Positions 1 to 36,247 of a DNA stretch of 36,247 bases are shown here, piece by piece (the first letter of the stretch is position 1; each line of letters starts with the position of its first letter). This DNA comes from a virus. The DNA is taken from positions 1 through 36,247 of IMG/VR virus record IMGVR_UViG_3300027971_000120. The stretch is one strand, 5' to 3'. Made by a program: the position numbers and the translations under genes. Below the pieces are notes generated by a model that saw only the letters and a program-made list of their open reading frames with translations, made no database searches and had not been told where the DNA came from.

Positions 1-2853
1 GAGCCCTTCACTAAGTCAGATGTGCGAGCATTTATGACTCTCCCAGCTTTCAACTTTAAGGATTTCATCTTTAGCAATCGGTACAAGTTGACCGCTAATA
101 AAGCAGAAGTTCTCTCAGAACTTGCCCAAGAGCTTCGGGTCAGCGGTGTGACAGTCGATGAGAAAGTCTTATCCAGGGTCTTGGACAAGATATCTCAGGA
201 AATGGATAAGGTGGTGGAAGACGAGTTTAGCAAATCCCTTGGTCGGTTGTTTGGTAAGCGGGATAACAAAGCCATCTCAGCAATCAAGGCTAGGGCTCCT
301 GGGATCTTGAAAGCGGCATTGGCTGGTAACTTGTCTGATAGCGTTGTCTTTGAATACATCGCCGAGAAACTCAAGCTAGATAACAAGAGCTGGGAACCTT
401 CGACTGAAACAAAAGACAAGATTCGGGCTATCGCTCAAGAGATTGCTAATGACCCTGATGGTCTTGGCTCTCGCCGAGCGATGACCAAGACAATTGAGCT
501 ACTTGATACCATTAAGAAAGATTCAGGAATTACAATTGCTCAGGCATTCCTGGGGCAGTTTTACACAAACATCCTTCAGGGTGTGAAAACGATAACAATC
601 AACGTTCTCTCTCCGATTGGTAGTTTGATGACGACTAGCACAGCCCTTGGCCGAAGAGCTATTAGGGATAAGAACTTCTCGGCTACACGAGTTGCTTTGC
701 AGGCTGTACCGAGAGCCTTGAACACGGCTCTAACTGAGATGATGGACTTAATTGGGACGGGGGATATGGCGGGTAAAATCATTGACCCTAATAAGAGCAT
801 GGTTAACCGTGTCTCTGGCAAACCGATCCCAGAGCTGCTGGCCGATACAGACCTTAAAATCAACGCCAATTCTGGTTTTGGGAAACTCTTGGTGAAGGGT
901 GCTGAACTATGGTTTGGGTGGAATCAAAAGGGAATGTGGCCAAAGATCCCAGTTAGCAAATCGGTTTGGGATGGGGCGTACAAACTGGTTAGCAAATCTA
1001 GCCAGGTGGTTGGACTTGGGAAGGTGAGGGGTTCTCCTTATCCCGAGAAAGTTCCAGTAATTCAAGTAAGCCCTACGGGTGTTGGCGTGTTGATATCCAG
1101 GTTGTTTAACGCTTTGGATCTTGGGTCTACAACGTTTTACTCGGAAGTCTTTGCAGCTGTCGCAGCTTCCGACGTGTCGAAGGAGTTAATCGAGCAAGGG
1201 CGAGAGGTGGCTTCTCCTGCTCAACTTCTTTCAACAGACTTGGGAAGCCTCCTAAAGCTTGGTCGCAAAATTGCTGGCCGCGACGAAAGGCTTCCTTCCG
1301 GAGCAAACTCCCCCGCCGTCGTGCGTGAGTTTGCAGAGCAGGCAAAGCAAGAGCGTGTTGAACGCCTGAAGCCCGGCTCACTTGCTTTCCGGCAACAGCT
1401 GTCCTTGAGCGCTAGGAGAAATCGTGGGATTTCGAATCCTTATTGGGATCGGGTTTGGAATAAGGCTTCTAAGTCCGAGATGGCGACCATGTCACGAATG
1501 GTTGAGCAAATAAACGACGAAGCATTGTTCTTGGGCTCATGGTTGGCCTTCACAAACAAACCGACGGGAATGACTGGTAAACTAGCGAAAGCTTTAGAGG
1601 GATGGTCTAACGAGCATATGATCGGGAAGATCATCCAGCCCTTCTACTCCATTGTGACAAATGTTTATCAGGTATGGTTGACATGGATGGGGACTGGGAT
1701 CGTGAAAGCCGGTCAAGAAAGCGTCCAGGTGTTTGGGGAGGGCCGTAAACGGAAACCAGAAGATATGCGTTCCGCGGAGCTTGGCTCTGGTATTGCGGGG
1801 CTTGGGATATTGATGGCCGGACTGGCAATGATTGTGGGGAGAATTATTGGGGATGATAAGGACAAGAAGGAAAGGTTTTTTGACTTTTCCGGGAAAGGTC
1901 CCGAAGACCAAGGATTGCGCCAAGCTCTGATCAATAGCGGAGAGTGGCAGCCCGATAGCATTAAGATTGGGAACTTATGGCTCAAGAACGCTAACTGGCT
2001 GCCTACTTATCTCTTGTTTAAGACCTTGGGTTATATGAGCGACTACGCGAAGTATGATAAGCCAAGCAAGGCAAGGACGGGCGAGCTTGCCGCTCAGCTT
2101 GCAATTGCTGGTCTTAAATCAGCTATTTACGGAATCTCTGATGTTCCGTTCTTATCGGGCGCAAAGAGTATGGCCGATTTGTTTGCCTTGGATCGAGCCT
2201 CTTGGGGCGTGAAGGCAGTCAAGTTCTTGATGCGCATGGGTGGGTCTATGGCTTTTGGGAATCTTTACCGGGAGCTGGATAGGAATCTCTTCCCGGTCGC
2301 AAACGAGCAGCCAACTTCAGTCAGCTTGCAGAGCGCACTCGTAATGGCAACTGGGAATGTGCCTTTCTTGCGGAACATAAACAAGCCACAGACCAATGTA
2401 CTTGGGGAGCCTATGGCTTGGAACGGGAAGGGTGAGCCATCGAGCAACCCGCTCCAAAGGGCTGGCGAAACATTCTTTAACTATGGGGATATGATTATGA
2501 CCTACCGGGACAAACCAGATCAATTGTGGGTGGAATTGGCTAGGAAGAGAACTTGGATCAATCTTCCGGATATCAAGGTTCGGGTGAAGGGTGTTGTGTT
2601 AAACGAAGATCAAAGGGACGAGTGGGTAGTGGAGCGAGCAAAGGTGCTTAGAGAAACTGTCCGTGACCCGAAGTGGGTAAAAGACCTTCCAGGTAGGGAT
2701 GCTGGGGATGTGCAAAACGAAATCGACCGTCTGACGACAAGAGCTAATCGGAGTGCTGACAGACTGATCTTGGATAAATACCCCGAGATCTGGGACAAGG
2801 GGATTGAGTATAAGCGGGAGAAGCGGGAGATGGGCCGCAACAACGTTGAGTAA
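1..2853 (+). CDS. Giant virion (internal/ejection-type) protein, C-terminal part; open at left edge
   Basis: The reading frame is open from base 1, so at least 950 residues are visible and the true start lies upstream; a GTG at 22 is only the first possible start inside the window. The protein is long and largely helical. It has a clear hydrophobic segment near residue 600 (GSGIAGLGILMAGLAMIVG) and another weakly hydrophobic stretch about 50 residues earlier, and it ends in a charged tail. The size, helical make-up, single membrane-like segment and position just before a lysozyme-like gene fit the large internal virion or polyvalent proteins of podovirus-like phages, which can be ejected to span the envelope. 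No catalytic motif was recognised in the visible part. Assignment is by size, composition and context only. Confidence 0.6.
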   Translation, partial: EPFTKSDVRAFMTLPAFNFKDFIFSNRYKLTANKAEVLSELAQELRVSGVTVDEKVLSRVLDKISQEMDKVVEDEFSKSLGRLFGKRDNKAISAIKARAPGILKAALAGNLSDSVVFEYIAEKLKLDNKSWEPSTETKDKIRAIAQEIANDPDGLGSRRAMTKTIELLDTIKKDSGITIAQAFLGQFYTNILQGVKTITINVLSPIGSLMTTSTALGRRAIRDKNFSATRVALQAVPRALNTALTEMMDLIGTGDMAGKIIDPNKSMVNRVSGKPIPELLADTDLKINANSGFGKLLVKGAELWFGWNQKGMWPKIPVSKSVWDGAYKLVSKSSQVVGLGKVRGSPYPEKVPVIQVSPTGVGVLISRLFNALDLGSTTFYSEVFAAVAASDVSKELIEQGREVASPAQLLSTDLGSLLKLGRKIAGRDERLPSGANSPAVVREFAEQAKQERVERLKPGSLAFRQQLSLSARRNRGISNPYWDRVWNKASKSEMATMSRMVEQINDEALFLGSWLAFTNKPTGMTGKLAKALEGWSNEHMIGKIIQPFYSIVTNVYQVWLTWMGTGIVKAGQESVQVFGEGRKRKPEDMRSAELGSGIAGLGILMAGLAMIVGRIIGDDKDKKERFFDFSGKGPEDQGLRQALINSGEWQPDSIKIGNLWLKNANWLPTYLLFKTLGYMSDYAKYDKPSKARTGELAAQLAIAGLKSAIYGISDVPFLSGAKSMADLFALDRASWGVKAVKFLMRMGGSMAFGNLYRELDRNLFPVANEQPTSVSLQSALVMATGNVPFLRNINKPQTNVLGEPMAWNGKGEPSSNPLQRAGETFFNYGDMIMTYRDKPDQLWVELARKRTWINLPDIKVRVKGVVLNEDQRDEWVVERAKVLRETVRDPKWVKDLPGRDAGDVQNEIDRLTTRANRSADRLILDKYPEIWDKGIEYKREKREMGRNNVE

Positions 2854-2889
2854 TCTTGACTAAAAACTTACAAGACATAGGGTTAAAAA

Positions 2890-3384
2890 ATGGGACTTGG
2901 AGATAAAGGAACGGCAACCCCTAAAATGGAGGGTATTTTTAGCCAAGGAGTATTGGCTGGAAAAACGGGGAGAATTGTTGAAGCGGCGTCCAAAGCGGGC
3001 ATAAACCCTAACTTGTTTGCTGCTGTGATTGCGCACGAGACTGGCCGGGGCACAAGCAACGCTATTCAGAATTATAACAACCCGGCTGGTATTATGGACC
3101 CGAGGACAAAATGGACAAAGCTCAAGAAGTTTGATTCTTTGGACGATGGGCTTCTTTACTCGGCAAAAAACTTGAAGCGAAGACTGGATCAGGTTGGTGG
3201 GGATATTGGAAAGTTGGCAGATGTCTATGCGCCAAAGGGCGCGGATAACGACCCTAGAGGTTTAAACGCGGGATGGCTTACAGGAGTTAACAAACTTTAC
3301 AGCGAACTTGCAGCCAGCGGAATGCTTTCGGGGACAGTCGGGCAAGGTAATACGCAAGAACAAGTACCAGTAGCCGCAAGATAA
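2890..3384 (+). CDS. Peptidoglycan hydrolase-like protein (glucosaminidase/lysozyme fold)
   Basis: This 164-residue protein probably cleaves the glycan strands of peptidoglycan. Residues about 40-60 carry a hydrolase core (FAAVIAHETGRGTS) in which the Glu of HETG is the likely catalytic acid. It is followed by YNNPAGIMDP, a segment like the 'N(L/P)xGI' strand of glucosaminidases and lytic transglycosylases, and by FDSLDDGLLYSAKNLKRR, as in that fold. There is no signal peptide or membrane segment. With its place 36 bp after the giant virion protein, this favours a virion-associated enzyme over a classical secreted endolysin. A TTGACT box at 2856 may give it a promoter of its own; the ribosome site is weak (AGGG). 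The exact bond cleaved cannot be told from sequence. Confidence 0.65.
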   Translation: MGLGDKGTATPKMEGIFSQGVLAGKTGRIVEAASKAGINPNLFAAVIAHETGRGTSNAIQNYNNPAGIMDPRTKWTKLKKFDSLDDGLLYSAKNLKRRLDQVGGDIGKLADVYAPKGADNDPRGLNAGWLTGVNKLYSELAASGMLSGTVGQGNTQEQVPVAAR

Positions 3385-3400
3385 TAACTGGAGCGTACAA

Positions 3401-3425
3401 GGCGAGTATTGCGGTTACTCGTGCC
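3401..3425. terminator. Hairpin between convergent genes, possible bidirectional terminator
   Basis: The arms GAGTA (3404-3408) and TACTC (3416-3420) pair with a 7-nt loop. GGC (3401-3403) and GCC (3423-3425) extend the stem across a 2-nt bulge. On the + strand ATTTTAGG follows. It lies just past the stop at 3384 and overlaps the stop of the leftward gene at 3415. The U-tract is poor, so termination is only suggested. Confidence 0.35.
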
Positions 3426-3699
3426 ATTTTAGGCTAAGCTCTATGCCGTCGCCGTTAAAATCTGGGTCAGCCCACAATTCAAAGGAGCTATTCTTTTCAC
3501 ACAAAGCTATAAACTCAGACAGGGCTTTTCGGCTTATTTGAAGGCTTCCGTTGCCGTCGATAATAGAGGCTCCAAGGAAGAATTTGAGAAGCTTTGTCCC
3601 GGCGTCACTATCCCCTCTCAACAAGACCATTTCAATCTTGTCGGCTTCGTCTGATTCTTCTTCATCCTTGGTTTCATCAATGTCGTCATACTCTTCCAT
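3415..3699 (-). CDS. Small acidic protein, copy A of a duplicated divergent pair
   Basis: 94 residues, function unknown. The first 30 residues are extremely acidic (MEEYDDIDETKDEEES...). The remainder is a small alpha/beta-looking domain with LLKFFLGASIIDGNG, LQISRKALSE and an acidic ELWADPDFNGDGIELSLKW end. The same domain without the acidic leader occurs at 16456-16737: LLAACVD, LQVSKKALAE, then a D-rich strand. The gene is transcribed away from the gene at 3743, with only 43 bp between start codons, and copy B has the same arrangement. The conserved pairing suggests linked function or shared regulation. Confidence 0.7.
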   Translation of the reverse strand: MEEYDDIDETKDEEESDEADKIEMVLLRGDSDAGTKLLKFFLGASIIDGNGSLQISRKALSEFIALCEKNSSFELWADPDFNGDGIELSLKWHE

Positions 3700-3742
3700 A
3701 CAACCAGCTTGAGTCTATAGCAAAACGTGTCAAGATACAGGG

Positions 3743-4087
3743 GTGAGAATAAAAAATCTTAAAGAAGCGCCGAAACATGGGTGGAGATATAATTCTCCAG
3801 ACACTGGGCACCAGCACACTGCGGAAACCTACGAGGCACTAGTGTCTTCAGTCGCCAGGGAAAAAGTTCAAAGAGGTCTACCAATTCCAGCATTTCTGGA
3901 ACAAATGATTCAAGACCAGATTTGTGATCTGAATAATGGGGAGGGATGTGAGAGTGTTGGTTTGGGGGATATGGTGCATGCGGTTGCACAACCTATTGCT
4001 AAGGCAATCGACCGCGTCGCTGGCACAAACATCCAAGGTTGTGGTGCCTGTGCCAAACGACGGGCGATGCTGAACTCTACTCTTTAG
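3743..4087 (+). CDS. Small phage protein with C-terminal CxxCAKRR motif, copy A
   Basis: 114 residues from a GTG start, with no good ribosome site. The C-terminal third reads GLGDMVHAVAQPIAKAID, then GCGACAKRRAMLN. This matches a widespread small phage/prophage protein pattern (GxGD...Cxx CxxRRxxLN), whose role is unknown to me. The two cysteines with following basic residues could bind metal or nucleic acid. A paralogue at 16763-17089 shares GxGDxVHxxAxPxAKAxDxVxG and CxACAKRRAxLN, and both are divergent from an acidic partner gene. The stop codon overlaps the stop of the leftward gene at 4084. Confidence 0.7.
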   Translation: MRIKNLKEAPKHGWRYNSPDTGHQHTAETYEALVSSVAREKVQRGLPIPAFLEQMIQDQICDLNNGEGCESVGLGDMVHAVAQPIAKAIDRVAGTNIQGCGACAKRRAMLNSTL

Positions 4088-4389
4088 GGTTCAATAAGCG
4101 GGTCCACTTCAAGTGGAGCTGCAATTTCTTCTGGAGTAATTAAACTTGGCGTAAGCAACAATAAGTCTTTTGACTTAAGGCCGACGCCATAGTCGTTTGA
4201 TACGCTACCTAGCCAATCGGGGCTACCAATCGGTCCGTAGTCGTTTGTGAACGAGTTTAGGAACTCGGGAGCGCCCCAAGGGCCGTAATCGTTTGAGGTC
4301 GAATACAACAGATCGGGGTTAGCCGATATGAGTATTTGTTGCCCAAACAAGTTGCTGGATAGCAGCAATAACATTAATAATAGTTTCAT
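4084..4389 (-). CDS. Predicted secreted protein with NDYGPxG repeats
   Basis: 101 residues. An N-terminal signal peptide is visible (residues 1-17: one Lys, a Leu-rich core, then FGQ). The mature part holds three tandem units of about 16-17 residues built on (S/T)NDYGPxGxPxxLxS: near SNDYGPWGAPEFL, TNDYGPIGSPDWL and SNDYGVGL. Similar N-x-YG-x-x-G-S repeats occur in small bacterial proteins of unknown function. A hydrophobic stretch and an acidic tail follow. The product probably acts in the periplasm or outside the cell, which is unusual for a phage gene in a cytoplasmic accessory operon. Possible roles are surface modification or exclusion, but nothing in the sequence decides this. Confidence 0.65.
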   Translation of the reverse strand: MKLLLMLLLLSSNLFGQQILISANPDLLYSTSNDYGPWGAPEFLNSFTNDYGPIGSPDWLGSVSNDYGVGLKSKDLLLLTPSLITPEEIAAPLEVDPLIEP

Positions 4390-4413
4390 GTTTTTCTTTC
4401 TTAAAAGTTACCA

Positions 4414-4437
4414 CCCTGGGGGGATCAACCCCCAGGG
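4414..4437. other. GC-rich intercistronic hairpin 1
   Basis: A perfect 9-bp stem, CCCTGGGGG (4414-4422) with CCCCCAGGG (4429-4437), closes a 6-nt loop. It sits between the leftward genes at 4449 and 4389. No U-run follows on the minus strand, so an intrinsic terminator is unlikely; an RNA stability or processing element is possible. Confidence 0.6.
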
Positions 4438-4448
4438 CAGCGTGTGAT

Positions 4449-4766
4449 TCAGCCTGCCAACTCAGCTTTACCAAGGTCGCCATTAATGACGTCCCGGGCG
4501 GCGTTTCGAACTGGAGTCAATAGTTCTTCCGCCAACTGATTCGGCATATCGATTGAGAAGTTAACAATCTGCTCTTCTCGTGTGGCACCCCATGGGTCAA
4601 TGAGGGCTTGATACTCAACTTGGTAAGATAGTCCCACACCTGTTGTAGGCGTGTAGTAGAACTTACCTTTAACGTGCCAACCAACATCGGAGAACTTACG
4701 GAGTATGTGCTCACGGTTTAGGTTGTTTGGCTTACTGTCTGGCTCTGGCAATGAATTAAACGGCAT
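4449..4766 (-). CDS. Hypothetical protein
   Basis: 105 residues from ATG at 4766 (MPFNSLPEPDSK...). Upstream in-frame ATGs would overlap the preceding gene deeply, so this start, with AGAAAGAAAC ahead of it, is preferred. The protein contains a GWHVKGKFYYTP...LSYQVEYQAL beta-rich middle part and a helical acidic C-terminus. No family recognised. It overlaps the 3' end of the Gp88-like gene by 11 bp. Confidence 0.6.
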   Translation of the reverse strand: MPFNSLPEPDSKPNNLNREHILRKFSDVGWHVKGKFYYTPTTGVGLSYQVEYQALIDPWGATREEQIVNFSIDMPNQLAEELLTPVRNAARDVINGDLGKAELAG

Positions 4767-5511
4767 ATGATGTTTCTTTCTTTTTGTTGGAATAACCGTT
4801 GAATCCGGCTTTCCGTAAGGAGGATAGCGATGCTGCTGCTTTGCTCCCCTTGGGCTGTGTGCCGTGGAGGAGTAGAGCAAACGACTTGGGGTCGTCTCCG
4901 TAAGCGTGGCTATCGTCGTGGTCGATTTCAAGGCCACGTACGTTTGCTTCCGATTCGTTGAACACGACCTCCGCAGAACGAAGGTTGTGTTGCTCGATTA
5001 AGTGATCCCAATAACCACCTCGGCTAGCGGTCAACCTGAAGTTGTTGGGGATCTCGTTCAGCCTGGCCACCCAGAAGTTTAGACTTTTGGTGTAGGCGTA
5101 GAAGATAATCCCAGGATTTCTTTTGGCCGTCTCAATCCAGGCGTCAAAGTAGACCTGATTGAAGAAGTCACCACCAATATGGATGCGAATGTACCGCGCA
5201 TGTATTGGCAGAGACCGTTCGATCAAGCTAACCATGCCGTCAAACGTTGGGTATTTGTAGCGCAACAGATTAGTGTTGTGCTCACGTTGCCTACGTAAGG
5301 ACGGGTACATGGCTTCCATGGACGCTGAGTAACACCGAAACGACGCTCCCTTACCGTCGATAATCTTCCCAGTGGAAAGATTAACTTTCGCCAGGCAGTC
5401 CTGGGCGAAGGGGCACGTGTGGCCTGACAGCAGGCTGACGTGGTAGATACCTTCCTCAAGCTTGGCATTACCATTGCCGAATTTGAGTAGGTCTTTGGCA
5501 TATACGGTCAA
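4756..5511 (-). CDS. Gp88-like protein (mycobacteriophage gene-product-88 family)
   Basis: 251 residues. The likely start is TTG at 5511: it overlaps the stop of the upstream HTH gene as TTGA and follows an AGAGG ribosome site. Longer versions (ATG 5565, TTG 5571) would overlap that gene by about 60 bp. The segment LLKFGNGNAKLEEGIYHVSL precedes Cys33, Cys39 (CPFAQDC) and Cys60 (FRCYSASMEAMYP). Then comes IRIHIGGDFFNQVYFDAWIETA with FYAYTKS, the pattern I associate with the Gp88 family found in mycobacteriophages and cyanophages. The cysteine arrangement suggests a bound metal or Fe-S centre; the reaction is unknown. It is co-transcribed with the HTH and DUF932-like genes. Confidence 0.7.
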   Translation of the reverse strand: MTVYAKDLLKFGNGNAKLEEGIYHVSLLSGHTCPFAQDCLAKVNLSTGKIIDGKGASFRCYSASMEAMYPSLRRQREHNTNLLRYKYPTFDGMVSLIERSLPIHARYIRIHIGGDFFNQVYFDAWIETAKRNPGIIFYAYTKSLNFWVARLNEIPNNFRLTASRGGYWDHLIEQHNLRSAEVVFNESEANVRGLEIDHDDSHAYGDDPKSFALLLHGTQPKGSKAAASLSSLRKAGFNGYSNKKKETSYAV

Positions 5512-5693
5512 GCTAGGACCTCTAGCTTCCGCTTGAAGCGGGGTTGGGGCTCTGCCAACGACCATTCCCAATTGCTGATGACGGGCTGACTGGTGCTAAG
5601 CAACTTTGCCATCTGAGTTTGCGTGAGGTTTCCTCGGCGACGAATGCCTTGGACAAGTTTGCACCAATGAATACGGGGTCTTCCTTTTCTCAT
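5508..5693 (-). CDS. Small Cro/C1-type HTH DNA-binding protein
   Basis: 61 residues from ATG 5693, with AAGGA ahead of it. The body is a helix-turn-helix of the lambda-repressor type: LTQTQMAKLLSTSQPVISNWE is two helices and a turn, with the recognition helix around SQPVISNWE. There is no dimerisation or sensor domain. Phage genes of this size act as local transcriptional regulators. Here it lies inside an operon rather than at an obvious divergent promoter, so its target is not apparent. The C-terminus overlaps the Gp88-like start by 4 bp. Confidence 0.75.
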   Translation of the reverse strand: MRKGRPRIHWCKLVQGIRRRGNLTQTQMAKLLSTSQPVISNWEWSLAEPQPRFKRKLEVLA

Positions 5694-5713
5694 AGTTCTA
5701 ATTCCTTTCGGGG

Positions 5714-6511
5714 TTAGGCGGAAAGCGCCAGTTGCTCGGCGGCTTCCCACAATTTCTTGTTGATGGTTAAGTCGGCATCGATCGAACGGATGGTCCGAAT
5801 CGAACGCCGGCGATTGTTAACTTTCTCGGTCGGAACGTTGCCGTTACGGGTGACGTTCTCTTGGATTCGGTTGAATACCGTCCACAGATCGTTCCCAACG
5901 TCGTGTGAGCGACGAGTCGTTAAGGCGATAGCCTCTGGCCTGGCTGGCCACTTGGACTCGTCTTGGCCGTAGCGAATGGACAGAGCCGAGGCGCCAAGAG
6001 CCAGAATCTTCCCGTCACCAAGCTGTAACTGTGACCAGCTCTCAGCTTTGGATAGGATAAGGGGAAACGTCTCGCCAATTTTAGCGATAGTCTCCGTTAT
6101 GTTTTCGACGGCCGTTATGGTGTGACGAACACGGAAGTCAAAGGCAGAGCCCATAGAGACAACCAAGCCGTTGCTGCAAACCATACGACACAGTTCGGCA
6201 ATGTTGTTCCAGGTAGACTCTGTCCCGTGACTGTTGAGTAGGCGGATACGTGGTGACACGTCGCCAAGCTTCTCAATCGGTTTCTCATCCGGACGAGCAA
6301 AGGTGATCTCATGGCGGGTGTAAGGTCGATTGCCTTCAATCCTGGTAGCTGACTGGCGGGCTTTGACGGGGAACCAACCAAGGTTCTCGTAAGCCTTAAG
6401 TGTTTCGACTGTGCTGATAAACCCGTAGCGCTTTGAGACTTTCGGGTTTGGTTGAGTTGCAAAGGCCGCGGGCGCCCGGTGTCTGATTTCGTCGAGAGTT
6501 AGTATGTTCAT
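5714..6511 (-). CDS. DUF932-like phage/plasmid protein
   Basis: 265 residues from ATG 6511 (MNILTLDEIRHRAPAAF), chosen because GAAAGGATACTA precedes it. It shows the layout of the DUF932 family of phages and plasmids: YGFISTVETLKAYENLGWFPV near the N-terminus, RHEITFARP, then PRIRLLNSHGTESTW and CRMVCSNGLVVS in the middle, followed by FRVRHT and a helical C-terminus. The family has no established biochemical role. In phages it is often found in early accessory operons, as here, next to small regulatory and hypothetical genes. Confidence 0.75.
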   Translation of the reverse strand: MNILTLDEIRHRAPAAFATQPNPKVSKRYGFISTVETLKAYENLGWFPVKARQSATRIEGNRPYTRHEITFARPDEKPIEKLGDVSPRIRLLNSHGTESTWNNIAELCRMVCSNGLVVSMGSAFDFRVRHTITAVENITETIAKIGETFPLILSKAESWSQLQLGDGKILALGASALSIRYGQDESKWPARPEAIALTTRRSHDVGNDLWTVFNRIQENVTRNGNVPTEKVNNRRRSIRTIRSIDADLTINKKLWEAAEQLALSA

Positions 6512-6521
6512 TAGTATCCTT

Positions 6522-6743
6522 TCAGTTAATGGTTGCGACGCCGTCTTTGTTGATGACGACGTCAGTTGCCCAGCCACGAATCACGCAGCGGGGTTGTGAT
6601 GTCCGTTCATGGCTTTCGCAGGGCGTGTTGACCACGACGTTGCGGACCATGTGACAGACGTCTTTGAAGTGAAGGGTCATAACGGCATGACCCCTGCGCC
6701 TGCTTTCAGGCTTGTTGTAATGAATGAACCACCTGTTCTTCAT
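6522..6743 (-). CDS. Conserved small phage protein (CHxV...PRCVxxG)
   Basis: 73 residues from ATG 6743, overlapping the preceding gene by 38 bp. The pattern WFIHYNKPESRRRGHAVMTLHF, KDVCHMV, NTPCESHERTSQPRCVIRGWA recalls a small protein family of phages and integrative elements with conserved Cys and His residues. These may form a metal site. The length is typical of that family and the function is unknown. Confidence 0.6.
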   Translation of the reverse strand: MKNRWFIHYNKPESRRRGHAVMTLHFKDVCHMVRNVVVNTPCESHERTSQPRCVIRGWATDVVINKDGVATIN

Positions 6744-7509
6744 TGGGCTTTCTGTTCTCGCCCCATACGAGCAAAGGCTCTTCGGTTTCCCGACGGGCTG
6801 CTTCGTCGATGATAGCGTCTTGTGCGTCTAGCTTTTTCTTCATTTCTTCTCCTTCGAACACGTAGCTCCAGAACCTGGAGTTGTGTCGTTTCTTGAGTCG
6901 TGACCAATAGGTCTGTCGAGCAACAGGCGCGCTCACGCCTTTTTGATTGCTCGAAGATACCCAGTGGTATTCCATCTTTTCGTAAAGGTGTTTGCCTGGA
7001 CCCTCTGACTTGGCGGCTGTGTTGTGGCCGTAGATTCGGTACTGCCAGATATCCCCGCACATAAGTTTGCAAGTTAAGGGGAAGACAAGCTCTAAGACGT
7101 AAGTGACCTTAGCTATGCCTATGCCTTTGTTCTCCCTAACGAGACGGTCTCGATAGGGGCGCCACAACTCACCAGCTTGGGGAAGGTAGTAGGTTGGGTC
7201 TTTCCAGAACTTCTTGCTGAAGTCCCAGATAAACTCGGTGCGGTTGTTGTGCATGCCGCATCCGCTTTGCCGTAGCTTTTTGTGAAGCTCCGGCTTGTTC
7301 CATTTCCAGGGGAGAAAGTCTTTGAGGGCTTCGTACCCGTAAACATTCCCTTTCCAGCTGGTATGAATGGAGGTGAACGCAAACAACCAACGACGAAAGA
7401 CGTCGTCCATAGTAGTTGGCGTAATGCTTTCCCAGTAAGCTGTCTGACTTGTAATTTCTTGGCTCGTTAATGAGTCAAAGAAAGTATCGGCTGTAGCAGT
7501 ATTGATCAT
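6706..7509 (-). CDS. Putative HhH-type DNA-glycosylase-like protein
   Basis: 267 residues. The centre carries a helix-hairpin-helix-like loop, KGIGIAKVTYVLELV, with Lys134, and an Asp (Asp153) 19 residues further on (CGDIWQYR). This K...D spacing is like the catalytic Lys/Asp pair of HhH-GPD base-excision glycosylases, although the loop reads GxGxxK rather than GVGxK. Some phage proteins of unknown function share this GxGxxK layout. The N-terminal part is helical and Trp-rich, and the C-terminus is charged with a possible coiled coil. If it is an enzyme it would act on DNA bases or a nucleotide substrate. The glycosylase link is an inference. Confidence 0.45.
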   Translation of the reverse strand: MINTATADTFFDSLTSQEITSQTAYWESITPTTMDDVFRRWLFAFTSIHTSWKGNVYGYEALKDFLPWKWNKPELHKKLRQSGCGMHNNRTEFIWDFSKKFWKDPTYYLPQAGELWRPYRDRLVRENKGIGIAKVTYVLELVFPLTCKLMCGDIWQYRIYGHNTAAKSEGPGKHLYEKMEYHWVSSSNQKGVSAPVARQTYWSRLKKRHNSRFWSYVFEGEEMKKKLDAQDAIIDEAARRETEEPLLVWGENRKPNEEQVVHSLQQA

Positions 7510-7515
7510 AAAATG

Positions 7516-7854
7516 TCAAGACTTGAGCGAGGCCAACATTCCTTCGATGTCGTTGATGATCTTTAGTATGTGGGGTAGATCAAGGACTGAGCAGCCCCCG
7601 CTGTTGAATCCAACTTTTCTGTCGCCCTGTTCACCGTACATGTAAGCGACCATTCGGCTTTGATCGGTGCGCTTGAAGTATATGGCGACGTGAGCATTCG
7701 AACCTTCTCGGACGGCATGAGTGCGAACAATGCAATGATCCTCCGGGAAGTCAGAGGTTGCACAGCGTTTCATTTCTGGCTGACCGAAGGTCTTGGCCAA
7801 TCTTCCTGACTCCCATACGACGGGTAGGGGAGGGTTAGCTATTTTTTGTAACAT
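7516..7854 (-). CDS. Hypothetical protein
   Basis: 112 residues from ATG 7854, with GAAAGGAAACAAC ahead of it. It contains EDHCIVRTHAVREGSNAHVAIYFKR, a strand-rich core, and ends in an amphipathic helix (ILKIINDIEGMLASLKS). No family recognised. It is part of the leftward operon, 6 bp from the next gene. Confidence 0.65.
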   Translation of the reverse strand: MLQKIANPPLPVVWESGRLAKTFGQPEMKRCATSDFPEDHCIVRTHAVREGSNAHVAIYFKRTDQSRMVAYMYGEQGDRKVGFNSGGCSVLDLPHILKIINDIEGMLASLKS

Positions 7855-7869
7855 GTTGTTTCCTTTCGT

Positions 7870-8088
7870 TTATAGTGTTAAGCCAGTCTTGTGATCGTTA
7901 ACCATTGAGGTTAATAACCCAATCACTTTGGCTTCAAAAGTATCCATGAATTGACTGCTTACTCTTGAGGGAGAAGCTTTCATTGGTGCGATGCCCATCT
8001 CTAATCTTGTCTTGTTGCGCTCTTTGAACTTGAAGCTGGCCATGTCCAACGCGCAACGTTTGACTGCCGCTCTGTTAAGTAGACTCAT
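7870..8088 (-). CDS. Hypothetical small basic protein
   Basis: 72 residues, basic and helical (RAAVKRCALDMASFKFKERNKTR near the N-terminus). No recognisable domain. It lies 11 bp after intercistronic hairpin 2, and no clear ribosome site is present between hairpin and start. Confidence 0.55.
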   Translation of the reverse strand: MSLLNRAAVKRCALDMASFKFKERNKTRLEMGIAPMKASPSRVSSQFMDTFEAKVIGLLTSMVNDHKTGLTL

Positions 8089-8099
8089 AATAATGTGAC

Positions 8100-8126
8100 G
8101 GCCCCGGGGGGATTGCCCCCGGAGCC
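8100..8126. other. GC-rich intercistronic hairpin 2
   Basis: CCGGGGG (8104-8110) pairs with CCCCCGG (8116-8122) around a 5-nt loop. GGC/GCC (8100-8102, 8124-8126) can extend the stem past a mismatch. It lies between rIIB-like and the gene at 8088. No U-tract is seen on either strand. Confidence 0.55.
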
Positions 8127-8136
8127 ATCGATCTCC

Positions 8137-8913
8137 TTAGTAGGTTGAGGTTACTTCGTCTTCGTCGTACGACTCTTCATCGTCGTAATCATCGACAAGG
8201 CTTCTTTCGATTGGGCCTGTGTAATCAGCTACCACACGGTACTGACAGACACGCATTTTCTGGCACTCACAGTCAAGTGGCACAGACACTACGTGCTCAG
8301 GATCGATCTCGCAGATGACTACCTTGCGGTCAGAGCCGCCAAAGTCCGCTGCGTATTGGAGCGCACCGACGTGAAGGCCGGTGTGACAACCAAGGCTCGG
8401 ATCGTCTGAGATCCGATGGCGTGGCATGGCGATCACGCTGCCGATCTTGTTGGAGATCTTGCCAGTGTGATGATCCATGTAGTTACTGCTAACGCTCTTG
8501 TAAGCGAGGAACTTGCCATCGGTCGTGAGTGGCAGGTTCTTGTGCTCCAAGAAGTCGTATAACTGCTCGCGACTGCGCATGGACGGATTGCGCATAACGC
8601 GTTCTAGGAAGCGGAATAGAGGCTTGTTGGGCAACTTTTCCGACATGAACTCTAGAATGCGATCTACCACCGAGCCACCAACTTCCTCGTTGGCAAAGAA
8701 CACCTTGCCACCGCGAATCTCAATAGCTCCGTCAGTATAATCGACTACCGCCTTGGCAGTCTGGAACATCGGCAGAATCTCTTCGCCGGGTGTTCCGTCT
8801 AGCAACGCCCTCCGTATGTCCTCAAACTTGGGATGAGAACTGGGGATGTTGAACGACTCCGTACCGATTGTGGCGGAGAGGGAATCGCGATTGATAATTG
8901 ATGCTACTTCCAT
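8137..8913 (-). CDS. rIIB: rIIB-like protein
   Basis: 258 residues from ATG 8913. An AAGGAGG ribosome site sits inside the last codons of the rIIA-like gene, whose TAA ends 1 nt before this ATG, so the two are translationally coupled. The middle part carries the rIIB-type segment: FLERVMRNPSMRSREQLYDFLEH, LPLTTDGKFLAYKSV, then GLHVGALQYAADF and KVVICEIDPEHVVSVP. Zn-ligand-like cysteines (CECQKMRVCQYRVV) and a very acidic C-terminal tail (DDYDDEESYDEDE) follow. In T4, rIIA and rIIB act at the membrane in lysis timing and in exclusion by lambda Rex. Homologues in other phages are of unknown function. Confidence 0.75.
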   Translation of the reverse strand: MEVASIINRDSLSATIGTESFNIPSSHPKFEDIRRALLDGTPGEEILPMFQTAKAVVDYTDGAIEIRGGKVFFANEEVGGSVVDRILEFMSEKLPNKPLFRFLERVMRNPSMRSREQLYDFLEHKNLPLTTDGKFLAYKSVSSNYMDHHTGKISNKIGSVIAMPRHRISDDPSLGCHTGLHVGALQYAADFGGSDRKVVICEIDPEHVVSVPLDCECQKMRVCQYRVVADYTGPIERSLVDDYDDEESYDEDEVTSTY

Positions 8914-8914
8914 A

Positions 8915-11107
8915 TTACTTAACCTCCTTTTGGTTGATTGTTGTTTTGATCGGTTTGCATTCGTCAACCAGCCGAATGTAATCCGAAAGGTGTTTGTGGT
9001 TGCGCTGACGTCTTGCCTTAGTAGTTGTGTTGTCTTTAAGGAAGGAGTCGTTGTCCCAGTCCCAATGTAGGTTCATTGGGTACCGAGCGTTGTAAGCTTG
9101 TTGCAACAGATCGCAGTCAATCTTTGGCTTAATGTCTTTTGCCATAGACTCCGCATGACAGCGGACTTCGTACCGGCAACGGCTCATGAGATCTGTATGT
9201 TTAGAACAGTCTCTCAAAGCTTGCTGGTACTGAGCTGCAACAGAGCCAGCTGGCAACACCAGCTCTTCCGACATAAACGACTCGATATGATCTTCTTGGT
9301 CACTCTTATGCTCAAAGAAGAAGTAGTAGTTCCAGAAAGCGTCTGGATCTTTGGCAATCTTAGCGTTGAGCAGCTCGATGCGCTTGTCATGCAAGCTCAC
9401 CCATTGCGGATGATTACCTTTCTTGATTTCTTCAACTACAGACGGCTTGAAGCCATACACTTTTTCGTCAAAGCCAAGCTTACAAAACGAATTGTAAGTC
9501 TCCTCAAAGTTCCTTGGTGACGTAACACCATTGATGAGGAAACGATCAATCTCTAAGTAAACGCCACCATTGGGATTACTGAGGTTGACCTTGGCGCTCT
9601 TCCAATAATCTGACTGCTTGTTGGAGTATCGGCCAATCATTGCCGTATCGAGTGTAAACACTTCTTCGTCGTGCTTAGCGATAGGGCCTGCCGAGACTCC
9701 ATTGACTGTTGTCTTGGGAGCTTCGGTAAAGGCCACATCTTCGATCGGCGTGAATTGTATCTCTTGAAGCAGCGGGTACTTCTTCCTTAAGAAGTCCAAG
9801 CCGTTGCCGCGAGCTTTGACAACGTACGCAACTTCGAAGCCCGGCGTCTCAAGCAAAGTGCGGACCCTGCCGAAGAAGTCATGTACCGATGACTTTGTGT
9901 CTAGGTACACAACAGTGCCGCCACGAACGTCTATCGAATCAGTAACAATATGTTCGTAGTTCCTGCTGCGTCGGGCGTAACGAAGCTTAGCTAGCTTCTT
10001 TACGGTGACTCTGTGTTTGAGTGTCTCTTCCTCAGACAGACTTACACTCAACGAAGAGCTTTTGAGCTCTTTGCCTTTGTACTTTGGCGTCAGACCGAGC
10101 TTGCGAATGTAAGGGCCGAGGTGATACGCGTTAAAAACTACCTCGTAAACACTTAAAGCGTTTAACAAGTTTGTGCTTCCCGCAATATCCATTACAGCCT
10201 TCTGACCCACCTCTACGAAGCCCTTGCTCAAAGCAGCCACGAGCGCCGCTTTGGTGCGAGGATTGTACTTTAAGTCTTCACGCGATGGGGCAATGTCCAC
10301 CGCGCCGATGGGCATGTGCAAGTGAATCGTGTGATGATCAATTATCTCACGCAGCTTGTCAGAGGGCAATTGGCTGGCCTCAAGCGGATAACCAATGTTA
10401 CCCATGATGACCATTGAATCGCCGGATTCCTTAGCAATCTTGATATCGCCGCCATCGTAGTCGTAGTGTGGCCTGGTCAATTCGATCGTGGTCTTTGTGC
10501 TTGGGTTCTCGATGTGCGGTTGCACCTTGAAGAACCGAAACACTTTGACTGCGGTCGACTCGACCTCACTCATCTGATCTTTCTTGATCGGAATGCTAAT
10601 TAAGAGCCCCGTCTCTTTGGAAGCAACGTCGCTGAGCAATGCCGCTTTGCCAACCTCCGACTCATCGAGGTAGCAGGAGTAAGTACGTGCTCGACCGCCG
10701 TGATATGTGGTCACGGAGAACGAGTCGGTGATAGCGAACGCTGACTTACAGCCGATGCCAAGGCAACCGGTGTAATCGTTGCTTTCTCGCTTGCTGGAAG
10801 CACCGTAGCTACAAAACAAGCCTTCGATCTGGTCCTCGCTCAAGCCACGACCGAAGTCGCGAATCTTGAGTGTTGGGTCAAACCGGCCGGGCAGGGTGAT
10901 ATGCACTTGCTTATCGGGTATGCCGGCTTCGACGTGTGCGTCGTAGGCGTTGACGGAATACTCACGCAAGACCGCAGCGATTGGGTCTGAGTAAGCATCG
11001 CGCAACAATCCGACAACGTGTGCCAGGTTGCGTGGGTCAATGGTGAAACCAACTTCTGATTTGACGCCCGTTGACGCGGGCGACGGTCTATCTTGTGTAA
11101 TAACCAT
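8915..11107 (-). CDS. rIIA: rIIA-like protein with GHKL ATPase domain
   Basis: 730 residues, about T4 rIIA length (725). The N-terminal 130 residues hold a GHKL (Hsp90/gyrase/MutL) ATP-binding fold. The N-box is REYSVNAYDAH with Glu49 and Asn53, the G1 box is IRDFGRGLS with Asp84, and the G2 box is GCLGIGCKSAF at about 114-124. The rest is a long, mixed domain without a motif I recognise. The start ATG overlaps the stop of the upstream gene as TAATG, and rIIB follows directly. The gene is the largest in this operon. The order rIIA-rIIB matches T4-like and other lytic phages; here it is found next to an integrase-bearing genome. Confidence 0.85.
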   Translation of the reverse strand: MVITQDRPSPASTGVKSEVGFTIDPRNLAHVVGLLRDAYSDPIAAVLREYSVNAYDAHVEAGIPDKQVHITLPGRFDPTLKIRDFGRGLSEDQIEGLFCSYGASSKRESNDYTGCLGIGCKSAFAITDSFSVTTYHGGRARTYSCYLDESEVGKAALLSDVASKETGLLISIPIKKDQMSEVESTAVKVFRFFKVQPHIENPSTKTTIELTRPHYDYDGGDIKIAKESGDSMVIMGNIGYPLEASQLPSDKLREIIDHHTIHLHMPIGAVDIAPSREDLKYNPRTKAALVAALSKGFVEVGQKAVMDIAGSTNLLNALSVYEVVFNAYHLGPYIRKLGLTPKYKGKELKSSSLSVSLSEEETLKHRVTVKKLAKLRYARRSRNYEHIVTDSIDVRGGTVVYLDTKSSVHDFFGRVRTLLETPGFEVAYVVKARGNGLDFLRKKYPLLQEIQFTPIEDVAFTEAPKTTVNGVSAGPIAKHDEEVFTLDTAMIGRYSNKQSDYWKSAKVNLSNPNGGVYLEIDRFLINGVTSPRNFEETYNSFCKLGFDEKVYGFKPSVVEEIKKGNHPQWVSLHDKRIELLNAKIAKDPDAFWNYYFFFEHKSDQEDHIESFMSEELVLPAGSVAAQYQQALRDCSKHTDLMSRCRYEVRCHAESMAKDIKPKIDCDLLQQAYNARYPMNLHWDWDNDSFLKDNTTTKARRQRNHKHLSDYIRLVDECKPIKTTINQKEVK

Positions 11108-11430
11108 TAGCTTAGCACCGGGATAGGGCTTGCCCGAAACGAAGGGTAAGTGTTCTTGGTGTAACAGCCGTCTACCAACTGGGCAGGGGCTTCAACGCCA
11201 AGCTTCGCAAGGGCTTCAATCAGCAGGTACACGTCTAACGAAGACCGTGTGGTCTCTGCTGCTTTGACTTGCCAGCGTGTGCCGACAAAGGTTCCGATGT
11301 TGTTTTGCTCGTAACTTAGTTTGAATAGCGGGTACACGGCGTTACGCACCTTGTCCGCTTTGTTTTTCCGATCTGTTGCTTCGCCGAACGTGTCGACTTG
11401 TTCAACTGTCGGGGTGATGATGTTACTCAT
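11107..11430 (-). CDS. Hypothetical protein ahead of rIIA
   Basis: 107 residues from ATG 11430 with a strong AAAGGAGGAT ribosome site 6 nt upstream. It has a helical N-terminus, then TFVGTRWQVKAAETTRSSLDVYLLIEALAKLGV, and a C-terminal YTKNTYPSF. No family recognised. The leader in front of it contains two mutually exclusive hairpins (11454-11507), so it may be the regulated first gene of the rII group. Confidence 0.65.
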   Translation of the reverse strand: MSNIITPTVEQVDTFGEATDRKNKADKVRNAVYPLFKLSYEQNNIGTFVGTRWQVKAAETTRSSLDVYLLIEALAKLGVEAPAQLVDGCYTKNTYPSFRASPIPVLS

Positions 11431-11453
11431 AGTATCCTCCTTTATTGGTTAAT

Positions 11454-11507
11454 GTCTGTTCATCGTGAACAGACCGAATGGCAGGGGTGAGCTGCCATCG
11501 GGGTCTG
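11454..11507 (-). promoter_or_regulatory. Palindrome and alternative hairpins in the leader of the 11430 gene
   Basis: A perfect 9-bp palindrome (GTCTGTTCA / TGAACAGAC, 3-nt centre) spans 11454-11474. Overlapping it, CAGACC (11470-11475) also pairs with GGTCTG (11502-11507), enclosing a 7-bp stem (11478-11484 with 11492-11498). In RNA of the leftward strand the two structures compete for the same bases. This could be an operator, an attenuator or an RNA switch. No U-run follows either hairpin. Confidence 0.5.
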
Positions 11508-11519
11508 GTCACCAGTTAC

Positions 11520-11717
11520 TCAAGCGCCCATGCGGAACTCAGCCGCTTGAATGGGGCACCACTGACCTTTTCTGACCATCTCTGAGGCGTAATCGCTTCG
11601 GTCAGAGCGTTCGATCTCGGCGTAGGAACGAGTATCGATGGACTCGTTCTGGCCGGTGTCGTCCCGGTCAAAGCGAGAATCATCGAAGTCGTCTGCGTAA
11701 TTTGGTTTTCGTTTCAT
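11520..11717 (-). CDS. Small acidic hypothetical protein
   Basis: 65 residues from ATG 11717, preceded by AAAGGAGAAACC. Rich in Asp, Ser and Arg (DDFDDSRFDRDDTGQNES) and probably disordered at the N-terminus, with a helical SDYASEMVRKGQWCP end. No family recognised. Confidence 0.55.
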   Translation of the reverse strand: MKRKPNYADDFDDSRFDRDDTGQNESIDTRSYAEIERSDRSDYASEMVRKGQWCPIQAAEFRMGA

Positions 11718-11729
11718 TTGGTTTCTCCT

Positions 11730-11912
11730 TTAATAATCATTTTCAATTGGTTCATCGCACTGGTACCGCGAGAAGATGTCTGACCGGAACTTGCCAATCT
11801 TTGTGTCTCGGCAGTCAGGGCAGGTACGGCACAGCGGGAGGCCGTAACCGTCATATTCCCAATCGGAACTTCTTCCTGAACCACAGTCACACTCGCGGAG
11901 GGTGTAGCTCAT
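11730..11912 (-). CDS. Small zinc-finger-like phage protein
   Basis: 60 residues from ATG 11912, with AAGGAGAAACACC ahead and an ATGA overlap with the upstream gene. Cysteines form two knuckles: ECDCGSG near the N-terminus and LCRTCPDC in the middle. DWEYDGYGLPLCRTCPDC followed by a SRYQCDEP tail matches a small family I have seen in many phages (D-x-x-G-(I/L)-x-LCRxCxxC). Probably binds zinc; partner unknown. Confidence 0.65.
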   Translation of the reverse strand: MSYTLRECDCGSGRSSDWEYDGYGLPLCRTCPDCRDTKIGKFRSDIFSRYQCDEPIENDY

Positions 11913-12157
11913 GGTGTTTCTCCTTCGCAGTAGGGGTGTAAGAAACAATTGTGAAACTCATAAACACGTTTGTTTATGTCTTTCACTTTTAGATGCGCTG
12001 TACTGGCACCCTTGCCAACGACAACAAACTGTTTACCAGTTTCAGTCTCAACAAGGACTTTGCCTTTCTTCACTTCGCCAAACCAAGCCCTTAGCTTCTT
12101 GATTGGGTAGCTACCGGGGATGGCGTAGCTGTTAGCGCAGACAGATGCTTTCTTCAT
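11909..12157 (-). CDS. Hypothetical protein
   Basis: 82 residues. Lys-rich and strand-rich (GKVLVETETGKQFVVVGKGAS), with a C-terminal HNCFLHPYC that has His and Cys spaced as possible metal ligands. The start overlaps the stop of the 40-residue gene upstream (ATGA) and its own stop overlaps the next start. Its beta-rich core may be a small OB- or SH3-like fold, which is a guess. Confidence 0.6.
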   Translation of the reverse strand: MKKASVCANSYAIPGSYPIKKLRAWFGEVKKGKVLVETETGKQFVVVGKGASTAHLKVKDINKRVYEFHNCFLHPYCEGETP

Positions 12158-12276
12158 TTGGTTTTGTCTAATGCTTCTTGAGCCCGGCTAACAAGCTCAG
12201 CCATCGGCATGTTTGGATCATTGTAGAAATCCACAAAATCCTGTAATGCTGCTCTCAGTATCTCAATGTTGTTCAT
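12154..12276 (-). CDS. Hypothetical 40-residue protein
   Basis: A short gene (MNNIEILRAALQDFVDFYND...) with a strong GAGGAGG ribosome site 5 nt before ATG 12276. It has 4-bp ATGA overlaps with both neighbours. It is acidic and helical. The overlaps on both sides and the ribosome site make it real despite its size. Confidence 0.65.
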   Translation of the reverse strand: MNNIEILRAALQDFVDFYNDPNMPMAELVSRAQEALDKTK

Positions 12277-12428
12277 GTTGCCTCCTCGCCTAAGACCCAG
12301 GTCAGTGCCTCGATCCAACCCACACAGAGCAGTTCTTCCTGCTCGTTGGGTATGAACTTGCGGTACTTCTCTAGGTCTTTGGTTATTTTCTTTAGCTCTG
12401 CTTTGATCTGTTCGGGTGTAGGTTTCAT
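12273..12428 (-). CDS. Hypothetical 51-residue protein
   Basis: Starts at ATG 12428 with GGAGG 6 nt upstream, and overlaps both neighbours by 4 bp. The N-terminal half is a charged helix (QIKAELKKITKDLEKYRK). The C-terminal half reads LLCVGWIEALTWVLGEE, a pattern shared by many small phage proteins. Function unknown. Confidence 0.65.
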   Translation of the reverse strand: MKPTPEQIKAELKKITKDLEKYRKFIPNEQEELLCVGWIEALTWVLGEEAT

Positions 12429-12748
12429 GTTGCCTCCGCTGCTTGTTGTTCAGCCCGCTCGTACGTCTTGTCGAACAAGGCTTCTTCGGCTGCTGTTACT
12501 AGGGCATCTGATGGATCACCTAAGGGTGATGTGTCGCCGTCGGGGTAGATGCAGACGTCGATGAACTCGGCGTCCTTGAACTCACTAACGGCTACTACCT
12601 TGGTGTCGTACTCACGACAGCCCCAGTATTCGTAGCTTCCGATACCTACGTGTTCTGCCTTGGTATTGTGGGTTACTCCGCCGATAGCTAGGTATAACCG
12701 GTCATCATGCCGGAACTTAGCTTCAGCGTAGTCAATCTCGACGGTCAT
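12425..12748 (-). CDS. Hypothetical protein
   Basis: 107 residues. The strand-rich N-terminal half (IDYAEAKFRHDDRLYLAIGG) leads to GSYEYWGCREYDTKVVAVSEF, and the second half is acidic with an Ala/Glu-rich helical end. It overlaps the next gene by 4 bp. No domain recognised. Confidence 0.6.
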   Translation of the reverse strand: MTVEIDYAEAKFRHDDRLYLAIGGVTHNTKAEHVGIGSYEYWGCREYDTKVVAVSEFKDAEFIDVCIYPDGDTSPLGDPSDALVTAAEEALFDKTYERAEQQAAEAT

Positions 12749-12945
12749 TCGCTTAACTCCCGTTCGAGTCGCTTCAACACATTGAGTCTTCCAAACTCGA
12801 AGACTGCATTGGTGATGGCGGTCTCCCGCTCATCCCCACACGAGTGAAGGATGTAAGCCTCGGGGTCTTTGATCCATCGTTTCATCTTCTTGTAATCTGC
12901 GGTTAGTTGTTTTTTGCAGGCACGGATCTCTTGTTTGATGTTCAT
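12745..12945 (-). CDS. Hypothetical helical protein
   Basis: 66 residues from ATG 12945, which overlaps the preceding stop as TAATG; GGAG is 8 nt upstream. Helical and charged (KQEIRACKKQLTADYKKMKRWI ... LNVLKRLERELSE). Overlaps its downstream neighbour by 4 bp. Confidence 0.55.
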   Translation of the reverse strand: MNIKQEIRACKKQLTADYKKMKRWIKDPEAYILHSCGDERETAITNAVFEFGRLNVLKRLERELSE

Positions 12946-13040
12946 TAGATCAACTCCAGTAACATCCAAAGGGTGTAGAACATGACGATTCCGCCCAGTG
13001 CAACGGCTACGATCTTCGCGTAGTCTAGTAGGGTACTCAT
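12945..13040 (-). CDS. 31-residue single-pass membrane peptide
   Basis: MSTLLDYAKIVAVALGG then IVMFYTLWMLLELI: almost the whole product is one transmembrane helix with a short polar N-terminus. It overlaps the upstream stop by 4 bp (ATGA) and the downstream start by 1 bp (TAATG), which supports translation by coupling although the ribosome site is weak. A longer in-frame version from 13208 would lie inside the upstream gene and is unlikely. Size and topology resemble small phage membrane modulators. Confidence 0.5.
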   Translation of the reverse strand: MSTLLDYAKIVAVALGGIVMFYTLWMLLELI

Positions 13041-13402
13041 GTCCGTATCAGCACCTCGCCGAACTTGCACAAGTTGGGCCAGATCTCGTCGCGGTTCATG
13101 TAAGGCGGCACAAAACTGTGCACCAACCTTTGGTGGTTTTGTGGCGAAAGCTTTTTGAACCAGTTGAAAAGCTTTTTGTTTTCGCCGAATACTTCCATAA
13201 AGAAACAAAGTTTCTTGATGGACATAACGGTATGGAGCTCACCCATCTTGTGTTTCTCGAAGAGCTCACTCATTTCCGTGTAATACTGGCGTGTTTGTTT
13301 AGCCCGCTTCTTACTTTTCTGGTTGGCAACTCGAATCAGAATGTGGGCGATGTCTTCGGGTATCTTGATCTTGTCGACTGTAGGTTCTGTCTTGGTTTGC
13401 AT
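13037..13402 (-). CDS. Hypothetical basic helical protein
   Basis: 121 residues from ATG 13402, with GAAAGGATAACACC ahead. It is helical and basic (NQKSKKRAKQTRQYYTEMSELFEKHK, later FNWFKKLSPQNHQRLVHSF). No family recognised. A TTGACA box lies 60 bp upstream (13458-13463, minus strand), so a new transcript may begin here. Confidence 0.6.
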   Translation of the reverse strand: MQTKTEPTVDKIKIPEDIAHILIRVANQKSKKRAKQTRQYYTEMSELFEKHKMGELHTVMSIKKLCFFMEVFGENKKLFNWFKKLSPQNHQRLVHSFVPPYMNRDEIWPNLCKFGEVLIRT

Positions 13403-13466
13403 GGTGTTATCCTTTCTGTCAGGAAGATGCTCAAGGATTGAACTACTAGCATAGTCCTGTCAATAA

Positions 13467-13796
13467 TTAACTATTGATCCACTCAGTCAGCCCAACTGGG
13501 TTGACGGTGAAGGTTTTGTCCCCGATCTGTACGCCCCAACGGGAAGCGTTTGAACCTTCCAAGCTGGTGCCATACTGCAACGCAGATCGAAGCTCGCTCA
13601 TTGCACGGCATCGATCGTGGTTACTCTTGGGGTTGTACCAATAGGTCGGCGACCAGGCTACGCCATCACGCATCACCTTGGCAGGGATGCGCAAGACCTG
13701 TGCCGGTACCGGTGCTTTGGCTGTGGGTTCAACCGGGCTGGGCTTGAGGTTCAAGCTAGGCCGGATCGCTTCGAGTTGTTCGGTTAGGTTAATCAT
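13467..13796 (-). CDS. Hypothetical protein
   Basis: 109 residues from ATG 13796, with CCGGAGGTTCATCA ahead. A Pro/Ala-rich linker (residues about 20-40) is followed by SPTYWYNPKSNHDRCRAMSELRSALQYG and a strand-rich SRWGVQIGDKTFTVNPVGL end. It overlaps the small upstream gene by 8 bp. Function unknown. Confidence 0.6.
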   Translation of the reverse strand: MINLTEQLEAIRPSLNLKPSPVEPTAKAPVPAQVLRIPAKVMRDGVAWSPTYWYNPKSNHDRCRAMSELRSALQYGTSLEGSNASRWGVQIGDKTFTVNPVGLTEWINS

Positions 13797-13953
13797 TGAT
13801 GAACCTCCGGACGCACTCAGCCCGCATGGACGCTTCGTCCATGTCGAGCATGGGGTGCCGCATTGCAACGTACTCGCTGCTCACGGCATCAAGGGTTGAT
13901 TGGTTGGTGTATTCTTCCACTTCGACATAGTCGATTGGGGTCATGTTACGCAT
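13789..13953 (-). CDS. Hypothetical 54-residue acidic protein
   Basis: ATG 13953 follows AAGAGGTACATAT. The product is acidic (IDYVEVEEYTNQS ... MLDMDEASMRAECVRRFIND) and its end overlaps the next gene by 8 bp, carrying that gene's ribosome site. Supported by the ribosome site and tight packing. Confidence 0.55.
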   Translation of the reverse strand: MRNMTPIDYVEVEEYTNQSTLDAVSSEYVAMRHPMLDMDEASMRAECVRRFIND

Positions 13954-13986
13954 ATATGTACCTCTTGTTTTGCCTTACCGTCAGGA

Positions 13987-14016
13987 TGCAACGCGGAGGC
14001 AAAGTACCGCGTTGCA
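13987..14016. other. Intercistronic hairpin 3 with perfect 10-bp stem
   Basis: TGCAACGCGG (13987-13996) and CCGCGTTGCA (14007-14016) form a perfect stem around a 10-nt loop. It lies between leftward genes ending at 14031 and starting at 13953. The arm contains a TTGCA core repeated near the 14562 promoter. No U-tract. Confidence 0.6.
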
Positions 14017-14030
14017 GGAAATTGGATTAG

Positions 14031-14234
14031 TTAAACTGCTTGAGCTCTACGAAGGACTAGACGGGGAAACCTGAAGTTCTCCATGGATCGGTCAAAGCAA
14101 CGAACCTTGAGTTCTTGGATGTAAGCTTCGTCCGTCCATCGCCAGCCACGTTGCACCAAGTAATCCCAAGCATCTTCACGATGCTTGAAGTCACGTTGCA
14201 CATGGCCTTGATATACGACTGCGTACCGTTTCAT
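14031..14234 (-). CDS. Hypothetical protein
   Basis: 67 residues from ATG 14234, which overlaps the upstream stop as ATGA. Basic, with Trp and aromatic residues (MKRYAVVYQGHVQRDFKHREDAWDYLVQRGW...). The first 30 residues look like a small strand-helix unit. No family recognised. Confidence 0.55.
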   Translation of the reverse strand: MKRYAVVYQGHVQRDFKHREDAWDYLVQRGWRWTDEAYIQELKVRCFDRSMENFRFPRLVLRRAQAV

Positions 14235-14452
14235 CGGCCCCAGCCTTTCTGCATATTGAAACGCAGGGCATTCAAAGACCCGTCGTTGCCAACTTCGTAG
14301 TAGGCCCAACGATCAGTAAGGACTTCGGTAGTCAGGCAGAACACACCGTTATTCTCATGGATGTTGGTGACGATCTCCCGTGTACCATTGTCTTTGTGGA
14401 TGATCTGTCCTACTGCGTAGGGACAGAGCGTTGTATCCAATGTGCTTTTCAT
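14231..14452 (-). CDS. Hypothetical protein, first gene of the leftward accessory operon
   Basis: 73 residues, strand-rich (YAVGQIIHKDNGTREIVTNI...GVFCLTTEVLTDRWAYYEVG), suggesting a small beta-barrel. Ribosome site CCAAGGAAACAACC. The 109 bp between it and the rightward gene at 14562 form a divergent promoter region. Confidence 0.6.
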   Translation of the reverse strand: MKSTLDTTLCPYAVGQIIHKDNGTREIVTNIHENNGVFCLTTEVLTDRWAYYEVGNDGSLNALRFNMQKGWGR

Positions 14453-14520
14453 GGTTGTTTCCTTGGTTATGGGTTGTGGTTTATCGATCGTGGTTAAAAT
14501 GACTGTTGTTTGTCAGTAGC

Positions 14521-14559
14521 TTGCGTAAAGTTGCAACGTCTGGTACAATCGCTGCAACA
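14521..14559 (+). promoter_or_regulatory. Promoter and candidate operator for the 14562 gene
   Basis: TTGCGT (14521-14526), a 17-bp spacer and TACAAT (14544-14549) form a sigma-70-like promoter. The predicted transcript start is only a few bases before ATG 14562, and no ribosome site is present. The self-complementary GTTGCAAC (14530-14537) and a partial copy GCTGCAAC (14551-14558) flank the -10 box and could be operator half-sites. Confidence 0.5.
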
Positions 14560-14561
14560 GT

Positions 14562-15023
14562 ATGAGACAGCGTTCAGTGATTGATTGGGGCCCGATCGAA
14601 GCGGAATACGCGAAAGGTATTCCACCTCAGATATTAGCTACTAGATTCAACGTGAATGCTGCGTCGATACGCAGTCACGTTGCGCGTTTCAAACTTGCAA
14701 CTTACAAGCAGCAATCTCTGCAACGAGTGGCAGAAGCGCATCGTGTTGCAACGACAGAAATGGTGGGTGAAGCCCAATCATATCTAGTAAGGTTAAAGAA
14801 ACAGGTTGAGGGCGGGATGAACGCGCTTGAGGCAGAAGCCCCAGCTACCCGCGGAGAAGTTGAAGAACACTTTACTGCATTGGAAAAGGTGAATCGTGTG
14901 GCAACGACAGCTTTTGGCTTGTCGGAAGGCTCGAAAACCCAAACAGTGAACATTGCGGTTTTACAACAACTTCCACAAGATTCGGTGTCAGTAACTGCCA
15001 GTAATCCAGTTATCACTGTGTAG
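14562..15023 (+). CDS. HTH protein, possible small terminase subunit or regulator
   Basis: 153 residues. The N-terminal 45 residues fit a helix-turn-helix of the kind seen in small terminases and transposon proteins: DWGPIEAEYAKGIPPQILATRF then NVNAASIRSHVARFKL. A central helical part (AQSYLVRLKKQVEGGMNALE) suits oligomerisation, and the end is a low-complexity VSVTASNP. TerL is far away (32644), so a regulatory role is equally possible. It stands alone between divergent leftward genes and a structured region, and would be read from a near-leaderless promoter. Confidence 0.5.
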   Translation: MRQRSVIDWGPIEAEYAKGIPPQILATRFNVNAASIRSHVARFKLATYKQQSLQRVAEAHRVATTEMVGEAQSYLVRLKKQVEGGMNALEAEAPATRGEVEEHFTALEKVNRVATTAFGLSEGSKTQTVNIAVLQQLPQDSVSVTASNPVITV

Positions 15024-15035
15024 CCTACGGTTTAA

Positions 15036-15276
15036 TAAACCGTTCATCGTGGTTTTACTGTCCCACGAGATCAATGAAGGGTGAACGATGTAAGCAGGTA
15101 CGGTTTGTACATAACCTTTTCAACTCCTCTCAGAGCTGCCTTGCGAGCCTAATCCTCATTTGATATTTCACATCCCTTGCAGGATGCGTTTAAGAGTTAG
15201 CATGGCTCTTACTTACATCGTTCACCGTCCACTGATTATAAACCGTTCCTCGTGGGTTTGCAGTCCCCACGAGGTC
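15036..15276. ncRNA. Structured repeat region, possible RNA element
   Basis: Two direct repeats of about 37 nt, 15036-15072 and 15239-15276, each fold into a hairpin. The stems are TCGTGG/CCACGA (6 bp) and CCTCGTGGG/CCCACGAGG (9 bp), with similar loops ending in AGTC or TGTC. Between them a perfect 15-bp inverted repeat (15080-15094 with 15212-15226) closes a 117-nt interior that contains further small hairpins such as CATCC...GGATG. No ORF of useful size is present. The outer hairpins lie 12-15 bp after the stops of two convergent genes and could also act as terminators. Confidence 0.45.
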
Positions 15277-15287
15277 CGGAGCCTCAA

Positions 15288-15611
15288 TTAGCTATTGAGG
15301 TGAGCGGTGACGAGCCGCTCTGCCAACGACGTCCGCTGCTGCGGAACGAACGAACTCACCGAGAAGCGCAGGGTGAGGTTCTCCGCATCGTCCTTCGACG
15401 TGCGAACGCTGATGTCCAAGCTCTTGCCACTGAGGGCGATCTTCGCCAGGGCGGCGAGAGCAGCGGCCTGCTCCGAGCCGTTGTTCGAGCTGGGGTTGAT
15501 CGTGCCGAGGTGGCCGAACTTGCTCCGTTTCACCGTCAAATACAACGCATCGTTCTTCGGTGCGTAAGTTGTTGCGGTTTGAGCTGCTACGGTTTGGGTA
15601 TCATATGCCAT
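15288..15611 (-). CDS. Hypothetical protein
   Basis: 107 residues from ATG 15611, with ATAGGAGACACC ahead. Ala/Thr-rich N-terminus, strand-like NDALYLTVKRSKFGHLG, helical SEQAAALAALAKIALSG, then SLDISVRTSKDDAENLTLRFSVSSF. It stands alone with its own leader. The ORF on the opposite strand over the same span is longer at one end but has no ribosome site and an improbable composition. Confidence 0.65.
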   Translation of the reverse strand: MAYDTQTVAAQTATTYAPKNDALYLTVKRSKFGHLGTINPSSNNGSEQAAALAALAKIALSGKSLDISVRTSKDDAENLTLRFSVSSFVPQQRTSLAERLVTAHLNS

Positions 15612-15730
15612 GGTGTCTCCTATCTATAGCAGGGGTTTTGAGATACAGGGATCCATCCGGTTCCCTTCTCTCTCTGCTAATAATACAAATAGGCTGCGGG
15701 GCGGTGTAACTGCTTAATGTTGGGCAACTA

Positions 15731-15753
15731 CCCCCACACCCACCCTCCCCCCC
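15731..15753 (-). other. Strong G-quadruplex motif on the minus strand
   Basis: The + strand reads C5-ACA-C3-A-C3-T-C7. The minus strand therefore has four G-runs of at least 3 with loops of 1, 1 and 3 nt, a highly stable G4 pattern. It sits in the 230-bp gap between divergent genes at 15611 and 15843, about 120 bp upstream of the leftward gene and 90 bp upstream of the rightward one, next to a very AT-rich stretch (15755-15805). Confidence 0.6.
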
Positions 15754-15805
15754 TGAAGTTTAAGTTCTATATATACACGTATGAGAAAAATTTAATTTAT
15801 TTTTC

Positions 15806-15832
15806 TTGCTGACTAAACGCTGTCAGTATACT
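15806..15832 (+). promoter_or_regulatory. Probable promoter of the secreted-protein gene
   Basis: TTGCTG (15806-15811) and TATACT (15827-15832) are 15 bp apart, short for a sigma-70 spacer. CTGAC...GTCAG within the spacer forms an inverted repeat that could be an operator. An AT-rich stretch upstream could act as an UP element. ATG 15843 is only 10 nt further on. Confidence 0.4.
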
Positions 15833-15842
15833 GTTTCAAAGA

Positions 15843-16103
15843 ATGAAGAAACTAATCGCTGCATTATGCGTGGTGACCTTTGCAGCAGGCGCACAAGCAG
15901 AGGACTTTGCCATTCGTCCTTCTGTTTGGGGAACTCAGAAATGGCCCGGCGGTTATGATCTCTACTCCGGTGGAGTCAAAGTTGGTGAAGCGAAAGCTTC
16001 GGTTTGGGGACAACAGAAGTGGTACGGCGGTTACGACGTGCATGTTGACGACAGTCGCATGACACGAGCGCAAGCAAACGCGTTGCTGCAAACATTACGT
16101 TAA
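15843..16103 (+). CDS. Predicted secreted protein with internal duplication
   Basis: 86 residues. Residues 1-19 form a signal peptide (MKKLIAALCVVTFAAGAQA) with an AxA-type cleavage site. The mature part is an internal repeat of about 22 residues: PSVWGTQKWPGGYDLYSGG and ASVWGQQKWYGGYDVHVDD. The C-terminus is helical. Export to the periplasm or cell surface is likely. The repeated WGxQKWxGGYD unit suggests a small beta-structured binding module. The gene is monocistronic, which fits a lysogenic-conversion or exclusion factor, though this is inference. Confidence 0.65.
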   Translation: MKKLIAALCVVTFAAGAQAEDFAIRPSVWGTQKWPGGYDLYSGGVKVGEAKASVWGQQKWYGGYDVHVDDSRMTRAQANALLQTLR

Positions 16104-16135
16104 TCTGTCTCACGTTGACTAATTGATTCATCTCT

Positions 16136-16160
16136 CCATGTCCGCAAACTGTGGGCATGG
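16136..16160 (+). promoter_or_regulatory. Hairpin covering the start of the 16157 gene
   Basis: CCATGTCC (16136-16143) pairs with GGGCATGG (16153-16160), one pair being G-T, around a 9-nt loop. The 3' arm contains the ATG at 16157. In RNA it would hide the start codon. A TTGACT box lies at 16115-16120. Confidence 0.4.
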
Positions 16161-16459
16161 AGAAGGTGAAATTTAAATCGTGGTTTCAAAAGATGGGCTC
16201 GCGAATGCGAGCGATGACGCGGGAAATAGACCGCACTGAAAAACTTCTAGAGAATCTCGACATACAAATCTGTTTCCTGCGCGATGAGTTGCGGGACAAG
16301 GTTAAGATTCATAAAGAATCCTGCGGGGCGCTGAGTGCGCTCAAGGTAGAACAGAAAAGGGAAGAGCGGGTTCTACAACACAAGCTCCGCGGTTATATCG
16401 AAGATAACGTGGACGACGCTCAAGCGTTGCTTACTGAGTTTGAAAAGGCGGACTTTTAA
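16157..16459 (+). CDS. Hypothetical coiled-coil protein
   Basis: 100 residues from ATG 16157 (GTG 16151 is also possible). The protein is almost entirely helical with heptad-like spacing (IDRTEKLLENLDIQICFLRDEL ... ALKVEQKREERVLQHKL), so a coiled coil is likely. The N-terminus is basic. No ribosome site; the start lies within a hairpin arm. The stop overlaps that of the convergent gene at 16456. Function unknown. Confidence 0.6.
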   Translation: MEKVKFKSWFQKMGSRMRAMTREIDRTEKLLENLDIQICFLRDELRDKVKIHKESCGALSALKVEQKREERVLQHKLRGYIEDNVDDAQALLTEFEKADF

Positions 16460-16737
16460 TCCGGCATGAGGTCTTGCACGAAATCATGCACCTCTTGCTC
16501 ATTGAACATGAAACGCACACGTAAACAATCATCATCATCGATCGCAATTAAAATTGGCTTTTGGTCTTTCTTAAGGGCCTGCATCCGGCCTTTAAGTTCT
16601 GCTAAAGCTTTCTTTGAGACTTGTAGTTCGTTGTTTGGGGAATCGACGCAGGCAGCCAAAAGAACGCTCAAGACGGTATCTTCTTCAATGAAGTGCAAAT
16701 GTAGGTCTTCCAAATCCACTAAACGATTTTGGGGCAT
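16456..16737 (-). CDS. Small acidic protein, copy B of the duplicated divergent pair
   Basis: 93 residues, paralogous to the gene at 3415. Shared features are a hydrophobic LLAACVD helix, N-x-LQVSKKALAEL (copy A: LQISRKALSEF) and a Asp-rich strand IAIDDDDCLRVRFMF (copy A: DPDFNGDGIELSLKW). It lacks the acidic N-terminal leader of copy A and has an acidic C-terminus instead. Its start is 25 bp from the start of the divergent CxxCAKRR gene. Function unknown. Confidence 0.7.
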   Translation of the reverse strand: MPQNRLVDLEDLHLHFIEEDTVLSVLLAACVDSPNNELQVSKKALAELKGRMQALKKDQKPILIAIDDDDCLRVRFMFNEQEVHDFVQDLMPD

Positions 16738-16762
16738 GATCGGTTAATGTCAACGGATTGTC

Positions 16763-17089
16763 ATGAAATTCATATGGACATACGAAGAGGGGCCGATCAA
16801 GAGGATCCACGAAAGCCTGGACGATCTAATAACACAGATACTTTCATCCAAGGGGCAAGATCCATGGGAGTATCAAGCCAGGGAAATGTACCGGAAGGAG
16901 ATCATCCGACAGAGCTGTGCCAAGGACCCGGGATACTGCGAATCAAGGGGCATGGGGGATCTGGTGCATGTTCTTGCCTTGCCTGTCGCGAAAGCCCTGG
17001 ATTCGGTGTTTGGGAGTCGTTTAAGCACCTGTAAAGCATGTGCCAAGCGAAGAGCCTGGTTGAACAATAGGATGCCTCGTCGTGGCTAA
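16763..17089 (+). CDS. Small phage protein with C-terminal CxxCAKRR motif, copy B
   Basis: 108 residues, paralogue of the gene at 3743. The C-terminal half carries GMGDLVHVLALPVAKALDSVFG and CKACAKRRAWLN. The N-terminal half (WTYEEGPIKRIHESLDDLI) aligns poorly with copy A, so the conserved unit is the C-terminal region. The divergent promoter space is only 25 bp, too small for two separate sigma-70 promoters, so regulatory sites must overlap the coding sequences. Confidence 0.7.
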   Translation: MKFIWTYEEGPIKRIHESLDDLITQILSSKGQDPWEYQAREMYRKEIIRQSCAKDPGYCESRGMGDLVHVLALPVAKALDSVFGSRLSTCKACAKRRAWLNNRMPRRG

Positions 17090-17204
17090 GACCCCTAAAC
17101 CAAAGGTCGCGGTTACGCAAAGACCGGTGAACAGCAAAAGACTGGTAGCCAAGATTGCAAAGTGGGCCCTTTATCAGGGCAGGGTTAGCGGAATAGCAAG
17201 ATAG
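17082..17204 (+). CDS. Possible 40-residue basic peptide
   Basis: GTG 17082 overlaps the preceding gene by 8 bp and opens a 40-codon frame ending at TAG 17202-17204, at the edge of the iteron-like block. The product is strongly basic (MAKTPKPKVAVTQRPVNSKR...). No clear ribosome site, so expression is uncertain. Confidence 0.3.
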   Translation: MAKTPKPKVAVTQRPVNSKRLVAKIAKWALYQGRVSGIAR

Positions 17205-17480
17205 GGTAACCTAAGTTACCCCAAAAATTTCAAAGTTACCCATTTTAAGTATTTGTGGTTATAATATTTAGGGTAACTAGGGTAACTAGGGTAACTATAA
17301 TATTTTAATCTATATAATCTTGTATGAATTATTTGCGCTGTGTGTGCTGGGCTTGGGAACCCGAAAGTCGAAAAACAAGTTACCCAGTTACCCTTTTTGA
17401 TGTAACTGGTTGAAGTACAGTGTTTATTTTGGGGTAACTTGCCCTGGTAACCTCTATTTTGGGGTATCTTAGGTTACCCC
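17203..17480. repeat. Iteron-like block with terminal inverted repeats; candidate replication origin
   Basis: The whole gap between convergent genes is filled with copies of GGGTAACT or its complement. Three are in tandem at 9-bp period (17271-17296), two are adjacent in inverse orientation (17378-17393), and single copies start at 17204, 17214, 17234, 17432 and 17472, plus variants at 17401, 17446 and 17462. The two ends, 17203-17222 and 17461-17480, are inverted copies of each other (18 of 20 identical), and each is itself nearly palindromic. AT-rich stretches (17243-17270, 17297-17335) lie inside. This layout fits an iteron origin, a partition or operator cluster, or a MITE-like insertion. 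Confidence 0.6.
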
Positions 17481-17482
17481 AA

Positions 17483-17737
17483 TCAGAGGTGCTTATCTAG
17501 AAGTGCAAGGACGCCCAGCCAGTTCTCTTTTGTTTTGAAGTAAATCTCCATAGTCGCCGTGCCCCCACTACCACCCGAGCTCTCGATTAAATACACATCG
17601 ATTCCGTAGAGGCTGGTATCATCCTTGTAGCCGTAGTAACCCTTAAAGTCGATTTGGTTGAAGCAAAACATAACGTAGCCGTCTACGTAGACCTTCACTC
17701 GGCCATTAAAGATTTTAAGGTTGTAGGTGTGTTTCAC
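17483..17737 (-). CDS. Hypothetical beta-rich protein
   Basis: 84 residues from GTG 17737, overlapping the upstream stop as GTGA. Strand-rich with many aromatics (YNLKIFNGRVKVYVDGYVMF, YYGYKDDTSLYGIDVYLIE), a Gly/Ser turn and a final EIYFKTKENWLGVLALLDKHL. The alternating pattern suggests a small lectin- or jelly-roll-like sandwich, which would suit its place behind tail-fibre genes. No family recognised. Confidence 0.55.
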   Translation of the reverse strand: MKHTYNLKIFNGRVKVYVDGYVMFCFNQIDFKGYYGYKDDTSLYGIDVYLIESSGGSGGTATMEIYFKTKENWLGVLALLDKHL

Positions 17738-17970
17738 CGGGGTTTGCCCAGGCCAGTTTTCTTTTTCCAGCTTATTGGCTTGGAGCTTGTTTTCTTCTTA
17801 GCCGAGGAATTACACATAGACTTGGTAGGACGACAAGCAGGGTAGCTGCCGCCATCGGACGCACTCTTACGGCCGCAGGGGCCACCAGTCTTACAGTTAA
17901 TCCAACCCTTGCCGTTGTTCCTGGAGAACCAACCTCGTAAACCTTTCTTCTTCTCTAACTCAAAGCCCAT
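17734..17970 (-). CDS. Basic Cys-rich small protein (DUF5872-like)
   Basis: 78 residues, very basic. GLRGWFSRNNGKGWINCKTGG, PCGRKSASDGGSYPACRPT and a following Cys match a family of small proteins in aquatic phages and giant viruses that I recall as DUF5872. The four conserved cysteines suggest metal binding. It is the last of three overlapping genes for small Lys/Cys-rich proteins with related style. Role unknown; possibly nucleic-acid binding or a minor virion component. Confidence 0.6.
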   Translation of the reverse strand: MGFELEKKKGLRGWFSRNNGKGWINCKTGGPCGRKSASDGGSYPACRPTKSMCNSSAKKKTSSKPISWKKKTGLGKPR

Positions 17971-18119
17971 TACTTGCCTTTATTACCCCAGTTAGCTGCT
18001 CCAACCTTGCGACACTTTACGAGAGCCCCACTGGCGTAAGCTGACGGCCATACGGAGTACCTAGACTTAACCTTGCGAGTGCAGGCGTCGTTGGCTTTTT
18101 TCTTCTTTCCTAGAGCCAT
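17970..18119 (-). CDS. Small conserved aquatic-virus protein (KVKSRYxVWPSAYASGALxKCR)
   Basis: 49 residues from ATG 18119, one base after the upstream stop. After a basic start (GKKKKANDACTRK) comes VKSRYSVWPSAYASGALVKC, a highly conserved stretch I recall from many aquatic phage and giant-virus proteins, followed by VGAANWGNK. The whole product is this motif. Function unknown. Confidence 0.65.
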   Translation of the reverse strand: MALGKKKKANDACTRKVKSRYSVWPSAYASGALVKCRKVGAANWGNKGK

Positions 18120-18120
18120 A

Positions 18121-18381
18121 TCAGCAGCTCCAAAGGACTTTCCGGGACCAGTAGTTGGCAGACAGCTTGCCGTCACCACCTTTGATCCCGCCGGACCGAG
18201 CGCAATAGCTCTTTCGTCGTTTAGCCGACTTGTGTTGCCGGAAGTCCTGCATCGAGCTGTCGCCAAAGTGAACGATTCTTTCTTTGCCGTCGGCACACGC
18301 CTTAACCATTTTCTTTTTACCTGGCCGTGTGCTTGCCCGGGGCACGTTACAGGGCATAGAAGCTTTTTTTCCTAGAGGCAT
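18121..18381 (-). CDS. Small basic protein (DUF5754-like)
   Basis: 86 residues. KERIVHFGDSSMQDFRQHKS, KRRKSYCARSGG and SANYWSRKVLW follow the order of a small phage/giant-virus family that I recall as DUF5754. Strongly basic. The start overlaps the stop of the tail-fibre-like gene (TAATG), so all genes from 20036 down to 17483 probably form one transcript. Confidence 0.6.
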   Translation of the reverse strand: MPLGKKASMPCNVPRASTRPGKKKMVKACADGKERIVHFGDSSMQDFRQHKSAKRRKSYCARSGGIKGGDGKLSANYWSRKVLWSC

Positions 18382-19709
18382 TACGGTACTGCTGGATACT
18401 GGGTTAACTTGGTGTAGGTGGACGTAACCTTCGCTGCGGAGTAATTGTCAGTCCATGCGGTCGCTAGCCATGGGTAAGCTACATTACTTGAAGAAGTGGA
18501 GAAAACTCTATACCCAGGCGATTCGTATTGCCATTGGCTTCCAGTCCAGCTGACAAGCTCCATACCATAAAAATACGATGGTCGGCCATTTACAGCGGCG
18601 CCTGGTTGCATCTTTCTCCAACTCTGGTTACCAACAAAACCAGAAGCAGGATTCCCGGGGTTATTGTAGAAAGGGCCGTCCATCAGAACATATGCTGTTG
18701 CGTCAGGCTCTGCGGCGTTCGCTGGGTCATCGCTACCTATGCCTGTCGGTAGTGCTTGGGTTTCGCCGTCATAAGTTGCTAGTGGGCTCGACAAGGTTAT
18801 AGATGCCACGTTGCTTGAAGTCGTATAAAATACCAAAGTATCGAAACTTAGGACCGGCGTTGAGTCTATGTGTGTGAATTTCGAGGAATACTCAGGCCCG
18901 TATATAGCGTTTGTAATTTCAAGCCCGCCTCCAATGTTTTTTAGTTTGATCGAAACCTCGTATTCAGTAATCCCTGTGCCACCAAATCCACTGACTGAAT
19001 TAGACACAAGTTCTGTGTAGACCGATCCGGACGTTGTGCTAATTAGCGCAAGGTCCGTTGTTCCCGTTCTTTTGTTGATTTTGATATTTGACGGCCCATA
19101 CCCAAACATATAGCCCGAATAGCCATTAAAAAGGGCGTTGGTTAAGCCGTGGCTGTCGTCGTTTATGTACGACCCAACACTCTTGAAGAGCCCAATGCGG
19201 ACTCCGTTGCTAGGGCCGGCAGGAAAGCTACCTTTATCCAGTTTCAGCTTAAAGGAGATACTTAATGTTTTGTCCGGCGCTATTTGCCTTGTCGCCGGCC
19301 TGCACCTAGTCCATCCGCAGATGTCTTGAGCGTTTGTGGCGTTTGTAAAAACTGGTCCACCCGCGAGCGCTGCTGTTTTCCGATACAATGCATGACCCGC
19401 AAAGCCTCCGTAAACAATATTTCCTAAATTATATGTCGTTGAACTGCTGTATGTCGGATACTGATCCTTCATGCAGTCAAAGTGACACAGACAATGCCTA
19501 CCGCTTGTTCCGGTGATTAGTTTTACTTCGCCGGCCCCGTATGTTATTGAGTTGGATGATCCAGAGTTAGCTCCGGACGAAAACCATTGCCGATTAAAAA
19601 AATTACCATTGAGTGTTAAGTTGTCCGAATACAGGGTGATTATCGGAGTTAACCCGACAGCGACTGGTTTTAACAGTGTTAAGTCTAAGCCTAAGCCGAG
19701 TTTCGGCAT
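18381..19709 (-). CDS. Tail fibre or receptor-binding-like structural protein
   Basis: 442 residues, poor in charged residues and rich in Ser, Gly, Thr and aromatics, as typical of extracellular beta-structured proteins. A short hydrophobic N-terminus (LGLGLDLTLLKP) may anchor it to the virion. The middle (TLSISFKLKLDKGSF ... NGVRIGLFKS ... EVSIKLKNIGGGLEITNAIYG) looks like a concanavalin/LamG-type jelly roll. Late NQSWRKMQPGAAVNG, GSQWQYESPG and YPWLATAWTDNYSAA add further strands. No enzymatic motif was seen. It follows a small structural-looking gene under one promoter. Identification rests on composition and context. Confidence 0.5.
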   Translation of the reverse strand: MPKLGLGLDLTLLKPVAVGLTPIITLYSDNLTLNGNFFNRQWFSSGANSGSSNSITYGAGEVKLITGTSGRHCLCHFDCMKDQYPTYSSSTTYNLGNIVYGGFAGHALYRKTAALAGGPVFTNATNAQDICGWTRCRPATRQIAPDKTLSISFKLKLDKGSFPAGPSNGVRIGLFKSVGSYINDDSHGLTNALFNGYSGYMFGYGPSNIKINKRTGTTDLALISTTSGSVYTELVSNSVSGFGGTGITEYEVSIKLKNIGGGLEITNAIYGPEYSSKFTHIDSTPVLSFDTLVFYTTSSNVASITLSSPLATYDGETQALPTGIGSDDPANAAEPDATAYVLMDGPFYNNPGNPASGFVGNQSWRKMQPGAAVNGRPSYFYGMELVSWTGSQWQYESPGYRVFSTSSSNVAYPWLATAWTDNYSAAKVTSTYTKLTQYPAVP

Positions 19710-19715
19710 GGCCGT

Positions 19716-20036
19716 TTAGGCGCTTTTGTAAGCGATGATTTTGCCGCTTTGAAGCGTGATTGCGGTAAAGTTACCAAAGATCGTTGATCCAGCTGCGATA
19801 TCAACAGCCGACGTCCCGTCACTATTCGTCCAGTTGCCTGAGGTCACACTGACGACTGCTGTGGCCGTCGCCTGAATAGCACCCCAAGGTCCGCCGGAAA
19901 GGACACCCGCAGTAGTCTTGTAAACAGCTCCGTGCTGGCCCAGGGAAAGGCTTGAATCCTTTTCAGCATCAAAAGCCAGCTGATTGATTTTGCGTAAAGA
20001 ATAATTCTCGTTGTCGCTGCTAGAGGGTTGTGACAT
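19716..20036 (-). CDS. Small structural protein ahead of the tail-fibre-like gene
   Basis: 106 residues. A polar N-terminal helix (NYSLRKINQLAFDAEKDSS) leads to an Ala/Thr/Ser-rich beta-structured part (GAIQATATAVVSVTSGNW, IAAGSTIFGNFTAITLQSGKIIAYKSA). Small proteins of this composition commonly sit next to tail fibres in aquatic phages, perhaps as decoration or tail-tip components. The start has no ribosome site and lies 7 nt after a -10-like box. Confidence 0.5.
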   Translation of the reverse strand: MSQPSSSDNENYSLRKINQLAFDAEKDSSLSLGQHGAVYKTTAGVLSGGPWGAIQATATAVVSVTSGNWTNSDGTSAVDIAAGSTIFGNFTAITLQSGKIIAYKSA

Positions 20037-20043
20037 AGGGTTT

Positions 20044-20071
20044 ATATTAAATACTGTCAGGGATTAGTCAA
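20044..20071 (-). promoter_or_regulatory. Promoter of the leftward tail-fibre/small-protein operon
   Basis: On the minus strand TTGACT (20071-20066), 16 bp, then TAATAT (20049-20044), and 7 nt later the ATG at 20036. TATTGACT-N5-CTGACAGTA is shared with the site between terL and portal at 34354-34375, suggesting a common late promoter or operator. Confidence 0.55.
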
Positions 20072-20073
20072 TA

Positions 20074-20304
20074 CTACTTCCTACCGCGATTCACGCTCTT
20101 TGACTCAAGATTCAGGTTCGACGCCTTATTATTCATGGTATTGCCGTCCTTGTGATTGACGTCTTTCCCACGCATGGCAGCCAAACCACGACGTTTAGTC
20201 ATCGCTCTACGAGCAGCGTTACGACCAGCACGACGTTTGAGTTGATCAGGCTTACCGTGATACTCCCGATATTCCTTGGCGTAATCTCTTTTACCCAGTG
20301 GCAT
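20074..20304 (-). CDS. Small HNH-like DNA-binding protein
   Basis: 76 residues from ATG 20304, overlapping the upstream gene by 14 bp. Basic: KRDYAKEYREYHGKPDQLKR, ARRAMTKRRGL, then DVNHKDGNTMNNKASNLNLESKSVNRGRK. The last part matches the HNH endonuclease signature NHKDGNxxNNxxxNL. The first His of a full HNH site may be missing, so catalysis is uncertain. Close relatives occur in cyanophages and pelagiphages. Confidence 0.6.
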   Translation of the reverse strand: MPLGKRDYAKEYREYHGKPDQLKRRAGRNAARRAMTKRRGLAAMRGKDVNHKDGNTMNNKASNLNLESKSVNRGRK

Positions 20305-20551
20305 TTCCAACCTCCACTTTGCCCCATTTATCGATGGGACATTTCTCGTAGGGAAACACGGTTTTAACCCTGAGGTTGCACCCACAAAGGTTGCATTTCC
20401 CGTGACCCATAAAGCCGTCCTTATCAAATTCCGGACAAGCCTGACAGAGGTTATACCGATGCTCTCGTATGTCGTCCGGGGTGACCTTCAACCCGTTAAC
20501 CACCCATGTGGCTACCGCATTGGAGAAACTCTTAATCTGATTGATGGTCAT
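20291..20551 (-). CDS. Zinc-ribbon-like small protein
   Basis: 86 residues. A helical N-terminus is followed by YNLCQACPEFDKDGF and KCNLCGCNLRVKTVFPYEKCPIDKW: two CxxC pairs plus further cysteines, a typical zinc ribbon seen in phage proteins of unknown role. Probably binds one or two zinc ions and nucleic acid or protein. Confidence 0.65.
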   Translation of the reverse strand: MTINQIKSFSNAVATWVVNGLKVTPDDIREHRYNLCQACPEFDKDGFMGHGKCNLCGCNLRVKTVFPYEKCPIDKWGKVEVGNATG

Positions 20552-20554
20552 GGC

Positions 20555-20725
20555 TTAGTTTAACCATTCTAAAAACCACCTCAATAGGCTGGCGAAAAAG
20601 CCAGGACGTTGCCGCCTGATTCTCTCACAAACCCCAAAGGGGGTGGTCTTCCACATACCAAACCTGTTTTCGACGTACCACGGCTTTCGAACCGTGATGT
20701 TTCTTATTCGTTTTCTCTTCTTCAT
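20555..20725 (-). CDS. Small basic protein
   Basis: 56 residues from ATG 20725 (MKKRKRIRNITVRKPWYVENR...), sharing ATGA with the upstream 42-residue gene. Very basic N-terminus, then a Trp/Phe-rich amphipathic C-terminal helix (FFASLLRWFLEWL) that could bind membrane. No family recognised. Confidence 0.5.
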   Translation of the reverse strand: MKKRKRIRNITVRKPWYVENRFGMWKTTPFGVCERIRRQRPGFFASLLRWFLEWLN

Positions 20726-20850
20726 TCTGCGTCCCAATATCCTCTCCGCTCTTCGTCTTTGCGGTCCTTAAACCACAATCCAAAAGCGACGCCCACTGGG
20801 ACGATGATCATGAAGACAATGACAATGGAGCAAATAACCATGCCGTTCAT
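20722..20850 (-). CDS. 42-residue single-pass membrane protein
   Basis: One transmembrane helix (residues about 4-26: MVICSIVIVFMIIVPVGVAF) followed by a charged tail (KDRKDEERRGYWDAE). Starts at ATG 20850, which overlaps the oxygenase stop as ATGA with GGAG 8 nt upstream, and overlaps the next start by 4 bp. Holin-like size and topology are possible, but the location away from the lysozyme gene argues against assigning that role. Confidence 0.6.
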   Translation of the reverse strand: MNGMVICSIVIVFMIIVPVGVAFGLWFKDRKDEERRGYWDAE

Positions 20851-21503
20851 AGAATCTCCAGGGAGCTGAAGGTGTCTTCTGAGCCGAATTGACCTTTCAC
20901 AAACACGTTGAAGGCAACGCAGTATCTGTCGGCATCAGCCTGGCTCGGCTCTACTGAGTGAGTCAGGTGAGATGGAAACAGAACCAGCATTCCGTTCTTG
21001 GGCAGCACAGGCCACACGTCTGCGTTCAAGATGTCTCGTCTCTCAAACTCCCAGCCAAAGAAGGCGGGGAATAGGTTCATTTCTTTGTAGGGCTTGGAGA
21101 ACAAGATCGGACCGCTGTTCTCGTATGTCTCTACATAGTAGACACCGGAGATCAGTGAATTCTCGTGCGCATGAGCGTGAGAAAAGTCACCCTTCTGGTG
21201 TTTCATGACCCAAGAGTTGGTAATTTGGAACTGATACTTTCTCTTTAGGCCGAGAGCTTCGAATGCATACGCATTGATCTCTCGAAGGATGGAGCCCTTC
21301 AGATACTGCATGTCCGGGCCGTCCAGGATCCTGGTGTTGACGGAACTCCATCCGTTGTTGGCTTTAACGCGACGCATATCCGCCTGCTTAACGACCGCGA
21401 CAGATTGGCTGTCGGGTTGTCCCAGCTGCGAGATGAACAGCGGGGTGCTGAATAGTGGCGCCACCGATCTCTGTGGCTCAATTACTCCAGATTGATTTCC
21501 CAT
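20847..21503 (-). CDS. 2-oxoglutarate/Fe(II)-dependent oxygenase (phage type)
   Basis: 218 residues. The double-stranded beta-helix signature is visible: HAHAHENSLISGVYYV, with the first two iron ligands in the HxH-like start, VWPVLPKNGMLVLFPSHLTHSVEP with the distal His, and RYCVAFNVF with the Arg that binds 2-oxoglutarate. This matches the putative 2OG-Fe(II) oxygenase group common in cyanophages and other aquatic phages (TIGR02466 type, from memory). The substrate is unknown; a hydroxylation of a protein or nucleotide is usual. Ribosome site CAGGAGGAAAAATAAC. It overlaps the primase-helicase end by 22 bp. Confidence 0.8.
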   Translation of the reverse strand: MGNQSGVIEPQRSVAPLFSTPLFISQLGQPDSQSVAVVKQADMRRVKANNGWSSVNTRILDGPDMQYLKGSILREINAYAFEALGLKRKYQFQITNSWVMKHQKGDFSHAHAHENSLISGVYYVETYENSGPILFSKPYKEMNLFPAFFGWEFERRDILNADVWPVLPKNGMLVLFPSHLTHSVEPSQADADRYCVAFNVFVKGQFGSEDTFSSLEIL

Positions 21504-23599
21504 GTTATTTTTCCTCCTGATTTGCGCCGGATAACCTGCTCAGGTCGGATAGCCATAATTTTGGCCAATCTCTGACCCATGCGGTCCGGACTTGAAACGT
21601 AATGACGCGCGAGCTTTTCGAGTTCGGCATCATTAAGCATGTTGTTGAGTAGGTCGGTTGCAGAACCAACCCACTGTTTTGGGTTTTTCCCGTTCGCCGC
21701 GATTTTGTAATTGATGAGGTACTTATCGAGGAGTTCGGAGAAAGCGTGGTTAGGGTGGGTTGTTCTCGTATCTTCCAAAATGTCGGGGTGATGATAATTC
21801 GTTACGCCGAACCGGTTGGTGCCCTCCAGATGCGAACCCGGCGTCCAGTCCAGGAGCCAGCGGGCAAAGTTGGGCAACTCTCTGGCTAAGATCCGATCGA
21901 TCTCCTGGCGGGGAGGGAAGGGGAACTTCCGGTGCCTCGCCTTGAAGAGCATGATCTTGTCCAGGATTGAGGTGTCGGTGTAGGGGATCGCCCTCATCGA
22001 TTCGGGGTCATCATTCAGCGTGAAGATGATCCGCCCGATCCAGTTGATCGTCGTTGGATTCTCGCGCATCGCACGGTGGCGGTGCTGAGTGTTAGCGACG
22101 AACTTCTTGATCGAGTTGGTGAAGAGGAGATGCTTCTCGTAGCTGGTCGAAGCGACGGTATCGTCAATGTTGAGCACGCCGACTTCAAAGAGCTCGTTAT
22201 TGAACTGATCCCCACCACTGATGTGAGAGGAGGCATCGCAACCTCCACCCATAAGTGCCGCCACGATCTTGGTACCGATTAGGGTCTTCCCTTGCTCCAC
22301 TGGTCCCGCAATAAATACCGCTTGTCCCTGAGCTGGGGCCCCGGCGCTAGCTGTCGTATAGAACCGTTTCAGCCACGCCAGGAAGTACTGGAGACTGTCA
22401 GACGGATCAAAGAACTCGTCCAACAGACTCGCCGTCCAAGGGAAGTGCTCGCCCCACTCTCCCGGAGTGTTGCTTGGCGGCATCACCTTTACCCTGGAGG
22501 TGTTGAGGATGCATCGACTGCCAAACCGCACGAGCTCCTCATGGCTGTAGAGCACCGGGCCGGTGGCATCGACACGACGGTTTTCCCGAATGCGAAGCAT
22601 AGCTTCGTCGGTCTCCGACATATCTCCTCGGGCATCGCTGGTGAGACTTAAACCAAACAAGCCTGCAATATCCTTGCGAGCTGTCTCTGAGGGTGCGTCT
22701 CTCCAACTGCCTTCCATATCGCGGCGCCAATACTTACTTCCGTCGTACCAGTACGAACCCAAAGGTCCGCCCAGACGAGTGTTGTTAAATTCATCGACCC
22801 AATCCGCACCCAAGATATCTGCCCACGGATAAAACGCCCGATCCTGCGAGAATGAAACCATCCCGGTTGCCGTAACGATACAAGCCGACGGATTGTTGGA
22901 ATCCGGAGACCAGAAAGCGTTACAACGTCCGTTGATGTCCAGAGACCCACGGAGTCGACCGGGGAACAGGCTTTCCACCCGCTCTTTGATCTTATCTATA
23001 GGGATCTCGGTATCTCCTTCACCCCGGTAGCGGTGAGAGGCGTCAAAGGCTGAAGCTAGAAGGGCACAGAGGGTATCAAACTTAACTCGGTTATCGCTGA
23101 CCTCGGTGGCTGGAGGATTCCAGGCGTAGTACTGTTCTGGCTTACGGATGTTGTCATCCAGTCCAGGGAACAGCTTACGGACATTGAGTTCCTTCATCAG
23201 ACGAGTGATGAAGGGATCAAATATCCCAGGTGCGATGGCTACGGGTTTCTCAAACAGCCAGATAACTCTTACCCCACCACTAATTGTTCGGTGGGCGTAG
23301 GCGGGTTTCATCCCGGCTTTTGAGCGACGAGTAAGACCTTCAAGCATTTCCTCGGCCGTAATTTGAGCGTCGTAGTCTGCTACAAGGGCGTGCATCTTGA
23401 CCGCCTGGTTCTCACGGGAGACTCGGAGGTTGGGCGCACGACCCTCAAAGCCGGACACAAACAGCCAGTCCGTCGAGGGGTTGGTAGACCAGGAGGAAAA
23501 CTCCTCCTTGGTCATGTTGGGTAGTTGGGTTGTATGAAGCCAGGCGTCGACTGGAGTGACCTCCAGGGAAGCCAGGTTCTTCAGGGCGTAAAGACTCAT
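21482..23599 (-). CDS. Primase-helicase (AEP-like N-terminus, SF3-type ATPase C-terminus)
   Basis: 705 residues. Residues about 70-80 hold an hhhDhD motif (ALVADYDAQI, Asp75 and Asp77), and RTISGGVRVIWLFEKP follows, as in archaeo-eukaryotic-type primases. The C-terminal half is an SF3-like ATPase: Walker A GPVEQGKT with Lys438, Walker B VLNIDDT with Asp479/Asp480, then GRIIFTLNDDPESMRAIP, a sensor-type segment. Such proteins prime and unwind the phage DNA for the polymerase. The gene lies at the end of the replication operon, downstream of the polymerase and a small ORF, with the 2OG oxygenase behind it. Confidence 0.85.
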   Translation of the reverse strand: MSLYALKNLASLEVTPVDAWLHTTQLPNMTKEEFSSWSTNPSTDWLFVSGFEGRAPNLRVSRENQAVKMHALVADYDAQITAEEMLEGLTRRSKAGMKPAYAHRTISGGVRVIWLFEKPVAIAPGIFDPFITRLMKELNVRKLFPGLDDNIRKPEQYYAWNPPATEVSDNRVKFDTLCALLASAFDASHRYRGEGDTEIPIDKIKERVESLFPGRLRGSLDINGRCNAFWSPDSNNPSACIVTATGMVSFSQDRAFYPWADILGADWVDEFNNTRLGGPLGSYWYDGSKYWRRDMEGSWRDAPSETARKDIAGLFGLSLTSDARGDMSETDEAMLRIRENRRVDATGPVLYSHEELVRFGSRCILNTSRVKVMPPSNTPGEWGEHFPWTASLLDEFFDPSDSLQYFLAWLKRFYTTASAGAPAQGQAVFIAGPVEQGKTLIGTKIVAALMGGGCDASSHISGGDQFNNELFEVGVLNIDDTVASTSYEKHLLFTNSIKKFVANTQHRHRAMRENPTTINWIGRIIFTLNDDPESMRAIPYTDTSILDKIMLFKARHRKFPFPPRQEIDRILARELPNFARWLLDWTPGSHLEGTNRFGVTNYHHPDILEDTRTTHPNHAFSELLDKYLINYKIAANGKNPKQWVGSATDLLNNMLNDAELEKLARHYVSSPDRMGQRLAKIMAIRPEQVIRRKSGGKITWEINLE

Positions 23600-23603
23600 G
23601 ACC

Positions 23604-23780
23604 TTACTCCCCGCGGCTTTTAAAGAATATGGTTTCGATTCGGACTATGGACCCGTCCGGCCATCTCCTGACAATATCATGCCAGTAATCGGCCTCGACT
23701 TGTGCATCCAATTTGCTCCGGTGCGTCCTATCGGACACTCTTGAACCGTCTCTCAACACTATATACCTCGCGTTATCCAT
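23604..23780 (-). CDS. Hypothetical 58-residue protein
   Basis: MDNARYIVLRDGSRVSDRTH then AEADYWHDIVRRWPDGSIVRI-type sequence. ATG 23780 follows ATAGGAG, so translation is credible. The gene fills the gap between polymerase and primase-helicase. The D-G-S-R-V-S and RWPDGS segments resemble a small phage family of unknown function. Confidence 0.65.
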   Translation of the reverse strand: MDNARYIVLRDGSRVSDRTHRSKLDAQVEADYWHDIVRRWPDGSIVRIETIFFKSRGE

Positions 23781-23791
23781 TTTATTTACTC

Positions 23792-25552
23792 CTATTTAAC
23801 GTATCTGTTGGTTTCCACGGCCTCGGCTGCGACCGGGCAGCCTTGTAACCAGTCCGGGGTTACCGACATCAACATTTCCACATCTTTTGGTTTCACATCC
23901 TTGTCGACCTCCACAACGGCTTCGTCGTGAACGTGAAGGACAAGGGGTAGGCCAGCCTTTTCGAGTCGTAGGATGCATTCGGCCATGACATCCCGGGCTG
24001 TTGCCTGAACGGTGTTATTACATAAGTTACCACCGTAGAAATTAACGTGAGGACCACCCATGATGGTCTGAGCTGTGTATCCAGCGTATCCGCTTGCGAG
24101 GTTTTGTGTGCGGATGTTTCGGTATCTGAGGCTTCTCCAGGAGGGAAGCTCGATCTCGTATTGTCCGTCTGCTTTGGATTGTTTGTAAGCCGTCTCTAAC
24201 TTCTTCCAGAAATTGACGACGTGATGATTTTTAGACCGATATGTTCTAACAATGTTTGCCGCTTGAGCTTCATCGATCTCCAGGCCGTATGCTGTGTTGG
24301 CCATGTAGGCGAATTTCTTGGCTCCTGCGCCGTACCCAAGACCCAGCACCATTGCCTTGGCAAGCTGGTACATGGCTGTATTGGTTTTCTTTAGTGTTCC
24401 TTTTTCTCCGCTCCAGAGGTTGGACGAGATAGCAAAGGCTTCGTAGATGCCGTATCCGTTACGGACTGCTTCTAGAAGAGTTGTGTTCCCGGAAAGCCAG
24501 GCCAGAACCCTGGGTTCAATCTGGGAAAGATCGCAAACGATGAACTTCTTGCCTGGGCGAGGAATAATGCAGCCTCGCATATCGACGCCGAAATGGGGTT
24601 CCCTAGGCAGATTCTGGACGTTAAAGCGGCTATCTCCACTAAACCGACCCGTATGTGCCCCAAAGAACTTCATGCCGTAAGACGCCGTCATATCTGGACG
24701 CACACGAGAATCGAGCACCTTCATCTTGACCAAGTAGGAATTGGATTTTCTCCAATCCCGCATGGCGGCAACAAAGGGGACCTTGTCACCGTATTTCTTT
24801 TCCCACACCGCACACTCCTCGGAATCTTCTGAAAGGGAATCAGGCCAGGGGATGCCTTGGTTGATACACTCGGCCCTGAAATTCTTGATGGAGAGAACAA
24901 CGCCATCTCCTTTATCCATCCAGGGAAGCTTCTGTTCCGCTTCCCACTTGATTTTATCGAGCTTCTTGATTCCTTCTTTAACTAGGGGCTGATCAATCGC
25001 AAAACCCTTCCACGCCATCTCAATCGTATGCTTGGATAACTTGCGCTCGATTTCCGGCATCTCCGATCCGTACTTCTTGTAGAGCTCTAAACAACTCACA
25101 GAATCTGCTAAAGCGTATTGTGTCATCTCTTCCGCGAACTCAGTATTGACGACATCAGACCACTTCTTGCCCTTCATCTTTTTACGAGGATCCTTCGAAA
25201 TCTCCTTAGCAAGGAGGTTCGTGCAGGCGCCTTCCAGATCCCTTGGAGAGCCAAGGTAAGCCGCAAGATTGGCAGTGCAGAAGAAATCCGCGGGCTTCGA
25301 CTTGATTCGGTCACCAAGAGCCTCAACACACGCTCCGTCGAAGCTGTAGTTGTGCGCAATCCACCGGCAGCCGTCGATCTTATCCCAAGGAGCTTTGTCC
25401 ACGGGACCGCAATACGGCTCAATACCGTCACCAACCATCGACACCATGTAGATCTCCCCACGCGGATCGCGTAGGTAGTGCCACTGGCCGAGCGTCTTAA
25501 TGCTCAGCTCGTTGTCGTAGTAGGATTCGAAATCGATGGCAATGTTTCGCAT
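23792..25552 (-). CDS. Family A DNA polymerase with 3'-5' exonuclease domain
   Basis: 586 residues. The exonuclease motifs are complete: Asp7/Glu9 (DFES), Asn68...Asp72 (HNYSFD) and Tyr146...Asp150 (YALAD). Polymerase parts follow: HTGRFSG with NVQNLP (300-315), motif A DLSQIEPR (Asp341), motif B KAMVLGLGYG (Lys399) and motif C HVHDEAV (His542, Asp543). Leu403 aligns with E. coli Pol I Phe762; Leu there has been linked in virome surveys to temperate or slower-replicating phages. The polymerase replicates the phage genome with the primase-helicase. The start is set by the exonuclease motif; it overlaps the preceding gene by 49 bp with a weak ribosome site. Confidence 0.92.
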   Translation of the reverse strand: MRNIAIDFESYYDNELSIKTLGQWHYLRDPRGEIYMVSMVGDGIEPYCGPVDKAPWDKIDGCRWIAHNYSFDGACVEALGDRIKSKPADFFCTANLAAYLGSPRDLEGACTNLLAKEISKDPRKKMKGKKWSDVVNTEFAEEMTQYALADSVSCLELYKKYGSEMPEIERKLSKHTIEMAWKGFAIDQPLVKEGIKKLDKIKWEAEQKLPWMDKGDGVVLSIKNFRAECINQGIPWPDSLSEDSEECAVWEKKYGDKVPFVAAMRDWRKSNSYLVKMKVLDSRVRPDMTASYGMKFFGAHTGRFSGDSRFNVQNLPREPHFGVDMRGCIIPRPGKKFIVCDLSQIEPRVLAWLSGNTTLLEAVRNGYGIYEAFAISSNLWSGEKGTLKKTNTAMYQLAKAMVLGLGYGAGAKKFAYMANTAYGLEIDEAQAANIVRTYRSKNHHVVNFWKKLETAYKQSKADGQYEIELPSWRSLRYRNIRTQNLASGYAGYTAQTIMGGPHVNFYGGNLCNNTVQATARDVMAECILRLEKAGLPLVLHVHDEAVVEVDKDVKPKDVEMLMSVTPDWLQGCPVAAEAVETNRYVK

Positions 25553-25740
25553 TCGGCTTGGATTTCTTCTTTGGGTTCCTTGAGGGTTTCGAGATATAGG
25601 TCAAGCATCCGGCAGGTGAGGCCCTTGAGTTCCTCAGCCACCGTCTTTTCGACCGGTTGTGCATCCATGTGATCAGTGTGAACTTCAAACTTGAGTTCAC
25701 CCTCGACCGCTGAGATGCGTACTCTTACGTCTACGCTCAT
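25504..25740 (-). CDS. Hypothetical small acidic protein
   Basis: 78 residues, ribosome site AAAGGAAACTCAGA. Strand-rich N-terminus (VDVRVRISAVEGELKFEVH), then an acidic helical part with a Cys, and a Thr-rich end. It overlaps the polymerase start by 49 bp. No family recognised. Confidence 0.6.
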   Translation of the reverse strand: MSVDVRVRISAVEGELKFEVHTDHMDAQPVEKTVAEELKGLTCRMLDLYLETLKEPKEEIQAECETLPSISNPTTTTS

Positions 25741-25865
25741 TCTGAGTTTCCTTTCGTTGTGTGAGTTGTGGTGCTTACGCTTTCAATCGCAGCACCGAAG
25801 GTGTAATTCACGGTTGTGGTTGTACCCTGGGTAGTTGCTTCGGTAGTTGGGTAAAGGTCTTTCAT
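25737..25865 (-). CDS. Possible 42-residue Thr-rich peptide
   Basis: MKDLYPTTEATTQGTTTT... from ATG 25865, about one third Thr, with a 4-bp ATGA overlap with the next gene, which supports translation. The ribosome site is weak (GGAAT), so the start could be different. Confidence 0.45.
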   Translation of the reverse strand: MKDLYPTTEATTQGTTTTVNYTFGAAIESVSTTTHTTKGNSE

Positions 25866-25885
25866 AAATGGGAATTCCAGTTGGA

Positions 25886-26140
25886 TCACGGATGCTTGTC
25901 TTTGGTAGCACCTACAAACCCGGCACGGCGGGCTTGCTCGATGAGAGTCCGTATCTCGTCTTTAAGACGACGGTTCTCTGTTGATAGGGATTCGTTCTCC
26001 TCGCGCATTTGCCGGAGACCGAGCTCGAGTATTTGTTCTGATGTTCTCATAAAGATTGGGTTAAAGACGTCGGCTACTTCTTCTCCAATTTCGATTTCTC
26101 GATTTGGAGCTTCATTCGCTGTATTTCTAATTTCGTCCAT
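25886..26140 (-). CDS. Hypothetical coiled-coil protein
   Basis: 84 residues. The N-terminal part is acidic. The centre (ILELGLRQMREENESLSTEN then RRLKDEIRTLIEQAR) has the heptad pattern of a coiled coil, so it may oligomerise or act as an adaptor. Function unknown. Confidence 0.6.
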   Translation of the reverse strand: MDEIRNTANEAPNREIEIGEEVADVFNPIFMRTSEQILELGLRQMREENESLSTENRRLKDEIRTLIEQARRAGFVGATKDKHP

Positions 26141-26188
26141 ATGGGATATCCGTGATTGTTTCTTTCGTTTAGTTCAGGCACGTCGACG

Positions 26189-26386
26189 TTAAACGCCGAC
26201 GGCTGTTCTCTCGTCTTTGGCTTCATATAAGAATTTTGCAGCAGACTTTATGGCGTTCCGATGTTGCTCTTTGTCTACCGCAAAGATGATCGCTTCTACC
26301 TGATCATGTGGGCAGTAGATGTCGGTAAACCCAAACCAGCGTTGCGCTAGTTTTATAAAAAAAGCCATCAGTAGCGTATTAATCAT
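26189..26386 (-). CDS. Hypothetical protein
   Basis: 65 residues. A hydrophobic N-terminus (INTLLMAFFIKLAQRWFGF) may be membrane-associated; the rest has DIYCPHDQVEAIIFAVDK and a helical basic end. It overlaps the upstream gene by 8 bp. No family recognised. Confidence 0.55.
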   Translation of the reverse strand: MINTLLMAFFIKLAQRWFGFTDIYCPHDQVEAIIFAVDKEQHRNAIKSAAKFLYEAKDERTAVGV

Positions 26387-26636
26387 TGCGCCTCCGCTTT
26401 TTGTTTTTATCTAGATCCTGAATTGTTTCTGCCAGCATCTTTTTGAACGCGATGCTGAAGAAATCGTCCTTTGTGGCGTCCTTTTTCCCGAAATAGACGA
26501 ATTCGTTATATACATTGTCTTCCATCTGAAGATCGATCTCAACGGTGTCAGCTTCCCTCACATCCAACACCTTGATCTGACCGATATCTTTGCCTGTTCT
26601 CTTGTTGTAAATCCGCGCTTTCCCTTTGGCTTTCAT
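26379..26636 (-). CDS. Hypothetical basic protein
   Basis: 85 residues: a basic start (MKAKGKARIYNKRTGKDIG), a strand-rich IKVLDVREADTVEIDLQM, then a helical segment and a Lys/Arg-rich end (DKNKKRRRND). Overlaps the gene upstream by 4 bp. Possibly nucleic-acid binding by composition only. Confidence 0.55.
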   Translation of the reverse strand: MKAKGKARIYNKRTGKDIGQIKVLDVREADTVEIDLQMEDNVYNEFVYFGKKDATKDDFFSIAFKKMLAETIQDLDKNKKRRRND

Positions 26637-26992
26637 TTTTTCTGACCCTTTCTTATTTTATAAAGAACCATCGCTGCCCTGCATAAAGCTCTTTGCAGGT
26701 GTCCGGCGACGCCCTCTTTGTCCTCTTTTTTATTCCCGTCCAACATCATCATTGCGGTGGCCATATGGCTCACTGCTCGATCCGCAGAATATCGGATCGA
26801 ATCCCGGGTAAACCATTGCCCGGGACCTGATTTTGTTGAACCTGTTTTTGATTTCCCGCCCCGTGTCATCACATGAACGATCTCTTTGGACGCATTCATG
26901 GCGATTTCGTCGGGAAGGGGATAGGAACTTGGCTGTTTCAAAAGCACAGAGGTTATGCGCTGTTTACAGATCTCCTGTAACACCATGGCCAA
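26633..26992 (-). CDS. Hypothetical helical protein
   Basis: 119 residues, mostly helical: LQEICKQRITSVLLKQPSS, then RYSADRAVSHMATAMMMLDG and GVAGHLQRALCRAAMVLYKI. The repeated helix-with-His pattern is somewhat like small metal-dependent or MazG-like folds, but the key acidic motifs are not seen. Between the replication genes and a set of small genes. Confidence 0.55.
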   Translation of the reverse strand: MAMVLQEICKQRITSVLLKQPSSYPLPDEIAMNASKEIVHVMTRGGKSKTGSTKSGPGQWFTRDSIRYSADRAVSHMATAMMMLDGNKKEDKEGVAGHLQRALCRAAMVLYKIRKGQKK

Positions 26993-27003
26993 ACTCCAAT
27001 TCT

Positions 27004-27717
27004 TTAGATCAACCCGTCAAACCACGCGGTGGTTTCTGGGGTGTTCTTGCCGACCAAACGGAACACTGGCGTGAACCAGCTGCCCATCGTGTTGGAGCGA
27101 AGTTGAGTTACCAACTCGTACTTGCCACCGGAGAGTTTCTCGCGGAGAGCCGTGGTGGCTTCCGTGATCAACTGCTTACCAGCGTTGTTGTAGGCGCTCT
27201 TGGCTAGGATCATCTGCGCCAAGGCGTAGTGGGCTCCTTCTTTCTCAAAGGCGAACAGGGGATGTGCGCCTTCGGGGCTTTGGACCGCCATCGTGAGGAT
27301 CAGGATAGGATCGTAGATATCCATATCACCCTCGGTGATGTCGGTGGTGCCGCCTGCAGTACGCACGTCGGCTGCCGTGTTAAAGATTTTCGGACGTTCT
27401 TCCGTGCCGTAGGGAATCCTCTGCATGTACTTTTTTGCCATGCGGATGATCGTCAATTTGGCAGGAGACTTCTGGTTTCCAACGGATACCTCTTTCCGGA
27501 AGACGATGCTGCCGGGAGGGAAGTCGTTGGAGAGTTCGCCAGTCTTGTTGGCGATGTTGAGCCGGGGGATTTGGAAGTCGGAGACGTTAAATTCTCCCTC
27601 CATGCCGGCGTTGGTGGTCAAGGTGAGGGGCTGTTCGACAACCTCCGTCAGTGCCTTGCTCGATTCGGTTACTGTTTCTATTTTTGCTTTTTGTTCTTTA
27701 GGGAACGTAGTTTTCAT
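27004..27717 (-). CDS. Putative single-stranded DNA-binding protein
   Basis: 237 residues. After a polar N-terminus the middle is strand-rich (FQIPRLNIANK, GSIVFRKEVSVGN, PAKLTIIRMAKKYMQRIPYG), with LILTMAVQSPEGAHPLFAF and a C-terminal GKYELVTQLRSNTMGSWFTPVF. No catalytic motif is present. Proteins of this size and type often sit between a Cas4-like nuclease and the polymerase in phage replication modules and are believed to bind ssDNA. It overlaps the nuclease stop by 4 bp. The assignment rests on context and fold impression. Confidence 0.45.
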   Translation of the reverse strand: MKTTFPKEQKAKIETVTESSKALTEVVEQPLTLTTNAGMEGEFNVSDFQIPRLNIANKTGELSNDFPPGSIVFRKEVSVGNQKSPAKLTIIRMAKKYMQRIPYGTEERPKIFNTAADVRTAGGTTDITEGDMDIYDPILILTMAVQSPEGAHPLFAFEKEGAHYALAQMILAKSAYNNAGKQLITEATTALREKLSGGKYELVTQLRSNTMGSWFTPVFRLVGKNTPETTAWFDGLI

Positions 27718-28814
27718 TGTTTATCTTTTATCTTTCTTAGTTGGTAGGACTCGCTTCCTCGCGTCAGGGCGTTCGCTTCGGTAAGTTTGTCCTCAAGTTT
27801 GTCGCGCTCTTCTTGTTTTGTGCCCCGAGGAGCCTTGCTGGCGACTTGATCAGCTAGCTCCTTGAAGTTGACTGTGACGGCTTCCATAAAGTCAGCCGTC
27901 GAAATCTTATCTTTGACCAATTCAAATGCCTTGTTGGCATCTGTAATCTTTCTTGCCCCCTGAACGGCCGTAAGACCGTATCCGGGGATTTCATTTCCTT
28001 CCTTTGCGTACTCCACGTTGTGTTTACGTACGGAACCGCACCAAGCTTCCAGCACCGGTACAAGGCGTTGCGCCTGCGAACGCTTGTCGGGGGTGGCGAG
28101 CTGGCTTGGGTGAAAGAGATCGGGAAGTTGAGCGTCGTGAGCCAGGTCGTAGGACTTGGCTAAGGAGAGGGACATAGCCTGGACGGCGTCGCAGGTCGCA
28201 ATACGGGAGCAATAGATGCACTGGTCGCCGGGGCGGGCCATATCCGGGGTATTATTCCGAGCCCGCTCGATGATGCCCTTGATTCTGGCGTTCATCTTGG
28301 GGAGATCCCCATCTCTGGTGAATGAAGCCGAGTCCACGTAATCCAAGCGGGGCTGTAGAATGTGGAGCTTGAGATTCTTTACGTACGGATACTTCTTAAA
28401 TACGCCGATTGCATACGCCCACATCTGCGGGTTGGTCTCTGCCGGGTCAACTGGGTTAAAACCAAACTTAAAATCAAACATCGCAGCCTCATCCGCACAA
28501 ATGAAAAAGCGATCGACGTAACCCCATTGGTCAAACACGTCGAGCTTCTGCTCGGACAAGTCCATGAATTTAGAATTCTTTTCCGTGTACTCAGCTTTTG
28601 CCGCTTCGACGAATGAAAGACATTTGTGGACGAGAGCTTTTTCAGTGGAGTCGAGACCTTCCATTTCGCCGGTCTCGCACGCTTTGTGCATCGCAGTTCC
28701 ACGGAGAGTTACCGGATGAACTTCACCAGAATTGTCTTTTTGATAACAGGGACAGAGCTCAAAGTACTTGAGGCTGCTCGGTGAGTAGCTAGCGTGATTG
28801 TCAGTAGTACTCAT
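27714..28814 (-). CDS. PD-(D/E)XK nuclease with Fe-S cysteines (Cas4/DUF2800-like)
   Basis: 366 residues. The nuclease core shows GTAMHKACE (His43), GYVDRFF (Asp101), MFDFKFG (Asp114-x-Lys116) and NPQMWAYA (Gln130), the order of RecB/Cas4-type nucleases. Four cysteines (Cys21, Cys199, Cys202, Cys208: CIYCSRIATC) match the C...Cx2Cx5C pattern of a [4Fe-4S] cluster. The family resembles the phage DUF2800 type and is expected to process DNA ends in recombination. A long charged C-terminal helical extension follows. Start and stop overlap neighbours by 4 bp. Confidence 0.8.
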   Translation of the reverse strand: MSTTDNHASYSPSSLKYFELCPCYQKDNSGEVHPVTLRGTAMHKACETGEMEGLDSTEKALVHKCLSFVEAAKAEYTEKNSKFMDLSEQKLDVFDQWGYVDRFFICADEAAMFDFKFGFNPVDPAETNPQMWAYAIGVFKKYPYVKNLKLHILQPRLDYVDSASFTRDGDLPKMNARIKGIIERARNNTPDMARPGDQCIYCSRIATCDAVQAMSLSLAKSYDLAHDAQLPDLFHPSQLATPDKRSQAQRLVPVLEAWCGSVRKHNVEYAKEGNEIPGYGLTAVQGARKITDANKAFELVKDKISTADFMEAVTVNFKELADQVASKAPRGTKQEERDKLEDKLTEANALTRGSESYQLRKIKDKQ

Positions 28815-30085
28815 GAGGCCAACGTTATTACCAAATCTCCGTCATTAAGCAAGTCAATTTCACGGATCTTGGATTTCGTTTTTCGTGCGACTTGTTCTTC
28901 AACTGAATTTGCGGCGTAAACTAAATATTGTCTGCAATGACTCTTAGATCCGGTGCGTGCGATGCGACCGAGCGCCTGTTTTAAGTCAATCGCCGAGTAC
29001 GTCGGGCACACTAAACTCACTCGAGGGCGGCCGTGTAAATCGTGAAGTGAAAGACCAACGCCACCCGCTTGAATTTGCACGATGATGACGTGTTCTTTGT
29101 TCGCTTGAAACTTGTCGATCGCTTCCTGACGCTCCTCTGCGCTTTGTTCTCCGTGAATTGCAGGGGCATTTAAACGCTCCATAAGCGTCCGGCATGTCTG
29201 CATGAAATTGGTAAAGATCACGACACTGCATCCAGCCTCCACATGCTCCTTCGCCATCTCGGTAAGGACAGGCACCCGGAGCAGTTCAACCTCCTGGCGA
29301 AGTCTTAATAGCCTTGTACGGGGCTCAGAGGGGTCAAAATCGTTGGACTTAGCCTCTGCTAAGGCCGCCAGCTCGGCCTCCATTTGGCCGTAGAGCTTGC
29401 CAATGCGGTCATCAATATCAAAGACCTCGGACATAACATTGTTTTGAGGGAAGGCATCGCCTAGCTCTTCCACGCGAGTACGCACGCCACGCTTAGGGAA
29501 GATATGGGCATGAATTGCGAGAAGACCCTCTTTGCCACCGTAGTATTGGAAACCACCCCAAGGGGCTTGCGCCACCTTCATGGTCTTGAGCCAACCCCAG
29601 TAGTTCACGCCGGTATGGATGCCCAGAAGGTCGCCCGTCCATCGCATATCCAGAGGGTTCTGGGCGGCCGTAGCCGACAGCATCAAGACGGTATGGTCGG
29701 CTTTAGACGCACCCAGGATCTTACCGTTCTGACTGCTGTATCCTTTGCACTTATGAACCTCGTCAAAAATCAGTAGGGTAGAGGAGGGGAGATCCCACTG
29801 CCATTTCTTAGCTACCCACTTGCCGTGCTTTTTACCCGTGCGGAGTTTTTCGTAGTTGATCACAAACAAGGGTTCGACGCCGGCTTCTTTAAACCAATAC
29901 TTCCAAGAAGGTATGACCGCTTTAGGACATATCACGGCCACGGGCATATTCATCTGTTTAGCGACAAAGGCCGCCGTGACCGTTTTTCCTGTCCCACAAT
30001 CGCTAGCGTCCAACGCTACACGGTTGTTGATCAGTGCGTCCATCAACTGGGACGCATTTTCCTTCTGCCAAGGAAAGAGATTCAA
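28811..30085 (-). CDS. SF2 (SNF2-like) DNA helicase/ATPase
   Basis: 424 residues from TTG 30085, overlapping the upstream gene as TTGA. Motif I is DCGTGKT (Lys34), motif II FDEVH (Asp108-His111), motif III LSATAAQNP, and the second RecA lobe has SVVIFTNF, EHVIIVQIQAGGVGLSL and the motif VI QALGRIARTG (370-379). QxxGRxxR and the short length point to a compact SNF2-type phage helicase, probably in replication or recombination with the flanking nucleases. Confidence 0.88.
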   Translation of the reverse strand: MNLFPWQKENASQLMDALINNRVALDASDCGTGKTVTAAFVAKQMNMPVAVICPKAVIPSWKYWFKEAGVEPLFVINYEKLRTGKKHGKWVAKKWQWDLPSSTLLIFDEVHKCKGYSSQNGKILGASKADHTVLMLSATAAQNPLDMRWTGDLLGIHTGVNYWGWLKTMKVAQAPWGGFQYYGGKEGLLAIHAHIFPKRGVRTRVEELGDAFPQNNVMSEVFDIDDRIGKLYGQMEAELAALAEAKSNDFDPSEPRTRLLRLRQEVELLRVPVLTEMAKEHVEAGCSVVIFTNFMQTCRTLMERLNAPAIHGEQSAEERQEAIDKFQANKEHVIIVQIQAGGVGLSLHDLHGRPRVSLVCPTYSAIDLKQALGRIARTGSKSHCRQYLVYAANSVEEQVARKTKSKIREIDLLNDGDLVITLAS

Positions 30086-30246
30086 GTTTCGATGATCAAC
30101 GATACAAACGAACCTTCAGGATCATCACTTCCACTTCGCCAGACCTGAACTTCCTGGATATCGAAGCAGTCCGAATCCACGTCGACGCAGATGTCGAGGT
30201 GGGGGCTTACCTTTTGCAGCTTTTCCAACAGTTCTCCAACTGTCAT
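30082..30246 (-). CDS. Small phage protein (MTVGELxEKLxK type)
   Basis: 54 residues beginning MTVGELLEKLQKVSPHLDIC, then VDVDSDCFDIQEVQVW and SFVSLIIE. It resembles a common small phage protein, MxVxELIexL...V, of unknown function. It shares 4-bp overlaps with both neighbours, ATGA upstream and TTGA downstream, giving strong support despite its size. Confidence 0.65.
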   Translation of the reverse strand: MTVGELLEKLQKVSPHLDICVDVDSDCFDIQEVQVWRSGSDDPEGSFVSLIIET

Positions 30247-30575
30247 TTTATTTCTTCTCCACGGGGCGGATGCACTTTAGTTACCAGCTCGAACCATGAA
30301 TCCGCGGTCATGGTCACGAGCCAGGGTGAATTGTTTTTACGGTGCGCCACTGCGATCGGTTTCCCTCCGCAGTCCCGTACCGCTTGTTCAACAGCTTTTC
30401 CGACGTTGAGGGCCTGAACCCTTTTGACTTCGAAATGGAATGGGAGTTCGGAAATGACGTCGGGTGCATCCGGATTCCCAGAGAACTGCTGACCACGCCT
30501 TGCGGTGTAGCCACGTTTTTTGACTTCGTCTCTCCACTCACGCTCACCAACACAACCTTTGGCACGACTATTCAC
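30243..30575 (-). CDS. Holliday-junction-resolvase-like PD-(D/E)XK nuclease
   Basis: 110 residues from GTG 30575, with CGGAG 7 nt upstream. The start overlaps the stop of the HTH gene by 8 bp; a longer version (ATG 30596 or GTG 30626) lacks a ribosome site. Catalytic pattern: Glu11 (GEREWRDEV), Asp39 (PDAPDVI), Glu49-x-Lys51 (FHFEVKR), then a Gln (VEQAV) and HRKNNSPWLVTM. RRGQQFSGNPDAPDVI is typical of phage Hjc-like or VRR-type nucleases. It would cut branched DNA, such as junctions or replication intermediates, for recombination or packaging. Confidence 0.75.
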   Translation of the reverse strand: MNSRAKGCVGEREWRDEVKKRGYTARRGQQFSGNPDAPDVISELPFHFEVKRVQALNVGKAVEQAVRDCGGKPIAVAHRKNNSPWLVTMTADSWFELVTKVHPPRGEEIK

Positions 30576-30864
30576 GTGCGACTCCGAATTTCTCATTCGC
30601 GAGCCACGCCTGGATATCCGACTCACAAATGCGGATTATTCCACCGGCTTTCGAGTGAGGGAGAGGATGACGTTTGTTATTTAAGTACCGGCGGATTGTG
30701 CGGTCGCCGACTTTGAGACGAGAGGCGGCTTCTTTTACGGAATAAATCTTTTCGGGAATTTGTTTGCTGATTTCAGAGGGGTTTACGTTTTCGACAAAGA
30801 TGTGAAGTTTATTGGAAGGAGTGATCGCTACTTTAAATGAATGAGCTTCCAATATTAGATTCAT
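30568..30864 (-). CDS. HTH_17/excisionase-type DNA-binding protein
   Basis: 98 residues. After a short strand-rich start, residues 40-88 form a winged HTH of the MerR/excisionase (HTH_17) type: YSVKEAASRLKVGDRTIRRY, LPHSKAGGIIRICESDIQAWL. Such proteins regulate excision or early genes. It is the first gene of the replication operon, and its start codon lies inside one of two matching operator sites (30862-30894), suggesting autorepression. An excisionase role is possible, given the integrase close by in the same strand. Confidence 0.7.
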   Translation of the reverse strand: MNLILEAHSFKVAITPSNKLHIFVENVNPSEISKQIPEKIYSVKEAASRLKVGDRTIRRYLNNKRHPLPHSKAGGIIRICESDIQAWLANEKFGVARE

Positions 30865-30905
30865 ACGGTGTATGACATCTAAACACGCCGTATGACGGCA
30901 GTCAA
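30862..30905 (-). promoter_or_regulatory. Operator pair and promoter of the replication operon
   Basis: Two 13-bp sites, CATACGGTGTATG (30862-30874) and AACACGCCGTATG (30882-30894), have centres 20 bp apart, about two helical turns. The first is a CATAC-N3-GTATG palindrome covering the start codon, and the second keeps one half-site. On the minus strand TTGACT (30905-30900) and TTAGAT 17 bp later form a weak promoter. The operators overlap both the core promoter and the start. Confidence 0.5.
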
Positions 30906-30953
30906 TCCAATTCAGTTTATTACTTAAGATTAATTTCTTTTGTAACTAAAGGG

Positions 30954-31139
30954 CTACTGGCTTTTTTGGCTGTTTTTCTTACCATGCGCGTCGATGTACT
31001 GCGCTAACACAATTCTGACCAATCCTGAAACGTTGTTTACCCCTATTCGCCGGCTTTCCTCTTCGAGGAATTTAGCCATGTGCTTGGGTAAGCTTATTGT
31101 TTTTACTGTTTGACTATTCGATCTTTCGTGACTCCTCAT
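30954..31139 (-). CDS. Ribbon-helix-helix (CopG-like) DNA-binding protein
   Basis: 61 residues. VKTISLPKHMAKFLEEESRR then IGVNNVSGLVRIVLAQYIDAH is a beta-strand and two helices, the RHH fold. It overlaps the integrase 3' end by 26 bp and so shares its transcript. Regulation of integrase or the switch region is likely but not shown. The tail (KKNSQKSQ) is basic. Confidence 0.7.
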   Translation of the reverse strand: MRSHERSNSQTVKTISLPKHMAKFLEEESRRIGVNNVSGLVRIVLAQYIDAHGKKNSQKSQ

Positions 31140-32382
31140 TCTTAATTGTGGCTCCTTCGCCTGGCATTATAGCAAAATACTTCTCTGCCATACTCCGGGT
31201 CACTGTTCTCCCATCCACCTGGATGGTTTTGTACCGACGCAGCAACATGGTAGGGCTGTTGCCCATCGCAAGTGCTGTTGTTGAAGCGTCTCCAGTCATA
31301 GCTAAATAGTATGTAGCAAAACTGTGACGATTCGCATTCTGCTTCCAAGTAAATAGTGGTTTTTCCTTATGAATTTTGTGAATTACCTCATTAACCGCGT
31401 TGTAAATGTCTTTGTTTGCACTAGTTACACCGAGGCTTTTGAGTATATTACCTTTATATGTCCTAAAAGGGCTAAGCCAAGCTTTAAGATTAGCGGTCAT
31501 GGCTATGGCTCTATCGTTGTTAGCTCTTGATTTAGAACCACCTACAAGCTTTCCCTTGATTAGTATCAAATTACTAGACCAGTCGATATCTTCCCAGTTC
31601 AGCCTGTCAATTTCAGCAGACCTGATGCCTGCAAAGGCACCCAAAACAATCCAGGGTATCGTTCTCTTTGTGGCGTGTTTAAGGATTAAAGCCATATCTT
31701 CAACTGACCAGCTTTCCAGCTTCGCGTCGTTAACTCGGATACTTTCAGTCTTTTCAGCCTGATGGTCTTTGTCTGGCTCCAAGTAATCTTTCCGCTTGGC
31801 GTAATCAAAGATCATACTGATAGCCCCACGATAGTGCTGACGGGTTCTAGGCTGCCATTCCGGGTTAGATAAGAAGGAGTCCAGTTCCTTGGCTTTGATG
31901 GTGGACACAATTCGCTCCCCAAAAACCTTTTCAAATTTGCCCCAACGCTGTTGAAGAGTTTGTTTCTGGCGTTTTTCAATAAAGGTGTCGTTCAGCTTTA
32001 TGTTTAGCATTTCCTTCAAAACCTCGCTCACGCTGATTTGAGGCAACTTGCTTTCGCTATTTTGCAACCACAGGGCAACGGCCTCGCTTAGTGGAGTACC
32101 GCCCATCTTCTTTTCGAGATCTCTAAAATAACTCAGCTCCTTGGTAGAGACTGAAACCATTGAGGCCCGACCGTCCGCAAGATCCCTGGCAATTTTACGA
32201 GCCTCGCGCTTGGCTTCCGAAAGATCTGCAATCGCACGACGCTGTCTTTTTCCCTCGGCCCACCACGTAACCATGTACGTTAAATAATCCTTATTATTCA
32301 CGCACTGATAGATTTTCACATTCGCAAAGCCGTCTTGCACCTCAATCGGTTTGAATTGCTTATTCATATTTGAACGAGACAT
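31114..32382 (-). CDS. int: Tyrosine recombinase / phage integrase
   Basis: 422 residues from ATG 32382 (TTG 32391 and ATG 32367 are alternatives; none has a ribosome site). The N-terminal arm domain is followed by a core-binding domain (about 115-200). The catalytic domain has Arg254 (GAFAGIRSAEI), the Lys strand LILIKGKLVGGSKS, Box II NANRHSFAT (Arg352, His353), GNSPTMLLRRY and the nucleophile Tyr384. The usual first His of HxxR is Asn349, and the LGH His is Asn375. Together with the attP-like site 150 bp upstream this is the integrase of the phage. It would insert into a serine tRNA gene. Confidence 0.93.
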   Translation of the reverse strand: MSRSNMNKQFKPIEVQDGFANVKIYQCVNNKDYLTYMVTWWAEGKRQRRAIADLSEAKREARKIARDLADGRASMVSVSTKELSYFRDLEKKMGGTPLSEAVALWLQNSESKLPQISVSEVLKEMLNIKLNDTFIEKRQKQTLQQRWGKFEKVFGERIVSTIKAKELDSFLSNPEWQPRTRQHYRGAISMIFDYAKRKDYLEPDKDHQAEKTESIRVNDAKLESWSVEDMALILKHATKRTIPWIVLGAFAGIRSAEIDRLNWEDIDWSSNLILIKGKLVGGSKSRANNDRAIAMTANLKAWLSPFRTYKGNILKSLGVTSANKDIYNAVNEVIHKIHKEKPLFTWKQNANRHSFATYYLAMTGDASTTALAMGNSPTMLLRRYKTIQVDGRTVTRSMAEKYFAIMPGEGATIKNEESRKIE

Positions 32383-32404
32383 TACTGACAATTACTGTCT
32401 GATG
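32381..32404. repeat. Direct repeat R1 beside attP (possible arm site)
   Basis: 24 bp, the same as 32623-32646 except for 2 bases, on the int side of attP. It includes the region around the int start and its TTGACA box. Likely arm-type integrase-binding or regulator site. Confidence 0.55.
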
Positions 32405-32518
32405 TCAAGGAAAAGATATACATTCTATGACCGTACCCGTGTCATGAGTGTCAACTGTAAGTCGTTTTTACTCAAGAAAAGCCTAGACAAAATGTGTATA
32501 TATTATTGACAGTGAGCA

Positions 32519-32559
32519 GTTTAGCAAACCGTCGCTTTAGACCACTCAGCCACCGCACC
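32519..32559 (-). other. attP core: 5' half of a tRNA-Ser(GCT)
   Basis: On the minus strand 32559-32519 reads as the first 41 nt of a serine tRNA: acceptor strand GGTGCGG, TG, D-arm GCT-loop-AGC, then an anticodon arm with loop TTGCTAA, anticodon GCT (32525-32523). The similarity stops in the 3' side of the anticodon stem, and no variable arm or T-arm follows, so it is not a tRNA gene. Such fragments beside an integrase are attP sites that recombine with the host tRNA. The phage would give the host gene a new 5' half. Confidence 0.75.
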
Positions 32560-32608
32560 AAGTTGTTGCAAAACAAGACTTTGCTACAAAAAGAGCCTCA
32601 TTTTTTTA

Positions 32609-32638
32609 TTGACAAAACAGCGATTACTGGCAATTAAT
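32609..32638 (+). promoter_or_regulatory. Promoter of terL
   Basis: TTGACA (32609-32614), 18 bp, ATTAAT (32633-32638), then ATG 32644 after 5 nt. The -10 region lies within direct repeat R2. No ribosome site is present before the start codon, so a near-leaderless message is likely. Confidence 0.55.
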
Positions 32639-32646
32639 GTCTGATG
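32623..32646. repeat. Direct repeat R2 beside attP (possible arm site)
   Basis: 24 bp, 22 identical to 32381-32404, on the terL side of the attP core and overlapping the terL promoter and start codon. The two copies flank attP at about 115 and 65 bp. Confidence 0.55.
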
Positions 32647-34359
32647 CCGACGAATCTGTACGGAAAAGTGTGGCCGGAAGGGGCCGGAAAACTCGAAATT
32701 GAGCTTATGGCTTTTAAGCTGGGTTTGACCCCAGAAACTGGAGGTTTGGGCAAGTTTCAGCATTTCAAGAATGTTGTAGAGATTCTATGGCCATACCACA
32801 AGACGCGAAACAAAGCCGGGTTCTGCTGGCACCCTTGGGCGGAGCGGATGATCCAGGCCGCTTGCGAGCAGGACTACCTTGCTATCTCCGGCCCCAAGTC
32901 CAGCGGGAAGACGGCGACCTTTGCTATGTGGGGATTGGTGAACTGGCTTTGCGCTCCCCACGAGACCCTTGTCTTGGTTACCAGCACATCTATTCGGGAG
33001 GCCCGTAAACGCCTTTGGGGAGGCATCCGTGAGCGATTTTTGCAGGTCCCAGGCTTTCCCGGGAAATTGATAGACTCCATGGGTAAGATCATTTTGACGG
33101 AAGGGGAGTCCAGCGACAGGTCATCCATAACCCTGGTGCCGTCTAGCCCTGACAAAGAAAAGGAGGCCACAGCCAAACTTATCGGGCTTAAGAACCAGCG
33201 GGTGTTCCTTATCATCGACGAGGCCACCGACGTGACCAATTCGGTCTTCGAAGCTATCTCCAATCTAAACGCCAACCCTACCTTTCAATGTATCGCCTTG
33301 GGTAACTTTGCCAGCCAGTACGACCCTTTCGGTATGTTCGCTACTCCTGTGGGCGGATGGAACTCGGTCACGGTAGATCAAGAGGAGTGGAAGACGAAGC
33401 TGGGTTTATGTCTTCACTTGGACGGAGCCAAGACACCTAACCTTGATCATGACGACGCCTGGCCGTTCTTGCTTACGACAAAACAACTGCGGCACGCCGA
33501 AGACCACGACGGCGAGCACAGTATCTCTTTCTGGCGATTTATCCGTTCCTTCCCAGCCCCAGGCGGAGCGGAGGAGTCTATTTATTCAGAAGCCGACTTC
33601 CGCAAGTTCGAGGTCGATAAAGCTCCTAAGTGGATTGAGCCACCCAAGGTAGTCGCTGGACTCGACCCTTCGTTTACCAACGGCGGAGACAGAACGGTGT
33701 TGTATTTCTTGGAGTACGGACGGACTGAAGAAGCAGGGCCTACTGTGAACTTAAAAGAATTCACTATCATCAGAGAAAACGTAAACGACCCACAACCCAG
33801 AAACTTTCAGGTGGCTCGGCAAGTTATGGCCGAATGCCAAAAGCAAGGGGTGCCACCGGAATATCTAGCGGTCGACGCCACCGGTGCGGGAGATCCGCTC
33901 TGCGATATTATTTCCGAGACGTGGTCTCCAAGAATCTTGCGGGTGAAGTTCGGAGAAAAGCCCAGCACCCTGCCGATCAGCTCAAGCTCGATGGTGGAGG
34001 CCAAGGACAAATACGGGAATAAGGTCACCGAGCTTTGGTTTGGTGGAGTTGAGTTTATGCGGTCAGGCCAGTTGAAGGGTGTGATTCCTGAGCTGGCCAG
34101 AGAACTAACCAGTAGGAAATACACAACGATGGCCGGGGGTAAGTTGGTCGTAGAGTCCAAGCGAGATTACAAGTCGCGGGTAGGGAAGAGCCCCGATTTG
34201 GCAGACGCAGCTTTTGTTGGGTTGGAGTGTATTCGGGTACGAGTCGGAGCAATGGCTGGCGGAACGGTGATGGCAAGGAAGAGTGGGGGCTGGCAAGAGC
34301 AGGCCCGCCGGTTGGATCGTGTGATCGACACCAACAAAGACCCCGTGTTAAATTATTGA
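32644..34359 (+). CDS. terL: Terminase large subunit
   Basis: 571 residues, near T7 gp19 size. ATPase: Walker A SGPKSSGKT (83-90 region), a coupling-like stretch, Walker B VFLIIDEATD (Asp192, Glu193). Nuclease domain: GLDPSFTNGGDRT (Asp341), AVDATGAGDP (Asp411), SPDLADAAF (Asp521), the three RNase-H-fold acids. It cuts and pumps phage DNA into the procapsid through the portal, which is encoded 34 bp downstream. The small subunit is not next to it; the HTH gene at 14562 is a candidate. Start ATG 32644 has no ribosome site and sits just after the -10 box. Confidence 0.93.
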   Translation: MPTNLYGKVWPEGAGKLEIELMAFKLGLTPETGGLGKFQHFKNVVEILWPYHKTRNKAGFCWHPWAERMIQAACEQDYLAISGPKSSGKTATFAMWGLVNWLCAPHETLVLVTSTSIREARKRLWGGIRERFLQVPGFPGKLIDSMGKIILTEGESSDRSSITLVPSSPDKEKEATAKLIGLKNQRVFLIIDEATDVTNSVFEAISNLNANPTFQCIALGNFASQYDPFGMFATPVGGWNSVTVDQEEWKTKLGLCLHLDGAKTPNLDHDDAWPFLLTTKQLRHAEDHDGEHSISFWRFIRSFPAPGGAEESIYSEADFRKFEVDKAPKWIEPPKVVAGLDPSFTNGGDRTVLYFLEYGRTEEAGPTVNLKEFTIIRENVNDPQPRNFQVARQVMAECQKQGVPPEYLAVDATGAGDPLCDIISETWSPRILRVKFGEKPSTLPISSSSMVEAKDKYGNKVTELWFGGVEFMRSGQLKGVIPELARELTSRKYTTMAGGKLVVESKRDYKSRVGKSPDLADAAFVGLECIRVRVGAMAGGTVMARKSGGWQEQARRLDRVIDTNKDPVLNY

Positions 34360-34386
34360 CTTTTAACTGACAGTAGACAGAATAGT
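34356..34386 (+). promoter_or_regulatory. Promoter/operator between terL and portal
   Basis: TTGACT (34356-34361) and AATAGT (34381-34386) with a long 19-bp spacer, then GTG 34394. TATTGACT-N5-CTGACAGTA is shared with the promoter at 20044-20071. The spacing makes promoter function uncertain. Confidence 0.4.
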
Positions 34387-34393
34387 CGTTCAC

Positions 34394-36247
34394 GTGGACA
34401 TCTTACTCGAGAATATCAGCGAAACAGGAGCCCCGCCAAAGGCACGTCTTAAAGACGCCAAGTCGGCTCACAGTATTTATACTACGCTGAGAGAGTCGGA
34501 TGCACACGCTGATCAGGATCGCAGTAAGGTCCAAGCGATGTTCGATGGGGATCCACCCTACAATCCGAGCACGCTTCGCAGTATGGGTCAGGCGTACCGC
34601 GCCAATCTAAATTTTGGTGAAGCTGCAGCCGACCTGGAGAATGCACTCGCCGCCTACACTGATTTGGTAAACGGCGTAGAGAAGCTAGTCGAAGTTAAGA
34701 CTACGTTCGGCGATGCGAGCGAACGACAGAACTGGGCAGGGGCGATCTCCGAAGAGTTCCACAAGACTTTGGTTGAGTGGGATCAGTTTCATTTTAATTT
34801 CCAATTGCTGGCTCATCACTTTATTTCACAGGGCCTCGGAGTTACCTTCTTCGAGAACGATAAAGACTGGCGCTGGCGTGTTTGCGGGATTGGTGACTTT
34901 CTTATTCCTCGAGGCACACAGGCCACCGAAGATCGGATTGAGTTTGCCGTAGCGCGCCGTGTTTACCTGACTCACGAGCTTTACAATTTCATCAAGAACC
35001 CCAAGGCCGCTAAAGAAGCAGGCTGGAATGTTGAAGAGGTTCGCAAGGCTCTAGCTGCACTTCACAAAAATAACCGCCCCGGCGACCAGAGCTGGGAAGA
35101 ACTGGAGCGGGAGTTTAAAAACAACGATCTATATCACTCCTACGCTCGCGCTGGCGAGATTCGGGTGAATCACTATTACGTACGTGAATACGACGGTTCT
35201 GTAAGTCACTATATTGGCTTGCGCGACGGATCGAATACCGACTTCCTTTACAAAAAAGAAGGTCGCTTCAAGAAAGCTACAGAAGCCTTCAACCTATTTA
35301 CCTTTGGCGTCGGCAATGGCACGTACCACTCCATCCGCGGCTTGGGCTACAAAATCTTCCCGCATATCCAGGTAAGCAATCGTCTGCGTTGCGCGATGGT
35401 CGACGGCTCTATGATGTCGACCAGCTTGGTTCTCCAACCCAAGACGGCTGAAGATGTGAGCCGCTTGTCATTGGCGTTTGCCGGACCTATTTCGTTCCTT
35501 CCTCCAAACCTTGAGGTCGTATCGACTCAGTTCCCCAACTACAACAACAGCGTAATGCCGGTTGTTCAGGAACTCTCCATGACCCGCCAAGCGAACACGG
35601 GGAGCTACCGATCCCACCAGCAAGTGCAGGGGAGTAAGGAAAGAACAGCGACTGAGGTTCAGGCTCAGCTGGCGAACGAATCCGTTCTTACTACCGCTAG
35701 TATTAATTTGTTTTATGTAACTTGGGGAAAGCTCCTCAAACAAAGTTTCCAGCGCTTGCAGAAAGATACCTGGCAGCCTGGCGACGCCGGCTATGAAGGT
35801 TACGCAAAGTTCCGTTCGAGGCTCGAAGAGCGAGGGGTGCCGTGGAAAGCAGTGCTCGACGTACACGAAGTCATCCCGGTCCGTGCCGTCGGTTACGGAT
35901 CTAGTGGTGCCCGTATCTTGGCCTTCAACGAATTTATCCAACTCCTTCCTCGGTTTGACGAAGTGGGTCAGCAGAATCTTATCCGCGATCGTGTTGCCGC
36001 TCGTGTCGGCTACGACCAGGTTGATCGGTATCTCCCCGCCGGGAAACTCAAGGAACGCTTGCCGACCGACGCTAAGATTGCCGAACTCGAAAACGCTCAG
36101 TTCCAAGACGGACGTCCTATTTCTGTTATGCCTACCGAGAATCACTCAGTTCATATTCGTGTTCACTTGGCCGACGCTCGCGGGATGCTTGACGCTACCG
36201 CCCAAGGCATCGCCAAGCCCGATATGGCTTTGGCTTATCTCTCTCTG
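34394..36247 (+). CDS. Portal (head-tail connector) protein, N-terminal part; open at right edge
   Basis: 618 codons are visible from GTG 34394 to the right edge, with no stop. Features: an N-terminal helical region, YNPSTLRSMGQAYRANLNFGEA, EEFHKTLVEWDQFHFN and GLGVTFFENDKDW; a middle with RVNHYYVREYDGS; and QVQGSKERTATEVQAQLANES, the 'ER-TATE' helix common in podovirus-type portals. The 3' part contains KLLKQSFQRLQKD. It forms the dodecameric channel at the head vertex. The start has no ribosome site; an in-frame stop at 34364 limits upstream starts. Confidence 0.85.
   Translation, partial: MDILLENISETGAPPKARLKDAKSAHSIYTTLRESDAHADQDRSKVQAMFDGDPPYNPSTLRSMGQAYRANLNFGEAAADLENALAAYTDLVNGVEKLVEVKTTFGDASERQNWAGAISEEFHKTLVEWDQFHFNFQLLAHHFISQGLGVTFFENDKDWRWRVCGIGDFLIPRGTQATEDRIEFAVARRVYLTHELYNFIKNPKAAKEAGWNVEEVRKALAALHKNNRPGDQSWEELEREFKNNDLYHSYARAGEIRVNHYYVREYDGSVSHYIGLRDGSNTDFLYKKEGRFKKATEAFNLFTFGVGNGTYHSIRGLGYKIFPHIQVSNRLRCAMVDGSMMSTSLVLQPKTAEDVSRLSLAFAGPISFLPPNLEVVSTQFPNYNNSVMPVVQELSMTRQANTGSYRSHQQVQGSKERTATEVQAQLANESVLTTASINLFYVTWGKLLKQSFQRLQKDTWQPGDAGYEGYAKFRSRLEERGVPWKAVLDVHEVIPVRAVGYGSSGARILAFNEFIQLLPRFDEVGQQNLIRDRVAARVGYDQVDRYLPAGKLKERLPTDAKIAELENAQFQDGRPISVMPTENHSVHIRVHLADARGMLDATAQGIAKPDMALAYLSL

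Follow-up and report, generated by a model that had tools for sequence, protein, structure and literature searches.

The window, by which we mean the whole 36,247-bp IMG/VR virus record analyzed here, contains a noncoding block of 278 bp (17203-17480) between two convergent reading frames. The left neighbor is a 40-codon ORF (17082-17204, plus strand, read directly), with its TAG stop overlapping the first iteron; the right neighbor is an 84-aa ORF (17483-17737, minus strand), with its stop 3 bp beyond the block. A first-pass annotation of this DNA had put both ends of the block within 2 to 3 bases of the neighboring stops. The GC content of the block is 37%, as opposed to roughly 50% for the genome. 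Rfam and tRNA scans gave no matches.

Ten exact GGGTAAC/GTTACCC sites, five per strand, fall within 17204-17479, and only two more were found in the rest of the 36-kb window. A first-order Markov simulation of the window, run 300 times, never put more than 3 sites into any 278-bp stretch. Three variant or partial sites complete the set: GGTAAC at 17446, the half-site GTAAC at 17402, and GGGTATC at 17462. This agrees with the earlier count of about 10 copies with variants. The inverted iteron pairs and AT-rich tracts reported for the noncoding block were likewise all recovered within 17203-17480.

The block consists of two arms that are mirror images of each other. The left arm begins with a terminal inverted repeat (17204-17226, plus strand), which includes an inverted iteron pair (forward at 17204, reverse at 17215), followed by an outer iteron (17235-17241, minus strand). 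Next come three tandem iterons, GGGTAACTA (17271-17295, plus strand), starting at 17271, 17280, and 17289 with the 9-bp period that had been noted before. The right arm mirrors this order with two tandem iterons (17379 and 17387; 17379-17393, minus strand), two outer iterons (GGGTAAC at 17432 and GGTAAC at 17446; 17432-17451, plus strand), and a terminal inverted repeat (17457-17479, minus strand) with the variant iteron 17462 in forward and 17473 in reverse orientation. The ends had been described as 20-bp inverted copies matching at 18 of 20 positions; they are indeed inverted copies, of 23 bp, with 22/23 positions matching.

The tandem iterons of each arm face a common center (17296-17373). 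Its left part is an AT-rich core (17296-17334; best 30-mer, 90% AT), which is probably the site of melting. The remainder is a GC-richer segment (17335-17373) with a short inverted repeat, TTGGGAACCCGAA. From the center outward, each arm thus presents tandem iterons, a 45-bp step, divergent outer iterons, and an inverted pair at the extreme end. The step between divergent iterons, measured start to start, is 45 bp on both arms (17235 to 17280 and 17387 to 17432).

Two other repeat clusters were seen in the window. The intergenic stretch 15024-15260 contains ATAAACCGTTC(A/C)TCGTGG at 15035 and 15238 together with four copies of AAACCGT, an arrangement also present in genome G001; these repeats resemble a promoter or operator common to the small early genes. 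Several TTGCAAC/GTTGCAA copies occur at 14510-14760, at the start of a cluster of small plus-strand genes, and the same motif is enriched in G001, G003, and G004.

Conservation of the block in close relatives

An exact pattern scan of IMG/VR for three tandem copies of GGGTAACTN produced 13 hits. Five were viral contigs carrying a homologous block; a search for the repeat in related phages had been proposed in the first-pass annotation. The other eight were chance repeats in sequence that reads as coding. A search with the exact terminal palindrome returned mostly lone terminator-like hairpins in unrelated contigs. A sixth contig, the 58-kb IMGVR_UViG_3300042924_004594 (L067/L077), stops inside the block, probably because the assembly broke at the repeats. 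The maps of two close relatives, G001 and G003, close into circles, one of 76.1 kb and the other of 72.7 kb; the window therefore represents about half a genome.

In all six phages (the window and its five relatives), the block is single copy, syntenic, and 278 bp long without indels. Absence of the block from this place in related phages was looked for and did not occur. Identity of the block is 93-97% in the five relatives, and the DNA past the block ends diverges. Within the six-phage alignment, variable columns are scarcer in the iterons than elsewhere (3/88 versus 26/190 columns; p=0.01). The variant base of the right terminal repeat (17467) is an A in four of the five relatives, which gives GGGTAAC and matches the left repeat. 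The block is a compact noncoding unit, with two mirrored iteron arms about an AT-rich core, and it is under selection.

Sharp conserved ends, diverged flanks, and terminal inverted repeats are also what a MITE-like nonautonomous transposon would display, an identity that had been offered earlier. The block is, however, present once per genome, in a constant syntenic gap and with no target duplication seen. It is not dispersed: no copies were found elsewhere in the plasmids and other phages searched, and BLASTN against GenBank phages and plasmids gave short chance matches only. The probability that the block is such an element is vanishingly small.

The two circular maps could suit a phage-plasmid, and iteron arrays are typical of centromeres too, which would make the block a parS-like partition center, another identity suggested at first. 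Against this reading stands the lack of any ParB_N (PF02195) match in 12 genomes, the circular relatives included, whereas the controls matched in 11 of 14 cases. We consider a partition function highly improbable.

A proposed initiator and its distant relatives

The replicon that carries the block encodes an SF3 helicase with a predicted C-terminal winged helix. This protein, a 705-aa primase-helicase (DUF5906/SF3; 21482-23599, minus strand), is our proposed initiator. Its gene belongs to a replication module with a family A DNA polymerase (23792-25552, minus strand) and a helicase (Helicase_C/ResIII; 28811-30085, minus strand). Taken alone, the ORF matches Pfam DUF5906 weakly; in the alignment of the initiator family, all 30 of 30 members match it, two of them also match the papillomavirus E1 helicase, and one matches an archaeo-eukaryotic primase.

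The AlphaFold model of the initiator (pLDDT, 86.8) has its nearest structural match in the helicase of NrS-1 (6k9c; Z 22.6 over residues 277-703). It also matches the SaPI5 primase-helicase (Z 16.8 for 7ola, and 16.3) and PriRep1 with double-stranded DNA (7pds; Z 13.8 over residues 371-705). Profile searches of PDB sequences with the initiator yielded nothing useful. In the model, residues 640-705 adopt the order E-H-H-H-E-E of a winged helix, and we propose that this C-terminal domain (residues 636-705; 21485-21694, minus strand) binds the iterons. Between lineages with differing iterons, mean identity is 46% in the SF3 core and 30% in the C terminus, the latter being lower in 44 of 45 pairs. 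A lower identity there is expected if the C terminus carries specificity.

No recognizable relative of the initiator was found in 50,697 GenBank phage records. A scan of genome contigs for the initiator recovered five contigs from MAGs, Verrucomicrobia and Blastopirellula among them, which are probably binned phages.

Within the clade of the window, the block lies 2.3-7.5 kb downstream of the initiator gene (about 4 kb in the window), with cargo genes in between. In distant relatives, by contrast, this distance is 0.04-1.9 kb. The first-pass annotation had seen no obvious binder among the neighboring genes. That view is superseded by the SF3 primase-helicase, encoded 4 kb away, as the likely binder; in distant relatives, its gene lies directly upstream of the equivalent block. 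Near the block of the window is a gene for a 442-aa protein (18381-19709, minus strand) of no recognized family, which is missing from the closest full genomes. Proteins 54-65% identical to its product are encoded on other contigs, of which two have a length of 64 kb and show nothing that matches this replication module, and the gene looks like recent cargo.

The distant relatives were collected by a profile scan for the initiator, which gave 80 loci; 23 representatives were scored for repeats. Their initiators are about 31-36% identical to that of the window. At many of these loci, the most repeat-rich stretch falls just downstream of the initiator gene and is built from a different iteron word: GGGAACT (L201, L205, L193, and L213), GGGGGAA (L211), TGGGGGA (L214 and L204), GGGGGTGA (L195), TGGTGA (L155), CTGCGAGA (L157), or GGTGGT (L158).

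Of the 11 representatives scoring at least 20, 7 carried their strong block of inverted iterons downstream of the initiator gene at a distance of no more than 2.5 kb. When all 23 are counted, the highest-scoring repeat window lay in this interval in only 7 (binomial p=0.07), a weak excess because many of them show no strong block. The scoring skips one C-rich block as low complexity, in G021, where it lies about 1.7 kb downstream.

The layout of these distant blocks repeats that of the window. An outer inverted pair is followed by a divergent iteron, 42-48 bp, an inward tandem pair, a GC-rich and then AT-rich core, an inward tandem pair, 45-48 bp, and outer iterons. The GC-rich segment sits at the place that corresponds to 17335-17373. 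Gaps between divergent iterons measured 42-48 bp in 15 of 19 cases over 11 lineages, as opposed to a mean of 1.08 under random placement (0 of 5,000 trials reached 15); the iteron words were picked by eye after viewing the blocks, and the lineages share ancestry. In G019/L161 (iteron ATGGACA), the block is downstream of the initiator, and the spacing is off 45 bp with the iteron chosen. The spacing plan recurs with changed iterons beside homologous primase-helicase genes.

Two further readings of the block were considered. One is that it is some other DNA-binding array, either a silencer or operator cluster or a bidirectional transcription terminator of the two convergent genes. Its place in a convergent gap and the weak terminator-like hairpin that the left inverted repeat forms on the minus strand are in line with this. 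Over 900 bp, however, three terminator-like sites were found against 1.3 expected, and no promoter-like site was present; moreover, a terminator would need neither ten iterons, nor a fixed length of 278 bp, nor an arm spacing of 45 bp that stays constant across lineages. Such an array is very unlikely to be the main role of the block.

The other reading makes the block the attP site of the phage tyrosine recombinase (31114-32391), with arm-type repeats around a core. The attP sites of arm-binding integrases contain direct and inverted short repeats, and P4 has such repeats beside int. The block is nonetheless 14 kb from int, which adjoins terL both in the window phage and in distant relatives, and the iteron blocks track the primase-helicase gene instead. 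An attP function is extremely improbable.

The recombinase gene and that of the terminase large subunit (32644-34359) form a divergent pair kept in relatives at about 25-40% identity. Such a fixed int/terL partnership is unusual; the phage also has rIIA/rIIB-like genes. In the int-terL gap of G020 (about 47,079-47,323) and in that of G021 (about 25,571-25,837), TTTGTCCA/TGGACAAA repeats occur at least five times and in both orientations; they may be arm sites of attP or an operator of int. These repeats are missing from the corresponding gap of the window.

GC skew and the poles of replication

After detrending, the cumulative GC skew of three close genomes has its peak 0.15-1.0 kb from the block and its minimum about half a genome away. 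The peak falls no more than about 4 kb from the block in four of the five distant genomes, the exception being G039, which has no switch at the block. A switch near the block was thus found in 7 of 8 genomes (G001, G003, G004, G036-G038, and G040). Third-position skew within coding-strand classes also differs between the two halves, and the difference has a common direction in 7 of the 8 genomes, six of them with p≤0.023. The skew switch places the block at or near a pole of replication.

The sign of the switch is positive on the left and negative on the right, within coding-strand classes as well, with the cumulative maximum near the block. Under the usual rule of a guanine-rich leading strand, a cumulative maximum marks the terminus. 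In the GC-skew check proposed in the first-pass annotation, the position of the switch thus counts for an origin and its sign for a terminus. These phages have either a C-rich leading strand or their terminus at the block.

If the block were a terminus or fork-arrest site, forks would start elsewhere, meet at the block, and be stopped by a protein bound to the iterons. The location of the skew maximum in 7 of 8 genomes, with the minimum about half a genome off, is as this reading predicts. It leaves the opposite pole as the place of initiation, and there the skew minimum falls within structural genes with no iteron-like array, except for a gap of direct repeats in G040. A gene for a terminator protein was not found, and both the layout of the block and its downstream position relative to an SF3 initiator are as in the origins of P4 and PICIs. 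We regard a terminus as unlikely. Since no iteron-like array was found at the opposite pole apart from this gap, an origin is kept as the best reading of the block, with the terminus-type sign at odds with it. The gap in G040, at 31,693-32,062 counted from the block and near the skew minimum, is 370 bp long and GC-rich and contains 12 copies of CCCTGACC.

Comparison with satellite origins

As a yardstick for known origins, we used the record of satellite phage P4 as annotated by others, in which type-1 repeats (GGTGAACA) are marked in both ori and crr, the two sites bound by the alpha primase-helicase. In the P4 ori, the step of the divergent pair 9353/9396 is 43 bp; beyond the pair come another inward copy and AT-rich DNA. 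Each half of crr comprises a tandem pair, 43 bp, outward copies, and a terminal inverted copy, with crr itself located immediately 3' of alpha.

The resemblance to the window block extends to short G-rich iterons (GGTGAACA in P4 and GGGTAACT in the window), a divergent gap of 43-45 bp, tandem pairs at 8-10 bp, and AT-rich DNA on the inner side. The location of crr 3' of an SF3 primase-helicase gene recalls the blocks of the distant relatives, and the SF3 cores can be aligned (hhalign E=1.5e-4, probability 52). In P4, however, the two types of arms are about 5 kb apart and crr consists of two direct copies, whereas in the window both arms are joined head to head around a single core, all within 278 bp and with inverted repeats at the ends. 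The replicons differ as well: that of the window is a large phage that encodes a terminase and a polymerase itself. Because ori and crr share their arm geometry (43 bp), the block reads as an ori-type and a crr-type arm fused head to head, in a PICI-type arrangement.

Origins of PICIs and SaPIs, which have Rep or PriRep initiators, comprise two iteron sets around an AT-rich region, downstream of the initiator gene, an organization described as unique to these satellites (PMC6092414). SaPI Rep recognizes the origin through its C-terminal domain, apparently as two hexamers (PMC7581432). In outline, the window block shares the two iteron sets flanking an AT-rich region, and its initiator model matches the SaPI5 primase-helicase. 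PICIs are satellites, whereas this type of putative origin is found in phages of about 65-76 kb. The window phage itself was rejected as a PICI, that is, as a helper-dependent satellite, given its own terminase large subunit and the 72-76 kb circular maps of its relatives.

The NrS-1 phage protein is a primase-polymerase/helicase with a DUF5906 helicase, as befits the nearest structural match; the window phage differs in having a separate family A polymerase. We know of no iteron origin of comparable kind in NrS-1. The Cch2 protein of SCCmec is a D5-type helicase whose C-terminal domain binds repeats, and its putative origin consists of direct repeats just downstream of the helicase gene (PMC7581432). 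That system has three 5-nt iterons only, a separate primase, and no mirrored arms described. Taken together, the P4/PICI-like anatomy and the initiator suggest that the block works like a P4 or PICI origin in a phage that is not a PICI.

We conclude that the block is very probably a theta-type replication origin of an uncultured phage of the 70-kb class. An origin had been among the identities first suggested, and it is the one well supported by conservation, the spacing plan, and the SF3 initiator. Counting against it are the sign of the skew switch, the lack of a switch in G039, and the distance of 2.3-7.5 kb to the initiator gene in the clade of the window.

At such an origin, the winged-helix C terminus of the SF3 primase-helicase would bind the iterons, and one initiator ring would assemble per arm, facing inward. 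One ring per arm is proposed because the 42-48 bp between divergent iterons fits the footprint of a fixed multimer. Melting of the AT-rich core by the two rings would then let replication begin in both directions, and the initiator's own primase part and the phage family A polymerase would act next. The outer inverted pairs may secondarily stop the two convergent transcripts.

In the reading adopted here, the block is a compact mirrored version, in large tailed phages, of the known P4 and PICI kind of origin. It is conceivable, although we hold the idea only tentatively, that SF3 primase-helicase replicons (P4, PICIs, and a large group of uncultured tailed phages) share a geometric origin code: two mirrored arms have a constant step of 42-48 bp, matched to the multimer of the initiator, and the iteron word changes along with the winged helix. 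In this proposal, satellite origins, split in P4 and compact in PICIs, would derive from the head-to-head form seen in tailed phages. The combination of PICI-type organization with P4 spacing in tailed phages suggests a possible source of satellite replicons. These phages would also offer a natural series of origins in which the geometry is constant and the recognition word changes, making it testable how SF3 initiators measure an origin and how origin specificity evolves. Finally, the finding provides a simple means of locating origins in uncultured members of the group.
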